Shown piece after piece: positions 1 through 64,000 of a DNA stretch of 64,000 bases (the first letter of the stretch is position 1; every line of letters starts with the position of its first letter). The stretch covers positions 1-64,000 of the forward strand of contig NZ_JADNHZ010000009.1 in NCBI RefSeq assembly GCF_015554145.1, written 5' to 3'. The notes below the pieces were generated by a model. It was not told the DNA's origin. It worked only from the letters and a program-made list of their open reading frames with translations, and searched no databases. The DNA comes from Collinsella aerofaciens (GTDB lineage: Bacteria > Actinomycetota > Coriobacteriia > Coriobacteriales > Coriobacteriaceae). The translations under genes and the position numbers were made by a program.

Positions 1-75
1 GAATCCGGCGCATCCGCGTTGGCGCGATTGGCGAAAATACGTTGGTGAAAATGGTGAAAAATATATTGACGCTAA

Positions 76-645
76 CACCTGTTCCAGGGCTGCGCCTGGC
101 AGCGCTGCGTGACGCACCTGCAGCGCAACCTCCAGAGCGCCTGCTCGGGCAGGCCCGAGGACTCCAAGGCGGCCGTCAGGGACCTCGTGCACGCCGCGGT
201 CTACCAGGACGACCCCGACCTCGCGCGCTGCGTGTGGGCCGAGGCGGCGCCCTGGGTGGCGTCGGTGTCCGCCAGGGCCGGCGAGGTCTTCGAGCAGGCC
301 GAGGACTCCGCGCTGGCGTTCACGGCCTTCCCCAGGGCGCACTGGGCCAAGCTCCGCACCAACAACGTCCAGGAGCGCGCCAACCGCGAGATCAAGCGCC
401 GCTACAGGGTCGTGCAGTCCTTCCCCTCGAGGGAGTCGATGCTGCGCCTGACGTGCGCGAGCCTCATGGAGACCGAGGGGCAGTGGTCCCAGCAGCGCGT
501 GTTCTCCGAGGCCTCGGCCGCCGAGGGCTTCGCCGAGCCCGCGGACAGGCCGGCCCCGACAGAGGGGAGGCGCCGCGCGCTCGGGCGGCGCGCCAGGGAG
601 ATAGTGGACGAGATAGTCGAGAAGCGCGGCCTCAAGAAGGAGTAA
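76..645 (+). pseudogene. IS256-family (mutator-type) transposase, C-terminal remnant
   Basis: The reading frame opens directly after a TAA at 73-75 and gives about 189 residues, against roughly 400 for a complete IS256-type transposase, so the N-terminal half is missing. The frame begins HLFQGCAWQRCVTHLQRN, which resembles the family's conserved WQRC..H..RN segment just before the last part of the catalytic domain. Further on, NNVQERANREIKRRYRVV followed by FPSRESMLRL is the typical block carrying the third catalytic acidic residue and the RR motif. The upstream DDE aspartates are absent, so it cannot be active on its own. There is no credible start or ribosome-binding site at the junction. 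The bases before position 76 are more AT-rich and not transposase-like, which suggests a deletion or recombination junction. Family call is firm; the nature of the left junction is inference. Confidence 0.85.
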
Positions 646-993
646 CATCGGAGCTTGCAGCGACGGACCTCAGGACACTCTTACACCACGTCTGCGCGCG
701 CCACCTCGCGCGCTACCGCATGTGCGCCATTTTGGGTGGTTTTGCCTGCTACTAAAATTGTAACAGTACTCATATTTGCCTCTTTTTGTCCACGACCTCT
801 TGGAGCCGGCTCGAAAAGAGTGATTTTGGGTTGTTTGCTGCGGGTGTGGGCTTGGAAACAACGCTCGGGGTGGCGAGGCGTCCAGAATTCGGTCGCAAGG
901 AGGGCGTTCCTCGGCTGTGTCAGGAGTGTCCCTGGGTGCCGGCACATAAGGAACGTCCCTAACTGCCGGAGGGGGGGGAGTTTGCGCTGCAGG
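646..993. other. Intergenic region between transposase remnant and acyltransferase
   Basis: No supported gene. It should contain the right end of the IS element, but I could not define its terminal inverted repeat. Two imperfect direct copies of ATTTTGGGTKGTTTKSCTGC occur near 730 and 823. A reverse-strand copy of a dispersed REP-like palindrome lies at 918-969. A G8 run is at 971-978. Confidence 0.5.
918..969 (-). repeat. REP-like dispersed repeat (GGGGACGTTCC family), minus-strand copy
   Basis: On the minus strand this reads GTTAGGGACGTTCC, then TGCCGGCACCCAGGGACACTCC. It matches the copies near 26461, 34120 and 48937 in order and spacing. The centre is a GCCGGC palindrome. Confidence 0.65.
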
Positions 994-3210
994 TTACTTG
1001 TCGGTGCCCAGCTTGTGCGGCTTGAGAGCGAGCGCATTGACGAGCGCGTCGGCGGCGGACTTGACGGCTGCCGGCTGCGGATCGTTGACGTGGTCCTCGG
1101 GGTGCACGGGCAGGTCTTTCTTGACCGCATCGTGGATCAGGTTAAGGTACTCGGTCACGCCGGTAGTCGACAGGTGCGTGCCGTCGCCATCGAACAGGTC
1201 GTTGCGGTTGGCACTGTGCCCGTACCAGTCGATAACGCGTACATTCTTGTAGCGCGTGGCGGCGTTGGCGATGGCCTGGTTCGTGGACCCGACCCACGGC
1301 TGCGGGCTACGCGTGTTTACAAACACGACAATACGCTTATCTCCCGCATCGGCCATGATGGCGTCGATCTGATCGTTGGTTACCAAGCCGTTTGTGCCCA
1401 GCGCAAAGACCACGATCCTGCCGGCAAGGTTCTGCTGGATATAGCCCTCAAATGTCGCGCGGCCCGCATCAAACTGGCGGCCCTTTTCGGCATCGATATG
1501 GCTGTGCGGGAACACGCCGTCAAAGGAATCAACGGCGCGCAGCGACACGGAGTCACCGATCATCAACAGGTCGTAGGAGCCATCGGGGAAGCCGTCGTTG
1601 TCCTTGTCGGTATCGTCGGCCGCCTGCTGGTCGGTGGGCGCGGTGTTTTTGGCTTCCTTGTTGAGGACTTCGGCGCCCTCACCGCTCAGCGCGGAGGTCT
1701 CCGGCACAAAGATCAGGCCGCCCAGCGCGATGACAAGCACGATCCCGCAAGTGGCGCACACAGGAATATGCGCGCGCACCCAGTTGGCGGGCGTGGTGGT
1801 ACCGTCGCGGAACTCGGCGACGGTGCGGCCGAAGGCGCCCTTTCTAAACGGCGTCTCGATAAAGCGATATGAGCATTCGGCTACGGCGACCACCAACAAC
1901 ACCTGCAAAATGTACTGCCACCACGGCGTATCGTTGATGTTGGCGACCGGGTTCATGAGCAACAGTAGCGGATAGTGCCACAGGTAGATGCTGTACGAGC
2001 GCTTGCCAACCCACACGAGCGGTTCGGCGGACAGTGCGCGGGCAACCATTCCCCGGGGCTGCACGCAGGCCGCGATGACCATGAGCGTGAGGATGGAGCA
2101 TAACAGCGTGCCGCCGCGATATTGGAACGCGGTGTAGCCGTTGGTGAGCGCGACCATGGCGGCAAGGCCAACCAGACCCACGACGCCCAACACATCGATG
2201 GATGCGGGCGAGGACCAAAAGCGCACGAGGGCGCTCGGCTGTGCCGGGACGGTCTCGGCTGCGTCGTCGGTCGTAGCGTCATGCTTGCCCTCGGCGATCT
2301 TGCCGTGCTTGGCGGCGCCAGCCAGGCGATTGAGCCCCAAACGACGAGCGAGACGCACCGGCGCCAGGTCGCGATCGGGGATAAAGGCCATCCAGGCGCC
2401 CAGCAGCAGCGAGAAGACGCGGGTGTCGGTGCCGTAGTACACGCGGCTGGGGTCGGCGGCGGGGTTATAGAGCACCATCATGGCGAGGGCAGATACCGCG
2501 GCAAGGCCCAGAACCACGCGGCGCGTGTTGGGCTTGCTCACATGCATGGATACCATGGCAAACAGCAGTGGCGGCCAAATCAGGTAGAACTGTTCCTCGA
2601 TGGCAAGCGACCAAAAGTGCGTGAGCGGCGAGGGGTCGCCCAGAGCATTGAAGTACGAGACGTTTTGGGCAATCTGCCACCAGTTGTTGAAGAACAGCAG
2701 CGACGGCAGGATGTCGGGGCGCATCTTGGTGAGCATCACGTGGTTAAAGATGGTGCACAGCGCGCAGGTCACGAACACTACCGCTACCACGGCGGGGACC
2801 AGGCGACGGATACGGCGGATCCAGAAGCTCTTGAGGTCGATGCGGCCGGTCTTAGCGACTTCGTTGAGTAGCAGGCGTGTGATCAGATAGCCCGAAAGCA
2901 CAAAGAAGATCGTGACGCCGAGCAGACCGCCCTGCGCCCACGTGAGGTTGAGGTGATAGAGCACCACCGCGACGACGGCAAGCGTGCGCAGACCGTCGAG
3001 CGCAGGGATATAGCGGGACTTGGGACGAGCAGGCGTCTGCTCCGCGGCGGGAGTGTTGGCGCGGCCCTCGTTGTTGGCGGAAGCGCGATGGGGGCTCGCA
3101 GTGCGTCGCGGCTCGTTGGCACGGCGTTCGCCCTTCACGCGTTCGTGCGGCGCCGGCTCGTTGCCCGTGCGGCGTCGGCCGCGCGAGCCCGATTGCGAGA
3201 ATTGTTCCAT
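994..3210 (-). CDS. Membrane acyltransferase (OafA/OatA type) with C-terminal SGNH domain
   Basis: This 738-residue protein is probably a cell-surface O-acetyltransferase that moves acetyl groups across the membrane onto peptidoglycan or a surface polysaccharide. A basic, Arg/Pro-rich cytoplasmic tail (residues 1-65) precedes an acyltransferase-3 domain. That domain starts with YIPALDGLRTLAVV (about 67-80), has the conserved His in LYHLN (about 86) and contains FFVLSGYLIT (about 102-111). About ten membrane helices follow. The last 190 residues form an extracytoplasmic SGNH-like domain: a GDS block (LLMIGDSVS), an Asn block (FALGTNG) and a C-terminal DGTH dyad. This two-domain layout and length fit OatA. 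The gene is transcribed away from the ribokinase gene and stands alone. Family is secure; acceptor and acyl group are not determined. Confidence 0.88.
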   Translation of the reverse strand: MEQFSQSGSRGRRRTGNEPAPHERVKGERRANEPRRTASPHRASANNEGRANTPAAEQTPARPKSRYIPALDGLRTLAVVAVVLYHLNLTWAQGGLLGVTIFFVLSGYLITRLLLNEVAKTGRIDLKSFWIRRIRRLVPAVVAVVFVTCALCTIFNHVMLTKMRPDILPSLLFFNNWWQIAQNVSYFNALGDPSPLTHFWSLAIEEQFYLIWPPLLFAMVSMHVSKPNTRRVVLGLAAVSALAMMVLYNPAADPSRVYYGTDTRVFSLLLGAWMAFIPDRDLAPVRLARRLGLNRLAGAAKHGKIAEGKHDATTDDAAETVPAQPSALVRFWSSPASIDVLGVVGLVGLAAMVALTNGYTAFQYRGGTLLCSILTLMVIAACVQPRGMVARALSAEPLVWVGKRSYSIYLWHYPLLLLMNPVANINDTPWWQYILQVLLVVAVAECSYRFIETPFRKGAFGRTVAEFRDGTTTPANWVRAHIPVCATCGIVLVIALGGLIFVPETSALSGEGAEVLNKEAKNTAPTDQQAADDTDKDNDGFPDGSYDLLMIGDSVSLRAVDSFDGVFPHSHIDAEKGRQFDAGRATFEGYIQQNLAGRIVVFALGTNGLVTNDQIDAIMADAGDKRIVVFVNTRSPQPWVGSTNQAIANAATRYKNVRVIDWYGHSANRNDLFDGDGTHLSTTGVTEYLNLIHDAVKKDLPVHPEDHVNDPQPAAVKSAADALVNALALKPHKLGTDK

Positions 3211-3396
3211 AAAACATCATCCAATGACGAGAATAATCAGCACGTATTCATTGTAGCTGCCTGCTCCTGTGAATGCTTGCTGCTGGCGCAAGCTCAAGCG
3301 CGCGTCCACATCAAAGTGAATTAAAGTTATGGAGGTGCGAGAGCACACAATTGACGGTCGACAGCGGGCGCAGAGCCCACGGACGAGGAGGTTTCC

Positions 3397-4392
3397 ATGG
3401 CGGATCACAGCATCGTTGCGGTGTTCGGCAGCATGAACATGGACCTTTCGGTGGCGTGCGAGCGCATGCCGCGCGCGGGCGAGACAGTCGGTGGCAGCGG
3501 TTTTATCACCAACGCCGGCGGTAAGGGCGCCAACCAGGCCGTCGCTGCCGCGCGCATGGGTGCGCACACGTGCATGATTGGCGCTGTTGGGCGCGATACC
3601 TTTGGCGATGTGCTCGTGGCGGGGCTTCAGGATGCCGGCGTGGGCGTTGAGTTTGTGACACGTCTCGATGGCGTGGAGACCGGTACCGCGACTATCATTC
3701 GCTGCGAGAGCGATAACCGCATCGTGCTGTCGCCGGGCGCCAACCATGCACTTGCGGGCGAGGACGTTGCCCGCGCACTGAGGCGCCTGGTGGCCGACGA
3801 GCTCGACGGCGACGCCAGAGAGATTGCCCCGGCTGCCGGAAGCGTCTTTATCGCCCAGGGCGAATGTGATCTGATGGCAACGGCCGCGGCGCTCTCTTGC
3901 GCTCACGAGCTGGGATTCTATACGATCTTTAACCCGGCACCCGCCTGCGACCTGCCGGCAGGAGCGTGGCCTGCGGTCGACCTGGTCTGCCCCAACGAGA
4001 CCGAGTGCCAGGTGCTGACGGGCATTCTGCCCACGGATGATGCGAGTTGCGTCGCCGCGCTCAATGCGCTGCTCGACAAGGGCGCCGGGACTGCGGTCAT
4101 CACGCTAGGCGATACCGGCTCAGTTGCACTTGGCGATGACGGTGAGCTGCTGCGCATGCCGGCACTTTCGTGCGCGGTGGTCGATACGACGGCCGCGGGC
4201 GATACGTTTATTGGTGCGCTTGCGGCGGCTCGCCTGGAGGGCCTGCCGCTCTTTGAGTGCATGGCGGCGGGCGCACGCGCCTCGGCGGTGACGGTGTCGC
4301 GCCTGGGCGCACAGCAGTCGATTCCCACGCGTGCCGAAGTTGAGCGCGTGTTTGATTTAGACGATTTGGTACAAGACGGAGAAGCGGAGTAG
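3397..4392 (+). CDS. rbsK: Ribokinase-like PfkB-family sugar kinase
   Basis: Predicted to phosphorylate ribose (or a similar sugar) at O5 with ATP in the cytoplasm. At 331 residues it is close to the usual ribokinase length. Visible motifs are GSMNMD at residues 11-16, GGKGANQAVA at about 41-50 (PfkB signature 1, substrate binding) and DTTAAGDTFIGA near residue 265, where the Asp of AAGD is the expected catalytic base. The start follows GAGGAGG about 8 nt upstream. The stop lies 4 nt before the next start, so the kinase and the nucleoside hydrolase are surely cotranscribed. Together they form a salvage pair in which the hydrolase releases ribose and this enzyme phosphorylates it. Other PfkB substrates cannot be excluded. 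Confidence 0.85.
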   Translation: MADHSIVAVFGSMNMDLSVACERMPRAGETVGGSGFITNAGGKGANQAVAAARMGAHTCMIGAVGRDTFGDVLVAGLQDAGVGVEFVTRLDGVETGTATIIRCESDNRIVLSPGANHALAGEDVARALRRLVADELDGDAREIAPAAGSVFIAQGECDLMATAAALSCAHELGFYTIFNPAPACDLPAGAWPAVDLVCPNETECQVLTGILPTDDASCVAALNALLDKGAGTAVITLGDTGSVALGDDGELLRMPALSCAVVDTTAAGDTFIGALAAARLEGLPLFECMAAGARASAVTVSRLGAQQSIPTRAEVERVFDLDDLVQDGEAE

Positions 4393-4396
4393 AACA

Positions 4397-5371
4397 ATGG
4401 CAACCAAGAAGCTGATCCTTGATCTGGATATGGGTGTGGACGATGCGATGGCGCTGGCCTATGCCATCGCGAGCCCCGAGGTGGAGCTCGTGGGCATCAC
4501 CACGTGCTTTGGCAACGTGCGCGTCGAGCAATCGGCGCACAACTGCCTGGCGGTGCTCGATCTGCTGGGTCGCCCCGAGGTGCCGGTGTACCTGGGTGCC
4601 GACCGTCCTCTGCAGGCGACCGAGCCCTATACGCCGCCGGCGTCCACCACGCTTATCCACGGCAAGAACGGCATCGGCGGCGCGAGCGTGCCCGCCTCGC
4701 CGTACGAGCCGGTGGGGGCGACGTCGGCCGATGGCAACGCTGCGGTCGATTATCTGATCGATGCCGCGCGTACCTATGGCCCCGACCTGATCTACGTGGC
4801 GACCGGCCCGCTCACCAATCTGGCGCTTGCCCTGGAGCGTGATGCAGCGGCGATGATGTCTATCGGTCGCGTGGTCGTGATGGGCGGTGCGCTCACCGTG
4901 CCCGGCAACGTGAGCGCGGGCGCCGAGGCCAACATAGCAAGCGACCCCGAGGCCGCCGACGCCGTGCTGCGTTCGGGCCGCAAGCTCACTATGGTGGGTC
5001 TGGATGTGACGCATCGCGTGGTGCTCACGCGTCGCGATATTGCCGGCTGGACGGGCTCGGGCACCATGGCGGGCTGCGCATTTGCGAGCATGGTCGAGCA
5101 CTATATTGGCTCGTACGAGATGAACGCACCCTACCTGGGCGGCTGCGCACTGCACGATCCGCTGGCGGTTGCCGTGGCGATTGACCCCACGCTTGTGGGT
5201 GCGCTCGGCTGTAACCTGCGCGTCGACCTGCTGGGCGAGTACCGCGGCCGCACCATCTGCGACGAGCACCGCCTGTCCGATCCGGACAAGAGCGCGCTTG
5301 TGGCGCTGACCGTCGACGCCCCGCGCTTCCTCGCGGAGTTTAAGGCGCGTATGGCCCGCGTCCTAGGTTAA
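4397..5371 (+). CDS. Nucleoside hydrolase (inosine-uridine preferring family)
   Basis: A 324-residue cytoplasmic enzyme predicted to hydrolyse the N-glycosidic bond of ribonucleosides to base plus ribose. The N-terminal DLDMGVDDAMAL (residues 9-20) is the family's calcium-binding Asp cluster, although the usual DTDxGxDD appears as DLDMGVDD. The segment VMGGALTVPGNVSAGAEANI near residue 160 is the typical MGG..x..GN...EfN region, with EAN in place of EFN. Near residue 240, GGCALHDPLAVA carries the conserved metal-binding HDP. The upstream ribokinase stop lies 4 nt away. The product ribose would feed directly into that kinase. Specificity (purine, pyrimidine or other) cannot be told from sequence. 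Confidence 0.88.
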   Translation: MATKKLILDLDMGVDDAMALAYAIASPEVELVGITTCFGNVRVEQSAHNCLAVLDLLGRPEVPVYLGADRPLQATEPYTPPASTTLIHGKNGIGGASVPASPYEPVGATSADGNAAVDYLIDAARTYGPDLIYVATGPLTNLALALERDAAAMMSIGRVVVMGGALTVPGNVSAGAEANIASDPEAADAVLRSGRKLTMVGLDVTHRVVLTRRDIAGWTGSGTMAGCAFASMVEHYIGSYEMNAPYLGGCALHDPLAVAVAIDPTLVGALGCNLRVDLLGEYRGRTICDEHRLSDPDKSALVALTVDAPRFLAEFKARMARVLG

Positions 5372-5440
5372 ATGTTTTTCACGCCCCAAATTGGCTACCG
5401 AGTAAATGTGCCCGTTGGGGGAATAGTCGCACCACTTCGC

Positions 5441-5510
5441 TTGACAACAGGCTAAACTAGCTCATAAACATTTACTATTCTGTTTAGATTGAATTTGCGG
5501 TCGTTTAGTT
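5441..5510 (+). promoter_or_regulatory. Promoter and operator-like half-sites upstream of the LacI regulator
   Basis: TTGACA at 5441-5446 is a perfect -35 with TAAACA at 5465-5470 as a weak -10 (18-bp spacing). The region holds GCTAAAC (5451), ATAAACATTTAC (5464), TGTTTAGA (5481) and CGTTTAGT (5502), the same TAAAC/GTTTA half-sites found near 6.7 kb and 37.2 kb. Autoregulation is inferred. Confidence 0.5.
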
Positions 5511-5569
5511 GTCGAGTCACGGGGCGGTCAGGCCACGATGCTCGACCGCGACCGTTACTAGGGGGAACA

Positions 5570-6580
5570 ATGGCTAAAGCAAGTGTTCGCGAGATCAGCC
5601 GCATCACCGGTTTTTCGCCTGCGACTGTGTCCAACGCGCTCAACCGCAAGCGCAGCGTGAGCGAGGAGACCGCCAAGGTCATCCTGGAGTGCGCGCAATC
5701 GCTCGGCTACCAGCAATCGACGCAGCTCGAGAGCATTCAGTTTGTGCTCGCGCGCAAGACGGGCGCCATCCTGGACGAGAGCACCTTTCACCCCGCGGTC
5801 ATCGAGGGCGTGGAGCGCCAGGCGCGTCGCCACGGCATGAGCACGAGCTTTGTCTCGCTCGACTTTAGCGACTTGAACGCCGTGCGCCCGCAGGTCGAGG
5901 GCCTTATCGCCGACCCGGCTGCCGCCATCGTGCTGATGGGCACCGAGCTGGGTGAGGAAGATTACGCCTTGTTCGCCAACGCCGCCGCCCACCTGATCGT
6001 GCTCGACGGCTGGAGCGACCGCCAGTACTTTGATGCCGTAGTCATTGCCAACACCGATTCGGTGCTGCGTGCCGTGGATTACCTTATCGAGAAGGGTCAC
6101 AAGCAAATTGGCTACCTAGCAGGCGACCTTCGCATCCGCAACTTTAAGGATCGCGAGCGCGGCTATCGTCAAGCGCTTGAGGATGCGGACCTCGAGGCCA
6201 ACTCGACATGGCGCGTCACGCTGGGCACTACGCTCGAAGGTGCCTATCGCGATATGGGTGCATGGCTCGACAGCGTCTCGCGCGACGACCTGCCGACGGC
6301 TTTCTTTGCCGAGAACGACGTGCTCGCCGTGGGTGCCATGCGCGCGTTGAACGAGCACGGCATTCGCGTGCCCGAGGACGTCTCGATCATCGGCTTTGAC
6401 GATCTGTCGCTGGGCGCCTTCTCCAACCCGCCGCTCACCACGGTGCATGTTCCCAAACACGAGGTGGGCGAGATCGCGGTGCGTCGTCTGGTGGGCAACA
6501 TCCGCAATCCCAAGAGCTATACCTGCAAGACGGCCGTATCGACCTATTTTGTCGAGCGCCAGAGCGTGCGCGAAATCTAG
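5570..6580 (+). CDS. LacI-family transcriptional regulator
   Basis: A 336-residue sugar-responsive DNA-binding protein. The HTH is VREISRITGFSPATVSNAL (about residues 6-24) followed by RKRSVSEETAKVILE, the LacI hinge pattern. The periplasmic-binding-protein-like sensor domain contains HKQIGYLAGD, FFAENDVLAVGAMRALNEHG and VSIIGFDDLSLGAF. I chose ATG 5570 because the HTH must lie at the N-terminus. An upstream in-frame start at 5489 would add 27 unrelated residues and runs through the operator region. A GGGGGAA tract lies just before the start. It precedes the isomerase-transketolase-kinase operon and is separated from it by a terminator. Palindromes on both sides and at 37.2 kb suggest it controls its own gene, the operon and the distant PTS/esterase pair. 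Confidence 0.92.
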   Translation: MAKASVREISRITGFSPATVSNALNRKRSVSEETAKVILECAQSLGYQQSTQLESIQFVLARKTGAILDESTFHPAVIEGVERQARRHGMSTSFVSLDFSDLNAVRPQVEGLIADPAAAIVLMGTELGEEDYALFANAAAHLIVLDGWSDRQYFDAVVIANTDSVLRAVDYLIEKGHKQIGYLAGDLRIRNFKDRERGYRQALEDADLEANSTWRVTLGTTLEGAYRDMGAWLDSVSRDDLPTAFFAENDVLAVGAMRALNEHGIRVPEDVSIIGFDDLSLGAFSNPPLTTVHVPKHEVGEIAVRRLVGNIRNPKSYTCKTAVSTYFVERQSVREI

Positions 6581-6642
6581 GCGGAGGCGGTATCGCCCGC
6601 TTCGCGTCAAAGCACGCTAGGGCAGCAAATACAACGCCATTT

Positions 6643-6673
6643 AAAAGAGGGTCCTTCTGGGCCCTCTTTTTTG
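6643..6673 (+). terminator. Rho-independent terminator after the LacI gene
   Basis: AAAAGAGGGTCC, loop TTCT, then GGGCCCTCTTTTTTG: a GC-rich stem followed by a T run, 63 nt after the regulator stop. It separates the regulator transcript from the sugar operon. Confidence 0.85.
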
Positions 6674-6694
6674 TTTCCCTTGTATGTTCAATCC

Positions 6695-6820
6695 GTTTAC
6701 ATACCGTTTAGGCTGATTTCTCTACCGTCTACGGGTATTTCGCGCTAAACTTCTAAACAGAAGAGTAAAACATTTAGTAAACAGAACAAAACGAAACACG
6801 CATCTGTTTACTGAACATGT
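6695..6820. promoter_or_regulatory. Cluster of LacI-type operator half-sites upstream of the sugar operon
   Basis: Four paired GTTTA/TAAAC sites lie in 126 nt: CGTTTACATACCGTTTAGG (about 6694-6712), GCTAAACTTCTAAACAG (6744-6760), AACATTTAGTAAACAG (6769-6784) and CTGTTTACTGAACATG (6804-6819). The last ends just upstream of the ribosome-binding site. TACCGTCTA also recurs at 37371. The arrangement suggests repression with looping by the LacI protein encoded at 5570. Confidence 0.55.
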
Positions 6821-6838
6821 GATTAGGGGAGGACGTAC

Positions 6839-8239
6839 ATGGATAAGATCAAGCTCGGTTTTGTGCCCACGCGCCGCAGCATCTTTAGCGCGCCGGACGC
6901 GATCAAGTATCGCGGGCTGACGGCTGATCGCCTGCGCGAGATCGGCGTCGACATCGTGGATATCGACGACATCAACGATGAGGGCCTGCTGTTCGACGAC
7001 AGCCATATCGAGCCTATCGTCAAAAAGTTCCGCGCCGAGGGCGTCGACGGCATCATGCTGTGCCACGCCAACTTTGGCACCGAGTACGTTTGCGCCCGCC
7101 TTGCCCGCGAGCTCGGCCTGCCCGTGCTGCTGTGGGGTCCGCGCGACGAGCGCCCTGAGCCCGACGGCACCCGCCTGCGCGATAGCCAGTGCGGCCTGTT
7201 CGCCACCGGCAAGGTACTTCGCCGCTTCCAGGTTCCCTTCACCTATATGACCAACTGCCGCCTGACCGACCCCGAGTTCGAGCGCGGCGTTTGGGACTTC
7301 TTGGCCGTGTGCAACGTGGTCAAGACCTTCAAGCACACCCGCATCCTGCAGATGGCCACCCGCCCGTTCGACTTCTGGTCGACCATGTGCAACGAGGGCG
7401 AGCTGCTCGAGAAGTTCAACATCCAGCTTTCGCCCATTCCCATGACCGAGCTTGTCCAGGCTGTGCGCGACGCCCAGGCTGACGAGCAGGCCATGGCCGC
7501 CATGCTTGCCCACATCAACGACAGCTTTGAGATCTGCATTCCCGAGGACAAGGTTCCTGCGGTCGCAGGACTTGCCATTGCCATGAAGCGCCTGGTCGAG
7601 AAGTACGGCTGCAACGCCGGTGCCATCCAGTGCTGGAACGCCCTGCAGGACGAGCTGGGCATTATGCCCTGCGCCGCCAACGCCATCCTCAACGAGATGG
7701 GTATCCCCGTCGTGTGCGAGACCGATATCCACGGAGCCATCACCGCGCTGATGGTCGAGGCTGCCGACCTGGGCCGTCACCGCGGCATGTTCGCCGACTG
7801 GACCGTGCGTCATCCCGATAACGAGAACGGCGAGCTGCTGCAGCACTGCGGCCCCTGGCCCTGCAGCTGCGCGGCCGTCAAGCCCAAGCTCACCTACCCG
7901 CTGGCATTCGATCACCCCGGCGCGCTGACAGCCGAGGCCAAGCACGGCGACCTCACCCTTGTTCGCTTTGACGGCGACAACGGCGAGTACTCGCTGCTGC
8001 TGGGCAACGCCCGCGGCATCGACGGCCCGGCCGGCATGGGCACCTACCTGTGGGTCGAGGTCGAAAACCTCAAGCGCCTCGAGGCCAAGATCGTCGAGGG
8101 TCCCTACATCCACCACTGCGTCGCCATTCACGCCAACGTGGTGCCGGTGCTCTACGAGGCATGCAAGTACATCGGCATTGCCCCCGACTTATACGACCCG
8201 ATTGAAGAAGACGTCAAAGCCTACCTGCGAGGAGAGTAG
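6839..8239 (+). CDS. L-fucose/L-arabinose isomerase-like sugar isomerase
   Basis: A 466-residue cytoplasmic protein with the FucI/AraA architecture: an N-terminal Rossmann-like half with GIMLCHANFGTEY, a middle domain with VPAVAGLAIAMKRLVEKYGCNAGAIQCW, and a C-terminal barrel with HHCVAIH. Metal-binding acidic and His residues are expected around CETDIHGAI (about residue 300) and HHCVA. Enzymes of this fold interconvert aldoses and ketoses with Mn2+. The start has a good GGGGAGG site. The stop is 2 nt before the transketolase start, so an isomerase-transketolase operon is clear. Context suggests that the product ketose is phosphorylated by the FGGY kinase and split by the transketolase. Substrate is unknown: D-apiose is proposed, while D-arabinose, L-arabinose or L-fucose are alternatives. 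Confidence 0.78.
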   Translation: MDKIKLGFVPTRRSIFSAPDAIKYRGLTADRLREIGVDIVDIDDINDEGLLFDDSHIEPIVKKFRAEGVDGIMLCHANFGTEYVCARLARELGLPVLLWGPRDERPEPDGTRLRDSQCGLFATGKVLRRFQVPFTYMTNCRLTDPEFERGVWDFLAVCNVVKTFKHTRILQMATRPFDFWSTMCNEGELLEKFNIQLSPIPMTELVQAVRDAQADEQAMAAMLAHINDSFEICIPEDKVPAVAGLAIAMKRLVEKYGCNAGAIQCWNALQDELGIMPCAANAILNEMGIPVVCETDIHGAITALMVEAADLGRHRGMFADWTVRHPDNENGELLQHCGPWPCSCAAVKPKLTYPLAFDHPGALTAEAKHGDLTLVRFDGDNGEYSLLLGNARGIDGPAGMGTYLWVEVENLKRLEAKIVEGPYIHHCVAIHANVVPVLYEACKYIGIAPDLYDPIEEDVKAYLRGE

Positions 8240-8241
8240 AA

Positions 8242-9078
8242 ATGGCAACTATCGAAGAGCTTGAATCCCTGCGTTGGGACCTTCGCCGCGATTGCGTCGA
8301 TATCATCATGGCTGGCGCTGGCGGCCACATCGGCGGCGACATGTCGGTGATCGATGCGCTGATGACCCTCTACGCTAACCATCTCAACATTTCGCCCGAG
8401 ACCGTCGACGATCCCAATCGCGATCGCTTCGTGCTCTCCAAGGGCCATGCCATGGAGGCCTACTACGCGGTGCTCTGCCACGAGGGCTATCTGGACCTCG
8501 ATGACGTCAAGGCCCGCTTCTCTAAGTTCGGCAGCCCCTACATCGGTCATCCCAACAACAAGCTCAAGGGCATCGAGATGAACTCGGGCTCGCTGGGCCA
8601 TGGCCTGCCCGTGGCCGTTGGCATGGCGCTTGCCGGCAAGATGGACGGCCGCGGCTACCGCGTCTACACCATCATGGGCGACGGCGAGCTTGCCGAGGGC
8701 TCGGTCTGGGAGGGCGCCATGAGCGGCGGCAACTACCAGCTCGATAACCTGTGCGCGCTCGTGGATCGCAACCGCCTGCAGATTAGCGGCAGCACCGAGG
8801 ACGTCATGAAGCAGGACTCGCAGGAGGAGCGCTGGGCCGCCTTCGGTTGGAACGTGCTGTCCATTCCGGGCAACGACGTCCAGGCCATCGACGCCGCGCT
8901 GACGCTTGCGGCCGAGACTAAGGGAAAGCCTACGGTCATCATCCTCAACACGGTGAAGGGCTATGGCTCGCCCGTTATGGAGGACAAGGCCGGCTGGCAT
9001 CATCACCTGCCCAACGACGAGGAATATGCCCAGATCATCGCCGATTTCGCTGCCCATAAGGAGGCCATCAATGGCTAA
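8242..9078 (+). CDS. Transketolase, N-terminal (thiamine diphosphate-binding) subunit
   Basis: A 278-residue split-transketolase subunit that binds the pyrophosphate end of ThDP and Mg2+. It has HIGGDMSVIDALMTLY (about 29-44), DRFVLSKGHAMEAYYAVL, GSLGHGLPVAVGMALAGK (about 116-133) and the ThDP/Mg motif IMGDGELAEGSVWEGAM near residue 141, with the expected Asn replaced in a DRNRLQISG context. It is a half-size enzyme that needs the partner encoded immediately downstream, whose start codon overlaps this stop by 8 nt. It lies between an isomerase and its partner subunit and so is dedicated to this pathway, probably transferring a C2 unit from a ketose phosphate. Confidence 0.93.
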   Translation: MATIEELESLRWDLRRDCVDIIMAGAGGHIGGDMSVIDALMTLYANHLNISPETVDDPNRDRFVLSKGHAMEAYYAVLCHEGYLDLDDVKARFSKFGSPYIGHPNNKLKGIEMNSGSLGHGLPVAVGMALAGKMDGRGYRVYTIMGDGELAEGSVWEGAMSGGNYQLDNLCALVDRNRLQISGSTEDVMKQDSQEERWAAFGWNVLSIPGNDVQAIDAALTLAAETKGKPTVIILNTVKGYGSPVMEDKAGWHHHLPNDEEYAQIIADFAAHKEAING

Positions 9079-10009
9079 CAAGATCGCCAACCGCAAGGTT
9101 ATCTGCGACACGCTGCTCGAGGCCGCCAAGACCGATAAGGACATCGTCGTCCTGTGCTCCGACTCCCGCGGCTCCGCGTCGCTCACGCCGTTCTTCGATC
9201 AGTATCCCCAGCAGTCCGTCGAGGTCGGCATTGCCGAGCAGGACCTGGTGAGCATCGCTGCCGGCATGGCCTCGTGCGGTAAGAAGGCCTGGGCCGCCTC
9301 GCCGGCGTCCTTTGTGACCACGCGCTCGTATGAGCAGTGCAAGGTCGATGTCTCGTACTCCAACACCAACGTCAAGCTCATCGGCATCTCGGGCGGCGTG
9401 TCCTATGGCGCCCTGGGTATGAGCCACCATTCTGCGCAGGATATCGCCGCTATGAGCGCGATTCCCAACATGCGCGTGTATTTGCCGAGCGACCGCTTCC
9501 AGACCGCCGAGCTCGTGCGCGCCTTGGTTGCCGACAGCAAGCCGGCCTATATCCGCGTGGGCCGCAACCCGGTCGAGGACGTGTATACCGAGGACGAGTG
9601 CCCGTTCCAGATGGACCGCGCCACCTGGGTGCGTCGTGGCACCGATGTGACGATTGTCGCCACCGGCGAGATGGTCCGCCACGCCGTGGACGCCGCCGAT
9701 CTGCTGGCCGAGCAGGGAATCTCGGCAACGGTGCTCGACATGTACTGCGTCAAGCCGCTCGACGCCGAGGCCGTGATCGAGGCCGCCGGCGCCACGCGCG
9801 CCGTCGTGACCGTCGAGGAGCACAGCCCCTTCGGCGGCCTGGGTTCCATGGTCGCGCAGGTCGTGGGCGAGCATTGCCCGCGTCCGGTCAAGTGCCTCTC
9901 CCTGCCCGACGCGCCGGTCATCACCGGTACGAGCCCCGAGGTCTTTGCGCACTATGGCCTGACGGGTGCCGGAATCACCAAGACGGTCGCCGAGTTCCTC
10001 GGCAACTAG
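9071..10009 (+). CDS. Transketolase, C-terminal (pyrimidine-binding) subunit
   Basis: A 312-residue partner of the preceding subunit. It contains DIVVLCSDSRGSAS, the glutamate that activates the ThDP pyrimidine in VEVGIAEQDLVSIAAGMA (about 51-68), SYGALGMSHHSAQDIAAM and the C-terminal VEEHSPFGGLGSMVAQ. The start at 9071 (ATGGC, inside the upstream gene's last codons) is chosen because the downstream protein begins with NKIANRKVICDTLLEA and an 8-nt overlap is typical of translational coupling of equimolar subunits. A nested hairpin element follows the stop before the kinase gene. Confidence 0.93.
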   Translation: MANKIANRKVICDTLLEAAKTDKDIVVLCSDSRGSASLTPFFDQYPQQSVEVGIAEQDLVSIAAGMASCGKKAWAASPASFVTTRSYEQCKVDVSYSNTNVKLIGISGGVSYGALGMSHHSAQDIAAMSAIPNMRVYLPSDRFQTAELVRALVADSKPAYIRVGRNPVEDVYTEDECPFQMDRATWVRRGTDVTIVATGEMVRHAVDAADLLAEQGISATVLDMYCVKPLDAEAVIEAAGATRAVVTVEEHSPFGGLGSMVAQVVGEHCPRPVKCLSLPDAPVITGTSPEVFAHYGLTGAGITKTVAEFLGN

Positions 10010-10017
10010 TAGAAACA

Positions 10018-10135
10018 GACGCTGCGCGGCCGCCAAGCACCGCACCTTGCCGTTCAAACCGTCGCTTGCGTACACAAAGTACGCGGCGCTCCTCTTTCAC
10101 GGCAATCTGCGGCACTTGACGGTCGCTCGCTCCTT
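10018..10135 (+). repeat. Nested hairpin element, copy A (inside the sugar operon)
   Basis: It starts GACGCTGCGC right after the transketolase stop. Nested pairings are CCGCCAAG with CTTGACGG, CCGCA with TGCGG, TTGCCGT with ACGGCAA, and an inner GCGTAC/GTACGC hairpin. CGCTCGCTCC follows. Unlike a simple terminator it has no T run and lies between genes that should be cotranscribed. Confidence 0.7.
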
Positions 10136-10183
10136 GTCCGTCGGATTTTAGTTTTTGAATCGACGGGGGAGACAGGAGAGTAC

Positions 10184-11674
10184 ATGAGCAAATACATCAT
10201 CGGAATCGATCAGTCCACACAGGGTACTAAGGCGCTGCTGGTGGACGAGGGCGGCCATCTGATCCATCGCGCCGACCGCTCGCATCGCCAGATTGTCAAC
10301 GAGGCCGGCTGGGTGAGCCATGATCCAGCCGAGATCGCCGCCAACGTGCTGGCCGTGGCGCGCGCCGTGGTGGAGGAGACCGGGGTCGATCCGGCCGACG
10401 TCGCCGGCATCGGCATCTCCAACCAGCGCGAGACTACCGTTGCCTGGAATCGCACGACGGGCGAGCCGCTGTGCGATGCCGTGGTGTGGCAGTGCGCCCG
10501 CGCCCGCGAGCTGTGCGACGAGCTGGCCGCGCGCGAGGGTGTGGCCGAGCTGGTGCGTGACACGACAGGCCTGGTGCTCTCGCCCTACTATCCGGCGGGC
10601 AAGATGGCCTGGATCCTCGCGAACGTTCCGGCGGCTGCCAAGGCCGCGGCGGCGGGCGAGCTGTGCCTGGGCACCATCGATGCCTGGGTGGTCTGGACGC
10701 TCACGGGCGGCGCGGAGTTTCGCTGCGACTGGTCCAATGCCAGCCGCACGCAGCTCTTCGACCTGCGCCGTGGCTGCTGGAGCGAGCCGGTGTGCGAGGC
10801 CTTTGGCATCGATCCGGCGTGCTTGCCGCAGGTGACCGATTCCGACGGCCTGTTCGGCACAACGGACCTGGATGGCTTTTTGCCCGCACCCGTGCCGGTA
10901 CACGGCGTGCTGGGCGACAGCCATGCGGCCCTGTTTGCGCAGGGTTGCCACAGCCGCGGCATGGCCAAAGCGACCTATGGCACCGGTAGCTCGGTCATGA
11001 TGAACGTCGGCGACGAGTTCGTCGCCAGCTCGCATGGGCTTTCGAGCTCGCTCGCATGGCGTATGGACGGTGTGACCGAGTACGTGCTCGAGGGCAACGT
11101 GAGCTACGCCGGCGCCGTCAAGACGTGGCTGCGCGACGACCTGGAACTCATCAACAATCCCGAGGAAGTCACCGACCTGTGCTACGCCGCCAATCCGGCA
11201 AGCCGTGTCTACTTTGTGCCGGCGTTCACTGGCCTGGGCGCGCCGCACTGGGCGAGCGATGCCGAGGGCTGCATCTTTGGCATGACGCGCACCACGGGCC
11301 GTGCGGAGTTCGTAAAGGCCGCCGACGAGTCGATCGCCTATCAGATCTTCGACGTGATCGATGCGATGGTCGAGGATTCGGGCGCGGCACTGGCCGAGCT
11401 TCGTGTTGACGGCGGTCCCACGCGCGACGCGTACCTGATGCAGTTTGAGAGCGACCTGGTCGGCTCGCCCATCCGCATTGCGAGCAATGACGAGATGAGC
11501 GGTCTGGGCGCAGCTTGGGCCTGCGGCATTGCGCTGGGCATGTACGCGCGCGATGTCGTTGACGTCTATGGCGCCCGCGGCATCGTGGAGCCCACCATGT
11601 CCGTCGACGAGCGCGCCAAAAAGATCGCCGGCTGGCGCCACGCCGTCGACGCTACAATCGCGTACACGGCCTAG
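10184..11674 (+). CDS. FGGY-family sugar kinase, glycerol-kinase-like
   Basis: A 496-residue ATP-dependent kinase. The N-terminal IGIDQSTQGTKALLVD (about 6-21), GISNQRETTVAWNRTTGEP (about 83-101), VVWQCARA and GTIDAWVVWTLTGG follow glycerol kinase closely, including the Arg-Glu, Trp, Tyr (SPYYPAGK) and Asp positions that contact substrate. The catalytic region reads GVLGDSHAALFAQGC, where glycerol kinases have GDQQAALFGQ, so the pocket differs next to the catalytic Asp. YGTGSSVMMN and the C-terminal VDGGPTRDAYLMQF are the ATP-domain blocks. Position behind an isomerase and a split transketolase argues for a ketose substrate (apulose-type, xylulose or ribulose) rather than glycerol, with plain glycerol kinase as the alternative. 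GGGGGAGACAGGAGAG precedes the start. Confidence 0.82.
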   Translation: MSKYIIGIDQSTQGTKALLVDEGGHLIHRADRSHRQIVNEAGWVSHDPAEIAANVLAVARAVVEETGVDPADVAGIGISNQRETTVAWNRTTGEPLCDAVVWQCARARELCDELAAREGVAELVRDTTGLVLSPYYPAGKMAWILANVPAAAKAAAAGELCLGTIDAWVVWTLTGGAEFRCDWSNASRTQLFDLRRGCWSEPVCEAFGIDPACLPQVTDSDGLFGTTDLDGFLPAPVPVHGVLGDSHAALFAQGCHSRGMAKATYGTGSSVMMNVGDEFVASSHGLSSSLAWRMDGVTEYVLEGNVSYAGAVKTWLRDDLELINNPEEVTDLCYAANPASRVYFVPAFTGLGAPHWASDAEGCIFGMTRTTGRAEFVKAADESIAYQIFDVIDAMVEDSGAALAELRVDGGPTRDAYLMQFESDLVGSPIRIASNDEMSGLGAAWACGIALGMYARDVVDVYGARGIVEPTMSVDERAKKIAGWRHAVDATIAYTA

Positions 11675-11713
11675 AATGATTTTTCTGGGACTGGGATTAA
11701 AAAACTCAGTGAT

Positions 11714-11751
11714 CCCCGTCCTAGGCAGCTTATTTGGGACGGGGCTTTTTT
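11714..11751 (+). terminator. Terminator of the sugar operon
   Basis: CCCCGTCC and GGACGGGG form the stem (with TAGGCAGCTTATTTG between) and T6 follows at 11746-11751. An inverse copy, GAGCCCCGTCCCAAATTG, lies at about 11791 and could form an alternative longer pairing. A similar TTTGGGACGGGGC string recurs after the LuxR gene near 29811. Confidence 0.8.
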
Positions 11752-11827
11752 GACTGGTATGATTGGTGCGACCATTCGAACCAGCTAAAAGAGCCCCGTC
11801 CCAAATTGACTACCGAGAGGATCTGCC

Positions 11828-12316
11828 ATGGAGCGCATCGCCAGCTTTTCCGTTGACCATCTGCTGCTTGAGCCCGGCGTGTATGTGAGCCGCATCGACC
11901 GCGATCCGGCGACCGGTGCTGCCGTCACCACGTTTGACCTGCGCCTGACCACGCCCAACAAAGAGCCGGTCATGAACACGGCCGAGTGCCATACCATCGA
12001 GCACCTGGGCGCGACGTTCCTTCGCAATCATGCCGAGTGGTCGAGCCGCATTGTCTACTTTGGCCCCATGGGCTGCCGCACGGGCTTTTACCTCGTCGTA
12101 TTTGGCGAAGTGACGAGCGAGGAGATCCTGCCGATCGTGCGTGAGCTGTTCGAGTTTGTCGCCGACTTTGAGGGCGATGTCCCCGGTGCCGCTCCCGAGG
12201 AGTGCGGTAACTACCTGGACCAGAACCTCCCCATGGCAAACTGGCTTGCGCGCCGTTATCTCGACCGTGACCTGGCCGATATCGACGAGAAGCATCTGCA
12301 CTATCAACAGGCATAA
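11828..12316 (+). CDS. luxS: S-ribosylhomocysteine lyase LuxS
   Basis: Cleaves S-ribosylhomocysteine to homocysteine and the AI-2 precursor DPD in the activated methyl cycle. At 162 residues it has the family length. HTIEH at 55-59 gives two Fe/Zn ligands, GPMGCRTG near 79-86 carries the catalytic Cys, and C126 in PEECGNYL is the third metal ligand. Start ATG 11828 has GAGAGG upstream. It is monocistronic: a terminator follows at 12346 and another precedes it. No Pfs nucleosidase gene is adjacent. Confidence 0.97.
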   Translation: MERIASFSVDHLLLEPGVYVSRIDRDPATGAAVTTFDLRLTTPNKEPVMNTAECHTIEHLGATFLRNHAEWSSRIVYFGPMGCRTGFYLVVFGEVTSEEILPIVRELFEFVADFEGDVPGAAPEECGNYLDQNLPMANWLARRYLDRDLADIDEKHLHYQQA

Positions 12317-12345
12317 AGCTGCTCGCAAAATATCGTTTGCACCAG

Positions 12346-12377
12346 AAGCGCCTCCGCTGTCAGCGGTGGCGCTTTTT
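12346..12377 (+). terminator. Terminator after luxS
   Basis: AAGCGCCTCCGCTG, T, CAGCGGTGGCGCTTTTTC: a 13-bp stem with near-zero loop and a T5 tract, 30 nt past the stop. Confidence 0.85.
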
Positions 12378-12417
12378 CATACTGAGCGCTCAAAACGCGA
12401 AGAAATTGTTCTAGAAT

Positions 12418-12441
12418 GTTCGTACTGTCACATAAACGAAC
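12418..12441. promoter_or_regulatory. Short inverted repeat upstream of the DUF4867 gene
   Basis: GTTCGT (12418-12423) and ACGAAC (12436-12441) frame 12 nt just before the ribosome-binding site AGGAG. It could be an operator or a hairpin that affects initiation. No regulator is assigned. Confidence 0.35.
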
Positions 12442-12451
12442 AGGAGTGAAC

Positions 12452-13096
12452 ATGCATATCTACTCTGTCAACGATCCCGAGTTCAAATCCTATGGCAACG
12501 TTTGGGATGACGTTCCGTCCGTGCTCACGTCGCCCGTGCTCGAGGCGCTCTCTGCCACGCCCATCCCCGAGGGCAGCAAGTACGTAGCAAGCGCGCCGGA
12601 GCTCGAGGGCGTCAAGGATGCCGATAAGCTGGGCTTTCTCATGTACGGTGGCCGTCCCTTCCAGCTGGGTTGGTGCAACGGCCACAACACGAAGCTCAAC
12701 TGCCTGGAGTATCACCGCGCCAGCGAGTTCAATCTGGGTGCCCGCGACTTTATCCTGCTGTTGGCCAAGCGCGAGCAGATCGTCGACGGCAAGCTTGACA
12801 CTACGTGCGTCAAGGCCTTCCGCGCGCCGGCCGGCACGCTCGTCGAGGTCTATGCTACGACACTCCACTACACGCCCTGCATGGTCGACGACTGTGGCTT
12901 CCAGGTGATGGTTGCGCTGCCCGCCGGCACCAACGGCCCGCGCCCCGAGGCTGCAGCCGGTATGCCCGCCGCCGGTGATAGCTACTGCTACTGGAAAGCC
13001 GACAAGTGGGTCCTCTGCCACGCCGATAGCCCCAAGGCAGCCGAAGGCGGCTACGTGGGCCTCATCGGCAAGAACCTCGACATCGCCTGCGACTAG
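12452..13096 (+). CDS. DUF4867-family protein, probable cupin-like fold
   Basis: A 214-residue soluble protein of unknown activity. It is recognisable by an N-terminal MHIYSVNDPEFKSYGNV and by blocks LEYHRASEFNLGARDFILLL and FRAPAGTLVEVYATTLHYTPC, which look like the two metal-site strands of a cupin or ureidoglycolate-lyase-like barrel. In other genomes members tend to sit near sugar PTS and isomerase genes (general knowledge, not visible here). I start at ATG 12452, behind AGGAG, rather than an upstream in-frame codon that would overlap the inverted repeat. It is monocistronic between luxS and a minus-strand ATPase. A metabolic role in sugar handling is a guess. Confidence 0.65.
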   Translation: MHIYSVNDPEFKSYGNVWDDVPSVLTSPVLEALSATPIPEGSKYVASAPELEGVKDADKLGFLMYGGRPFQLGWCNGHNTKLNCLEYHRASEFNLGARDFILLLAKREQIVDGKLDTTCVKAFRAPAGTLVEVYATTLHYTPCMVDDCGFQVMVALPAGTNGPRPEAAAGMPAAGDSYCYWKADKWVLCHADSPKAAEGGYVGLIGKNLDIACD

Positions 13097-13104
13097 AGTC
13101 CTCT

Positions 13105-13161
13105 GTCTCAATCTGTAACATCTAGCGGGCTAAATCGTCTCTAACTGTTACAGATCAAGAC
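13105..13161. repeat. Imperfect palindrome after the DUF4867 gene
   Basis: GTCTCAATCTGTAACA (13105-13120) pairs with TGTTACAGATCAAGAC (13146-13161) with two mismatches around a 25-nt loop. It may work as a converging terminator, although T runs are absent. Confidence 0.55.
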
Positions 13162-13172
13162 AAACCGGCCCG

Positions 13173-13209
13173 AACCACCACAAAGGTGCCTGTTCCCTTT
13201 GTGGTGGTT
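13173..13209. repeat. AACCACCACAAAGG palindrome, copy 1
   Basis: AACCACCACAAAGG and CCCTTTGTGGTGGTT flank TGCCTGTT. The same element lies at 14423-14459 and, inverted, at 32758-32793. Copies 1 and 2 flank the ATPase gene at 13219-14325 in the same orientation. Confidence 0.8.
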
Positions 13210-13218
13210 TGTCTGCAG

Positions 13219-14325
13219 TTACAGCTGACTTCGCAGGTAGTCAGCCATATAAGGAACAGCGAAACGCACATACCCGCGGCGGGCCTGTTCGATCACGCCG
13301 GCGTCGATAAGGCGCCGGCGATACTTTTGTGCGTAGTCGGGTGTGACCGACATGCGCTCGGCTACATCAGAAATGCGCGACACGGTGTCTTCGTCATCCG
13401 CCATTGCGGCAAGAAACGCAATGTCTTGGTCCGAGAGCGCGGCGAGCGTCGTCTCGCACACATCGTTTTCGAAATCGACCTTTGACGCCCCAATGGCTCC
13501 GTCGACTAGCCCTTGTGTTACGCGCTCTCCTGCCTGGCAACGATTGGCGATGTTGTAGCCGATGAGCTGCAGCATGTAGGGCGAGCCCTGGGTTGCGCGA
13601 GCGGCATCCAGCCGAAGATCGCTTGGGATATCAAGGTCGAGCTCTTCGAAGGCCCGCTGGTAATAGGCATCGACATCTCCGACTGAAAGCGGTTCGAGCG
13701 TGACTTTGCGCGCGCGGTTGAGAAACGTCAGCACACGGTCGTTGAGTGTTGCCGAGACCGCTCCCGGAAGGCCCGCCATAACGAGCGCGACGTTGAGTCC
13801 CTCGCCGACGAGCTCTTGATAAGCGGTGACGAGTTGTCTGATCTCGGGCGAATTGGCCTGGAGCTCATCGATGAGGATGAGGATGCCATGTCCTTGCTCG
13901 GTTAGTTTGCGCGCCAGTTGCGTGAGCTTGAACTGGAAGCTCTTGGTTTCCTGTACGTCGCGCGTGAACTCGAGGCCGGCTGAGAAACCGAAGACGCTCA
14001 GGCTACCGCCCGTGAGTTTAGGGAGATGACGTTTGTTGGCATAGGGCTCGCCCGCCTCTTGGATTTTTTCAACAATGCGCTCGAGCATGTCCTCGGAGGC
14101 AACGGTGGGTGTGGCGACGACGAAGCCAAGCTTGCGAGCGCGATCGGCGAGCTCCCACAGGAGAACCGTTTTGCCGCTTCCTCGCTGGCCGAGCATGAGC
14201 ATGGCGCGGTCTCGATTGCCCGGCTCCTGCTCAAGGCCGGAGATGAATGTTGAAATTACACTTCCTCGCCCAACGAGATAGGATGGGCGATTTCCAAATG
14301 AAGGGGAGAAGATGGTTTCAGTCAT
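13219..14325 (-). CDS. AAA-type ATPase with C-terminal winged helix (paralogue 1)
   Basis: A 368-residue ATP-binding protein. Walker A is GQRGSGKT (residues 46-53); Walker B is ILILIDELQ near residue 150; sensor-like VMAGLPGAV follows. The C-terminal 70 residues (ISDVAERMSVTPDYAQKYRRRLIDAG) form a winged-helix DNA-binding domain ending in RGYVRFAVPYMADYL. It belongs to the archaeal-ATPase/Orc-like group of predicted ATPases of unknown role. Paralogue 2 at 16331 has the same length and the same domain order. Its 5' region carries a 19-bp-period tandem repeat, and the gene is flanked by two same-orientation palindromes. RBS AAAGGAG overlaps the repeat. Possible stress, defence or chromosome-associated function; nothing in the sequence settles this. 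Confidence 0.82.
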   Translation of the reverse strand: MTETIFSPSFGNRPSYLVGRGSVISTFISGLEQEPGNRDRAMLMLGQRGSGKTVLLWELADRARKLGFVVATPTVASEDMLERIVEKIQEAGEPYANKRHLPKLTGGSLSVFGFSAGLEFTRDVQETKSFQFKLTQLARKLTEQGHGILILIDELQANSPEIRQLVTAYQELVGEGLNVALVMAGLPGAVSATLNDRVLTFLNRARKVTLEPLSVGDVDAYYQRAFEELDLDIPSDLRLDAARATQGSPYMLQLIGYNIANRCQAGERVTQGLVDGAIGASKVDFENDVCETTLAALSDQDIAFLAAMADDEDTVSRISDVAERMSVTPDYAQKYRRRLIDAGVIEQARRGYVRFAVPYMADYLRSQL

Positions 14326-14336
14326 AAGTCTCCTTT

Positions 14337-14370
14337 CCTTTTTTTCCTATTTTTTCCTTTTTTTCCTATT
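14337..14370 (-). repeat. 19-bp-period purine-rich tandem repeat upstream of ATPase 1
   Basis: On the plus strand CCTTTTTTTCCTATTTTTT is followed by a second, partial copy CCTTTTTTTCCTATT (period 19, 1.8 units). On the gene's strand it is a purine-rich AATAGGAAAAAAAGG run that ends beside the Shine-Dalgarno sequence. Compare 16251-16288. Confidence 0.8.
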
Positions 14371-14422
14371 CAGTCAAATTGCCTGCTGGCCGAGGGCGGC
14401 TATGTGGGATCGCCGCCCCCCA

Positions 14423-14459
14423 AACCACCACAAAGGTGCCTGTCCCCTTTGTGGTGGTT
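14423..14459. repeat. AACCACCACAAAGG palindrome, copy 2
   Basis: AACCACCACAAAGG and CCCCTTTGTGGTGGTT flank TGCCTGT. It is nearly identical to copy 1 and on the opposite side of the ATPase gene. Confidence 0.8.
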
Positions 14460-14460
14460 G

Positions 14461-14520
14461 GGTATCAAAAAGTGTCAGGCTCGGGCGGCTGCTGGGCGCC
14501 TGTGTGCGAAAAGAAGTGTC
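14461..14520 (+). promoter_or_regulatory. Paired AAGTGTC boxes upstream of GH1 gene 1
   Basis: GGTATCAAAAAGTGTCAG (14461-14478) and GCGAAAAGAAGTGTC (14506-14520) recur upstream of the other GH1 gene at 45702 and 45737. Box spacing is 45 nt here and 35 nt there. They could be operators of a shared regulator or a dispersed repeat family. Confidence 0.5.
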
Positions 14521-14590
14521 GGCCTGCGCCGCTGCCGTTGAGTAGTGCGCTGCTTGCGGGGATACTGAAGCCACGACAAACAGCGTATGA

Positions 14591-16033
<1,443 letters not shown>

Positions 16034-16138
16034 GGGCACTGAGGCACTCAACCTTGGGGCTCCAACCCTCCTCGCGTACCTAAAGTACGCTTCGTCGGGC
16101 TTGTCGCTCCCAATCTTGAGCACCTCAGGCCCTTAGGA
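16034..16138 (+). repeat. Nested hairpin element, copy B
   Basis: Directly after the GH1 stop: AAGGGC and CTGAGG pair with CCTCAG and GCCCTT, ACTCAA and TTGGG pair with CCCAA and TTGAG, and GCGTACC/AGTACGC form the apex. It uses different stem sequences from the other copies but the same nested layout and the same inner GCGTAC hairpin as A and F. Confidence 0.65.
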
Positions 16139-16186
16139 GGTGGACCTGACCGCCGCATTTCGAAAGTTATGCTTTATAGCTTCCTA

Positions 16187-16217
16187 ACCAAGGCGCCCGG
16201 CGAGCAACTTATGCCCG
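16187..16217. repeat. CCCGGCG hairpin with GAGCAACTTATG loop
   Basis: GCGCCCGGCGAGCAACTTAT and GCCCGCCGGGTGC form a stem-loop. Nearly the same string (CGGCGAGCAGCTTATGCCCG) recurs at about 17700 upstream of the sensory operon, so it is a small two-copy repeat. Function unknown. Confidence 0.5.
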
Positions 16218-16230
16218 CCGGGTGCTTTGT

Positions 16231-16308
16231 TAAAAGAAGTGAAAGAAAGCAAAAGAAGTTAAAACTTGCAAAAGAAGTTAAAACTTGCAAAACTAGTGAA
16301 AGCAGGAT
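16231..16308 (+). repeat. 19-bp tandem repeat upstream of ATPase 2
   Basis: AAAAGAAGTTAAAACTTGC occurs twice in perfect tandem (16251-16269, 16270-16288). A degenerate unit precedes it (AAAAGAAGTGAAAGAAAGC) and another follows (AAAACTAGTGAAAGCAGG). It ends about 23 nt before the start of the second AAA ATPase. The period equals that found before its paralogue at 14337. Confidence 0.8.
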
Positions 16309-16330
16309 AGAGCTGACGGGGGAGTGTTCC

Positions 16331-17437
16331 ATGGATGTGCCCATTAATCCGTTTACGCCGACATTTGGCATCGTCCCGCCAATTATGGCCGGCCGCACGT
16401 ATCTTATTGATGATGTTGTGCGAGCGCTCGACCGCGGACCCGGCGATCCCAACTTGGCAACAATCTATGTTGGCGCACGAGGAACAGGTAAAACGGCCCT
16501 GCTCTCATACCTTAGCTCCGAGGCGCAAAGGCATGGTTGGATTTCGGTCGGCGTGGCTGCTGCTCCTGGAATGTTGGAAGACATTTACGAGCAAACGCGT
16601 GAAGTTGCGGCTGAATATATCGATAGCGGCTTAAATCCTAGGCTCAGAGGTTTGAGTGTGGGCCAGCTATTTAGCGTGGAATGGGAGCCGGAGCAGGCAC
16701 CTTCGGCAAACTGGCGCACGCGGATGACTCGCCTTATAAAAGCTTTGGACAAATATGACATCGGTTTGCTGTTCACAATCGATGAGGTGTCGGCTTCGTT
16801 CGATGAAATGATTAGTTTTGCCTCTACGTACCAGATGTTTGTGCGCGAAGGCCGACGTGTGGGAGTGCTGATGGCGGGGCTGCCGCATCAGGTGTCAATG
16901 CTGCTGCGCAACCAGTCCGTTTCATTTTTGCGTCGATCAGTTCAGCACCACTTGGGGAATATTAGCGACAAGGAAATTGCCGTTGCATTGAAGGAGACCA
17001 TCGAGGGCGGTGGCAGGCGCGTGAGTGCTGACGGCCTTCAGAAGATGGTAGATGCCATCGGCGGTTTTCCGTTTCTTATGCAGCTCGTCGGTTTCCGCTC
17101 TTGGGATATACGGCCTCAGGCAGAAGAGATAACCTCCCAAGATGCTGCAAGGGGCATTGCGCTTGCGCGTTCTGACATGGAGCAGCGCGTGTTGGCGCCG
17201 ACGTATTACGAACTGTCCGAAGGCGATAAAGCGTTCTTGGAGGCAATGCTTGCAGACGGGGGCGAGAGCAAGATTGCGGACGTTGCAGAGCGAATGGGCG
17301 TAAAGAGCAATTATGCGTCGCAATACCGCGCTCGCCTGATTGAGCAAGGGATTATTGGTGAGCGCGGCCGAGGAAGGGTTGGCTTTGACCTTCCGTATTT
17401 TAAGGAATACCTAGAGGAGACCCTCGCTGTCGATTAG
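16331..17437 (+). CDS. AAA-type ATPase with C-terminal winged helix (paralogue 2)
   Basis: A 368-residue paralogue of the 13219-14325 protein. Walker A GARGTGKT lies near residues 50-57, Walker B LLFTIDEVS near 155, then VLMAGLPHQV. The C-terminal winged helix is KIADVAERMGVKSNYASQYRARLIEQG ending in FDLPYFKEYLEE. I place the start at ATG 16331 behind GGGGAGTG; longer in-frame starts would read through the tandem repeat. Codon use and base composition are visibly more AT-rich than in the GH1 gene before it, a sign of horizontal origin. The stop overlaps a palindrome of the GGGGACGTTC family. Function unknown. Confidence 0.82.
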   Translation: MDVPINPFTPTFGIVPPIMAGRTYLIDDVVRALDRGPGDPNLATIYVGARGTGKTALLSYLSSEAQRHGWISVGVAAAPGMLEDIYEQTREVAAEYIDSGLNPRLRGLSVGQLFSVEWEPEQAPSANWRTRMTRLIKALDKYDIGLLFTIDEVSASFDEMISFASTYQMFVREGRRVGVLMAGLPHQVSMLLRNQSVSFLRRSVQHHLGNISDKEIAVALKETIEGGGRRVSADGLQKMVDAIGGFPFLMQLVGFRSWDIRPQAEEITSQDAARGIALARSDMEQRVLAPTYYELSEGDKAFLEAMLADGGESKIADVAERMGVKSNYASQYRARLIEQGIIGERGRGRVGFDLPYFKEYLEETLAVD

Positions 17438-17489
17438 TCATTGGGGGACGTTCTTGTTTGACTGGTCGTTTAAGAATGTCCCCAATGAC
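17437..17489. repeat. REP-like palindrome after ATPase 2
   Basis: GTCATTGGGGGACGTTCTT pairs with AAGAATGTCCCCAATGAC. It is related to the strings at 26404, 28041 and 33978, and may also terminate the ATPase transcript. Confidence 0.7.
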
Positions 17490-17797
17490 TACTTGCCTAA
17501 TTATCACCATTGTTTACCAGCGCGTTTAACCGAATTTACAGTTACCAATTAACCAAATATCAATTCTTTGGTTAACCATATTTACGCATTTCAATTAACG
17601 AAACAGATTAAACATGTACTGTTTGAGTTGGCACTTGGGAAATCTCTCGCTGGGCAATCCGTTGCTACGGCTGAGGCCTCTTCGTCGAACCGATACCCCC
17701 GGCGAGCAGCTTATGCCCGCCGGGCGCCTTGCCGTCTGCGGATTTTGGGACATGCGGCCCGATTTTTGGGCCCATCTGTCGGTACACTAAAGGCACT
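17490..17797. other. AT-rich intergenic region upstream of the sensory operon
   Basis: No gene. TTAACCAAA (17549-17557) and TTTGGTTAA (17567-17575) form a 9-bp inverted repeat. GTTTAACC, GTTACCAATTAACC and GGTTAACC strings cluster around it and suggest an operator array. A second copy of the CCCGGCG hairpin is at about 17697-17727. Confidence 0.45.
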
Positions 17798-19681
17798 ATG
17801 GGTACCCGCGAGCGACATATCGGTCACGCGGCCGCCCGATCCGCACCCGCGGCGGATCCCAGGGGCGGCAAGCTCTTTGCCATGCCGCGATTCCTTGTTG
17901 GCATATCGCATCGTGTATACCGCCGCCGCGTCTTTGCTATCGCCGGCGCCATCACCGCGCTGTTCCTTATGCTTTTAGCGGTCTTGCCGGCGCTGTTCGC
18001 CTCGGACCCCAAGCTTTCCAACACCGTGCCCGTCTATGGTGAGGTGTCCAAAGAGGTCGCGGACGAGCTCGCTCATACGAGCTCCTTTCCGCTACTTGTC
18101 GCCGCAGTCACGTTTTCAATCTGGGGCGTTCTCGCTTACCTGCGCTGCCTGGACTATGTGTTGCGCCGCCGCCTTGTTGCCATCGCTGCCATCTGCGCCC
18201 TGTGGATGATTGAGGTCATCTTTAAGTACAAATCATTCACGCCAAGCTACGCCACGCTGCTTTGGTACCTGTACTACGTGCCCATGACGCTCATCCCGCT
18301 GCTCTTTCAGCTATGCGGCATGCGCCTCGTGGGCGTGGAGCAACATCGCGCGGGCCGCCGCTACCGCACGGCCTTGTGGATTACGGCCGCCCTGCTTATC
18401 GCGTTTGTGCTAACCAACGATGCGCACCGGCAGATATTCCACTTTGACCGCGCAAGCGAAACCTGGAGCAACGACTACACGTATGGCTGGGGTTACTTTG
18501 TCTTTCTGGCGTGGACGGCTTTTAACGTCGTTGCCTTTTTTGTCCTGGTGGGACGGTCCTCGTCTTATAGAATCCAGCGCTTTTCAGGCACGGCAGCACT
18601 CGTGTTGCTGGGCGGCGCGTTCTTTGCCGCTTCGTATGCCCTGCGTGTGCCCTGGGCGTGGAAACTCAACTTTTCGCTGGTCTATTGCGTGCTGTGCGTG
18701 GTAACATTCGAGATTTGCCTCGATTGTGGCGTTATCCCGTCGTATCACGATATCGCCGGCATCTTCGATACCCTGCCGCTCGATCTCAAGGTTCTGACGC
18801 GCGACTTGCAGGTGGCATATGCCACGCCGATGTCGGGACCAATCACGCCAGATGTGCGCGAAGAGCTTCGTGCGCAGGAGTACGGGCGTGCCCACGCCTT
18901 TACCGTGGCGTCTGCCCCCGATGTGATGTATCGAGCTTTTCCGCTGCTGGGCGGGTCGGCTCTCCTTGCCCAGGAGGTCTCGGAGCTCAACGAGCTCAAT
19001 CGCGAGCTGGCGTATCGGCGTATGGAACTGCAACGTCAAAACGAACTGCTCGCGGCAGACTATGACCTTAAGGCGCATTTGGCAGACCAGGAGGCCGAGG
19101 CGCTGCTGGTTCAAGATGTGGACCGGGCGCTTGCCCGCGCGCTCAATGAGATGTACAGCCTGCTGAGCTCGCTGCCTCCGCTTACCGACGAGGCGTCCTC
19201 GCATGAGCGTTACCGCATGCTGCAGTGCGCCAAAATGCTCGTTGCCTATTGCAAGCGCAAAGGGTCACTTACGCTGGCGCAGCACGAGGAGAGCGGCTTT
19301 GACCGCGACCGTATTCAGCTGATTGCCAACGAGCTCGCAAGCGATCTGCGCACCATCGATGTCGACTGCGCCTCGATTGTCGCCATACGCCGCCCACTGC
19401 ACGCCAGTACGGTAAGCGCGCTGTACGACTGCGTGTACGACTTTGCGTTTTTTGCCTACACCACCGATCATCCGGCGCTTATGTATCACTTGGGCGACCA
19501 CGACTCGTGCAGTGTCGAGCTGCGCGCCACGCTCTTTTCCAACGATGAGGACGATCTTTCGCGAACACCCGCCGCCCACGAGCTCGAGGTCGCGCTGCAG
19601 GGGCGAAACGTGGCGTATCGTCTTGAGGGCGAGCCCGGTCAGCTGCGCATGATCGTCTTGATGCCGCGGACGGGTGAGTGA
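17798..19681 (+). CDS. Membrane sensor with degenerate histidine-kinase-like C-terminus
   Basis: A 627-residue protein. After a basic leader, about seven to eight hydrophobic helices (for example VFAIAGAITALFLMLLAVL, LVAIAAICALWMIEVIF, YVPMTLIPLLFQL) span residues 45-310 in the manner of 7TM sensor kinases. A coiled-coil segment (LNELNRELAYRRMELQRQNE) links to a C-terminal part that aligns in order with a HisKA_3/HATPase module. However, the H-box histidine is missing (LVQDVDRALARALNEMYSLL), and the N-box reads LYDCVYDFAFFAY with no Asn. I infer a pseudokinase or scaffold for the kinase encoded next, whose start lies 2 nt after this stop. ATG 17798 is chosen over an upstream frame opening; ATG 17882 is a shorter alternative. 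Confidence 0.65.
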   Translation: MGTRERHIGHAAARSAPAADPRGGKLFAMPRFLVGISHRVYRRRVFAIAGAITALFLMLLAVLPALFASDPKLSNTVPVYGEVSKEVADELAHTSSFPLLVAAVTFSIWGVLAYLRCLDYVLRRRLVAIAAICALWMIEVIFKYKSFTPSYATLLWYLYYVPMTLIPLLFQLCGMRLVGVEQHRAGRRYRTALWITAALLIAFVLTNDAHRQIFHFDRASETWSNDYTYGWGYFVFLAWTAFNVVAFFVLVGRSSSYRIQRFSGTAALVLLGGAFFAASYALRVPWAWKLNFSLVYCVLCVVTFEICLDCGVIPSYHDIAGIFDTLPLDLKVLTRDLQVAYATPMSGPITPDVREELRAQEYGRAHAFTVASAPDVMYRAFPLLGGSALLAQEVSELNELNRELAYRRMELQRQNELLAADYDLKAHLADQEAEALLVQDVDRALARALNEMYSLLSSLPPLTDEASSHERYRMLQCAKMLVAYCKRKGSLTLAQHEESGFDRDRIQLIANELASDLRTIDVDCASIVAIRRPLHASTVSALYDCVYDFAFFAYTTDHPALMYHLGDHDSCSVELRATLFSNDEDDLSRTPAAHELEVALQGRNVAYRLEGEPGQLRMIVLMPRTGE

Positions 19682-19683
19682 CC

Positions 19684-21177
19684 ATGCAGATTCCGCTTAT
19701 CCTTCCTCAGATTGTCGCGCTCGACGTCGTCTTTGCCCTAGCGGCATGCCTGTAGACCATTCACGTTCCGTTCATCGCGTCGCGGCGCTCGTCCTATAAC
19801 CGCAAGGTGATTTGCGCCTACGAGGCGAGCCTTGTGCTTCACCTGATGATTTCGGCGCTCATCTTATTCGCGTCGTCTGGCTCGTATCTGGTGGCGCCGC
19901 TTGACGTTTGCGCCAGGGCAATGGGCGGAGTGCTGTGGCTCAATGCCGCGATCTTTGCCTATGGCGTGGTCCTTATGGTGCACTATCGTCGCCCTGTCAT
20001 GCTGGCCGAGCTGCTGCTTGTTGTCGCCGTTACACCGCCGGTGGTTTTTGCTATGGGCTCGGCGTGGGCCGTTGTCCTTATCGCAGAGGGAGCGTTCTTC
20101 CTGTTCCGCTCCATCGCGGCGCTTTTGATGGACGTCCGTAACCGCCAGGAGGACATCACCGCGTTCTCGACGATTGAAACCATCAACGTGATTCCCGTGG
20201 GCATTCTGTATCTAGACCCGAGGGGCCATCCGCTGCTCATGAACCGCTGCATGCGCAAAAACCTGGTGGAGCTTCATATGCCCACCGACCTAGGCGATAT
20301 GAGCGGTACATGGAACGACCTGCGCAAACTCAGTATGCAAATGCCCGAAAGCAGCCAGAGCCGCGTGCGCATCAATTTAGACCGCTTTGGTGAGGCGCGC
20401 GTTGTGGTCGAGGTTTCTCCCGCCGAGATTCGCCTGTTTGTGTGCGATGACGTTATGGTCTCGGGCCGTTCGTTCGAGCGCATAATCGGTCTGGATGTGA
20501 CAGAGTATGCGCATGCGCATGACCGCCTGGCGCAGGCCAACCACCTGCTTGCGCTTGCGGGCAAAGAGCTCCAGGCTCAGATCGAAGAAGTCAAAAAAGT
20601 TGCCGACAACGCGGCTTATCTGCGCATGCGTGCCCGCGTTCACGATGTGATCGGCCAGCGCCTGTCTATCCTTCATCGCTATCTGGAGGAGGGGCGTTTG
20701 GACGACGAGTCGCTCGAGCAGATTGACCCGTTGCTGCGCTCAATCGCCGCCGATCTGCGCCGTGGCGGTGCCGGCGAGCCTTCGGAGCAGCTGGGCGATA
20801 TCGTCCACGCCTTCGGCCTGGTGAGCGTGCAGATCGATGTCGAGGGTGCACTGCCCCAGGATGCACGTGTCGCCGCAGCATTCTTGCAGATTATCCGCGA
20901 AGCCTCGACCAATGCTACCAAGCATGCGCAGGCGCATCAGGTCCACGTGCGCCTGTGGCAGGAGGGGACGGATGCTGGTGCCGTCGCGCACATGACTATT
21001 TCTAACGACGGGTCCCCAGCCCCCGTATCGTATCGCGAAGGAACGGGTATCCCAGGTATGAGGCGTGTCGCGCAAGATCTGGGCGGCAGCTTGGAAGTCC
21101 GCCCCGCCCCGCCCTTTACGCTTGCGGTATCCATTCCGCTGCACTCCAACGCCACGGTCCAAAGGAGAAGCTCATGA
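19684..21177 (+). pseudogene. Sensor histidine kinase (NarL-system type) with in-frame TAG at codon 24
   Basis: Read from ATG 19684, 2 nt after the previous stop, the frame gives MQIPLILPQIVALDVVFALA and then meets TAG at 19753-19755. The same frame continues without another stop to 21177. The segment after the stop (TIHVPFIASRRSSYNRK) continues a membrane topology, so a CAG-to-TAG change in the first helix is likely. A shortened protein of 456 residues could start at GTG 19807 but would lose one helix. The rest is intact: several membrane helices, a PAS-like region, the H-box RARVHDVIGQRLSILH, the N-box IIREASTNATKHA and the G-box GTGIPGMRRVAQDLGG. Its 3' end overlaps the response regulator by 4 nt. 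It may be a true nonsense mutation, a sequencing error, or a readthrough site. Confidence 0.72.
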
Positions 21178-21797
21178 TCCGCGTGCTCATCGTCGAAGAC
21201 CAGGCCATCTTGCGCGAGAGTCTCGCACGCTCCGTTGGCGACCAGTCCGATATGACCGTCGTCGCCGCGATAGCCGATGCTTCCGAAGCCCTCGATGTCG
21301 TGCTCAAGGAGCGCCCGGACATGATACTGATGGACGTGTGCACCGAGCACGATTCCAATGGCATCGTGGCGGCAGCGCGTATTAAAGAGGAACTGCCCGA
21401 GTGCCGTGTCATCATTATGACGGGTATGCCCGAGATCACCTTTGTCGATCAGGCGCGCGAGGCGGGCGTCGATAGCTTTGTGTACAAGAATGTCGGTATC
21501 GACGAGCTGTTTGGCGTGATGCGCTCCACGCTGGCGGGCTACTGCACGTTTCCCAAACCGCCCGAGAGCATTTTCTCGGGCACGGCGGCCCTCGATGATG
21601 TTGAGCTGTCGATTTTGCGCCTTGCCTGCGAGGGCAAGAGCCGTCGCGAGATTGCGGGCGAGCTGTTTATGAGTGAGGGCACCGTCAAGCGCCGCATCTC
21701 GGAGATTCTGAGCAAGACCGGCTACGACAATATCATGCGCCTGGCCGTGCATGCGGTGACCGAGGGCAGCATCGTCCCCAATATGGAGCGTCCGTAA
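21174..21797 (+). CDS. Response regulator, NarL/LuxR type
   Basis: A 207-residue two-component regulator. The receiver domain has the acidic pocket in IVEDQAIL, the phospho-acceptor Asp in DMILMDVCTEHD (about residue 53), and the Lys in SFVYKNVG (about 103). The C-terminal LuxR-type HTH is LSILRLACEGKSRREIAGEL with MSEGTVKRRISEILSKTG. ATGA overlap with the kinase gene indicates translational coupling. Two terminator-like hairpins follow. The targets are unknown; the operon itself is the first candidate. Confidence 0.93.
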   Translation: MIRVLIVEDQAILRESLARSVGDQSDMTVVAAIADASEALDVVLKERPDMILMDVCTEHDSNGIVAAARIKEELPECRVIIMTGMPEITFVDQAREAGVDSFVYKNVGIDELFGVMRSTLAGYCTFPKPPESIFSGTAALDDVELSILRLACEGKSRREIAGELFMSEGTVKRRISEILSKTGYDNIMRLAVHAVTEGSIVPNMERP

Positions 21798-21830
21798 TCG
21801 ATGCTCTCGACCGCGCTTCGACGCTAAAAA

Positions 21831-21880
21831 GCAGGCCGCCCGCCGCATCGCACCTGGAAGCGGCGGGCGGCCTGTTTGCG
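21831..21880 (+). terminator. Terminator of the sensory operon
   Basis: GCAGGCCGCCCGCCGC and GCGGCGGGCGGCCTG form a 15-bp stem followed by TTTGCG, 33 nt after the response regulator stop. Upstream AAAAA makes it usable in both directions. Confidence 0.75.
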
Positions 21881-21905
21881 TGGGCAGATCGTTGCGACGC
21901 AAAGC

Positions 21906-21940
21906 GACGGGGCCGCAGGATCATTTCCTGCGGCCCCGTC
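21906..21940. terminator. Second hairpin between convergent genes
   Basis: GACGGGGCCGCAGGA and TCCTGCGGCCCCGTC pair perfectly (15 bp, loop TCATT). It lies 50 nt from the stop of the minus-strand lipoprotein gene and most likely ends that operon. Confidence 0.65.
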
Positions 21941-21990
21941 TGGTACGCGCGCGGGTTTGTCCGCCAATCCGCGGCTGTCGATGTCTGTCG

Positions 21991-22830
21991 CTACGCGATG
22001 GTTGCGCTGTAGGAAGCGACGTCCTCGTAGGAATCGGTCAGGTAGGCGTCGATGCCGATGGTCGTGTTGACTAGGCTGTCGAAGCCGTCAAGCGTGCCGT
22101 TCGAGAAGGTGAACTCTTCGGTGGCGTTGGTGCCGGGCATCAGGTGGGCCGAGAACCAGGCTTCCTTCATGGTGCCGTTGACGTTTGTCTTGCCGGTGGG
22201 GGCGTAGAAGGTCAGGTCCTTGTCGCTCTTGTTGACGATGTTGACGACAAAGCCGATGTCGCCCCAGTCGTCCTGGAACTTCTCGGTGATGGTGATGGTG
22301 CACAGGTCGTCATCGGCGACAGTGACGGCGGGGGAGATTTCGACGCTCTGGACATCGCCGTCTTCGACGGCCTCCTCGACTTCCTCTTCCTTCTCGGCGG
22401 CCTCGCGATCCTTCTTCACGGTACCGGACAGGTCCTTATCGGACTTGCTAAAGATGAGCTTGTCCTCGCCGTCCTCAAGGACAAGCTTGCCGTCCTCGAG
22501 CTTCACGTCGGTCGTCTCCTTGTCGACGGTGATACTCGCGGTGGTAGCGTCCTTGGCCTCCCACTTTAGGTCGGAAACTTCGGAGAACAAATCGAGGCTG
22601 CCCGTGCCGTCTTCGTCCAGGACCAAGATGCAGCTGATGCCCCATTCCTCGAACATATCCATATACTCATCGGTCAGCTCTTCGCCCTCCGTGGTTCCAC
22701 CCGAGAGCTTCCAGCTGCCGACAAAGTTGGCCTTGGGGTCTTTGCCGCCGCTGCAGCCCGTGAGGGCAAAGGCGAGCGCCAAGACGCATGTCAGAAATGC
22801 GAGTGCGGACTTTTTGAACGTTGTCTTCAT
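21991..22830 (-). CDS. Secreted lipoprotein with C-terminal DUF4352/DUF5067-like Ig domain
   Basis: A 279-residue lipoprotein of unknown role. The signal is MKTTFKKSALAFLTCVLALAF, then the lipobox LTGC at about 23-26, so a mature Cys anchors it to the outer face of the membrane. An N-terminal domain (about 35-135) begins FVGSWKLSGG and resembles lipocalin-like or DUF-type stress lipoproteins. A charged Glu/Lys linker (DREAAEKEEEVEEAVED) leads to a beta-sandwich (about 165-279) with FVVNIVNKSDKDLTFYAPTG and EEFTFSNGTLDGF, typical of telomeric-repeat-like Ig domains in Gram-positive lipoproteins. The RBS GAAGGAGG is strong. It is the last gene of the zinc-ribbon/SPFH operon, 80 nt downstream of the SPFH gene. 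Confidence 0.75.
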   Translation of the reverse strand: MKTTFKKSALAFLTCVLALAFALTGCSGGKDPKANFVGSWKLSGGTTEGEELTDEYMDMFEEWGISCILVLDEDGTGSLDLFSEVSDLKWEAKDATTASITVDKETTDVKLEDGKLVLEDGEDKLIFSKSDKDLSGTVKKDREAAEKEEEVEEAVEDGDVQSVEISPAVTVADDDLCTITITEKFQDDWGDIGFVVNIVNKSDKDLTFYAPTGKTNVNGTMKEAWFSAHLMPGTNATEEFTFSNGTLDGFDSLVNTTIGIDAYLTDSYEDVASYSATIA

Positions 22831-22910
22831 GGTGTCCTCCTTCTTGTGTGAAAACCCATAGAAGCAAATGCGGGGGTGGCGGATCCCCCGCCAATTACCA
22901 GATAAAGGGG

Positions 22911-24149
22911 TTAGGGCCTAGGCGTTCCGCAGTTGCTGCAGAACTTGCCGCCGTTTTCGCTACCGCAGTTGGGGCAGAACCACTTGGCCGGCGCCGGGGC
23001 GGGTGCGGGACTGCCGCACTCGGAGCAGAACTTGCCGGTGTTGGTGGCGCCGCAGCTGCAGGTCCACGTGCCGGCCGCAGGTGCGGCGGGAGCCGGTGCG
23101 GGAGCGGGTGCCGGAGCCGGCTGCGGGGCGGTCTGCTGCTGCGCCTGGCCGGCGGCGAACAGCTGGCTGGCGTTCATGCCGCCCATGCCGCCTGCCATGC
23201 CCATGCCCATAAAGCCTGCCATCGCGCCGTTGGGGTTGGCCGCCGCGGCACGCATCGCGTCGCTCTGGGCGCTGGCGATGTTGGCGGCCGCCATGGTGGG
23301 GTCGCGCATGACCGCTGCCTTCTGCAGATCCTTGATCATCTGCTCGTCTTCTTGCGAGGCGGCGATGGAGTTAACGCCAAAGCTCACGATCTCGACGCCG
23401 CGCAGGTCACGCCAGTCGGCAGAGAGAACCTCGTTGAGCGCGCGGGCGAGCTCGGTGGTGTGGCCGGGGATGGCGCTGTAGCGGATGCCCATCTCCGAGA
23501 TCTTGGCAAAGGCGGGCTGCAAGGCGGTGAGCAGCTCGGACTTAAGCTGGCTGTCGATCTTGTCGCGCGTGTAACTATCGGTCACGTTGCCGCATACGTT
23601 GGTGTAGAACAGCAGCGGGTTGGTGATGCGGTACGAATACTCGCCGTTGCAGCGCACGGAGATGTCGACGTCCAGGCCAATGTTGTTATCGACCACGCGG
23701 AAGGGTACGGGCGAGGCGGTGCCGTACTTGTTGCCGATGATCTCCTTGGTGTTGATGAAGTAGACGCGCTGGTCCTTGCCCGCGTCGCCGCCAAAGGTAA
23801 AGCGGCTGCCGATATTGGCGAAGGTCTCCTTGATGGAATCGCCCAGGTTGCCGCTAAAGACGCTCGGCTCGCTGCCGGTATCGAAGACGAACTCACCGGG
23901 CTCCAGCGCGACTTCGATGATCTTGCCGTTTTGCACCACGAGCATGCCCTGGCCGTCGTTGACGGCGATGACCGAGCCGTTGGAGATGACGTTGTCCTCG
24001 CCGCGCGTGTTGGAGCTGCGGCCACCGGTACGTTTGCTGCCCTTGCAGGCCAAGACGTCAGCAGGCATCGATTCGCAGTAGATAAATTCCTTCCACTGGT
24101 CGGCCATGACACCGCCGGCAGCTCCCAATCCAGCTTTCAAGAGTCCCAT
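22911..24149 (-). CDS. SPFH-domain protein with two C-terminal zinc ribbons (YdjI/virion-core-like)
   Basis: A 412-residue protein of the band-7/SPFH superfamily. Residues about 25-290 form the SPFH part, with LACKGSKRTGGRSSNTRGED, VALEPGEFVFDTG, VDNNIGLDVDISVRCNGEYSYRI and a DLQKAAVMRDPTMAAANI segment. A Gly/Met-rich hinge and a Pro-Ala repeat (APAPAPAPAPAAPAAG) follow. Two zinc ribbons end the protein: CSCGATNTGKFCSECG and CPNCGSENGGKFCSNCG. It has no membrane span of its own and may associate with membranes as an oligomer. Neighbours are two other zinc-ribbon proteins in the same operon. Proposed role: membrane-linked stress or envelope assembly. No direct evidence of function. Confidence 0.83.
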   Translation of the reverse strand: MGLLKAGLGAAGGVMADQWKEFIYCESMPADVLACKGSKRTGGRSSNTRGEDNVISNGSVIAVNDGQGMLVVQNGKIIEVALEPGEFVFDTGSEPSVFSGNLGDSIKETFANIGSRFTFGGDAGKDQRVYFINTKEIIGNKYGTASPVPFRVVDNNIGLDVDISVRCNGEYSYRITNPLLFYTNVCGNVTDSYTRDKIDSQLKSELLTALQPAFAKISEMGIRYSAIPGHTTELARALNEVLSADWRDLRGVEIVSFGVNSIAASQEDEQMIKDLQKAAVMRDPTMAAANIASAQSDAMRAAAANPNGAMAGFMGMGMAGGMGGMNASQLFAAGQAQQQTAPQPAPAPAPAPAPAAPAAGTWTCSCGATNTGKFCSECGSPAPAPAPAKWFCPNCGSENGGKFCSNCGTPRP

Positions 24150-24197
24150 GGTGATCTTCCTTTCTCGTCAAAGGCCGGGTGGTATTGGTTGGATTGC

Positions 24198-25520
24198 TTA
24201 GTCGTCCTTGTCGTCTTTCATGACAACGGTGGTCTCGGTGTGGCTGAAGGTGTCGTGCTTCTCGGTCAGGTCGAGCTCGCCGCAGTACTCGTCGGCGTGG
24301 GTGGCCTCGTTGGCCGTCTTGAGCTGGCCTACCAGTAGCACGTCTCCGATAATCACGATGATCAGCGGCGCGATGATGTTGATGAGAATGCCCTCGACAT
24401 CGAAGGTGAGGTAATCTGGATCGAAGGCGTATTCCCCCATAAAGAGAATCTGGGAGAGGATAAATCCGATCACAAAGAACAGCACCGAGGCAATAGCGAG
24501 CTTGGGCTTGGAGCAGGGGAGCTCGCCGACCAAGCGGCCGGTCTGGCCGTTCATGGCAAACAGGTAGCTCTTGCCGTTCCATGAGGTGGAAAGCATCCAG
24601 ACGGGGAACAGGGCGTAGTCGCTGTCTTCCCAGGTGTAGTCGAGCTGCTTGCTTTCGACCGTGGCATCGTCGTATTCGTCGACGACGGTCTCGCGCAGGG
24701 CCGAGATCGTGCTCTCCTCCATGCGGCGCTCGGCGCGCGCCTTGCACGTCTCGCAATCCTCATCGTAGCGGTTGGCGATGTAACCGGGCATGTAGGCGAC
24801 CGAGAACGGGCGCAGAGCCTCGTAATCAAACGGCTCGATGGCATCCATATGGCCGTCGGGCATCTTGGTCGATCCATCAACGGGCACGCGCTTAAACGAG
24901 ATATTGCCCTTGCGATAGGCATCGTAGTGGTCGGTGGTCGTGACGGTGCGGTCGGATTCCTCGGTCACGGTCTCGTTGGTCGCGTCAAAGTACACTTCGC
25001 CGTCAACGCGGGCGCCGTAGAGCCAAAACGGCACGTAGACGCCTTGAACCTCGTCGATGTGGTTGCCGGTGATAAAGCTCTTGGGTAGCAAGATCTTGCC
25101 CTTGTAATGCTCCTTGAGCGCCGCCAGCGCGTCGTCGCGCTCGAGCTTAAACGGAATCACCAGGTCGGGGGAGAAGTCTCCCGAGAGCTGGCCGGGTGCC
25201 ACGGCGGAGTTGCCGCAGTAGGGACAGGTGGTAACGGCGACCGTGCCGTCCGAGACCAGCTCGGCGCCGCACGACGAGCAGATATAGCCGGCGTTTTGGG
25301 CAAGCTCCTGTACCGCGTCGTCGACAGCGGGCTTGGACGCCGTGGCCGCGGCGTCGGCTTTGGCATCCGCCTTGCCCTGGCGCTCGCGATAGAGAGCCTC
25401 GACCTCTTCGACTTCAAAGCGCGAATCGCAGTAGTCGCAGACGAGCTTTTGCTCGGCGCTGGCAAAGTGAAGGGGGCCGCCACACGCAGGGCACTGATAG
25501 TTGACGCTCTCGAAGGCCAT
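24198..25520 (-). CDS. TFIIB-type zinc-ribbon membrane protein
   Basis: A 440-residue protein. Two N-terminal zinc ribbons (CPACGGPLHFASAEQKLVCDYC at about 10-31 and CSSCGAELVSDGTVAVTTCPYC at about 81-102) precede a mainly beta region with FWLYGARVDGEVYFDATNE. A third Cys pair is in DEDCETCKARAERRM. Near residue 340, LAIASVLFFVIGFILSQILF and ILINIIAPLIIVIIGDVLLV are two membrane helices. An acidic C-terminal tail ends KDDKDD. Similar proteins are often misannotated as primosomal N' because of the zinc ribbon, and no helicase motifs are present here. The RBS is AAAGGA. It sits between a DUF4428 protein and an SPFH protein in one operon. Confidence 0.8.
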   Translation of the reverse strand: MAFESVNYQCPACGGPLHFASAEQKLVCDYCDSRFEVEEVEALYRERQGKADAKADAAATASKPAVDDAVQELAQNAGYICSSCGAELVSDGTVAVTTCPYCGNSAVAPGQLSGDFSPDLVIPFKLERDDALAALKEHYKGKILLPKSFITGNHIDEVQGVYVPFWLYGARVDGEVYFDATNETVTEESDRTVTTTDHYDAYRKGNISFKRVPVDGSTKMPDGHMDAIEPFDYEALRPFSVAYMPGYIANRYDEDCETCKARAERRMEESTISALRETVVDEYDDATVESKQLDYTWEDSDYALFPVWMLSTSWNGKSYLFAMNGQTGRLVGELPCSKPKLAIASVLFFVIGFILSQILFMGEYAFDPDYLTFDVEGILINIIAPLIIVIIGDVLLVGQLKTANEATHADEYCGELDLTEKHDTFSHTETTVVMKDDKDD

Positions 25521-25544
25521 GATCGGTCCTTTCTGCGCCGGGGA

Positions 25545-26282
25545 CTATGCGCCGATGGCGCCGCCGCAGTATTCGCAGCGCCCACTGGCATCGGGAATCG
25601 TGGTTGCACCACAGAAGGGACAGGTGACTGCAGTCTTGGGAGCCTTGGCGGCCGCGACGCTATCGCGCGTCTCCTGGCGCAGCTGCACCAGCGCGTCGCG
25701 GACTTCGGTTGCCTGGCGCTTGGCCTCGCGGTACTCAACGGATCCGCGCTGCTCGATGGTGGAGTCGTTCACGCGCAGGCCGATCTCGGTAAAGTACGGC
25801 GTGTTGACGTGGATGGTCAGGTTAAAGTCGTAATCCAAGTCGTAGCGCGGCGGATCATAGCTCTTGCGCTCGCCGTCCTTGGTCTCGCGATAGACCTCGG
25901 TCCGATGCTCGTCGATGTCCATGTCGCAGCCGAGTACCTGCGAAAACTCGATGATGTCGGGGTTGGCGTCGCGCCAGCGGCTCTGCGAGGTAATGATCAG
26001 CTGGCCCGCGTCCTCGTCGAGCATGATGTTGGTGCGTCCGGCAGAAAGCGTGCGCGTGGGGTTGAACGACGCCAGGCGTTCGGCGTTGGCCTCGCGGTAG
26101 GCGAGCTGCTCGCGGATGTCGTCTGCGGTGCTGGAGCGCCAGCCGCTAAAGAAGGGGGAGAGCTTGCCGGCGCACTCTTTGCACAGGTAGCCTTCGTTGA
26201 TCTTGGTCTTTCCCAAAAGACCCAGCTCGGTACCGCAAATCGCGCACTCTTTCTTCTCGAACATCTTGTCAAAGAAGCCCAT
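25545..26282 (-). CDS. DUF4428-domain zinc-ribbon protein
   Basis: A 245-residue soluble protein, first gene of the operon. The N-terminal treble-clef-like ribbon is ECAICGTELGLLGKTKINEG followed by YLCKECAGKLSPFF (about 12-45), the DUF4428 signature. A central domain (about 70-185) has LASFNPTRTLSAGRTNIMLD and IHVNTPYFTEIGLRVNDSTI. A C-terminal zinc ribbon has CPFCGATTIPDASGRCEYCG. GGGAGG lies 6 nt before the start. Genes for DUF4428, zinc-ribbon membrane and SPFH proteins commonly travel together, which suggests one complex, but the role is unknown. Confidence 0.8.
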   Translation of the reverse strand: MGFFDKMFEKKECAICGTELGLLGKTKINEGYLCKECAGKLSPFFSGWRSSTADDIREQLAYREANAERLASFNPTRTLSAGRTNIMLDEDAGQLIITSQSRWRDANPDIIEFSQVLGCDMDIDEHRTEVYRETKDGERKSYDPPRYDLDYDFNLTIHVNTPYFTEIGLRVNDSTIEQRGSVEYREAKRQATEVRDALVQLRQETRDSVAAAKAPKTAVTCPFCGATTIPDASGRCEYCGGAIGA

Positions 26283-26403
26283 GGCTGCCTCCCATCAACT
26301 GGTAGCGTGTGTCACTTTTGATGATGGGTGAGTGCGCGGCCTTTCACGATACCCAAGCGGCTCAAGAAGTCTCCACAACTGGGACACATGGCCCATTTTG
26401 GGC

Positions 26404-26508
26404 AGTCATCGGGGACGTTCTTAAACGACTAGTCGCCGGGGACACTCTTTGCCAAAGGGTGGCACTTGGGGACGTTCCTTTCTGCCGGCACCTGGGGACA
26501 CTCCTTGT
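26404..26508 (+). repeat. REP-like dispersed repeat, two units
   Basis: Unit 1 is GTCATCGGGGACGTTCTTAA followed by CGCCGGGGACACTCTTTGCC. Unit 2 is GGCACTTGGGGACGTTCC followed by TGCCGGCACCTGGGGACACT. Unit 1 matches 28041; unit 2 matches 34120 and 48937. Confidence 0.75.
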
Positions 26509-26598
26509 GGGGGGCTCTTCTCGAGAGACAGGTTGGTTATGGCCCCACCCGCTGTCGGAAATTCGATCAACGCTTTCTAAAAATGTTCAATAGAGGTC

Positions 26599-26646
26599 AA
26601 TTCCAATTGAGATTATGTTGAAATATATAAATACTCAATTGGAATT
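26599..26646. promoter_or_regulatory. Perfect 13-bp inverted repeat before the DUF4143 ATPase
   Basis: AATTCCAATTGAG (26599-26611) and CTCAATTGGAATT (26634-26646) are separated by 22 nt that contain TATATAAATA, a plausible -10. This suggests an operator straddling the promoter, and it lies 42 nt before the start codon. Confidence 0.6.
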
Positions 26647-26687
26647 TTGCAGTTATCCCAGTTAAAATAGGAAAAGGGAGGCAAGTT

Positions 26688-28016
26688 ATGCTCAAGCGTA
26701 AAATAATCGAGAAAATTGAAAGCTGGAAACAGACTAAAACCGGGCAGGGACTGCTTATTACCGGTGCTCGACAAGTTGGCAAAACAAGCGCTGTCGAGCA
26801 GTTCGCCCGTGACAACTATAGAAGCTTCCTGAAAATCGACTTCGTGGAGAGACCCGACGCGGTCGAGCTCATAGGGGAGGCAAGGAGCCTCGATGACCTC
26901 ATTGTGAGAATCACCGCACTGGCTTCATCGCCCATCGCTTCGGATACAAAGACGCTTCTGTTTTTTGATGAGGTGCAGCGTTGCGGAGACGCCATCACCT
27001 GGATGCGTTATCTTGCGCAAGACGATCGTTTCGATGTCATTTACTCCGGCTCCATGCTCGGGATTGAGGCGTTCCATTTTCGGTCGTTGCCGGTAGGTAC
27101 TATCGATATCCTCGAGATGTTTCCCATGGATTTCGAGGAATTCTCCTGGGCTCTGGGAGTCGACGAATCATTATGGGATGTCGTTCGTGCCTGTTATCGC
27201 AAACGGGAACAAGTGCCTCCGTTTATTCATGAACGGTTGATCGAGACGTATTATCGGTATGTCCTTGTGGGTGGCATGCCTGAGGCCGTTCAGCTGTTCG
27301 TCTCAACTCATGATACACAGGCGATGCGCGCTCGTCAGCAGGGCATTCTCGAAGCATATCGCGCAGATATCGCACGGTACGCCGAAGCCCCCGCGCATGC
27401 TCAACGGATCAGGACGATCTACGATGCCATGCCCGCGCAGCTCAATAAAGAGAACAAGCGCTTTCTCGTTACCGGGATAGACAAGCGGAAACGATTTTTG
27501 GATTTGCAGCCTGATTTTGACTGGCTTGTTAATGCGGGCGTTGCGATCCCGGTTAAGAGGGTGAGCGAGCCCATGTTCCCCTTGGGTCTCTCGCGGGAAG
27601 ACAGTTTTTTCAAGTTCTACCTGAGCGATGTGGGGCTGCTGTTCTCTACTTTTTCTCCCGCTGATGTCGAGGCCATTGTTGCGCAGCGGGAATCGATCAA
27701 CTTTGGGCAGGCTTTTGAGAATGCGGTCGCCCAGGAGCTGCGCGCATGCGGCTACTCTTCGTTGTTCTACTTTAACGCGGCCAAGGTTGGAGAAGTAGAT
27801 TTTATTATCGAGGATAAGCGGAGCCCCGTCGTTTTGCCTATCGAGGTCAAATCGGGTAGGTACAGCACAAAGCACGTTGCCCTCGATCGCCTGATGAGCG
27901 TTGAAAACTATGGATTGGCTCGGGCGGTCGTGCTTCACCGGGACAACGTGGTGGATGGAAAGGCGATATTGTATTTGCCCCTATATATGGCGGGCCTGCT
28001 AAAAGAAATGCCATAG
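26688..28016 (+). CDS. AAA ATPase with C-terminal DUF4143 (COG1373 family)
   Basis: A 442-residue protein. Walker A is GARQVGKTS (about 25-33) and Walker B TLLFFDEVQRC (about 87-97). The C-terminal DUF4143 domain contains FENAVAQELRACG and a PD-(D/E)xK-like pattern, VGEVDFIIE then VLPIEVKSG, where Asp, Glu and Lys line up with nuclease-fold residues. Such genes are widespread, often singletons and often horizontally acquired. No function is established for the family. RBS GGGAGG precedes ATG 26688. Base composition is lower in GC than the flanks, with REP-like repeats on both sides (26404 and 28041), so the gene looks like an inserted unit. Confidence 0.88.
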   Translation: MLKRKIIEKIESWKQTKTGQGLLITGARQVGKTSAVEQFARDNYRSFLKIDFVERPDAVELIGEARSLDDLIVRITALASSPIASDTKTLLFFDEVQRCGDAITWMRYLAQDDRFDVIYSGSMLGIEAFHFRSLPVGTIDILEMFPMDFEEFSWALGVDESLWDVVRACYRKREQVPPFIHERLIETYYRYVLVGGMPEAVQLFVSTHDTQAMRARQQGILEAYRADIARYAEAPAHAQRIRTIYDAMPAQLNKENKRFLVTGIDKRKRFLDLQPDFDWLVNAGVAIPVKRVSEPMFPLGLSREDSFFKFYLSDVGLLFSTFSPADVEAIVAQRESINFGQAFENAVAQELRACGYSSLFYFNAAKVGEVDFIIEDKRSPVVLPIEVKSGRYSTKHVALDRLMSVENYGLARAVVLHRDNVVDGKAILYLPLYMAGLLKEMP

Positions 28017-28040
28017 ATGAAGGGTTGAGAGCTCTGGGGT

Positions 28041-28090
28041 AGTCATTGGGGACGTTCTTAAACGACTGGTCGCCGGGGACACTCTTTGCC
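28041..28090 (+). repeat. REP-like dispersed repeat after the DUF4143 ATPase
   Basis: GTCATTGGGGACGTTCTTAA, ACGACTGGTCGCCGGGGACA, CTCTTTGCC: matches unit 1 at 26404 at nearly every base. The ATPase gene lies between these two direct repeats. Confidence 0.8.
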
Positions 28091-28244
28091 GAGCAAGCAG
28101 TCCACGTCGTGCTCCTTCTGGGACAGACGGCTCAAAAACGCTGCACGCCGTGGACTACTGGGGTCAAATTCGCGGCATTTCGAGCTTGGCTTCGTTATCG
28201 GGACTGATTCTTTATTAAAATTGAAATCCAAACAGTTGGGCGGC

Positions 28245-28256
28245 GGGGGGGGGGGG
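28245..28256 (+). promoter_or_regulatory. G12 homopolymer at the ribosome-binding position of the LuxR gene
   Basis: Twelve consecutive G lie 4 nt before ATG 28261 (tract, ATTC, ATG). No other Shine-Dalgarno sequence is present, so the tract itself must pair with 16S rRNA. Slipped-strand length change would alter SD spacing and promoter geometry. Confidence 0.7.
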
Positions 28257-28260
28257 ATTC

Positions 28261-29805
28261 ATGAGAGGCATGGGAGACACAGCCGCATACTTACGTCGGG
28301 GCATTCGGGAGATTATATGCCTAGCGCTGTTCTATTTTACGTATTTGGCTGGCGAGTATCTTTTTGACGTGCGCGTTGCCGAGTTTGTGCCGCCGAGCGA
28401 GGTCGTTGTCTACGAGAGCTTCATCGTCGGCGCGAGCGCAATCGGCTTTCTTGTGCGTCCCCTTCTGTACTACCGCCGTTCCCGTGCGATCGATACGACA
28501 AGCGACATCGCGGGCGTGTTGCTGGCATCGGCGTTGCTGCTGTTGATGATGGCGGCTCAATTTGAGATGCTCATTGCCGGCGGGTTGCTGACGTTCTGCA
28601 CACTGGGCTACTGCGGATCGACCGCCCATGCCAACTTTGCGCGACGCTTTGCACGGACGCCGTATTTGGCGCGCGCGGCGGCGCTTTCGTATGCCCTGGG
28701 CGTTCTGGTGCAGGTGCTCAACCATATGGTGATGCCCGCGGGGATTCCGCAACAGTTTGTTCTTGTTGCCTGTGCGGTTGTGCAGGTGGCGCTGCTCCAC
28801 GACGCTCGTCGTGCCAAGCTGCGCGGTGAATCTGAGCCTGGGCGCGAGTCCGATATCGCCGAGCTTTCGGTGGATGCGTCGGAATTTGGCGCCAAATGGC
28901 AAGACGATTCTGAATCAACGGCGGCTTTTCGGCGCGCCGTGGTGCGTTTGACGGTCGCAACCGCCTGTCTTGCTGGCGTGTTTGCCGCCCTCAACGCGGG
29001 GCTCACGACCTCGCACGCCGCCGGGGCCATCGACTTGGGCGATTGGCCGCGCTTGCTGATGGGCGTGAGCGCTCTAGTCGCCGGCGCCCTATTTGACCTG
29101 CACGGTCGTTCGTATATGAACATCACCATGACTTGCACTGCCATGTTGTCCACGCTTTCGTTCTTTGTCTTGCTCATCGACGGCAATGGCGGCAATGCGC
29201 TTGCGGCCATGGCGATTTTCTATCTGGGTTCGGGCTTCTTCGTGGTGTTTTTCACGACGAAATTTGCTGCCATTTCGGTTTATGCGCACTGGTCGTATCT
29301 GTGGCCGTGCATGGGTCGTGTCATCAGCAACGTTTGCGCGATGCTCGTGACGGCGCCGGCGGTGGCGATTGTCTCGAGCCAGAACGTGCTGCTGGCGGTG
29401 AGTGCGGTGCTCGTGCTGTTTGTGGGCATTGCGATTTCGCTGCTGGGGCAGTCTGGGCATCGGACCGATGACGCTGCGGCGCCCGGCGAGCTGGCGTTTG
29501 CTGCCGATGATCTTGGTGCGGACCGCGCGTCTGCTCAGAGCGAGCCCGATTTCGCGGAGGTTCCGGAGCTCACGCTCGGCGAGCGGCTCGATGCCTTTGT
29601 CGCCGCCTTTGAGCTTACAGAGCGCGAGCGCGATATTTTGGAGGCCTTGGTCGCATCGCACGAGAGCGTTCAGGACATCGCCGCGAAGCTCTTCCTTTCG
29701 CGCTCCACGCTCTACCGCCATATCGCCTCGATCAATAAAAAGACCGGTGCCGAGTCGCGCGTGGCCCTTATCAATTTCTTCTGGTCTTGGACGCCAAATG
29801 ACTAG
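28261..29805 (+). CDS. LuxR-family regulator with 12-helix membrane N-terminus
   Basis: A 514-residue protein. Residues about 15-400 are hydrophobic, with roughly 12 predicted helices (for example GVLLASALLLLMMAAQFEML and SAVLVLFVGIAISLLG) arranged like an MFS transporter. A linker of about 60 residues leads to a C-terminal LuxR HTH: LTERERDILEALVASHESVQ, then DIAAKLFLSRSTLYRHI and INKKTG. Such membrane-tethered LuxR proteins are a hallmark of Coriobacteriia, often one per metabolic gene cluster. No receiver domain. It is monocistronic. The start follows a G12 tract, which may make expression phase-variable. The ligand and target are unknown; mgtA is the nearest neighbour but convergent. Confidence 0.88.
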   Translation: MRGMGDTAAYLRRGIREIICLALFYFTYLAGEYLFDVRVAEFVPPSEVVVYESFIVGASAIGFLVRPLLYYRRSRAIDTTSDIAGVLLASALLLLMMAAQFEMLIAGGLLTFCTLGYCGSTAHANFARRFARTPYLARAAALSYALGVLVQVLNHMVMPAGIPQQFVLVACAVVQVALLHDARRAKLRGESEPGRESDIAELSVDASEFGAKWQDDSESTAAFRRAVVRLTVATACLAGVFAALNAGLTTSHAAGAIDLGDWPRLLMGVSALVAGALFDLHGRSYMNITMTCTAMLSTLSFFVLLIDGNGGNALAAMAIFYLGSGFFVVFFTTKFAAISVYAHWSYLWPCMGRVISNVCAMLVTAPAVAIVSSQNVLLAVSAVLVLFVGIAISLLGQSGHRTDDAAAPGELAFAADDLGADRASAQSEPDFAEVPELTLGERLDAFVAAFELTERERDILEALVASHESVQDIAAKLFLSRSTLYRHIASINKKTGAESRVALINFFWSWTPND

Positions 29806-29904
29806 CTCATTTGGGACGGGGCATTTTTAGCTGTTTTGGGCCGCTGCGGCCAGCAGGGACAGGTCGTAGCGGCCCAAGCATTCTTGACGATGGTACCTGC
29901 GGCA
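29806..29904. other. Converging 3' region between LuxR gene and mgtA
   Basis: TTTGGGACGGGGCATTTTT (about 29811) matches the right arm of the terminator at 11737. GGGCCGCT (about 29839) and AGCGGCCC (about 29867) form a weak hairpin that could serve mgtA. Confidence 0.4.
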
Positions 29905-32673
29905 CTACAGCAGCTCGCCGTGGCGGGCGATGTAGCGGCGCTTTGCTAGTTGGGTGAGCGCGATGTAGGCGGTAACGATGCCGATGAGCAGCGCGAAAAA
30001 GCTCGCGGGCAGCGCCATGAGGCCCAGTGCATCGGCGATGGGGCTTGCCGGCAGCCAGGTGACGAGCGCCAAGCCCAGCACGGTGAGCGCGCACAACGCG
30101 GGCGCGGCGTGGTCGCGCGGGCTCGGCAGGCGCGGGGAGCGCAGCATGTGGATCACGAGCGTCTGCGACCACATGGACTCAACGAACCAACCGCTCTGAA
30201 AGAGCGCAGCAAAGGTCGCCATACCTGCGACGTCGCCCGCGGCGGCAAGCTCGGACCAGCTTGCGCCCACGGCGGCGGGGCATACCACAAAGAAGAGCGC
30301 GGCAAAGGTCACAATGTCAAACAGCGAGCTCACGGGGCCCAGCTCAAGCATAAAGCCCTTGATGGACGCGGTGTCCCAGGTGCGCGGACGGGCAGTCCAG
30401 GCGTCATCGACGGTGTCCCACGGCAGTGCGATGCACACGATTTCGTAGACCAGCGACAGCAGTACCAGCTGCAGGGCGCTCATGGGCAAAAACGGCAAGA
30501 ACAGGCTCGCGACGGTCACGGACAGTACGTTGCCAAAGTTGGAGCTCACCGTGGTCTTGAGGTACTTGAGCAGGTTGCCGTAGGTGCGGCGGCCTTCGAT
30601 GATGCCGCGCTCGAGCACGCCCAGGTCCTTCTGGAGCAAGATGATATCGGCGGATTCCTTGGCGATGTCGACGGCGGAGTCGACCGAGATGCCGCAGTCG
30701 CTTGCGCGCATGGCGGCGGCGTCGTTGATGCCGTCGCCCATAAAGCCTACGGTGTGACCGAGCAGCTCGCGCATGACGCGCACCAGGCGCGCCTTCTGCA
30801 GCGGCGAGAGTTTGGCAAAGAGATGGGTTTTCTCGGCACGCTCGGCAAGCTCTGCGTCGTCGAGCGCATCGATCTCGGAGCCGAGCAAAACGTTGCTCGC
30901 GTCGATACCGATCTGCTCGCAGACGGTGGCGGCCACGCGGTCGTTGTCGCCGGTCAGGACCTTGACCGCTACGCCCTTGGCCTCGAGGGTGGCGACGGCG
31001 CCCGCGGCACTTGCTTTGGGCGGATCGAGGAAGGCCAAAAAGCCCATCAGCACCATGTCGCACTCGTCGGCGATGCCAAACTCGCCCACGCAGCGCGGAT
31101 TGGTCTTCTGCGCCACGGCAATCACGCGCAGGCCCTCGGCGTTGAGCCCGGCGACCTGCTTGCGAATCTGGGCGAGCTCCTCGTCGGCGAGCGGTTGGAC
31201 GATACCGCTGACCTCGACAAAGGAGCAGATCTCGAGCATTTCCTCGGCAGCTCCCTTGGTAACCATCTGGGTTTTGCCTTGGGCGTCGGCGACAACTACG
31301 CTCAGGCGACGGCGCGAGAAATCGAAGGGCACCTCGTCGACCTTGGTATAGCGGTCACGCAGGCTCTGGCCCAGCATGGCATCGGGTGCGACGGTCGAGG
31401 GCGTCACGTCGGCACGGTCGATGACGGCCAGGTCGATAAGGTTTTTGAGGCCGGTCTGGAAGAAGCTGTTCAAAAACGCATGGCGCAGCACACGTGCGTC
31501 CTCGTTGCCGTCGGTGTTGAGGTAGCGCTCGAGCACGATGCGGTCTTCGGTGAGGGTGCCGGTCTTGTCACAGCACAGGACGTCCATGGCACCCAGGTTT
31601 TGGATCGCCGGCAGCTCCTTGACGATTACCTGGCGACGGGCGAGGTCCTTGGCGCCCTGCGACAGGCTCGTGGTCACGATGACGGGAAGCATCTGCGGCG
31701 TGATGCCCACAGCCACGCTCGTGGCGAACAGCAACGCGTCGATGACGTTGCCCTTGGTGGCGGCGTTGATGGTAAAGACGACCGGCGCCATAACGAGCAT
31801 GAGGCGTACGAGCAACATGGAGACACTCGAGACACCGCGGTCAAACGCGCTCTTCTCGCCGCGCCCGTTGAGCATCTTGGCGATGCCGCCCAGGTAGGTG
31901 TCCGAGCCGGTGGCAACGACAAGCGCCATGGCGGTGCCGTTTTGCACGGAGGTGCCGGTAAAGACGATGTTCTTGCAGGCAGAGAGCGGCAGCGCGGAGC
32001 CGTCGGCACCCTCGACGACGGTGATAGCGGCGGTCTTCTCGACGGCCTCGCTCTCGCCCGTGAGTGCCGACTCGATCACAAACAAGTCGCGCGCGGTGAT
32101 GATGCGGGCGTCGGCCGGCACCATATCGCCGGCAGAGAGGCGAATCATATCGCCGGGGACGAGCTCGTCGAAGGGGATCTCGAGATGCTCGTCGTTGCGC
32201 AGGGCGCAGCAGGTGTTGGAGACCAGGTCCTTGAGGGCCTCGGCTGCATTGCCGCTGCGGGCTTCCTGGATAAACTTCATGCCGCCCGATACCAGCAGCA
32301 TGATGCCGATGACGATGACCGTGGAGGGGTCACGCTGCAGCTCGGGCACGGCGAGCACGTCGATGTAGAGCGAGACCAGTGCGAGGGCGGCGAGGATGCC
32401 AGCGAAGGGATCGACGAACGCGTCGGCGATGCGGCGGGCGAGCGTCTTGGTCGGCGCTTCGATGGTGTTGGGGCCGACGGCGCTCAGGCGCTCGGCGGCG
32501 TGCTCGGCGGTGAGGCCGTTTGCCGTGGCGTCAAGCAGTACGAGAGTGTCCTCAGCACAATGGGTGGCGGCGAATATGGTGTTCTTGGACAGGCCGGCGT
32601 GGGCGGCAGGGCGCGCCGTGCGGCGGCGCTTGGAGATAGCTTCGAGTACCGTAGCGGTTTTGAGCATCAGCAT
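29905..32673 (-). CDS. mgtA: Magnesium-translocating P-type ATPase
   Basis: A 922-residue P-type ATPase of the IIIB class that imports Mg2+ using ATP. Phosphorylation motif CCDKTGTLTED is near residue 378; the actuator TGESEAVEK near 198; the hinge GDGINDAAAMRASDCGISVD near 650. Ten membrane helices are expected, with a C-terminal set LVLLSLVYEIVCIALPWDTV ending in LAKRRYIARHGELL. Motif DPSTVIVIGIMLLVSGGMKF fits MgtA/MgtB. RBS AAGGAGG. The 5' leader holds a hairpin and T7 run plus a palindrome copy. I found no recognisable M-box riboswitch. Confidence 0.95.
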   Translation of the reverse strand: MLMLKTATVLEAISKRRRTARPAAHAGLSKNTIFAATHCAEDTLVLLDATANGLTAEHAAERLSAVGPNTIEAPTKTLARRIADAFVDPFAGILAALALVSLYIDVLAVPELQRDPSTVIVIGIMLLVSGGMKFIQEARSGNAAEALKDLVSNTCCALRNDEHLEIPFDELVPGDMIRLSAGDMVPADARIITARDLFVIESALTGESEAVEKTAAITVVEGADGSALPLSACKNIVFTGTSVQNGTAMALVVATGSDTYLGGIAKMLNGRGEKSAFDRGVSSVSMLLVRLMLVMAPVVFTINAATKGNVIDALLFATSVAVGITPQMLPVIVTTSLSQGAKDLARRQVIVKELPAIQNLGAMDVLCCDKTGTLTEDRIVLERYLNTDGNEDARVLRHAFLNSFFQTGLKNLIDLAVIDRADVTPSTVAPDAMLGQSLRDRYTKVDEVPFDFSRRRLSVVVADAQGKTQMVTKGAAEEMLEICSFVEVSGIVQPLADEELAQIRKQVAGLNAEGLRVIAVAQKTNPRCVGEFGIADECDMVLMGFLAFLDPPKASAAGAVATLEAKGVAVKVLTGDNDRVAATVCEQIGIDASNVLLGSEIDALDDAELAERAEKTHLFAKLSPLQKARLVRVMRELLGHTVGFMGDGINDAAAMRASDCGISVDSAVDIAKESADIILLQKDLGVLERGIIEGRRTYGNLLKYLKTTVSSNFGNVLSVTVASLFLPFLPMSALQLVLLSLVYEIVCIALPWDTVDDAWTARPRTWDTASIKGFMLELGPVSSLFDIVTFAALFFVVCPAAVGASWSELAAAGDVAGMATFAALFQSGWFVESMWSQTLVIHMLRSPRLPSPRDHAAPALCALTVLGLALVTWLPASPIADALGLMALPASFFALLIGIVTAYIALTQLAKRRYIARHGELL

Positions 32674-32757
32674 AGGGTCCTCCTTGTTGAAGGGAGTTAG
32701 CGTACGTGTCGTATTTGCTTCAAAAAAACCTAGATGTCGCTCACGTCATGCTTGCGA

Positions 32758-32793
32758 GCCACCACAAAGGGGACAGGCACCTTTGTGGTGGTT
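32758..32793. repeat. AACCACCACAAAGG palindrome, copy 3 (inverted)
   Basis: GCCACCACAAAGG, GGACAGGCA, CCTTTGTGGTGGTT: the inverse of copies 1 and 2. It lies in the untranslated leader of mgtA. Confidence 0.8.
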
Positions 32794-32963
32794 TTGACGA
32801 TCGGCTATTGGTGCTTATGCGTGTGCGGAGTCCTCGCGGCGTGCCGAGGGCGGCATGCAGGTTTTTCGACTATGACTGCCTTCCATGGCACACCTCCTTA
32901 TGGACGGGCGCAGCGCGCTTTGGGTATCTCGTACCCGTTTTAATCCGCCCGTATTCTTGATGA

Positions 32964-32986
32964 GGGGGTTTGACATGTCAACCCCC
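32964..32986. promoter_or_regulatory. Palindrome with TGACATGTCA core upstream of pyrE
   Basis: GGGGGTT, TGACATGTCA, ACCCCC: a perfect 10-bp palindromic core framed by complementary arms. TTGACA (32970-32975) is embedded in it. It may be an operator; no known regulator is assigned. Confidence 0.45.
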
Positions 32987-33112
32987 ATTGTTCGGAAAAC
33001 CGTTGCCCCTGACAAAGCCTTTACAGAATGCCGTGGCCTCAAAGCGCGCCCGCATCGACGCTTCGCCTGCGCTAAACTGGAAGGCACGTACGCGATTACG
33101 AGAGGAGCCCGC

Positions 33113-33793
33113 ATGGAGGCTTACAAGCAAGAGTTCATCAAGTTTATGGTCGAGTCCGACGTTCTTAAATTCGGCAGCTTTACGCTCAAGAGCGGCCGTC
33201 AATCCCCGTTCTTTATGAACGCCGGCGCTTACGTGACGGGCTACCAGCTCAAGAAGCTGGGCGAGTATTACGCCCAGGCTATCCACGATAACTTTGGCGA
33301 CGACTTTGATGTGCTGTTTGGGCCGGCCTACAAGGGTATTCCGCTGGCCGTCGTGACCGCGATTGCCTACCACGAGCTGTACGGCAAGGAGGTCAAGTAC
33401 TGCTGCGACCGCAAGGAGGCCAAGGACCACGGCGCCGATAAGGGCAACCTGCTGGGCTATGAGCCCCAGGACGGCGACCGCGTGGTCATGGTCGAGGACG
33501 TCACCACCAGCGGTAAGTCCATCGACGAGACCTATCCCAAGGTCAAGGCTGCTGCCGATGTCGAGATCAAGGGCCTGATCGTGTCCCTCAACCGCATGGA
33601 GGTCGGCAAGGGTGGCGTGACCACCGCGCAGAAGGAGATCGAGGCCAAGTACGGTTTCCCCGTCGCGAGCATCGTCTCCATGGCCGAGGTCGTCGAGACC
33701 CTCTACAACCACGAGATCGACGGTAAGGTCGTCATCGACGACGAGCTCAAGACCGCCATCGACGCCTACTACGAGCAGTACGGAGTTCGTTAG
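33113..33793 (+). CDS. pyrE: Orotate phosphoribosyltransferase
   Basis: Transfers ribose 5-phosphate from PRPP to orotate, giving OMP in pyrimidine synthesis. The 226-residue protein has KFGSFTLKSGRQSPFFMN (about 19-36), LFGPAYKGIPLAVVTAIAYH, and the PRPP-binding VVMVEDVTTSGKSIDE (about 124-139). ATG 33113 follows AGAGGAG. Longer in-frame starts would read through the upstream palindrome. No other pyr gene is in the window, so it is a single-gene unit. A small hairpin and a nested hairpin (copy C) follow the stop at once. Confidence 0.95.
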   Translation: MEAYKQEFIKFMVESDVLKFGSFTLKSGRQSPFFMNAGAYVTGYQLKKLGEYYAQAIHDNFGDDFDVLFGPAYKGIPLAVVTAIAYHELYGKEVKYCCDRKEAKDHGADKGNLLGYEPQDGDRVVMVEDVTTSGKSIDETYPKVKAAADVEIKGLIVSLNRMEVGKGGVTTAQKEIEAKYGFPVASIVSMAEVVETLYNHEIDGKVVIDDELKTAIDAYYEQYGVR

Positions 33794-33795
33794 TT

Positions 33796-33932
33796 ACGCG
33801 GGTTTACCAACCCGCGTAAGCACTTGACGCTGCAAACCCGCCAGAGCGGCAATCTGCCTTTCAACTTCGGCGGCATGACCAGAAGGTCAATGCCGCCTCG
33901 TTTCAAGGCACCTTGCTCGCTCTGGCGGGTTT
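33796..33932 (+). repeat. Nested hairpin element, copy C, with leading small hairpin
   Basis: ACGCGGG/CCCGCGT form the small hairpin (33796-33817). GACGCTGC follows, then the large element. AAACCCGCCAGAGCG (33834-33848) and CGCTCTGGCGGGTTT (33918-33932) make a perfect 15-bp outer stem. An inner GGCGGCATGACC, AGAA, GGTCAATGCCGCC hairpin lies at 33869-33897. Confidence 0.8.
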
Positions 33933-33977
33933 TCGCTGTCGTTGCCAAAACATCGGCGGTGCCGTTGCCGTGGGGGT

Positions 33978-34004
33978 ACTCATTGGGGACGTACTTAAAT
34001 GAGT
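33978..34004. repeat. Short REP-like palindrome
   Basis: ACTCATTGGGGACGTACTTA followed by AATGAGT: outer arms ACTCATT/AATGAGT. A shortened relative of the 28041 element. Confidence 0.55.
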
Positions 34005-34015
34005 GCCCGTAGAGT

Positions 34016-34079
34016 GAGAGTGGATAATCTCCCGTTTTTGGTCTGTTTGCGGGCTCAAAGTGGGAGATTATCCACTCTC
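34016..34079. repeat. GGATAATCTCCC long palindrome, copy 1
   Basis: GAGAGTGGATAATCTCCC (34016-34033) and GGGAGATTATCCACTCTC (34062-34079), a perfect 18-bp stem. The trailing TCATTTGAGT and CCAAAAATCCTC are also shared with copy 2 at 40621. Copy 2 has a compensated A-T to G-C change in the stem. Confidence 0.85.
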
Positions 34080-34119
34080 GTCATTTGAGTGTCCAAAAAT
34101 CCTCGCTCGGCGAACAGGC

Positions 34120-34169
34120 GGCACTTGGGGACGTTCCTTTTGTGCCGGCGCCTGGGGACACTCCTTGCC
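34120..34169 (+). repeat. REP-like dispersed repeat
   Basis: GGCACTTGGGGACGTTCC, TTTTGTGCCGGCGCC, TGGGGACACTCCTTGC; matches unit 2 at 26461 and the copy at 48937. Confidence 0.75.
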
Positions 34170-34190
34170 GAATGTGGGCGCCGTCGGTTG

Positions 34191-35702
34191 CTACGCGACG
34201 GTGATGGCGACCTGGGCGTAGCGGCTGCAGGGGCGCTCGGCGCGTGTCTGCACGGTGAGGGTGAGCGCGAAGCGATCGCCGGGCCGTGCGTCGGCGGGCA
34301 CGACGAAAGTGGTGTCCGGCGTGCATTTTTGCCACAGCGACAGGTCTTGGGCGCCCGCATAGCTCGACGGGTCCACGGCGACATCCCAATGCGCATCGAA
34401 GCCCTTGTCGTCGGGGTCGACGATGGTCGCTGCAAGGGCGACGCGTTCGCCGGCTACGGCACTGCGATCGGCCACAACTTCGACAACATGCGCCGGATGC
34501 GAGCAGGCTGCCGGATCATGGGCACACCATTGCGCGCGGGCGGCAAAGTCTTCCTGATAGGCGCGCAGGTAGGGATTGGGGTTGTCGTCTGCAGGCGTGC
34601 TGATGGCGGCAAAAACGGTGGGTGCGTCTGCATCGGGGCGCCCATCATGAAACATGCGGCCGAGTAGCGTATCGAAGTCGGGGTCGTCGATACCGCGCAG
34701 GCCAAACGGCAGCAGCGGAATATAGGTCATGCTGTCGCCTTCGGCCATAAAGTCGCCGCGCTCAAACTGCATCGCGGGCATGCCCTCCAGGCCCCAATCC
34801 AGACGGGCATGCTTGCCAAACTGAAAGCGCTCGGGCTCGTTTTCGTAGACCTTGCCATCGCCATAGAGCATATAGCGCGCCATGAGGGGGCCGTTTCCCT
34901 GCGTGAGATTCTGCTCGGGCCAAGGGGCCTTAAATAGCGGCAGCGTATCGGGCTGAGCCGTCTTGGCGTCGATATAGCCGCCGTACCTATAGGGCACGCG
35001 CCAAAAGACGAGCTCGGGAAAGATTTCGCGTCCATGGTCGAGCCATGAGTTGTCCTGCCCTACGCCATCGGCAACACCCATCACGCGCACCTTCTGATGG
35101 ACCCTCTGCTGCACGGCGGGCCACTCGGGTGTGTTCTGCCATTGTTCGGCGATGGACATGAGGGCGCGAACGATAGTGTTCATACCGCCCCAGGAAAGGA
35201 GCCACAGCGCGCGGGGGTCATCATCCATGATGGCGTTGGCGATGACGCGCGAACCGGGCGTTTCCTCGCGTACGTCGCCCTCAAAGGCGGCGTTGCCCAT
35301 ATAGGTGCGCTCGATCATCTGAGCGGGCGTGGGGAAGGACGGCTCGCCGGCGGCAGCGGCATTGGCCTGCAGCTGCGGCCAGGCCTGGGCATACTCGTTG
35401 CTCCACAGGCTTTCGATCCAACCCTTGGGGAATGGGCGGTACTCCATGAGCGAGCCAGCTTCGGGGTCGGGCTCGTGCGGAACGACGTCCCAGGTATAGG
35501 AGCGCACGCCTTTGGTCCGCCAATGCGGATTCACCTCGCCCAGCGTATGGACACCATCGCCAAGAAAGTGATATTGCGAAGCCGTGTACACCACAGCCTG
35601 CACATCGAGCACATTGAGATACAGAGCCAAATGAACCAGAGAGTTCATATCATCGACTTCCATATCGGTGGTAACAATCACTCGAGTCAAATTCTGAGAC
35701 AT
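34191..35702 (-). CDS. DUF1593 nucleoside-hydrolase-like hydrolase (Sde0182 type)
   Basis: A 503-residue cytoplasmic protein (no signal peptide). The N-terminal part, RVIVTTDMEVDDMNSLVHLA (about 6-25), carries an Asp cluster like that of nucleoside hydrolases. VNPHW, SWGGMNTIVRAL and GDSMTYIPLLPFGLRG follow. A C-terminal beta-sandwich (about 410-503) with DDKGFDAHWDVAVDPSSYAG closes it, as in the Sde0182 family, described as cellulose-binding or glycosidase-like. I start at ATG 35700-35702 behind GGAG because the longer frame to 35885 would overlap the upstream esterase. It follows the esterase by 71 nt on the same strand, so the two form an operon driven from the 37.1-37.6 kb operator region. 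Substrate unknown. Confidence 0.72.
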   Translation of the reverse strand: MSQNLTRVIVTTDMEVDDMNSLVHLALYLNVLDVQAVVYTASQYHFLGDGVHTLGEVNPHWRTKGVRSYTWDVVPHEPDPEAGSLMEYRPFPKGWIESLWSNEYAQAWPQLQANAAAAGEPSFPTPAQMIERTYMGNAAFEGDVREETPGSRVIANAIMDDDPRALWLLSWGGMNTIVRALMSIAEQWQNTPEWPAVQQRVHQKVRVMGVADGVGQDNSWLDHGREIFPELVFWRVPYRYGGYIDAKTAQPDTLPLFKAPWPEQNLTQGNGPLMARYMLYGDGKVYENEPERFQFGKHARLDWGLEGMPAMQFERGDFMAEGDSMTYIPLLPFGLRGIDDPDFDTLLGRMFHDGRPDADAPTVFAAISTPADDNPNPYLRAYQEDFAARAQWCAHDPAACSHPAHVVEVVADRSAVAGERVALAATIVDPDDKGFDAHWDVAVDPSSYAGAQDLSLWQKCTPDTTFVVPADARPGDRFALTLTVQTRAERPCSRYAQVAITVA

Positions 35703-35773
35703 AGGAACAACTCCAACCAAGATTTTTTTCAGCCAGTTACGCGCAAGGCAAGACGGGGCACCCGATGGAATGG

Positions 35774-37111
35774 TTACCTCGAAACCCTGGCCGACCACTC
35801 CCAGCAGCCCACCGGCTCGCCGTCGATGAGTACGTTGCCCCCGTCGAAGTCTTGATAACACAGGTCGTTGAACTGGTGGATCCACACGCCGTGGTTGAAT
35901 ATCTTTTTGGCCGAGCCGTCGGCCTCGCGGTACACGCCGGTCAGGTCCTCGACATGGCTAAAGTAGGTGAGGTGCACGTTGGCGCCGGCATCACGCAGGC
36001 GCGCCGTGAGCGGCAGCACCGTCTGCTGCGGGCACACGAGCTCGTCGCCCTTGGAGTGCGTAAACCACAGCGGCGTCTTGGAGAGTGCGGCCACGTCCTC
36101 GTCCGTGGCGTTGTACCACGGCGCGCAGCAGGGAAGGCCCGCGGCGAAGAAATCGGGGTAGTCGGCGCACAGGCGCAGGGTCATAAAGCCGCCGTTGGAA
36201 AGGCCGGCGACCACGATGCGATCGGTGTCGATGCGGTCGGCATGCTCGGCGACAAACTCGTCGATGAGCGCCTTGAGCACGGGGGAGTAGATGCTCTGGT
36301 TGGAGCGACCGAGCTGCTCGACGCCGTTGTCCATCCAAAACGTGGGCGACTGCGGCACGAGCACCCAGACAAAGCCGCCAAAGTAGCGCTGGATCTGCTT
36401 TTGCGAGAGCGCTGTCACGCGATTGCCGGTGTAGGCACGCGTCGCGCCCTCGCCCTGTGTGGTGCCCTTGCCCTCGCCGGCGCCGTGCAGGTACACGATC
36501 AGTGGCGCCTTCTCGACGGCGGGCGTGTCCTTGGGCGCAAACGGGTTGAAGAGCGCGGAGTCAGCGGGCTCAAAGCTCGGCTCAAAATAGCCGTACTCGA
36601 GTGCGATGCCGTCGACGGGCGTCTGCTGCACGGCGTTATGCCAGCCCTTGAGCGCGGGACAGATGTCGCCGCGGCTGCGATCGAAGACGAGGCCCGCGGT
36701 GGGGTCGTCGCCGTCTTCGCCCGGGAGCGCCACAAGCTGCGTCACGTGCAGGTGGTTCTCTATATAGCGCGAACCCAGCACGCCACCCTCGATCTCTTTG
36801 GTGAGACGCACCTCGGGCGTCTCGAGCGCTACGTGTGTGCCCTTGGGCAGGCGCTGACCGTTCTCATCGCAGGGGTAGGCGGCGAGCACCGGCACGTAGC
36901 CCACGGAGGGCGCCGCGTGATCGGCCCCGTGCTCCTTGCGCATCAGGACCTCGCCCGTGCGCTCATGGCGGGCACAGTAGATATTGAACGTGTGCTCGTT
37001 CACGTCGTTGGCGCGCACAACGCACGGCAGGTCGAGCACCACTTTGTTGATCCAGGGGCCAAAATCGCCCAGCGTGGTGACGGTTGCGTAGGTACACGAT
37101 TTGAGTTCCAT
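35774..37111 (-). CDS. Alpha/beta-hydrolase, carbohydrate-esterase or dienelactone-hydrolase-like
   Basis: A 445-residue cytoplasmic hydrolase. An N-terminal beta-rich domain (about 1-185) precedes an alpha/beta-hydrolase domain. The oxyanion-hole region is IVYLHGAGEGKG (about 200), the nucleophile Ser is in VVAGLSNGGFMTLRL (about 305), the acid probably is Asp in THSKGDELVCP (about 360), and the base His in NHGVWIHQF (about 415). The architecture resembles prolyl-oligopeptidase-like or acetyl-xylan-esterase-like sugar esterases. It probably removes an ester from an imported plant glycoside, but this is inference. First gene of a minus-strand operon, divergent from the PTS gene, with a perfect CTAAACATGTTTAG palindrome about 50 nt upstream. 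Confidence 0.72.
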   Translation of the reverse strand: MELKSCTYATVTTLGDFGPWINKVVLDLPCVVRANDVNEHTFNIYCARHERTGEVLMRKEHGADHAAPSVGYVPVLAAYPCDENGQRLPKGTHVALETPEVRLTKEIEGGVLGSRYIENHLHVTQLVALPGEDGDDPTAGLVFDRSRGDICPALKGWHNAVQQTPVDGIALEYGYFEPSFEPADSALFNPFAPKDTPAVEKAPLIVYLHGAGEGKGTTQGEGATRAYTGNRVTALSQKQIQRYFGGFVWVLVPQSPTFWMDNGVEQLGRSNQSIYSPVLKALIDEFVAEHADRIDTDRIVVAGLSNGGFMTLRLCADYPDFFAAGLPCCAPWYNATDEDVAALSKTPLWFTHSKGDELVCPQQTVLPLTARLRDAGANVHLTYFSHVEDLTGVYREADGSAKKIFNHGVWIHQFNDLCYQDFDGGNVLIDGEPVGCWEWSARVSR

Positions 37112-37159
37112 GAGCTACTCCTTTGTGCCGCAAGTACTAAACAAGGGCGGCAATACAGA

Positions 37160-37173
37160 CTAAACATGTTTAG
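37160..37173. promoter_or_regulatory. Perfect operator palindrome CTAAACATGTTTAG
   Basis: A perfect 14-bp palindrome about 50 nt upstream of the esterase start. GTTTAAT follows directly. It best represents the proposed LacI-type operator. Confidence 0.6.
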
Positions 37174-37210
37174 TTTAATGCAGAACTGTAGAATGAGCAG
37201 ATGAACTCGG

Positions 37211-37256
37211 TAAACGGTAAAACTGAACACGCAATGAACTACTAAACATATGTTTA
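37211..37256. promoter_or_regulatory. Operator half-site cluster with TAAACATATGTTTA
   Basis: TAAACGGTAAAACTGAAC (37211-37228) and the perfect palindrome TAAACATATGTTTA (37243-37256). The spacer is two bases longer than in the 37160 site. Confidence 0.55.
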
Positions 37257-37451
37257 CTATTAACTAGCAGGACTATTGTTGATGAGCTAGCTCGTTACAA
37301 AGGTGTTTATCAAAATAAAAGCCCACGTAAATAGCCATATATCAATATCGGGTCAAATAGACGATCTTCTACCGTCTAAATACGCTTACCCCCGATTTCC
37401 TACCGTTCACCGGACTCCAGACGGCAAAATTGCCACAAATCAGGCACTCCG

Positions 37452-37494
37452 TGTAAACTAAAGCCCGTAAACGTTCAGTAAACAAATTGTTTAC
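37452..37494. promoter_or_regulatory. Operator half-site cluster upstream of the PTS gene
   Basis: TGTAAACTAAAG, CGTAAACGTTCA and GTAAACAAATTGTTTAC (37478-37494, near-perfect palindrome) occur in 43 nt, about 100 nt before the PTS start. Confidence 0.55.
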
Positions 37495-37598
37495 GACAGC
37501 GTATCCAAGGGTTCGGCAACCGTAAGGGGTTATAGTCGCCGAGCCAAAGGCGTGCTTACACAAGCGAGTAGGCACACGAAGATATGGGGAGGGGTCCC

Positions 37599-39026
37599 AT
37601 GGCAGTAGATAACAAGCAGATTGCCACCGATGTCCTCGAGCTCGTGGGCGGTGCGGAGAATGTTACCGTCGCCACCAACTGCATGACGCGCTTGCGTCTG
37701 ACGCTCAAGGATAACAGCAAGGCCGACGTGGAGAAGATCAAGAAGGTCAAGGGTGTTCTGGGTTGCCAGTTCGCCGGCAGCCAGCTCCAGGTCATCATCG
37801 GCCAGAACGTGCCCAAGGTGCTCACCGAGTTCGTCGCCATCTCCGGCGTCAAGCAGGGTGCCGCCGTTGACGAGAATCTCGATGCTCCCAAGGAGAAGTT
37901 CGAGCTCAAGAACCTGCCCAACATCATCCTCGACTATCTGTCGGGCTCCATGACCCAGCTGATCCCGCTGCTCATGGCCGGCGGTCTGTTCCGCACCATC
38001 GCGGCTGTCCTTGGCCCCACCATGCTGGGCGTTTTTTCGGACACGGACCCGACTTATACGTTCCTCTACACCACACTGTATGAGGCCACGTTTACGTTTA
38101 TCCCGATCTACCTGGGTTATGCTGCGGCTAAGAAGCTCGGCGCCAGCCCCGTTCTCGGCATGCTTCTCGGCGGTGCCCTTATGGCCCCGTCCGTGGTGAG
38201 CGTCGCCACCCAGGAGGGCGGCGGAATCATCTCGGTCTACGGCATCCAGATCGCCGCTGCCAACTATCAGCAGTCCGTCCTGCCGATCATCCTTTCGGTG
38301 CCGGTCCTCTACTTCATCGAGAAGTTCTTTAAGAAGGTCATGCCCGACGTGCTCTCCACGGTCTTCACGCCGTTCTGCACCATGATCGTCACGATTCCCA
38401 TTGCTTTTATCGTCCTCGCTCCGATCGGCAACGAGCTCGGCAGCCTCATCGCCAACATTCTTTTCGGGCTTGCTGACCTTGGCGGCATCGGTATCCTGAT
38501 CGTGATGGCCATCCTCGGCGCCTTCTGGCAGCTCTTCGTGGTCTGCGGTATGCACATGCCCGTTATCCTGCTCGCTCAGGTGCAGATCATCGCTGCTGGC
38601 TACGATCCCTTCGTCTTTGTTTCCACTAACTGCGCTATGGCCGCTGTCTGGGGCTGCGCCTTCGGTGCCTTCCTCAAGATGAAGAACGCTGACGAGAAGA
38701 GTCTTGCCCTGGGCTACGTCATCTCCGCCATCGCCGGCGGCGTCACCGAGCCCGCGCTCTTCGGTATCCTCATGCGCTTCCGCCGCACCATGCTCGGCAT
38801 GTTCATCGGCGGTGCCATCGGCGCTGTGTTCTCGGGCCTCATGGGCGTCACCTATTACCTCGCAGGCGGTGCCTCCAACTTCCTGGTCTTCACCAACTAT
38901 CTGCAAGGTGGCCAGATGAACACCGTCTGGGCTATCGTCGGTATGGCAATCTCCTTTGCTATTGCCGCTGCCGTCGTCTTTGTCACCGGCTTCTCCAAGG
39001 AGGAGCTCGCCGAGATGGAGGCCTAG
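37599..39026 (+). CDS. PTS beta-glucoside-type transporter, EIIBC
   Basis: A 475-residue membrane protein that imports and phosphorylates a sugar or glycoside. The EIIB domain (about 1-85) has its phospho-acceptor Cys in VATNCMTRLRLTL (about residue 28). The EIIC domain begins at about 105 with LIPLLMAGGLFRTIAAVLG and includes GGALMAPSVV, GMHMPVILL and GGVTEPALFGILMRF, the GITE-like motif. No EIIA is fused; EIIA at 47415 could donate phosphate. I take ATG 37599, as GGGGAGGGG directly upstream is its ribosome-binding site and not codons. It is divergent from the esterase and shares the operator region. A terminator follows. Confidence 0.92.
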   Translation: MAVDNKQIATDVLELVGGAENVTVATNCMTRLRLTLKDNSKADVEKIKKVKGVLGCQFAGSQLQVIIGQNVPKVLTEFVAISGVKQGAAVDENLDAPKEKFELKNLPNIILDYLSGSMTQLIPLLMAGGLFRTIAAVLGPTMLGVFSDTDPTYTFLYTTLYEATFTFIPIYLGYAAAKKLGASPVLGMLLGGALMAPSVVSVATQEGGGIISVYGIQIAAANYQQSVLPIILSVPVLYFIEKFFKKVMPDVLSTVFTPFCTMIVTIPIAFIVLAPIGNELGSLIANILFGLADLGGIGILIVMAILGAFWQLFVVCGMHMPVILLAQVQIIAAGYDPFVFVSTNCAMAAVWGCAFGAFLKMKNADEKSLALGYVISAIAGGVTEPALFGILMRFRRTMLGMFIGGAIGAVFSGLMGVTYYLAGGASNFLVFTNYLQGGQMNTVWAIVGMAISFAIAAAVVFVTGFSKEELAEMEA

Positions 39027-39063
39027 TCGCCCCAGCCTTGGTCTAAATAAGACCCCCTACACG

Positions 39064-39114
39064 ACAGGGCTCCGCTTGGCATAAGCCCGGCGGGGCCTTC
39101 CTGTAGACTTTTTA
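39064..39114 (+). terminator. Terminator after the PTS gene
   Basis: ACAGGGCTCCGC pairs with GCGGGGCCTTCCTGT around TTGGCATAAGCCCG. AGACTTTTT follows. It separates the PTS gene from the apiosidase-like gene, though readthrough is possible. Confidence 0.65.
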
Positions 39115-39252
39115 GGAGAGACGTAAGGGCCCTGTGCTTCGCGTGCGTTCAATTTGAGCTGAGCAACTGCAGCCGCAGACCCTACTGTGATAATGCGGCA
39201 GGCGACTTCTTTACCTCCCTCCTAGCAAGTCTCCCCAAGAGAAAGGTGCCAT

Positions 39253-40566
39253 ATGAGCTTGGGAAAACTGACCGTCAATACCCGTGAGGACGGGTTCCTC
39301 TGCGACGGCAAACCATTCTTTTGGTTTGCCGATACGTGCTGGAGTGCCTTTACGAGCATCACCGAGAACGATTGGGATTACTACCTCACCCGCCGTGCCG
39401 AGCAGGGTATGAACGTACTGCAGATCAATACCCTTCCGCAGTGGGACCGCTGCCTGCCCGACCTGGGCATTTGGCCCTATGCGAGCGAGGACGGCGTGCA
39501 CTTTGATTGGAGTGCACCCAACCAGGAGTACTGGGACCGCGCCCGCCGCATGTGCCAGGCAGCCGTGGAGCACGGCATTCGCCCGGCGCTCGTGCTCATG
39601 TGGTGCAACTACGTGCCCGGTACCTGGGGCTCCGTGATCGCCGAGCGCCTGGGTGCCGAGGTCATGCCGCGCGAGGAGGTTCGCGCCCACGTTGCCCGCG
39701 TCGTCGAGAACCTGGGCGAGTTCGACCCCGTCTACGTGGTGACAGGCGACACCGACTTTAAGACCGACGAGGCTATCGCCTATTACGGGGATGCACTCGA
39801 CGAGGTCACCAAGCTGGCTCCCGAGTCCTTGCACACCATGCATATCAACCGTGGCAACCGCGCCCTGCCCGAGCAGTTTGCCGATCGCTTGGACTTCTAC
39901 ATGTTCCAGCCCGGCCACAACTATAGCGGTCAGGAGGAAGCTTGGAAGCTGCCCGAGGATTTTCGCGCGCAGTATCCCAAAAAGCCGATGGTCAATTCCG
40001 AGCCCTGCTACGAGCAAATGGGCGCGAGCCGCAACGTGTACTGGCGTTTTACCGCGCAGGATTGCCGTGCAAGCGTGTGGTCGAGCATCCTGGCCGGTGC
40101 CTCGGCGGGCATTACCTACGGTGCGCACGGCGTGTGGAACTGGCAGACCTCTCAGAGCCGTGGCAGCGCCCTTGGCGAGGGCTTTGACATGCCGTTCCGC
40201 TGGCAAGAGTGCCTGCAGTTTGCGGGCGTGTGGGACTTTGGCCTGATCGAGCACGTGCTGCGCGGCCTGGGTGCCACGAGCGCGGATGGGGCGGTAGCTG
40301 TTGAACCCGCGCAGGAGTTGCTCGACGACGCACGCGAGGCCATCCGCGTGGCGCGCGTGGGCGAACGCGTGGTGGTCTATCTGCCGAGGACCACGTCCGT
40401 CAAGCTCAAACTCGAGGGCGGCACCACCGCCTGGAATGCTGTGGCGTTTGACCTAGAGAACAAGCGCGTGGCAAACCTGCCGGTTGTGCCCGTCGACGGT
40501 GCCGTGCGCGTGGCCCAGCATCCCTTCGAGCACGATGCACTCCTGGTGGTCTCGCCCGCTCAGTAG
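39253..40566 (+). CDS. GH140/apiosidase-like glycoside hydrolase (DUF4038)
   Basis: A 437-residue cytoplasmic protein (no signal peptide). Residues about 15-350 form a TIM barrel of the DUF4038/apiosidase-like type: FFWFADTCWSAFTSITENDW (about 24-43), QGMNVLQINTLPQWD, VYVVTGDTDFKTDEAIAYYGD with acidic residues near the catalytic site, and PMVNSEPCYEQMG (about 248-260) with a candidate Glu. A small C-terminal beta domain (about 360-437) follows. GH140 members characterised in Bacteroides are apiosidases that act on rhamnogalacturonan II; other DUF4038 proteins have unknown activities. RBS AGAAAGG. It is downstream of the PTS gene in the predicted LacI regulon. Cytoplasmic location fits imported oligosaccharides, not surface polymer attack. 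Confidence 0.72.
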   Translation: MSLGKLTVNTREDGFLCDGKPFFWFADTCWSAFTSITENDWDYYLTRRAEQGMNVLQINTLPQWDRCLPDLGIWPYASEDGVHFDWSAPNQEYWDRARRMCQAAVEHGIRPALVLMWCNYVPGTWGSVIAERLGAEVMPREEVRAHVARVVENLGEFDPVYVVTGDTDFKTDEAIAYYGDALDEVTKLAPESLHTMHINRGNRALPEQFADRLDFYMFQPGHNYSGQEEAWKLPEDFRAQYPKKPMVNSEPCYEQMGASRNVYWRFTAQDCRASVWSSILAGASAGITYGAHGVWNWQTSQSRGSALGEGFDMPFRWQECLQFAGVWDFGLIEHVLRGLGATSADGAVAVEPAQELLDDAREAIRVARVGERVVVYLPRTTSVKLKLEGGTTAWNAVAFDLENKRVANLPVVPVDGAVRVAQHPFEHDALLVVSPAQ

Positions 40567-40620
40567 CGCGCGGTTCCAACGCGACCGGCGGCAAAAAGGC
40601 CCGAGTAACGACTACAGAAT

Positions 40621-40684
40621 GAGGGTGGATAATCTCCCGTTTTTTGCCTGTGTACGGGCTCAAAGTGGGAGATTATCCACCCTC
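40621..40684. repeat. GGATAATCTCCC long palindrome, copy 2
   Basis: GAGGGTGGATAATCTCCC and GGGAGATTATCCACCCTC, a perfect 18-bp stem. Relative to copy 1 both arms changed together (GAGAG/CTCTC to GAGGG/CCCTC). It lies between convergent genes. Confidence 0.85.
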
Positions 40685-40716
40685 GTCATTTAAGTGACCA
40701 AAAATCCTCTCTCGTT

Positions 40717-41571
40717 TTATTTGAGCCCGGGCAGCTTGGTAAAGGGGAAGGACTGCTCGAGGAACTCGGAGCAGCGGGCGTAATCTTTGGCAAAGTAGCT
40801 GCTGTAGAGCGAATCGAGTACGTATTGCACGGCGATGTGGCTGGCAAACTGCGTGATGCGGTGGCTCAGGCTCTCGATATCGCTTACGGTGAGATATGCC
40901 GCAAAGCCGGGGTGAATGCGGGCACAGTATGGCGTGCCGATGACGATGACCGGGACATGTCGACTGCAGAGGATCGGCAAGATCTCCTTGAGGTTGGGGG
41001 CAAGGCCGCTGTAGGAGATGACGATTGCCACATGGTCGGGGCCCGAGGCGAGCGCCGTGCGCACTTGGGCCTCGATATTGTCGTAGCACGTTGAGCTCTT
41101 ACCGGCGGAAAGCAGGCGATCGCGGAACATTCCCGCCGGATACAGGTTGTGCGAGCCCGTGTAGATGTCCACGGTGCCGGCGCGTAAGACGAGCTTGGCG
41201 GCGTAGTCGAGCTGTGCCGGGTCGAGGATCTCGCGCGTCTCGGAAAGCGTGGTCTCGTACAGTCGCGCCATGCGCTCGGAGATCTCCTGGGCGCTGGAGG
41301 TCGCATCAAAGGGAAAGTTGATATCCACCTCGGGGGCGGAGTCTGCGCGCGAGGCTGCGCGCATCAGCTCGACCTTGAGTTCTTTGAAGCCCTCGAGGCC
41401 GAGCTTTTTGCAAAAGCGGTGGATGCTCGCAACGGAGACATTGGCCTGGCGCGCAAATTCCTTAATGGAGAGCCCGCGGACGTCCTCGCCCATGGCGAGA
41501 ACCGTCTGCCCGAGCTGCTGCTCGGTGGGGGTGAGCTCCTTGCCCTGCGTGATCTTGCGCTTGATGTCCAT
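40717..41571 (-). CDS. RpiR/MurR-family transcriptional regulator
   Basis: A 284-residue sugar-phosphate-responsive regulator. The N-terminal HTH is LSIKEFARQANVSVASIHRF (about 34-53) followed by CKKLGLEGFKELKVEL. The SIS domain (about 120-250) contains VDIYTGSHNLYPAG and VAIVISYSGLAPNLKEI, the Ser-rich phosphosugar loop. It is convergent with the apiosidase-like gene and upstream of the GH106-like gene on the same strand. It may sense a phosphosugar from the GH1 or kinase reactions. Ligand unknown. Confidence 0.92.
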   Translation of the reverse strand: MDIKRKITQGKELTPTEQQLGQTVLAMGEDVRGLSIKEFARQANVSVASIHRFCKKLGLEGFKELKVELMRAASRADSAPEVDINFPFDATSSAQEISERMARLYETTLSETREILDPAQLDYAAKLVLRAGTVDIYTGSHNLYPAGMFRDRLLSAGKSSTCYDNIEAQVRTALASGPDHVAIVISYSGLAPNLKEILPILCSRHVPVIVIGTPYCARIHPGFAAYLTVSDIESLSHRITQFASHIAVQYVLDSLYSSYFAKDYARCSEFLEQSFPFTKLPGLK

Positions 41572-41650
41572 ATGACTCCTATGCGTTCGTGTCGCTATGT
41601 ATCAATCATAGCGGTAAACAAAACGCCGGGGAGCAAGCCCTTTCTATGTT

Positions 41651-41795
41651 CCGCCGTTCTAACGAACGGCGGACCGCTTGACGCTGCGCGGGCCCCAAGC
41701 ACCCCATCTTGCCGCTCAGCTTCGACGGCATGGGCAAAAGCCCTATGCCGCCTTGCTTCGTGGCAACCTGGGGCACTTGGAACCCGCTCGCTGAC
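41651..41795 (+). repeat. Nested hairpin element, copy D, with leading small hairpin
   Basis: CCGCCGTTC/GAACGGCGG (41651-41672), then GACGCTGC, then nested pairings CGGGC/ACCCG, CCCAAG/CTTGG, CCCCA/TGGGG, TTGCC/GGCAA and apex CGGCATGGGC, AAAA, GCCCTATGCCG. CGCTGAC closes it. It lies at the 3' end of the GH106-like gene. Confidence 0.75.
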
Positions 41796-41844
41796 TTAGA
41801 TTCAACCAAGGATTTTGCCTTGATTGAAGTGGGCTTCGATGCCG

Positions 41845-44460
41845 TTAGCCAAGCAGGCGCACGGGGCCGAGCAGGCCGCTGGGTCCGGAGGGTTCGGTGA
41901 GGGCGAAGATGTCGGGGATGGCGTGGTCGAGGGTGTTGATTACATCGATTGTGAGCGCATGTTCACCGGCGGCAAGGGTGCCGAGCTCAAAGCGGTAGGG
42001 CGGACAGATGCGGCAGCCCAGATCCGCGCCGTCAAGTGCGACCGTGGCGGTCTCAAAGACCTCGCCCAGGTCGAGCGCGGCGCCGGCGAGGTTCTCAGCA
42101 ACGGCAAAGCTTGCCTGGTAGCGGAAAGTGCCTGCCTTGCCGGGGAATTCGGCGCAGGAAAGATCGTGCAGGTCGCCAAGCTCGACGGCCTCGTCAAAGA
42201 CCAGGTGCGTGGCATCGGCGTCGGGCGTGGCAAAGGAGACGTTCCAGGGGCCGTCAACGCGCGTGACCGCATGCTCGGCATCGGAGCCTCCGTGCTCGCC
42301 GGCAGCGGGCGCCTCGGCCCCGAGCACCACAATGCAGCTCTCGTAGGGCGCGAGCTCAAGCGTGCCGTCAAAGGCGACGGGTGCACTACCGTCGAGCAAA
42401 TCGAGGCGCACGCCGTGCACGGGCGCGCCGTCAGCGAGCTCAACATGCGTGTGAATGCCCTGCTTGGGATGCTCGTTTACCAGCATGAGGTAGCTCTCGT
42501 CGGCGCGGTCGTAGCGAAGTGCGCGCAGCCACGGCTGCGGCTCGGTGCACACCGCGGTCTGCATACCGGCCGCGCTCAGCACACCCGCAAGCTCGGAAGT
42601 TGCAACAACGCAAACGCCTGCAAGCTCGTTGGCCTCCACGGGGGCAAAGCCCGCGCGGCTGGCAGTTTCGCCGTCATAGCGCTTGCTCGGCAGTTTGTCC
42701 AGGGCATATACGCCAGCGCCTGCGGCTGCGGCGCACGCGGCAAAGTTGAGTACGGCCCCGCCGGCATATTCGGCGTCGGGCATCACCAGGCAGCGGTACG
42801 CCTGGCCGTTCACACTAAAGCCGCTGCCGTCTGCGGCGATCTCCACAGCGTAGCGCTCGGTATCTTCAAACGCCTCGGCCGGCACGATATCGAAATCGAT
42901 CTGCGCACGCACAAGCTCGGCGGCGGCATGCTGCATAAACGAGGCCTCGCCCGCCCACTCGGCATCGGCGTGGTACAGAAGCGCCACCGGCGTGACGGCC
43001 CGCCCGCCCGAAAGCAGGCTCGAGGTGCGGTTCATGTAGCTCATGAGCTTGCCAAAGTGCGCAAACTGGGGGTTCTGACCGTGCGCGTAAAAGTGCGGCG
43101 GGCAGTCGAAGTCGGGGAAGGCGGCCATGCTAAAGGCGTGCGGCACAAACCAGTTGACGCCGCGCACCATAACGTGGTCGGTGATCCACTTCATCTCGCG
43201 CAGGCCCTCATGCCAGCCAAAAGCGCCAAAGACCTCGGCCATGCAGCGGCCCTGCTTTTTGGGGTCGAGATGCGCTGCCGAGGAGCCCAGCTTGGGCAGC
43301 ACGTAGTTGTAGAATTCCAGGTCCCACACGCCGCGGCCGTAGGAGTGGAGTCCCTGGTCCATGCCGGGGATGAGCTGGTTGATTACGATGTCCACGCCCG
43401 CCATGTCCTGGCCGCCTACGGCGCGAAAGTAGTGCCCGGCGCCCACACCCAGGCGCGCGTGGCAGTCCTTGTCCTCGATCACGTGGCCGATATACTGCAC
43501 GCCGTGCGCGCGGCACCAGTCGCCGAGCTGGTCGCAGAAGCACTCCTTGTAGAGCGTGCTCGCGATGTCCATGTACACGTGGCGCACGTGCGCGCCGGCG
43601 TCCATGCGATCCCACAGGTGCGGGAGCTCGTCCAGGTAGCGCTCGCCCAGCGCCGCGCGCAGGCGGCGCTCGAGCTCAGCCGACCAGGGGAGCGGCGCGG
43701 TGGCCTTACCGATGAGTGTGTCGGAGATGCCGTCGGCGCCGGTGACGCCCTTCTCGTTGGCAAAGCCGGGCTCATCGGAGAAAAAGCCCAGGATGGTCTT
43801 GCCAAACTCATCGCCCAGATGCGCAAAGTGCGGCTCGTACACGGCATCGATGAGCTGCGCCACCGAGGCACGGTCGACCACGTTGATGTAGTCCTCGTTG
43901 TAGGAGGTCTTGCCGCTCGTGAACATCACGCACGCCTGCGTGGTGCCAGCCGGCGCATCAAAGACCAAGCGGCAGGGCGTGCCGTGCTCGTCCTCGATTA
44001 CGCGGTGCTCCACCTCGACGGCGCGCCCTTCCTGCATAAACGTAACGCCATAGAAGCGCTCCGTCTTGTCGAACATGTTGGTGAGCGCGATGCTCGCCTG
44101 CGGCGTGGGGCCCACCACGTCGATGGTGCGGTGGGTGAGAACGATCTTGCGGAGCTCCGGCGCCGCCTCCTTGACGGCGCCGTTGGCGTATCCAGTGGGA
44201 AAGTGTGCGTCGTCCAAGATCCAGATCTTGAGGCCCAGCTGCTTGCACGTGTCGATCACAAAGCGCAGGTCGCGCCACCAGCCCTCACCGCAAAAATCGG
44301 GATGCGGACGACTCTCGAGGCAGACCTCGTGGATATCGGCGCCGGCGATCTTCTCCAGATACTCGGCAATGGTCTGTTGGTCCTCGCCCTTCATCCACAA
44401 AAACGGGAGTACGTGGTTGTCGTAGGCACCGTTGAGCACCTGCTGGTAGTACGCGGTCAT
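41845..44460 (-). CDS. Large glycoside hydrolase, GH106-like (putative alpha-L-rhamnosidase type)
   Basis: An 871-residue cytoplasmic enzyme without signal peptide. A catalytic barrel spans about 1-480, with PFLWMKGEDQQTIAEYLEKI, WILDDAHFPTGYANG, a candidate catalytic Glu in ILGFFSDEPGF (about 178), and IGHVIEDKDCHARLG then HYFRAVGGQDMAGVD. It continues with a Rossmann-like middle part (PVALLYHADAEWAG) and a C-terminal GH2-type sugar-binding sandwich (about 740-871) with FRYQASFAVAENLAG and VALDGADLG. The order resembles GH106 and related families that act on rhamnose or galacturonate-rich pectin fragments. I take ATG 44458-44460 because AAGGAGG is 6 nt upstream. It is divergent from the AraC regulator. 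Family confidence is moderate; substrate is not determined. Confidence 0.6.
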   Translation of the reverse strand: MTAYYQQVLNGAYDNHVLPFLWMKGEDQQTIAEYLEKIAGADIHEVCLESRPHPDFCGEGWWRDLRFVIDTCKQLGLKIWILDDAHFPTGYANGAVKEAAPELRKIVLTHRTIDVVGPTPQASIALTNMFDKTERFYGVTFMQEGRAVEVEHRVIEDEHGTPCRLVFDAPAGTTQACVMFTSGKTSYNEDYINVVDRASVAQLIDAVYEPHFAHLGDEFGKTILGFFSDEPGFANEKGVTGADGISDTLIGKATAPLPWSAELERRLRAALGERYLDELPHLWDRMDAGAHVRHVYMDIASTLYKECFCDQLGDWCRAHGVQYIGHVIEDKDCHARLGVGAGHYFRAVGGQDMAGVDIVINQLIPGMDQGLHSYGRGVWDLEFYNYVLPKLGSSAAHLDPKKQGRCMAEVFGAFGWHEGLREMKWITDHVMVRGVNWFVPHAFSMAAFPDFDCPPHFYAHGQNPQFAHFGKLMSYMNRTSSLLSGGRAVTPVALLYHADAEWAGEASFMQHAAAELVRAQIDFDIVPAEAFEDTERYAVEIAADGSGFSVNGQAYRCLVMPDAEYAGGAVLNFAACAAAAGAGVYALDKLPSKRYDGETASRAGFAPVEANELAGVCVVATSELAGVLSAAGMQTAVCTEPQPWLRALRYDRADESYLMLVNEHPKQGIHTHVELADGAPVHGVRLDLLDGSAPVAFDGTLELAPYESCIVVLGAEAPAAGEHGGSDAEHAVTRVDGPWNVSFATPDADATHLVFDEAVELGDLHDLSCAEFPGKAGTFRYQASFAVAENLAGAALDLGEVFETATVALDGADLGCRICPPYRFELGTLAAGEHALTIDVINTLDHAIPDIFALTEPSGPSGLLGPVRLLG

Positions 44461-44584
44461 GGATCCTCCTTGCAAGCCGATGGTGGGCAGCGTATGTTGC
44501 ATGGCTCCATTCTGGCGTGCAGGCGGCGGCGTGCTAATATCCAAATCACGGCAGAATATGACCGAATCAACGATTGGTGGGGCC

Positions 44585-45586
44585 ATGGAGATCTTGGAGC
44601 TCGAGCGCCGGCTGAGCGAGCTGAGCGTCAGCGAGAGGCGATATAGGGACGAGGCTCCCTTTGACTGGTCGATCATGACCGAGCGCGTTGAGGTCGATGG
44701 ACGGTCGGTGCGAAAGATCGGGCAGATTGGGACGGAATATACTCAGGCTGGGATGCCAGCTGGCCTGATGATCAGGAGAAACTCGCGCTTTAACGCGGTA
44801 CCCGAGCACGTGCACGACTACGTTGAGATCAGCTATGTGTACCGGGGGCGCTGTCCGCAGACGGTTGCGGGGGAGAAGCTCGTGCTCGAACGCAACGAGG
44901 TGCTGCTGCTCGATGCCGCCTGCCCGCATGCGGTGGCGGCGCTCGGCGAGGAAGACATCATGTTGAGTATGACCGTTTCACGCACCTTTTTACAGCGCAG
45001 CCTCGAGGCGAGCCTCTCGCGCGGGAGTGCGGTATCGCGGTTTTTGTTTAACGCGCTCAACAGCGAGACCGACCATCGCGGGCACGTGCGCTTTCGCTGC
45101 GGGGAGAGCCGGCGCGTGCGGCGCTACATGCAGGAGATGCTCTGCGAACGCTACGAGCCGAGCCTCAACAGCGCCGAGATCGTTCTGCGCCTGTTTCAGC
45201 TTCTGTTGGCCGAGCTCATGGATTGCTATGAGCGCGAGCTCGTGCACGGCGCGGTGGCGGGGCGCGATGAGTCGGGGCGCGCGGCCTCGCTCGTGGCAGG
45301 GATGCTCGGCTACATCGAGCGCTCGTTTGCCGCCTGCTCGCTCGAGGAGATGGCGGCACGCTTTCATGTGAGCCCTAACTACGCGTCGGCGCTGCTCAAG
45401 CAGCATGTGGGAAAGACCTACCGACAGCTGGTCCAGGAGCGCAGGCTCGCGCGTGCCGCGGAGCTCTTGCGCGCGGGTGCCACGGCCGAGGCGGCGGCGC
45501 GTGCCGTTGGCTATGAGAACATGAGCTTTTTCTATCGCAAGTTCCGCACCGCCTACGGCTGCACGCCGGCAACATACCGTGGATGA
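44585..45586 (+). CDS. AraC-family regulator with N-terminal cupin
   Basis: A 333-residue activator. The N-terminal half contains a cupin, with EHVHDYVEISYVYRG (about 77-91) supplying metal-type His residues. The C-terminal AraC double HTH is LEEMAARFHVSPNYASALLK (about 257-276) and AEAAARAVGYENMSFFYRKF with FRTAYGCTPATYR. It is divergent from the GH106-like gene, 124 nt away, and is the likely local activator of it. ATG 44585 is chosen because the in-frame upstream codons would overlap the GH106 start region. Confidence 0.93.
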   Translation: MEILELERRLSELSVSERRYRDEAPFDWSIMTERVEVDGRSVRKIGQIGTEYTQAGMPAGLMIRRNSRFNAVPEHVHDYVEISYVYRGRCPQTVAGEKLVLERNEVLLLDAACPHAVAALGEEDIMLSMTVSRTFLQRSLEASLSRGSAVSRFLFNALNSETDHRGHVRFRCGESRRVRRYMQEMLCERYEPSLNSAEIVLRLFQLLLAELMDCYERELVHGAVAGRDESGRAASLVAGMLGYIERSFAACSLEEMAARFHVSPNYASALLKQHVGKTYRQLVQERRLARAAELLRAGATAEAAARAVGYENMSFFYRKFRTAYGCTPATYRG

Positions 45587-45696
45587 GCAAGGCGGGGCGG
45601 GCTTTTAGCTATCGATATGCCACATCTAAATAGGTCGTTTCGTTTCATCTACCCGGGTCGGAGGGTGGCCGTCAGGTCGATTTTTGCCTCGTCTAG

Positions 45697-47274
<1,578 letters not shown>

Positions 47275-47336
47275 TCGACAAGATGAGTGCCACCGGGGAA
47301 AAGCCTTGGGATGGGCTCGTGATTCGAGTCCCCACC

Positions 47337-47365
47337 TTAGCATTTGAACCATTTGGCACTATAAT
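47337..47365 (+). promoter_or_regulatory. Promoter of the EIIA gene
   Basis: TTAGCA (47337-47342) and a consensus TATAAT (47360-47365) with 17-bp spacing. The start codon lies about 50 nt downstream. Confidence 0.65.
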
Positions 47366-47414
47366 CACCATAGGCATGCGCACAACGTTGCGCTGAATCA
47401 AGAGGAGAAAACGT

Positions 47415-47951
47415 ATGGGTCTGTTTGACATGTTCAAGAAGAAGGCTGAGCCCGCGGCTGCCGCTGCTCCGGCCTCCATCTCTGCTTCTGCCGGCGCCGA
47501 CGTGCTGTGCTCGCCCGTCAAGGGCAAGGTCATCAAGATGGCCGACGTGCCCGATCCCGTCTTTGGTGGCGAGGTTCTGGGCAAGGGCTGCGCCGTGTGG
47601 CCCGAGGACGATCTGGTCTACGCTCCCTGCGACGGCAAGGTGACCGTCACCATGGGTCACGCCGTGGGCCTGCAGTCCGATAGCGGCATCGAGGTTCTGG
47701 TGCACGTTGGCGTCGATACCGTCAACATGAACGGCGACGGCTTCGAGGGCTTCGTCAAGGCCGACGATGTCGTTAAGGCTGGCCAGCCCATGCTCAAGAT
47801 CGACCGCGCCAAGATCGCTGCTGCCGGTTACAAGGACTGTGTCGTCGTGGCCGTGTCCAACACCGCCGAGTTTGCCGACGTTGAGCTCGCCGTCGAGGCC
47901 GACTCCGCTGTCGCCGCCGGCGACGCCATCGTCAAGGTCGTCCGCAAGTAA
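47415..47951 (+). CDS. PTS glucose-type EIIA protein (stand-alone)
   Basis: A 178-residue cytoplasmic phosphocarrier. It receives phosphate from HPr and passes it to an EIIB. After an Ala-rich linker (AAAAAPASISASAGA) the EIIA-Glc domain has VLCSPVKGKVIKMADVPDPVF, a first His in TMGHAVGLQSDSG and the phospho-acceptor His in EVLVHVGVDTVNMNG (about 96). Because EIIBC at 37599 has no EIIA, this protein probably serves it in trans, along with GH1 copy 2 just upstream. It has its own promoter and a terminator. Confidence 0.93.
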   Translation: MGLFDMFKKKAEPAAAAAPASISASAGADVLCSPVKGKVIKMADVPDPVFGGEVLGKGCAVWPEDDLVYAPCDGKVTVTMGHAVGLQSDSGIEVLVHVGVDTVNMNGDGFEGFVKADDVVKAGQPMLKIDRAKIAAAGYKDCVVVAVSNTAEFADVELAVEADSAVAAGDAIVKVVRK

Positions 47952-47976
47952 ACTGCGACAACATAAGGATGTGCAA

Positions 47977-48007
47977 GGGTGGTCGGGTTATCCGGCCGCC
48001 CTTTTTT
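47977..48007 (+). terminator. Terminator after the EIIA gene
   Basis: GGGTGGTCGG, GTTAT, CCGGCCGCCC then TTTTTT: a GC-rich stem with a T6 tract, 26 nt past the stop. Confidence 0.85.
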
Positions 48008-48186
48008 AATGGGCCGAGTGGGCGCATTTTATTGCAGGGGGCTTGCTTTATAGGCCGTTCGTTCGTCAAATTGAGCCGCCTGCGCTTTTGTGACGCAGGG
48101 GGTTGGGCCTGGCCGCTAATATGGACTTGCTGTTACGACGTGCGCCGCGTCTGGGAAGCGCGGTGCCGCTCATTGGGAGGAACAAC

Positions 48187-48744
48187 ATGAAAAAGAAGCT
48201 GCTGCTTGCGCCCCTCATGGCCGTCTTGGTTGCATGCGTGGTCGTGCTTTCCGGCTGTGGAGGTCCTTCGGTTGAGGAGCTCATCACCGAGGATCTTACG
48301 ACGCAGTTTGACGAGGTCAAGAACGGTGGCGACGACTTCCTCTCTGGTCTGGAGGAGGCTTCGGGCGATGAGTTCGAGCAGCTGGGTATCGATCCCAAGG
48401 AGTATGCCAAGACCTATCTCGAGGGCTTTGACTACAAGATCGGCGACGTGACGGTTGACGAGGACAAGGGTGTCGCGACCGCCGAGGTCTCTATCACCTG
48501 CAAGTCCATGAACAAGATCGTCGAGGACTTCTCCACCCAGTATCAGGAGAAGGTCGCCGCGCTTGATACGGTTCCTTCCGATGACGAGCTGTACAAGATG
48601 GCCGGTCAGGTTATGGTCGATGTGACCAAGGCCACCGAGCCCAGGAAGACCACGGTTATCTTCAAGTACACCTGCAACGACGACGGCGAGTGGTCTGCCG
48701 ACGACTCCGTCAACTCCGAGATGATGGATGCAATGCTGAGCTAG
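48187..48744 (+). CDS. Small secreted lipoprotein, DUF5105-like
   Basis: A 185-residue lipoprotein of unknown role. Signal MKKKLLLAPLMAVLVACVVV ends in lipobox LSGC (about 21-24), so the mature protein is lipid-anchored outside the cell. The rest is acidic, with VEELITEDLTTQFDEVKNG and a beta region (YKIGDVTVDEDKGVATAEVS, TTVIFKYTCNDDGEW) like small Gram-positive DUF5105-type lipoproteins. ATG 48187 follows GGGAGG; a longer frame would lose the signal peptide. Monocistronic; a small hairpin and nested element E follow the stop. Confidence 0.78.
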   Translation: MKKKLLLAPLMAVLVACVVVLSGCGGPSVEELITEDLTTQFDEVKNGGDDFLSGLEEASGDEFEQLGIDPKEYAKTYLEGFDYKIGDVTVDEDKGVATAEVSITCKSMNKIVEDFSTQYQEKVAALDTVPSDDELYKMAGQVMVDVTKATEPRKTTVIFKYTCNDDGEWSADDSVNSEMMDAMLS

Positions 48745-48748
48745 TTTG

Positions 48749-48888
48749 TTGCGGCGTTTTACCAAACGCCGCAACTGCTCGACGCTGCGCGGGCACCAGA
48801 GCGACAACTTGTCATTCAAAGAGGACGGCATGACCAGAAGGTCTATGCCGTCCTCTTTTCATGCCAATTTGTTCGCTCTGGTGCCCGC
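48749..48888 (+). repeat. Nested hairpin element, copy E, with leading small hairpin
   Basis: TTGCGGCGTTT/AAACGCCGCAA (48749-48774), then GACGCTGC. GCGGGCACCAGAGCGA (48789-48804) and TCGCTCTGGTGCCCGC (48873-48888) give a perfect 16-bp outer stem. The apex is GACGGCATGACC, AGAA, GGTCTATGCCGTC. CGCTGTCC follows. Confidence 0.8.
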
Positions 48889-48936
48889 TCGCTGTCCGTC
48901 CTCTACCTGCGGCGTTGCCATGGTAGTCATTGGGGC

Positions 48937-48984
48937 GGCACTTGGGGACGTTCCTTTTCTGCCGGCAGTTGGGGACACTCCTTG
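48937..48984 (+). repeat. REP-like dispersed repeat
   Basis: GGCACTTGGGGACGTTCC, TTTTCTGCCGGCAGT, TGGGGACACTCCTTG. Same family as at 34120. Confidence 0.75.
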
Positions 48985-49039
48985 CGCCAGCGTTGCATCG
49001 AATGCTCGGGAAAATACGAGCCGGTATTTGGCCGAATAG

Positions 49040-49178
49040 CGGGTCGCGGTTTCCGGATGGGGTGGGTTGTGGAAAGTGCGACCCGGAATATTGCTCTGAA
49101 ACGGGATGCCGTTTCCCCGACAAGGCTCAACCGGAAAGCGCATCCCATTCTGGGGCGGCAAAACGGGATGCGCTTTCC
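49040..49178. repeat. Cluster of three inverted repeats
   Basis: CGGGTCGC/GCGACCCG (49040-49085), GAAACGG, GATG, CCGTTTC (49098-49115), and GGAAAGCGCATCCC/GGGATGCGCTTTCC (49133-49178, 14 bp perfect). GGAAA- and GGGATGC-type words recur within them, suggesting an internally repeated element. Confidence 0.65.
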
Positions 49179-49219
49179 GCGCGACAGAATCTATGCAGCC
49201 GTGTTGAGCGACAGCCCCG

Positions 49220-49888
49220 CTACTCGCCCAGAATCAGCGCCGCGAGCTCGTCTTGGGTGTCCACCACGTAGTCGGCGCCGGCGGACTCCAGCTCTGCGCG
49301 GCCGCGGAAGCCCCAGCTGACACCGGCGCTCTTGAGGCCGGCGTTGTGACCGGTCAGAACATCGACATTGGAATCGCCCACATAGAGCGTGGTTGCCGGG
49401 TCGGCGCCTAGCTCTTCCATCACATGCAGCGTAACAGGCGCCTCGGGCTTGGGAGGAAACGCATCGACGCGGCCCTGCACCAGCGCAAAGCGCTCGGAAC
49501 CAAAGTATTTTTCGATAAGCGGAGCGGCCGAAACATGGTCCTTGTTGGTGAGCACGGCAAGCTGCACGCCCGCGGTGCGCAGGCGGTCGAGCATCTCGAT
49601 CGTACCGGCGTACGGTGCGGTGTGGTCCTCCTTGTGCTCGCCGTAGTAAGCCCTAAACTCGGCAAGCGTCTGCTCAAACATACGGCCGTCGCCCGCATAC
49701 TCGGCAGGCATAAAGCGCTCGACCAGCTTGAGCATGCCGTTTCCCACCTTGTAGCGGTACTCGTCTACGGCAAACGTGGGCCAGCCGTGCGTCTCGCAGG
49801 TATGGTTGCCGGCGGCCGCCAGGTCCTCGAGCGTGTTGAGGATGGTGCCATCCAGATCAAAGATCACATGGGAAAAAGCTGCTGCCAT
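49220..49888 (-). CDS. HAD-superfamily phosphatase, phosphoglycolate-phosphatase-like
   Basis: A 222-residue Mg2+-dependent phosphatase. HAD motif I is VIFDLDGTILNT (about 8-19) with the nucleophile and acid/base Asp residues; motif II is in LAVLTNKDH (about 111-119); motif III/IV is LYVGDSNVDVLTGHNAG (about 171). A small helical cap (about 20-90) and length match Gph/PpaX proteins. ATG 49886-49888 follows AGGAG; the longer frame adds an unrelated 21-residue tail. Monocistronic. Substrate (2-phosphoglycolate, pyrophosphate or other) is undetermined. Confidence 0.85.
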   Translation of the reverse strand: MAAAFSHVIFDLDGTILNTLEDLAAAGNHTCETHGWPTFAVDEYRYKVGNGMLKLVERFMPAEYAGDGRMFEQTLAEFRAYYGEHKEDHTAPYAGTIEMLDRLRTAGVQLAVLTNKDHVSAAPLIEKYFGSERFALVQGRVDAFPPKPEAPVTLHVMEELGADPATTLYVGDSNVDVLTGHNAGLKSAGVSWGFRGRAELESAGADYVVDTQDELAALILGE

Positions 49889-49993
49889 GGGTGCTCCTGC
49901 CGCTTGAGTTGTAAAACGCACCCCATGATACTTGGCATGCGTGCCGGGCATGTTTGGAATCTGAATATCTTTAATAGCCCTGAGCCTTTGTCG

Positions 49994-51028
49994 TTAGCAA
50001 ATCCTCGGCAGCTGCTCTCCTACGAGCATGTCGAGGATGCGGGTCGAGCCCCAGCCGGTGCGCACGCGCACGGCGGGGCGGGCGTCCTCGGCAAGCGGCA
50101 GCACGCGACCGATAATAGCGGCATTCTCGCCGTAGCGCGCGGCGCGCATGGCTGCCAGCGCGGCATCGGCCTGCTCGGCCGGCACCACGGCAACCATCTT
50201 GCCCTCGTTTGCTACCTGCAGCACGTCATAGCCGAGCATCTCGCAGGCTGCCTGCACGTCGGGGCGCACAGGCACGGCATCCTCGTCGACCTCCATGGCA
50301 ACGCCGCTGGCCTGGGCAAACTCATTGAGCGTGGACGCCAGGCCGCCGCGCGTGGGGTCGCGGAAGCAGCGTGTTTCGGGTGCTGCGGCAAGCACATCGG
50401 CAATCAGGTGGTTGAGCGGCGCGGCATCGCTTTCGATGGTGCTCGAAAACGCCAAGCCCTCGCGTTGGCTCATGATGGCGATACCGTGGTCGCCCAGCGT
50501 ACCCGATACCAGAATGACATCGCCGGGCTGGCAGTTGGCGCCGCTGAGCGCTACGCCCACGGGCACTTCGCCCACGCCGGCGGTATTGATGTAGACGCCG
50601 TCGGCCCCGCCGCGCTCGACCACTTTGGTGTCGCCGGTGATGATCGCCACGCCCGCCTCGTGCGCCGTCTCGGCCATCGTTTGCACAATCTGGCGGAGCT
50701 TATCCATGGGATAGCCCTCTTCGAGGATAAAGCCGCACGATAGGTAGCGTACGTTGGCGCCCGAGGTCGCGACGTCGTTGACGGTTCCGCATACAGCGAG
50801 GCGGCCGATGTTGCCCCCGGGGAAGAACTGCGGCGAGACTACAAAGCTGTCGGTCGACATGGCGATGCGCCCGCTCGTGGGCAGCGCGGCGACGCCGGCA
50901 TCGTTGCCCTCGAGCAGCTCGGGCGACCCAAAGGCATCCAAAAAGACCTCATCGATGATGCGTTTCATCATCTGACCGCCAGAGCCGTGGCCCAACAGGA
51001 CAGTGCTATCGGTGGCAGTACGGGACAT
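49994..51028 (-). CDS. hypE: Hydrogenase maturation protein HypE (carbamoyl dehydratase)
   Basis: A 344-residue PurM-like ATPase. It dehydrates the carbamoyl thioester on its C-terminal Cys to a thiocyanate that supplies CN ligands to NiFe hydrogenase. TVLLGHGSGGQMMKRIIDEV is at about 9-28, IAMSTDSFVVSPQFFPGGNI at about 56-75, and the chain ends LPRIC, the conserved PRxC tail. It is the last gene of the hypF-C-D-E run, 81 nt after hypD; a GTTCTAACGAACGGC hairpin lies between. No hydrogenase structural gene is in the window. Confidence 0.96.
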   Translation of the reverse strand: MSRTATDSTVLLGHGSGGQMMKRIIDEVFLDAFGSPELLEGNDAGVAALPTSGRIAMSTDSFVVSPQFFPGGNIGRLAVCGTVNDVATSGANVRYLSCGFILEEGYPMDKLRQIVQTMAETAHEAGVAIITGDTKVVERGGADGVYINTAGVGEVPVGVALSGANCQPGDVILVSGTLGDHGIAIMSQREGLAFSSTIESDAAPLNHLIADVLAAAPETRCFRDPTRGGLASTLNEFAQASGVAMEVDEDAVPVRPDVQAACEMLGYDVLQVANEGKMVAVVPAEQADAALAAMRAARYGENAAIIGRVLPLAEDARPAVRVRTGWGSTRILDMLVGEQLPRIC

Positions 51029-51074
51029 ATCGAAAACTCCAATCGAGGACGGAATTATATGGGTGAGGTGCAGC

Positions 51075-51105
51075 GTCGACCGGTCCGCCGTTCGTTAGAA
51101 CGGCG
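51075..51105. repeat. Small hairpin between hypD and hypE
   Basis: GTCCGCCGTTC and GAACGGCGGA around GTTA: the same hairpin as the leading part of nested element D (41651), here without the large element. Confidence 0.6.
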
Positions 51106-51109
51106 GAAC

Positions 51110-52225
51110 CTAACAGCCTCGGTAGCGGAAATATGCTGCACAGCTGCCCTCGGAACTCACCATGCAGGGGCCGATGGGATGCTCGGGTGTACAAGCGCGG
51201 CCGAACAGAGGGCAGTCGCTCGGCGTAATGGCCCCGCGCAGCACGTCGCCGCAGCGGCACCCGCGCGGCTCGACCGTCGCCTCAACGGGCACGTCAAAGC
51301 GAGCACGGGCATCAAAGCGCGAGAACTCGGCGCGGATGGAAAGGCCCGAGTTGGCAATCAGCCCCAGCCCGCGCCATGTGGTGTCGCACGGCTCAAATAC
51401 CTGCTCGACCAGCTGGCGCGCCACGGGATTGCCGTCGGCATTGACGCCGCGACGGTAGGCGTTGTCGATCGTGGGCCTGTCCTCGACAACCATCTGGACC
51501 AGCATGCAGATGCCCTGCAGGATATCGACCGGTTCAAATCCTGTGACCACGCCCGGGGTATTGAACTCGTCGACCAAAAAGCCAAAGGGGGCTAAGCCCG
51601 TGATGGTGGCGACGTGGCCCGGCAGGATAAAGCCGTCGATAGTGGTCTCGGGATCGTTGGCGATGGCGCGCAGCGCCGGCGGCGTGGTCTTGTGGGCACA
51701 GTAGACCGAGAAGTTCTGGAGTCCGCGTGCATCGGCCTCCAAAATGGCGGCGGCGATGGTGGGCGTTGTGGTCTCAAAACCCACGCCCATAAAGATGACC
51801 GGGCGGTCGGGGTTGTGTTCGGCGATATCGAGCGCGTCGAGCGGGGAGTAGACGATGCGAATGTCACGCCCTGCCGCTTTTTGCGCAGCGAGCGAGGTGG
51901 ATGATCCGGGCACGCGCATCATGTCGCCAAAGGTGGTGATGATGGCGCCGTCTATGTTGGCGAGCGCGATTGCGTGGTCGATGTCACGGTTGGCGGTAAC
52001 ACAGACGGGGCAGCCCGGTCCGCTCAGCAGCTTGAGCCCGGCCGGCATAATGGAGCGAAAGCCATAGCGCCCGATGCTCACGGTATGCGTGCCGCAGACT
52101 TCCATAAGGTTGATGGCGCGGTCGCCGACAAGCTCATGAATACGATCGATGAGCTCGCGAGCCAGCTTGGAATCGCGAAATGCCGAAAAGTCGATACCGG
52201 AGCGAGCCGGCTGCGCCGCCGCCAC
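51110..52225 (-). CDS. hypD: Hydrogenase maturation protein HypD
   Basis: A 371-residue [4Fe-4S] scaffold protein. With HypC it assembles the Fe(CN)2CO unit. NLMEVCGTHTVSIGRYG (about 36-52) carries the conserved Cys; LLSGPGCPVCVTANRDID (about 67-84) the next Cys pair; IFMGVGFETTTPTIAAAIL (about 143) a conserved block; and C-terminal Cys residues in RGCRCGDVLRG and ECP-like FGRACTPEHP bind the cluster. It starts at GTG 52225, sharing one base with the hypC stop, so it is translationally coupled to hypC. Confidence 0.95.
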   Translation of the reverse strand: MAAAQPARSGIDFSAFRDSKLARELIDRIHELVGDRAINLMEVCGTHTVSIGRYGFRSIMPAGLKLLSGPGCPVCVTANRDIDHAIALANIDGAIITTFGDMMRVPGSSTSLAAQKAAGRDIRIVYSPLDALDIAEHNPDRPVIFMGVGFETTTPTIAAAILEADARGLQNFSVYCAHKTTPPALRAIANDPETTIDGFILPGHVATITGLAPFGFLVDEFNTPGVVTGFEPVDILQGICMLVQMVVEDRPTIDNAYRRGVNADGNPVARQLVEQVFEPCDTTWRGLGLIANSGLSIRAEFSRFDARARFDVPVEATVEPRGCRCGDVLRGAITPSDCPLFGRACTPEHPIGPCMVSSEGSCAAYFRYRGC

Positions 52226-52485
52226 TAGTATGCCTCGGCCGGGTTGGTGGCGAGCTGGTCCTCTTCGACCAGCTCGGTCATGGTGTTGACCAGGTCGAGC
52301 GTCTCCTGCGCCTCCTGCTCGTCGACAATCTGAATGCCAAAGCCGGCGTGCACGAGAATATAGTCGCCTACCTGTGCCGTCGGCACGAGGCGCAGCGAAA
52401 CGGGGCGCTCGATGCCCATCATGTCGACGGTCGCCTTAAGGTCGTCGTCGCGTTTGACCACTTTACCGGGAACGGCAAGGCACAT
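52225..52485 (-). CDS. hypC: Hydrogenase maturation chaperone HypC
   Basis: An 86-residue chaperone. It starts MCLAVPGKVVKRDD, with the essential Cys2, and continues VGDYILVHAGFGIQIVDEQE, the typical HypC barrel. It passes Fe(CN)2CO from HypD to the hydrogenase large subunit. It overlaps hypD by one base (TAGTG). Confidence 0.95.
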   Translation of the reverse strand: MCLAVPGKVVKRDDDLKATVDMMGIERPVSLRLVPTAQVGDYILVHAGFGIQIVDEQEAQETLDLVNTMTELVEEDQLATNPAEAY

Positions 52486-52616
52486 AATGTTCCCCTTTTA
52501 TACGTTTTGCGCTGGATAGGCGCCTAATTACCCATCAGTTGATGGTAGCGCTCGCGGGAGTCACGAGCAAACGCGTTACACCTGTGAGACGGCGGCGCGC
52601 AGGCTGGCAAAACAGC

Positions 52617-55085
52617 CTATCGCGATGTTGTCTGCGCAAGACGAGCGCTTGCGACCGCCGCCTGACCGTAGGCGATGCAGCCGTCATTGACGGGTGCGGT
52701 GTGGGGGACAAGGACAGTAAGGCCTGCGCTTTTGAGCTCGCGGGTGAGGAACTGAAGCAGGAGTCGGTTCATGAACACGCCGCCCGAGAGCGCGATGGTG
52801 TCGAGGTCTTCACGGACGCAGATCTCGCTTGCGATGCGGGCCGACGCGCGGGCGATGGTGACATGGAAGTCGAGCGCGAGCTTGTCGGCGGGCACGCCGG
52901 TCCTGATTCCCTCCAAAAGCGCCTCAAAAAGCGGTCTGGAGTTCAGAACATGGAAGTCGTCCGGACGGGATGATTCGGTTACGGAAAAGCTGGCCATATT
53001 GCCGGTGGGGCAGGCACTTTCACTGCTGAACGCGCGCCAGGCGGCGGCTTCGAGTTCTATGGCAGGCTCGCCCTCGTAGGTTGCCTTGTCGCAGATGCCC
53101 AGAATTGCTGCCGCGGCATCAAAGAGACGCCCCATGCTGCTGGTGCGCGGGCTGTTGATGCCGTGCTCGATCATGGTGGCTGTCACGCTGCGCGTTTGCT
53201 CGTCGAGGCTGTCCAAAAGCCGAGCGGCGCCTGGGTGCTCGAGCAGACCGAGCTCACTGAGCAGGGCAAAGGCGTTGCGGCGGCCGCCGCGCACGGAGGC
53301 CGCCCCGCCGGGGAGCGCCCAGGTGAGCAAATGCGCGGCGCGCTCAAAGCCGCCAAGGCCGGCAACAAGAAACTCGCCGCCCCAAATGGTCCCATCGGTG
53401 CCGGCGCCGGTGCCGTCGAAGGCGATGCCAAGGACACGCGCGTCGGTTGTAAGCTGGCCCGCGGCGATGGCCTCGGCCATTACGCTCGCGATATGCGCAT
53501 GATGGTGCTGCACCTCGACGAGTGGCAGATTGTGCTCCCGTGCCTGCTCGCGCGCCCACTGGCTCGATAGATAGCTGGGGTGCAAATCGCAGGCCAAGGC
53601 GGCGGGCGCCAAGTCAAAGAGATCTTCCAAGCGCGTGCGCGCGGCGTTCCAGGCATCGAAGGTCTCGCCGTTTTCAACATCGCCGATATGCTGCGACACA
53701 AAACAGGTTGCCTCGCCGTTCGTCCCTTCACGCGTGAGCGCAATCGTGGCCTTTTGTTGTGGCCCGCAGGCGAGCACGCAGGACGGAGCGCCGTCGAGCG
53801 CCGGCAACGGCAGCGGCTGGGGTGCATATCCGCGAGCGCGGCGCACGGGCATAACGGCGCCGTCGACCACGCGCACCACGGAGTCGTCGTAGCGCGAGAG
53901 AATCGCGCGGTCGTTGCCGAGCAGCGCGTCGGCAATGCCGGCGGCAACGAGGCGCTCCCAGGCAAGATCGTCATCGGTCTCGATGGGCTCTTCGCTCAGG
54001 TTTCCGCTGGTTATGAAGAGCGCGTGCATACCGCGGGCTTCTGCCGCGGCAAGCAACAGATGCTGAAGCGGGGTGTAGGGGAGCATAACACCGAGCTCTG
54101 GAAGGTCGTGCGCGACGGACGGCGCGAGCGCGAGGGCGTCGGGGGAGCCGCCGCTCTCGCAAGCAGCACGTCGGCGCAGCAGCACAATGGGGCGAATGCT
54201 GCCGGCCAGCAAGCCGCGTGCAACGTCGTTGACATGGCACAGGCGTTCAGCGTCGGCAAGGTCGCGTACCATAACGGCAAGCGGTTTGTTGCTGCGGCGT
54301 TTGCGGCGGCGAAGCTCGGCTACCGCCTGCTCGTTGGAAGCGTCGCATGCCAAGTGAAATCCGCCCAGACCCTTGATGGCGACGATACCGCCACCGGCCA
54401 GCAGCTCAACACAGCGGTCGATAATGGCGTCGCTGGTCTCGCGCGTGGTGCCGACGGCCGGCAACGCGGCGGCTTCGCCCGGCTCATCGCCCACGCTCGC
54501 TTCGCGCCACGTGATATGCGGCCCGCAATCAAAGCAGGCATCGGGCTGCGCGTGAAAACGCCGGTCGAGTGGGTCGGCATACTCCGCGGCGCACTTGGGA
54601 CACATGGGAAAACAATCCATCGAGGTGGCCGCTCGATCGTAAGGCAGCGAGCGGATGATGGTAAAGCGCGGCCCGCAGTTAGTGCAGTTGATAAAGGGGT
54701 AGTGATAGCGTCGGTCGGCGGGATCGAACAACTCGCGCAGGCAATCGTCACAGGTAGCGATATCGGGCGAGACGAGCGTCGTGTGCGCGGTCTGGTCCTG
54801 CGATGCCACAATGCGAAAGCCCTGCTCACCGGCAGCGCTCCAACCGCCAGGCCCCAAATCCGCAATATCGACTCGCTCAACGCGGGCTGCCGCAGGCGCA
54901 TGCTCAGAAAGCGCGGCAACAAAAGCATCGAGCGCATCGGCCGGAGCGTGCGCCTCGATATGCACGCCGTCGCCCGCGTTGAGCACCCATCCGCAAATGC
55001 CATGCGCCATGGCCTCGCGATACACAAACGGCCGCATGCCAACGCCCTGCACAATGCCCGTTACATGAATATGCACATGCCGCAT
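52617..55085 (-). CDS. hypF: Carbamoyltransferase HypF
   Basis: An 822-residue enzyme that makes carbamoyl-adenylate from carbamoyl phosphate and loads the carbamoyl group on HypE. N-terminal acylphosphatase domain (VTGIVQGVGMRPFVYREA, about 7-24); zinc-finger region CDDCLRELFDP and CTNCGPRFTI (about 105-145); YrdC-like domain with IVAIKGLGGFHLACDASNEQ; C-terminal Kae1-like domain with VQHHHAHIASVMAEAI and LSGGVFMNRLLL. ATG 55083-55085 follows GAGGGG; the longer frame adds nine unrelated residues. First of the hyp genes here, just after nikR. Confidence 0.95.
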   Translation of the reverse strand: MRHVHIHVTGIVQGVGMRPFVYREAMAHGICGWVLNAGDGVHIEAHAPADALDAFVAALSEHAPAAARVERVDIADLGPGGWSAAGEQGFRIVASQDQTAHTTLVSPDIATCDDCLRELFDPADRRYHYPFINCTNCGPRFTIIRSLPYDRAATSMDCFPMCPKCAAEYADPLDRRFHAQPDACFDCGPHITWREASVGDEPGEAAALPAVGTTRETSDAIIDRCVELLAGGGIVAIKGLGGFHLACDASNEQAVAELRRRKRRSNKPLAVMVRDLADAERLCHVNDVARGLLAGSIRPIVLLRRRAACESGGSPDALALAPSVAHDLPELGVMLPYTPLQHLLLAAAEARGMHALFITSGNLSEEPIETDDDLAWERLVAAGIADALLGNDRAILSRYDDSVVRVVDGAVMPVRRARGYAPQPLPLPALDGAPSCVLACGPQQKATIALTREGTNGEATCFVSQHIGDVENGETFDAWNAARTRLEDLFDLAPAALACDLHPSYLSSQWAREQAREHNLPLVEVQHHHAHIASVMAEAIAAGQLTTDARVLGIAFDGTGAGTDGTIWGGEFLVAGLGGFERAAHLLTWALPGGAASVRGGRRNAFALLSELGLLEHPGAARLLDSLDEQTRSVTATMIEHGINSPRTSSMGRLFDAAAAILGICDKATYEGEPAIELEAAAWRAFSSESACPTGNMASFSVTESSRPDDFHVLNSRPLFEALLEGIRTGVPADKLALDFHVTIARASARIASEICVREDLDTIALSGGVFMNRLLLQFLTRELKSAGLTVLVPHTAPVNDGCIAYGQAAVASARLAQTTSR

Positions 55086-55127
55086 GCGACACCCCTCATC
55101 AAAACCGACCAAATAGGGACAGGTGCG

Positions 55128-55640
55128 CTACAGCCCCAGGCTCTGCTTGGTGGCGGCGCACGTGAGCTCGCCGTGCTTAACGCCGCGCAGGCCCAGCAGA
55201 CGGTCGGCTAGTTCGTAGACGCGCTCGCCGCGACCCTTGAGCGCCAGAATCTCCAAGCAGTTGTGGTGATCCAGATGCACGTGCATGGTCGATACGATCT
55301 CGTCGGTGTAGTCGTGCTGCACTTCGTCCAGACGGCGCGTCAGGTCGCCGGTATGGTGGTCGTAGATCATGGTGAGCGACCCGATAACATGCTCATCGGG
55401 CGTGCGCATCTGCTCCTTGGCGATCGAGGCGCGAATCAGGTCGCGCACGGCCTCGGAGCGGTTGGCCACGTCGCCGCGGCGCGCGATCTGTTCGTCAAAA
55501 CGGCGCAGCAGGTCGTCCGGTGCGGTAACCGAAAAGCGGACCAGCTCGGAGCCGGAACCACTACAGTGGCAGCCCGCGTCACCGTCCGCCCCGTGCGGAT
55601 GCTCGTGCTCGTACCCGCAGCCGTGCTCGTGTTCGGCCAC
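55128..55640 (-). CDS. nikR: Nickel-responsive regulator NikR with His/Cys-rich N-terminal extension
   Basis: A 170-residue ribbon-helix-helix repressor. The RHH segment is LVRFSVTAPDDLLRRFDEQI (about 33-52) with NRSEAVRDLIR. The ACT-like nickel domain contains STMHVHLDHHNCLEILALKG, with the conserved His, His and Cys ligands. The first 31 residues (HEHGCGYEHEHPHGADGDAG, CHCSG) are rich in His, Cys and acidic residues, which typical NikR proteins of about 133-140 residues lack, and may bind extra Ni2+. It is placed between a small helical protein and hypF, so it probably controls nickel use and hydrogenase maturation. RBS unclear because of close spacing to the upstream gene. Confidence 0.92.
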   Translation of the reverse strand: MAEHEHGCGYEHEHPHGADGDAGCHCSGSGSELVRFSVTAPDDLLRRFDEQIARRGDVANRSEAVRDLIRASIAKEQMRTPDEHVIGSLTMIYDHHTGDLTRRLDEVQHDYTDEIVSTMHVHLDHHNCLEILALKGRGERVYELADRLLGLRGVKHGELTCAATKQSLGL

Positions 55641-55641
55641 G

Positions 55642-55890
55642 TTACACCAGCTTCACGGAGCCGACGGAGTTGTGGTCGGCCTCGATGGCCTCTTCGTAGC
55701 CCTCGAGTGCGTCGTGGGCCTCGTGCAGCGCAGTCATGGCTGCCTCGAGCTTGGCGCCGATGCGCTCCATGTCAAAATTCTCGGTCGCATGCAGCAGCTG
55801 ATGGCTCCACTCGTGAGCGAGCTCGATGGTGTCGTCGACCTGCTTGACGCTCATGGCAAGCTGGCTCATGTTCATTCCAACGTCATGCAT
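55642..55890 (-). CDS. Small helical protein of unknown function
   Basis: An 82-residue protein of two or three helices (MSQLAMSVKQVDDTIELAHE, then WSHQLLHATENFDMERIGAK, LEAAMTALHEAHDALEGYEE). RBS AAAGGAG precedes ATG, so it is surely translated. Its stop is 1 nt from the nikR start, implying coupling. Several His residues (HEWSHQLLHA, LHEAH) could bind metal, and it may be a nickel-related accessory; this is inference. I do not recognise a family. Confidence 0.7.
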   Translation of the reverse strand: MHDVGMNMSQLAMSVKQVDDTIELAHEWSHQLLHATENFDMERIGAKLEAAMTALHEAHDALEGYEEAIEADHNSVGSVKLV

Positions 55891-55959
55891 GGGAAATCTC
55901 CTTTTGTATGGGGCAGTTCAGTGGTTCAGATTTTACTACGCTCGCTCTATGCGCAGCTG

Positions 55960-55998
55960 CATAAGAAAACGGGTGCGAGTCTGTGCGACTCGCACCCG
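55960..55998 (-). terminator. Terminator of trxA (minus strand)
   Basis: CGGGTGCGAGTC and GACTCGCACCCG, 12 bp perfect with loop TGTGC. On the minus strand it is followed by TTTTCTTATG. It lies downstream of trxA. Confidence 0.75.
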
Positions 55999-56051
55999 TT
56001 CACTGGGGGCTGTTTGTGACTACCATACTATCCGTGGTCGCACGCGCCGCA

Positions 56052-56096
56052 CCCGGCAGTCCGGCGAGCGGTGCAAAACCGCTCATGGACGGCGGG
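56052..56096. ncRNA. Nested hairpin in the 3' region of trxA
   Basis: Three coaxial stems with small internal loops: CCCG/CGGG, GTCC/GGAC and GAGCGGT/ACCGCTC around a short loop. It lies 16 nt after the trxA stop on the minus strand. It is a structured 3' UTR or part of a terminator; not matched to a known RNA family. Confidence 0.35.
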
Positions 56097-56111
56097 TAAG
56101 TAACAAGCGTA

Positions 56112-56432
56112 TTACAGATGCTTCTCCAGCAGCGCCTGCAGCCTCGCCTTGGGCAGAGCGCCAACCGAGCGGTCAATCTCCTCGCCGTTCTTAAACACAA
56201 TCAGCGTGGGGATGCTCATGACGCCATACTTCATGGCCAGGTCCTGGTTGTCGTCGACGTTGCATTTGGCAACGGCAAGCTTGCCGGCCAGCTCGTCGGC
56301 TACCTCGTCCACGATGGGCGAGAGCGATCGGCAGGGCCCGCACCAGGGCGCCCAAAAATCGACCAGCACGGGAAGGTTGTCGTTAACGATGGAATCGAAG
56401 TTCTCGGGGGTAATCTGCTTAATGTCAGCCAT
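56112..56432 (-). CDS. trxA: Thioredoxin
   Basis: A 106-residue disulfide reductase. The active site is FWAPWCGPCRSL (about 25-36), with the buried Asp in VLVDFWAP and the cis-Pro in MSIPTLIVFKNGE (about 70-82). ATG 56430-56432 follows GGAGG; the longer frame adds 28 unrelated residues. Monocistronic, with a terminator 110 nt downstream. No reductase gene is adjacent. Confidence 0.96.
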   Translation of the reverse strand: MADIKQITPENFDSIVNDNLPVLVDFWAPWCGPCRSLSPIVDEVADELAGKLAVAKCNVDDNQDLAMKYGVMSIPTLIVFKNGEEIDRSVGALPKARLQALLEKHL

Positions 56433-56568
56433 GGTGACCTCCATAATGCGATGCGGCTCGGCCGCGTAAAACTCAGTACGACCGTGCTTATACCCAGCCG
56501 CCCGCAAAGCAACCACTCGCGGGCAGCTCTTTTATATAATGGTGGGCACGCAAACGATTGGAGAGCGC

Positions 56569-57144
56569 ATGTCCACGTCACAAAGCCAGAAAAAAGAAGC
56601 CATCGCCCAGGCGGCCGAGCAGGAGCTCGCATCGCTTGCGGTCCGTGGCGTGCGCATCGTGGGCAACGCGTGCTCGCCGATCGTGCTGGTCAAAGGCGAT
56701 TTGGACGAGGCCGAGCGTTCGGGTGGCGAGCTTGCCGCCGGCCCGGATGGCGCGGCGTTGCGCAAGGCGCTTGGGGCCATCGGCTACGCGCCCGAGGATT
56801 TTTGCGTGCTGGCAAGCGTCGCCGGCACAGGTGACGGAGCGGTCACGGTGGGCGAGACTCTGCCGTGCGAGCTGTTCCGCGAGGCGCTTGAGGCCTTGGA
56901 CCCCGAGGCGGTGCTACTGCTCGACAACAGCGCGGCCGATGTCATGCGCGAAACCTACGCCGATATGCTCGTGGCGATCGATGACTTCGACACCGCCATG
57001 CTCAAGCCCGGTCTGGTCGCCCATGTGCAGGGCCGCCGCGTGCTCGCACTCGACGGCTTTGAGGCGGCACTCACCGACAAGGCCGCTAAGCAGCGCATGT
57101 GGGCCTACATCAAGCAGCTGACCCCGGCGGCCGCGCCGCTGTAA
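56569..57144 (+). CDS. Conserved hypothetical protein
   Basis: A 191-residue soluble protein that I do not recognise. It begins MSTSQSQKKEAIAQAAEQEL, then alternates strands and helices, with VRIVGNACSPIVLVKGDL, GYAPEDFCVLASVAGTGDGA and VLLLDNSAADVMRETYADML. It ends with a helix AAKQRMWAYIKQL. No signal peptide, no membrane segment and no obvious catalytic motif. RBS GGAGAG at 7 nt. It is divergent from trxA and 158 nt upstream of nadA, with the nadA operator between. The base and codon use match the neighbours. Confidence 0.6.
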   Translation: MSTSQSQKKEAIAQAAEQELASLAVRGVRIVGNACSPIVLVKGDLDEAERSGGELAAGPDGAALRKALGAIGYAPEDFCVLASVAGTGDGAVTVGETLPCELFREALEALDPEAVLLLDNSAADVMRETYADMLVAIDDFDTAMLKPGLVAHVQGRRVLALDGFEAALTDKAAKQRMWAYIKQLTPAAAPL

Positions 57145-57217
57145 CGGTCTAGTTAGCCCATAGTCCCGATTACGGGCGACACGGGTACGTCCATCATTGA
57201 ATTATTATTTCAACTTT

Positions 57218-57261
57218 ACACCTAGGTTTACAGCTGTCTTGTCAGCTGTAAACCTAGGTGT
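57218..57261. promoter_or_regulatory. Perfect 19-bp inverted repeat (operator) upstream of nadA
   Basis: ACACCTAGGTTTACAGCTG and CAGCTGTAAACCTAGGTGT around TCTTGT. The ACACCTAGGT/ACCTAGGTGT arms resemble the ACAGGTGT-type half-sites known for NiaR. The right arm overlaps the promoter at 57239-57267. The regulator is probably the NiaR encoded at the end of the operon. Confidence 0.7.
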
Positions 57262-57267
57262 CATACT
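57239..57267 (+). promoter_or_regulatory. Promoter of the nad operon
   Basis: TTGTCA (57239-57244) and CATACT (57262-57267) with 17-bp spacing. The -35 lies in the loop and right arm of the inverted repeat, so binding there would block transcription. Confidence 0.55.
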
Positions 57268-57302
57268 AAAGCCCCAAGATTCGCCAAAAGAGAGGGGCCT
57301 TG

Positions 57303-58328
57303 ATGGCACAGAGCGCGAACATGGATGCATCGGAGCTTGCACGCGATATCGCGGCCGGCCTAGCATCGGCAACGACGGCAACGGAGCGCGCGGCATTGGT
57401 GCCCGCAGAGCTCGTCGAGGCCATTCGGCAACTAAAAACCCAACGCGACGCGGTGATCTTGGCACACTATTACGTGGCGCCCGAGGTGCAGGCCGTAGCC
57501 GATTACGTCGGCGACAGCTTCTACCTGGCAAAGCTCGCCAAGAGCCTGCCGCAGCAGGCCATCGTGCTGTGCGGCGTGGAGTTTATGGGCGAGAGCGCCA
57601 AGCTGCTCAATCCCACTAAGACCGTGCTGCTGCCCGAGCCAGGCGCGGACTGCCCCATGGCTCACATGGTCAAGCGCGAGACGGTCGACGCCGCCCGCGC
57701 CGAGTATGGCGACGACCTGGCCGTGGTCTGCTACGTCAACTCGACGGTCGAGATCAAGAGCTGGAGCGACGTGTGCGTCACTAGCTCCAACGCCGTCAAG
57801 ATCGTGTCCGAGCTGCCGCAGCAGCACGTCCTGTTTATCCCCGATCAAAACCTGGGCCGCTTTGTAGCCGAGCAGGTGCCGCAAAAGCACGTCATCCTCA
57901 ACAATGGCTACTGCCCGCGCCACCATATCATCACCGTCGAGCAGATCGTCGATGCGCAAGAGGCGCATCCCGACGCGCTCGTGCTGGCGCACCCCGAGTG
58001 CAAGGCCGATGTCCTTGCCGAGGCCGACTACATTGGCTCCACCGCCGGCATCATCAAGTATGCCGAGGAGTCGGACGCGAGCGAATTCATTATCGTGACG
58101 GTCCGTGGCGTGCTCTACGAGCTCGAGCGCCGCTGCCAGGGCACCGGCAAGAAGTTCTACTTCCCCGCGGTGCAGCCCACCTGCGTCAACATGGATCTCA
58201 TCACGCTCGAAAAGCTCGTGCGCTGCCTGGAGACGGGCGAGGGCGAGGTGCAGATCGGCGTGTCGGACGAGGCCGCCGAACAGGCCAAACTTACGCTCGA
58301 CCGTATGCTCGAGTACGCAGCGCGCTAG
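57303..58328 (+). CDS. nadA: Quinolinate synthase A
   Basis: A 341-residue [4Fe-4S] enzyme that condenses iminoaspartate with dihydroxyacetone phosphate to quinolinate. AVILAHYYVAPEVQAVADYV (about 50-69), VLCGVEFMGESAKLLNP (about 85, first cluster Cys), CPMAHMV, CYVNSTVEIKSWSDVCVTSS and, near residue 195, GYCPRHHIITVEQI (second Cys) are visible. The third Cys is in AVQPTCVNMDLITLEKL (about 290). ATG 57303 follows GAGAGGGG. First gene of nadA-nadB-nadC-niaR; a hairpin separates it from nadB. Confidence 0.96.
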   Translation: MAQSANMDASELARDIAAGLASATTATERAALVPAELVEAIRQLKTQRDAVILAHYYVAPEVQAVADYVGDSFYLAKLAKSLPQQAIVLCGVEFMGESAKLLNPTKTVLLPEPGADCPMAHMVKRETVDAARAEYGDDLAVVCYVNSTVEIKSWSDVCVTSSNAVKIVSELPQQHVLFIPDQNLGRFVAEQVPQKHVILNNGYCPRHHIITVEQIVDAQEAHPDALVLAHPECKADVLAEADYIGSTAGIIKYAEESDASEFIIVTVRGVLYELERRCQGTGKKFYFPAVQPTCVNMDLITLEKLVRCLETGEGEVQIGVSDEAAEQAKLTLDRMLEYAAR

Positions 58329-58331
58329 AAC

Positions 58332-58366
58332 AATGTGGCATGAGGGATGGTCCCTTATGCCACATT
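58332..58366 (+). promoter_or_regulatory. Hairpin between nadA and nadB
   Basis: AATGTGGCATGAGGGA, TGG, TCCCTTATGCCACATT: 16-bp stem with one G-T wobble. No T run follows, and the nadB ribosome-binding site (GGGAGAGG) starts a few bases downstream. It could tune message stability or nadB translation. Confidence 0.6.
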
Positions 58367-58383
58367 CAAGGGAGAGGATTCCT

Positions 58384-59760
58384 GTGGAAACCAAGCAATA
58401 CCCCGATATGGAGTGCGACGTCGTCATTGCCGGCTGCGGCGTGGCGGGCCTGTACGCGGCGCTCAACCTGCCGACGAGCACGCGCGTGATCATGCTCTCC
58501 AAGGGCGCGGTCGACGAGTGCGACTCGATGCTCGCGCAGGGCGGCATCTGCGTGCTGCCCGAGGGCACGGACTACGATGCCTTCTTTGAGGACACCATGC
58601 ACGCCGGCCATTACGAGAACCGCCGCGAGAGCGTCGACATCATGATCCGCTCGAGCCGCTCGGTCATCAACGACCTGCTGGCGATGGGCGTGGATTTTGA
58701 GCGCAAGGCCGACGGCAGCCTCGACTTTACCCGCGAGGGCGCGCACACCCGCCCGCGCATTGCCTTCCATGCCGACATTACGGGCAAGGAGATCACGACC
58801 AAGCTGCTCCAGGCCGTTCGCAAGCTGGATAACGTGCAGATTTTGGAGCACGTGGCCATGACCGACATCCTGACGGGCGAGCGTGACGGCGCCACGGTGT
58901 GTATCGGCGTCGTCGCCGTTTCCGTGGACGAGGACAACTCGGTTCGTCCCGCCGACGAACTGGCAAGTGCCGCCGAGGGCGTGCATGCCGGCGAGCCGTT
59001 TAAGATCCATGCCCGCCATACGCTGTGGGCGACGGGCGGCATCGGTGGCGTATACGACCACTCGACCAACTACCCGCAGCTCACGGGTGACGCTTGCTAC
59101 ATCGCGCAGGAGCATGGCATTAAGATGGAGCACCTGGACTACGTGCAGATCCACCCCACGGGGCTGTTCTCGCCGCAGCCGGGTCGCACCTTCCTGATCA
59201 GCGAGAGCTGCCGTGGCGAGGGCGCGATTTTGCTCAACGCCGCCGGCGAGCGCTTTACCGACGAGTTGCAGCCGCGCGATGTGGTCGCCGCCGCTATTCG
59301 CGAGCAGATGAAGCTCGACGGTACCGAGCACGAGTGGCTGAGCTTTGCCCCCGTCGAGCGCGACGTGGTGACCGGGCACTTTGCCAACATCCGCGCGCGT
59401 TGTCTGGAGGACGGCCGCGACATCTTGGACGAGCCCATTCCCGTTACGCCCACGCAGCACTACTTTATGGGCGGCGTGTGGGTCGATAAGGACGGCCGCA
59501 CCTCGATGCCCGAGCTCTATGCCGCGGGCGAGACAGCCTGCAACGGCGTTCACGGCAAGAATCGCCTGGCTTCAAACAGCCTGCTCGAGGCGCTGGTCTG
59601 GGGCCGCCGTGCCGCCTGGTACATGCGTACCGGCGAGTCGCTGGCCGTGGAGCAGGCGGGTGACCCCGCGCTCGATGGCCGCCATCGCGCTCTGAGCGCC
59701 GACACCCTGGCAATCGATGATTTGGCCCGTGCCGCCGGCACGCAGGCCGTGGAGGAGTAG
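58384..59760 (+). CDS. nadB: L-aspartate oxidase
   Basis: A 458-residue FAD enzyme that oxidises L-aspartate to iminoaspartate for NadA. The FAD-binding Rossmann motif is CDVVIAGCGVAGLYAAL (about 10-26); SMLAQGGICVLPEGTDY lies near 45-61; the active-site region HLDYVQIHPTGLF and RGEGAILLNAAGERF near 260-295; the C-terminal AAGETACNGVHGKNRLASNS, LLEALVWGRRAAW. GTG 58384 follows AAGGGAGAGG; ATG 58411 would cut the first strand of the FAD fold. The usual C-terminal helical domain is short compared with E. coli NadB (about 540 residues). Confidence 0.94.
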   Translation: METKQYPDMECDVVIAGCGVAGLYAALNLPTSTRVIMLSKGAVDECDSMLAQGGICVLPEGTDYDAFFEDTMHAGHYENRRESVDIMIRSSRSVINDLLAMGVDFERKADGSLDFTREGAHTRPRIAFHADITGKEITTKLLQAVRKLDNVQILEHVAMTDILTGERDGATVCIGVVAVSVDEDNSVRPADELASAAEGVHAGEPFKIHARHTLWATGGIGGVYDHSTNYPQLTGDACYIAQEHGIKMEHLDYVQIHPTGLFSPQPGRTFLISESCRGEGAILLNAAGERFTDELQPRDVVAAAIREQMKLDGTEHEWLSFAPVERDVVTGHFANIRARCLEDGRDILDEPIPVTPTQHYFMGGVWVDKDGRTSMPELYAAGETACNGVHGKNRLASNSLLEALVWGRRAAWYMRTGESLAVEQAGDPALDGRHRALSADTLAIDDLARAAGTQAVEE

Positions 59761-59763
59761 ACC

Positions 59764-60624
59764 ATGAATCCCATTACCATGAAGCTCGTCGTCGATGATC
59801 TGATTCTGCAGGCTCTGCGCGAGGACATTACGTTTGAGGACGTGAGCACGGCGAGCGTGTGCCCCACGGCGCGTCCCGCTACCGTTGAGCTTATCGCCAA
59901 GGCCGACGGCATCATCGCCGGCTTGGATGTGTTTGCTCGTACCTTTGAGCTGCTGGATTCGCAGAGCTCGGTGCTGTTTGATGTTGCCGACGGTGACGAG
60001 GTGCACGCCGGCGACCATGTGGGTCAGGTGCGCGGCGACGCGCGCGTGCTGCTTTCGGGCGAGCGCGTGGCACTCAACTACCTGCAGCGCATGAGCGGCA
60101 TCGCTACCTACACGCACCAGATGGCCGCGGCGCTCGAGGGAACCAAGACCGTGCTCGTCGACACACGTAAGACCACGCCGGGCATGCGCGTGTTTGAGAA
60201 GGCGGCGGTCGAGATCGGCGGCGGCAGCAACCACCGCTACAACCTGTCGACGGCCGTCATGCTCAAGGACAACCATATCGACGCCGCCGGTGGCGTGCCA
60301 CGCGCGATCGAGATGGCGCGTGCCCACGCGTCGTTTACCACGACGGTCGAGATTGAGTGCGAGAACCTGGACATGGTGCGCGAGGCCGTGGAGGCCGGTG
60401 CCGATATCATCATGCTCGACAACATGACCCACGATGACATGGCTGCCGCCATCGAGCTTATCGCCGGCCGCGCCAAGACCGAGTGCTCGGGCAACGTGGA
60501 CGCGAGCAATATTCGCGCGCTTGCCGACCTGGGCGTCGACTTTATTAGCTCGGGAGCGCTGACGCACTCCGCGCCGATCCTCGACCTCTCGCTTAAGCAC
60601 CTGCGTCTGCTGGACGGTAAATAA
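59764..60624 (+). CDS. nadC: Quinolinate phosphoribosyltransferase
   Basis: A 286-residue enzyme that converts quinolinate and PRPP to nicotinate mononucleotide and CO2. N-terminal DLILQALREDITFEDVSTAS, core GERVALNYLQRMSGIATYTH, VLVDTRKTTPGMRVFEKAAV with the catalytic Arg and Lys residues, GGGSNHRYNLSTAVMLKDNH (about 156-175) and VECENLDMVREAVEAGADII-type barrel strands are typical. Three nucleotides separate it from nadB, and its stop overlaps the niaR start by one base. Confidence 0.96.
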   Translation: MNPITMKLVVDDLILQALREDITFEDVSTASVCPTARPATVELIAKADGIIAGLDVFARTFELLDSQSSVLFDVADGDEVHAGDHVGQVRGDARVLLSGERVALNYLQRMSGIATYTHQMAAALEGTKTVLVDTRKTTPGMRVFEKAAVEIGGGSNHRYNLSTAVMLKDNHIDAAGGVPRAIEMARAHASFTTTVEIECENLDMVREAVEAGADIIMLDNMTHDDMAAAIELIAGRAKTECSGNVDASNIRALADLGVDFISSGALTHSAPILDLSLKHLRLLDGK

Positions 60625-61169
60625 TGGATGCCCGCGAGCGTCGCCGTGCCATCATGGGCGTGCTCGAGGGAGCCAAAGGCCCCGTATCGGGCGGTGCGCT
60701 TGCGCGCGAGGTGGGTGTGAGCCGCCAGGTTGTCGTGCAGGACATCGCCCTGCTGCGTGCCGATGGGCACGACATCGTTGCCACCAATCGCGGCTACGTG
60801 CTGCAGGAGGCTCCGAGCAGCCCGGCGGTGCCCACGCGCCTGGTCAAGGTGCACCATGGTGTTGAGCAGGCGGGTGACGAGCTCACGAGTATCGTCGACG
60901 CGGGCGGCGCCGTGCTCAACGTGATCGTCAACCACCGCGTGTACGGCAAGATCACAGCCGACCTCGACATTCGTAACCGCCGCGATATCGAGCGCTATCT
61001 GGAGGGTATTGCCAGCGGCAAGAGTTTCCCGCTGCTGACGGTGACGAGCGGCTACCACTTCCATCGCATCGCGGCGGAAGACGAGCAGACCCTCGACGAG
61101 ATCGAGACTATGCTCAAGGAGAAAGGCTACCTCGCAGACCTTATGCCCTACGAGGGCGACCTATCGTAG
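60624..61169 (+). CDS. niaR: Niacin-responsive repressor NiaR (HTH_11 plus 3H domain)
   Basis: A 181-residue repressor of NAD synthesis that senses nicotinic acid. N-terminal HTH is GGALAREVGVSRQVVVQDIA (about 24-43), then LRADGHDIVATNRGYVL. The C-terminal 3H domain (about 75-170) has the three conserved His residues of its name in KVHHGVEQAGDEL, VNHRVYGKITADLDI and SGYHFHRIAAEDE. ATG overlaps the nadC stop (TAATG). It closes the operon whose promoter contains the 57218 inverted repeat, so feedback control of its own operon is likely. Nested hairpin F follows. Confidence 0.93.
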   Translation: MDARERRRAIMGVLEGAKGPVSGGALAREVGVSRQVVVQDIALLRADGHDIVATNRGYVLQEAPSSPAVPTRLVKVHHGVEQAGDELTSIVDAGGAVLNVIVNHRVYGKITADLDIRNRRDIERYLEGIASGKSFPLLTVTSGYHFHRIAAEDEQTLDEIETMLKEKGYLADLMPYEGDLS

Positions 61170-61171
61170 CC

Positions 61172-61290
61172 GACGCTGCAAACGCCCCTAAGCGGCAATC
61201 TGACGTTCAATCGTCGGTCGCGTACCAAAGTACGCTTCCCTCCTCTTTCACGTCACCTTGCTCGCTTAGGGGCGTTTTCGCTGACTTATG
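61172..61290 (+). repeat. Nested hairpin element, copy F
   Basis: GACGCTGC, then AAACGCCCCTAAGCG (61180-61194) pairing with CGCTTAGGGGCGTTT (61263-61277), 15 bp perfect. Inner TGACGTT/CACGTCA and GCGTACCAAAGTACGC. CGCTGACT closes the element. It starts 3 nt after the niaR stop. Confidence 0.8.
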
Positions 61291-61330
61291 CTCAACCTGC
61301 GGCGGTGCCAAATTAGTTATCCGCACAAAC

Positions 61331-61370
61331 AAAATAAGGAGGCCTCCGCGGCGATGCGGAGGCCTCCTTA
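61331..61370 (-). terminator. Terminator of the ferredoxin gene
   Basis: TAAGGAGGCCTCCGC and GCGGAGGCCTCCTTA, 15 bp perfect with loop GGCGAT. On the minus strand it is followed by TTTTGTTTG. Usable in both directions. Confidence 0.85.
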
Positions 61371-61411
61371 TTGTGCACGGTGTACTTTTGAGTGTGCAAG
61401 TGGGGGAGTTG

Positions 61412-61597
61412 TTACTCCTCGACGATCTCGGTGATCGCGCCAGCGGGGCAAGCGTCCTGGCAAGCGCCACAGGCGACGCAGGAGTCCTCGTCAGCGACGG
61501 TAGCGACGTCCTGGAGCTCCAGAACGCCAGCGGGGCAGGAGTCGACGCAAACGCCACAAGCGATGCACTCGTCGGCATCAATTACGGGATGAGCCAT
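61412..61597 (-). CDS. 2[4Fe-4S] ferredoxin
   Basis: A 61-residue electron carrier. Two cluster motifs are visible: CIACGVCVDSCPAG (about 11-24) and CVACGACQDACPAG (about 40-53). The C-terminal AITEIVEE is typical of clostridial-type ferredoxins. ATG 61595-61597 follows AGAGAGGAAAC; the longer frame has an unrelated 22-residue tail. Monocistronic. Confidence 0.95.
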   Translation of the reverse strand: MAHPVIDADECIACGVCVDSCPAGVLELQDVATVADEDSCVACGACQDACPAGAITEIVEE

Positions 61598-62103
61598 GGT
61601 AGTTTCCTCTCTGTTGACCGACGCTACAGGCGATGCGCGTCGGTTTGATTCGGGCAAAAACATACCACGGGAGCGACCGTTTGCAATACCCTCTGGCCGG
61701 CATCTTCATACCGTTCGCCGAGTATGCCGCGGCTTACTAAAAAACACGCAGGTGGGGTCGCCGAGCTGCGCAAATGTTAGCTAAAGGTGACTCAAAATAT
61801 TGAGCGATTGAGCAAGTATCCTGCCATTTGTGGACGGGCTAGAAATGACATGCAGAGCTCCGGGACCCAAACCTCAGCCATCTCTACATAGATCTCAATA
61901 GATTTGCCGAGAACTCAAATAGCGCTTCTACCTGAGATTTTGCGAACCTAAACTCTGAGTAATAAGAAATCTTATATGAATTGACTTAGATTTTGTATAT
62001 TCCGGCCCATAAGGGGATACACTACATCCTGAAAGACAAGCCGAAGCACCGCGCGACAGACCGCCGAGGCGGCGCAAACGCACAAGAGAGAGGGAAATTT
62101 CTA
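61598..62103. other. Divergent region between ferredoxin and dnaK
   Basis: A 506-nt region with no gene. It is markedly AT-rich from about 61780. Several CTCAA/TTGAG words occur (61791-61816), plus CTGAGATTTTG and CTCTGAG near 61932 and 61962. TTGACT at 61981 and TATATT at about 61996 are promoter-like but too closely spaced to form one promoter. Confidence 0.5.
61791..61804. promoter_or_regulatory. CTCAAAATATTGAG palindrome upstream of dnaK
   Basis: CTCAA and TTGAG arms around AATA, followed by a further GATTGAG. It resembles the CTTGAG/CTCAAG half-sites of HspR (HAIR) but lacks HAIR spacing, so the assignment is tentative. Confidence 0.3.
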
Positions 62104-63993
<1,890 letters not shown>

Positions 63994-63995
63994 TC

Positions 63996-64000
63996 ATGTC
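63996..64000 (+). CDS. First bases of the next gene, probably grpE (cut by window end)
   Basis: ATGTC begins 2 nt after the dnaK stop. In actinobacteria the gene here is usually grpE. Only the start codon and two bases are visible, so identity rests on gene order alone. Confidence 0.35.

Follow-up and report, generated by a model that had tools for sequence, protein, structure and literature searches.

A G-Tract That Differs in Length Between Collinsella Species at the Shine-Dalgarno Position of a Membrane LuxR-Type Regulator Gene

A Membrane LuxR-Type Regulator Preceded by Twelve Gs

The window analyzed here, by which we mean the whole stretch of 64,000 nucleotides, contains a gene for a membrane LuxR-type transcriptional regulator that is preceded by an uninterrupted run of 12 Gs, the local order being GGGCGGC-G12-ATTC-ATG. 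The features of the locus are as follows.

28216..28221, + strand: putative -10 element TAAAAT, inferred from its conservation (17 of the 18 aligned leaders have TA[AG]AAT and one has GAAAAT)
28222..28224, + strand: in-frame TGA stop 5' of the ATG, with no start codon before 28261 at G12 (open frame of 526 codons)
28228..28260, + strand: inferred mRNA leader of ~33 nt, placed by its distance to the conserved -10 element and including the tract
28245..28256, + strand: G12 tract at the Shine-Dalgarno (SD) position, read from the sequence; its homologue in 14 other species is a GGGGG that does not vary
28257..28260, + strand: ATTC spacer from tract to start codon (4 nt; 5-6 nt in relatives)
28261..29805, + strand: open reading frame of the membrane LuxR-type regulator, 514 aa, with start codon ATG at 28261-28263
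28309..29442, + strand: membrane region with multiple helices, residues 17-394 (10 segments exceed the Kyte-Doolittle hydropathy cut-off; a low-confidence model also shows helices)
29614..29778, + strand: LuxR/GerE helix-turn-helix (HTH), residues 452-506 (PF00196, E=1.4e-9; pLDDT ~73-84)

The regulator had been called a membrane LuxR protein in a first-pass annotation of this DNA, and this identity is well founded, as a C-terminal GerE/LuxR HTH is combined with at least 10 strongly hydrophobic helices, counted by a Kyte-Doolittle hydropathy cut-off rather than by a dedicated topology predictor. The HTH is the only confidently modelled part of the protein, the membrane part being of low confidence (mean pLDDT 42.7). 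With this architecture the regulator fits the 10-12-TM LuxR family of the Coriobacteriia, judging from its sequence. The family members DadR, CadR, and HcdR are of the same class, with a C-terminal LuxR HTH that follows a long multi-helix membrane domain (PMC9734109), but the regulator described here, unlike these three, has no neighbouring catabolic enzyme. Its gene lies between an AAA_14/DUF4143 gene on one side and a convergent gene for a magnesium P-type ATPase on the other.

Orthologues are present in 18 Collinsella genomes (that of the window and 17 others), with a more distant relative of 46% identity in one further genome, while no copies were found in viral contigs and no members of the regulator family outside the genus at E<=1e-80. 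The named matches to the regulator are from Collinsella, several of them from C. aerofaciens, and a search of genome contigs for more copies of the gene returned mostly the same species. The best explanation is that the source organism is a Collinsella near C. aerofaciens and that the regulator is one with 10-12 helices. Comparison with relatives gives dN/dS values of 0.20-0.28, and the gene is therefore under purifying selection.

In most relatives the orthologue of the regulator (28261-29805) reaches an identity of only ~75-77%, the neighbouring regions (24198-26282 and 29905-32673) being ~95% identical, and its dS is 2-3 times that of the adjacent ATPase; the locus may carry divergent alleles or have recombined. 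A 54-nt direct repeat, with copies that are 94% identical at 26400-26453 and 28037-28090, flanks the AAA_14/DUF4143 gene (26688-28016), and there is a degenerate third copy at 17462. As the AAA_14/DUF4143 gene was found only at this locus in the window and in one other genome (G011), at 99.8% identity, a recent insertion just 5' of the regulator is suggested.

Start Codon and Probable Shine-Dalgarno Role of the Tract

Whether the tract lies in a leader or in coding sequence depends on the start codon, and the first-pass annotation had left room for the real start lying elsewhere. The upstream frame is closed by the TGA at G12, and sequence similarity among the orthologues begins at M1, which is conserved in all 18 genomes (ATG in 17 orthologues, GTG in one). 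Five of these genomes have I, L, or T in place of M4, the next in-frame methionine. Taken together, the closed frame, the conservation of M1, and the variability of M4 establish ATG 28261 as the correct start.

It could nevertheless be imagined that translation begins upstream, for example at TTG 28237, and that tract length sets the reading frame, since TTG GGC GGC leads into the tract and a length of G11 or G14 would place it in the reading frame of the regulator; an out-of-frame TTG open reading frame (28086-28367) is also present. However, the frame is closed at G12, the TTG is unconserved (TAA in G010 and G003) and has no SD of its own, and the leader evolves as non-coding DNA, with interspecies indels, conservation starting at M1. 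We consider an upstream coding start through the tract highly improbable, and rule it out on the grounds of the closed frame, the unconserved TTG, and the leader indels. A role of the tract as a promoter spacer is likewise disfavoured, as 23 nt lie between the conserved -10-like element upstream and the tract, and a scan for consensus promoters gave no match; a good -35 sequence for the TAAAAT element was not found.

The tract does lie 4 nt before the ATG, as first described, and the accompanying claim that no other SD sequence exists also holds, in that the tract with the abutting GGGCGGC is the only purine-rich sequence 5' of the start codon. The 16S tail GGATCACCTCCTTTC is present in the genome, and the 16S 3' end contains CCTCC, with which GGGGG can pair as CCUCC (one G-U) at spacers of 4-6 nt. 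The features expected of an SD sequence, namely pairing with the 16S 3' end, a distance of 4-9 nt to the start codon, and conservation, are thus all found, a G-run being present in 18 of 18 leaders. The modelled SD duplex has an energy of -9.3 kcal/mol in most G5 leaders versus -14.2 to -15.0 kcal/mol in the G9-G12 leaders. Hence the proposal that G12 is the ribosome-binding region is confirmed as far as its position before a real, conserved gene is concerned, while its actual use as the SD is something that we infer.

Runs at the SD position were also seen before other Collinsella genes, which encode an N6/N4 DNA methylase (G11; L053:1-1503, genome G019), a TupA-like ATP-grasp protein (G9; L049:1515-2429, G013), and a HAD hydrolase (G10; L058:655-1503, G028).

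Tract Length Across Collinsella

The 17 other orthologues share the start codon and a conserved leader in an 18-genome alignment that extends from the -10-like element to the ATG. In 14 of the 18 leaders the SD is exactly GGGGG, followed by TTAACC, TTACC, or TTAGCC, and this G5 version shows no length change across the 14 species. The remaining four have a long tract of a different length in each species, G12 in the window, G11 in G011, and G10 and G9 in the other two, where it should be noted that one genome was compared per species and that draft assemblies can misjudge long runs by one base. G9 and G10 occur in a pair with 96.8% CDS identity and G11 and G12 in a pair with 94.2%, so that length varies between close relatives with the flanks conserved. 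The first-pass annotation had proposed comparing sister strains, and the variation it anticipated is seen here at the level of species, from which the tract appears to be unstable.

The four G9-G12 species form one clade with a support of 1.000 in an unrooted tree. As G5 is found on all other branches of that tree, expansion is indicated rather than contraction. Most simply, the Gs would be an old SD sequence, a fixed GGGGG in the ancestor, that expanded once in this one clade.

Long G-Runs and the Likelihood of Slippage

Of all G/C runs in the 2.45-Mb genome, G12 is the longest. Within the 64 kb of the window it is followed by a single G8, while C runs reach no further than C6, and 47 runs of G or C have length 5 as against just two of length 6; a plain geometric model estimated from these counts predicts ~0.01 G12 runs per window. 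Over the whole genome, on both strands, the exact runs number 10 for G7, seven for G8, 10 for G9, four for G10, and one each for G11 and G12. The counts drop steeply from 5 to 7 and are followed by a flat tail from 8 to 12, a profile that differs from chance extension. The excess in the tail is as expected for a few loci with slippage-prone runs, and G12, like the homopolymers of simple-sequence contingency loci, is long enough to slip (~8 or more) and beyond chance.

MutS (TIGR01070) was over the cut-off in none of 43 Collinsella genomes, the same search being positive in 11 of 14 named control genomes, and many of the other long G runs examined in this genome sit in genes of the phase-variation type. 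Given these two observations and the length differences within the clade, slippage at the LuxR tract is likely, and we infer that it also takes place within a population.

Among the other long runs, four genes for Flp-like pilins, recognized by the motif RGQ[SG]IIEYVL and by a weak Flp_Fap family match, have a G9 or G10 run that follows the start codon and precedes the pilin motif (L001:1501-1510 at C2:9869, L002:1501-1510 at C2:82971, L003:1501-1510 at C16:40797, and L004:996-1004 on C18). Their starts are overlapping ATGs in two frames (ATGCATG in those viewed), and hence the pilin could still be read in frame at two out of every three tract lengths, though with differing leader peptides; these pilins are probably phase-variable. 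At C18:3399 (L004:1501-1511) a G11 run puts the two halves of a D12-class adenine DNA methyltransferase in different frames; both halves match PF02086, and this looks like a phase-variable methylase that is currently out of frame. The 5' end of a gene for a bacterial sugar transferase (PF02397; C22:10576, L006:1501-1510) carries a G10 run, and G9 runs are found in putative surface proteins and in an acetyltransferase-like protein, which were assigned by reading the sequence and not by family search.

Predicted Effect of Tract Length on Translation

The inferred leader was folded with 4 to 15 Gs, with energies calculated at 37 C and with ribosome kinetics and ribosomal protein S1 ignored. The modelled anti-SD pairing rises to a plateau at 11 or more Gs (-14.2 to -14.3 kcal/mol), while the cost of opening the leader is 6.0, 5.3, 5.0, 5.5, 6.3, and 7.1 kcal/mol for G9 to G14, respectively, so that in the model without quadruplexes each G around G10-G13 alters this cost by at most 0.8 kcal/mol. 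According to these predictions, gaining or losing one G should make little difference. In addition, slippage shifts the 5' edge of the run and, whatever the tract length, keeps the 3' edge 4 nt away from the ATG, and hence a complete SD register with good spacing is present in any run of about 8 or more Gs. The first-pass annotation had envisaged on/off or graded expression of the regulator. With a constant gap to the ATG, an SD register that is kept, and small modelled changes, on/off expression is disfavoured, and graded tuning, or no effect at all, would be the more likely outcome.

The only route that we found to a strong switch is a speculative one, an RNA G-quadruplex. When quadruplexes are enabled in ViennaRNA, the G12 leader of the window and the G11 leader of G011 are each predicted to form one, unlike the G9, the G10, and all G5 leaders, and the model becomes strongly dependent on length and context. 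True phase variation, in which length would toggle translation between high and low through such a quadruplex or a different folding of the leader at the SD, has a further argument in the espR gene discussed below, where a single G in the 5'UTR alters translation. A two-tetrad quadruplex within one G run is, however, energetically uncertain and would compete with ribosome binding, and without it the one-G effect is the small one given above. We therefore regard true phase variation as unlikely.

The opposite reading is that the SD is hypermutable and neutral, a mutation bias in the absence of MutS having grown the run to lengths that have no useful effect because any 9 or more Gs work. This is what saturated SD pairing and a nearly flat opening cost would give, together with a 3' edge that lies 4-6 nt before the ATG regardless of length and the failure to detect MutS in the genus. 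Likewise, G9+ runs 3-8 nt before an ATG are, as judged by eye, not enriched in the 43 Collinsella genomes relative to a reversed control. Against it, long G runs are otherwise rare and many of those examined are in contingency-type genes, and the run is still pure in four species, although its purity over the divergence of the clade could stem from SD selection alone. Neutral tolerance is thus a possible though less probable account, and a close rival that ranks just behind a graded effect at the SD.

We propose, with somewhat more confidence than doubt, that the tract is a hypermutable SD sequence with small graded effects on the level of the regulator, and not a device for on/off phase variation. 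The ancestral leader would have had a fixed GGGGG, and on the branch to one clade the run would have become long enough for DNA polymerase to slip easily. With MutS absent from the genus, tract length may now change freely, as the lengths of 9-12 in four species suggest. With only the 5' edge shifting, the ribosome would always meet a good register, and length changes would slightly shift SD pairing and leader folding and so alter the level of the regulator in a graded manner at most. This graded effect on translation is what the folding models point to.

Comparison With Known Systems

The closest precedent is the G-tract in the espR 5'UTR of Mycobacterium tuberculosis, where one additional G raises EspR post-transcriptionally (PMC11898584). 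Both are G homopolymers in the untranslated leader of a transcription regulator, but the espR tract consists of 7 Gs located where transcription starts, is separated from the start codon by 144 nt, and works through a 5' hairpin (PMC11898584), whereas in the LuxR gene the run itself is at the SD position, 4 nt from the ATG. In espR, length changes act after transcription, via translation, and in Collinsella they would do so as well according to the folding models. In the sortase-pilus genes of Bifidobacterium breve, also an actinobacterial gut commensal, G10/G11 runs slip heavily, as measured by maximum-depth sequencing (PMC9187656). Those runs are coding and act by frameshift (PMC9187656), and in this they resemble the Collinsella pilin tracts and not the LuxR tract.

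Implications

Most of the documented homopolymer contingency tracts known to us work via frameshift or promoter spacing. Our literature search gave no direct report of tracts that are themselves the SD and no description of contingency tracts in Collinsella, an absence of reports that does not prove that none exist. More tentatively, the tract might be a clade-specific rheostat, in which a pure-G SD makes the translation rate of a sensor-regulator hypermutable, within a wider poly-G contingency system of MutS-less Collinsella that includes pilins, DNA methyltransferases, and sugar transferases. If the tract is the SD itself, the translation strength of the regulator, and hence its whole regulon, would drift in small reversible steps. 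If this is true, Collinsella, an abundant gut genus, would join the organisms with a poly-G contingency repertoire.
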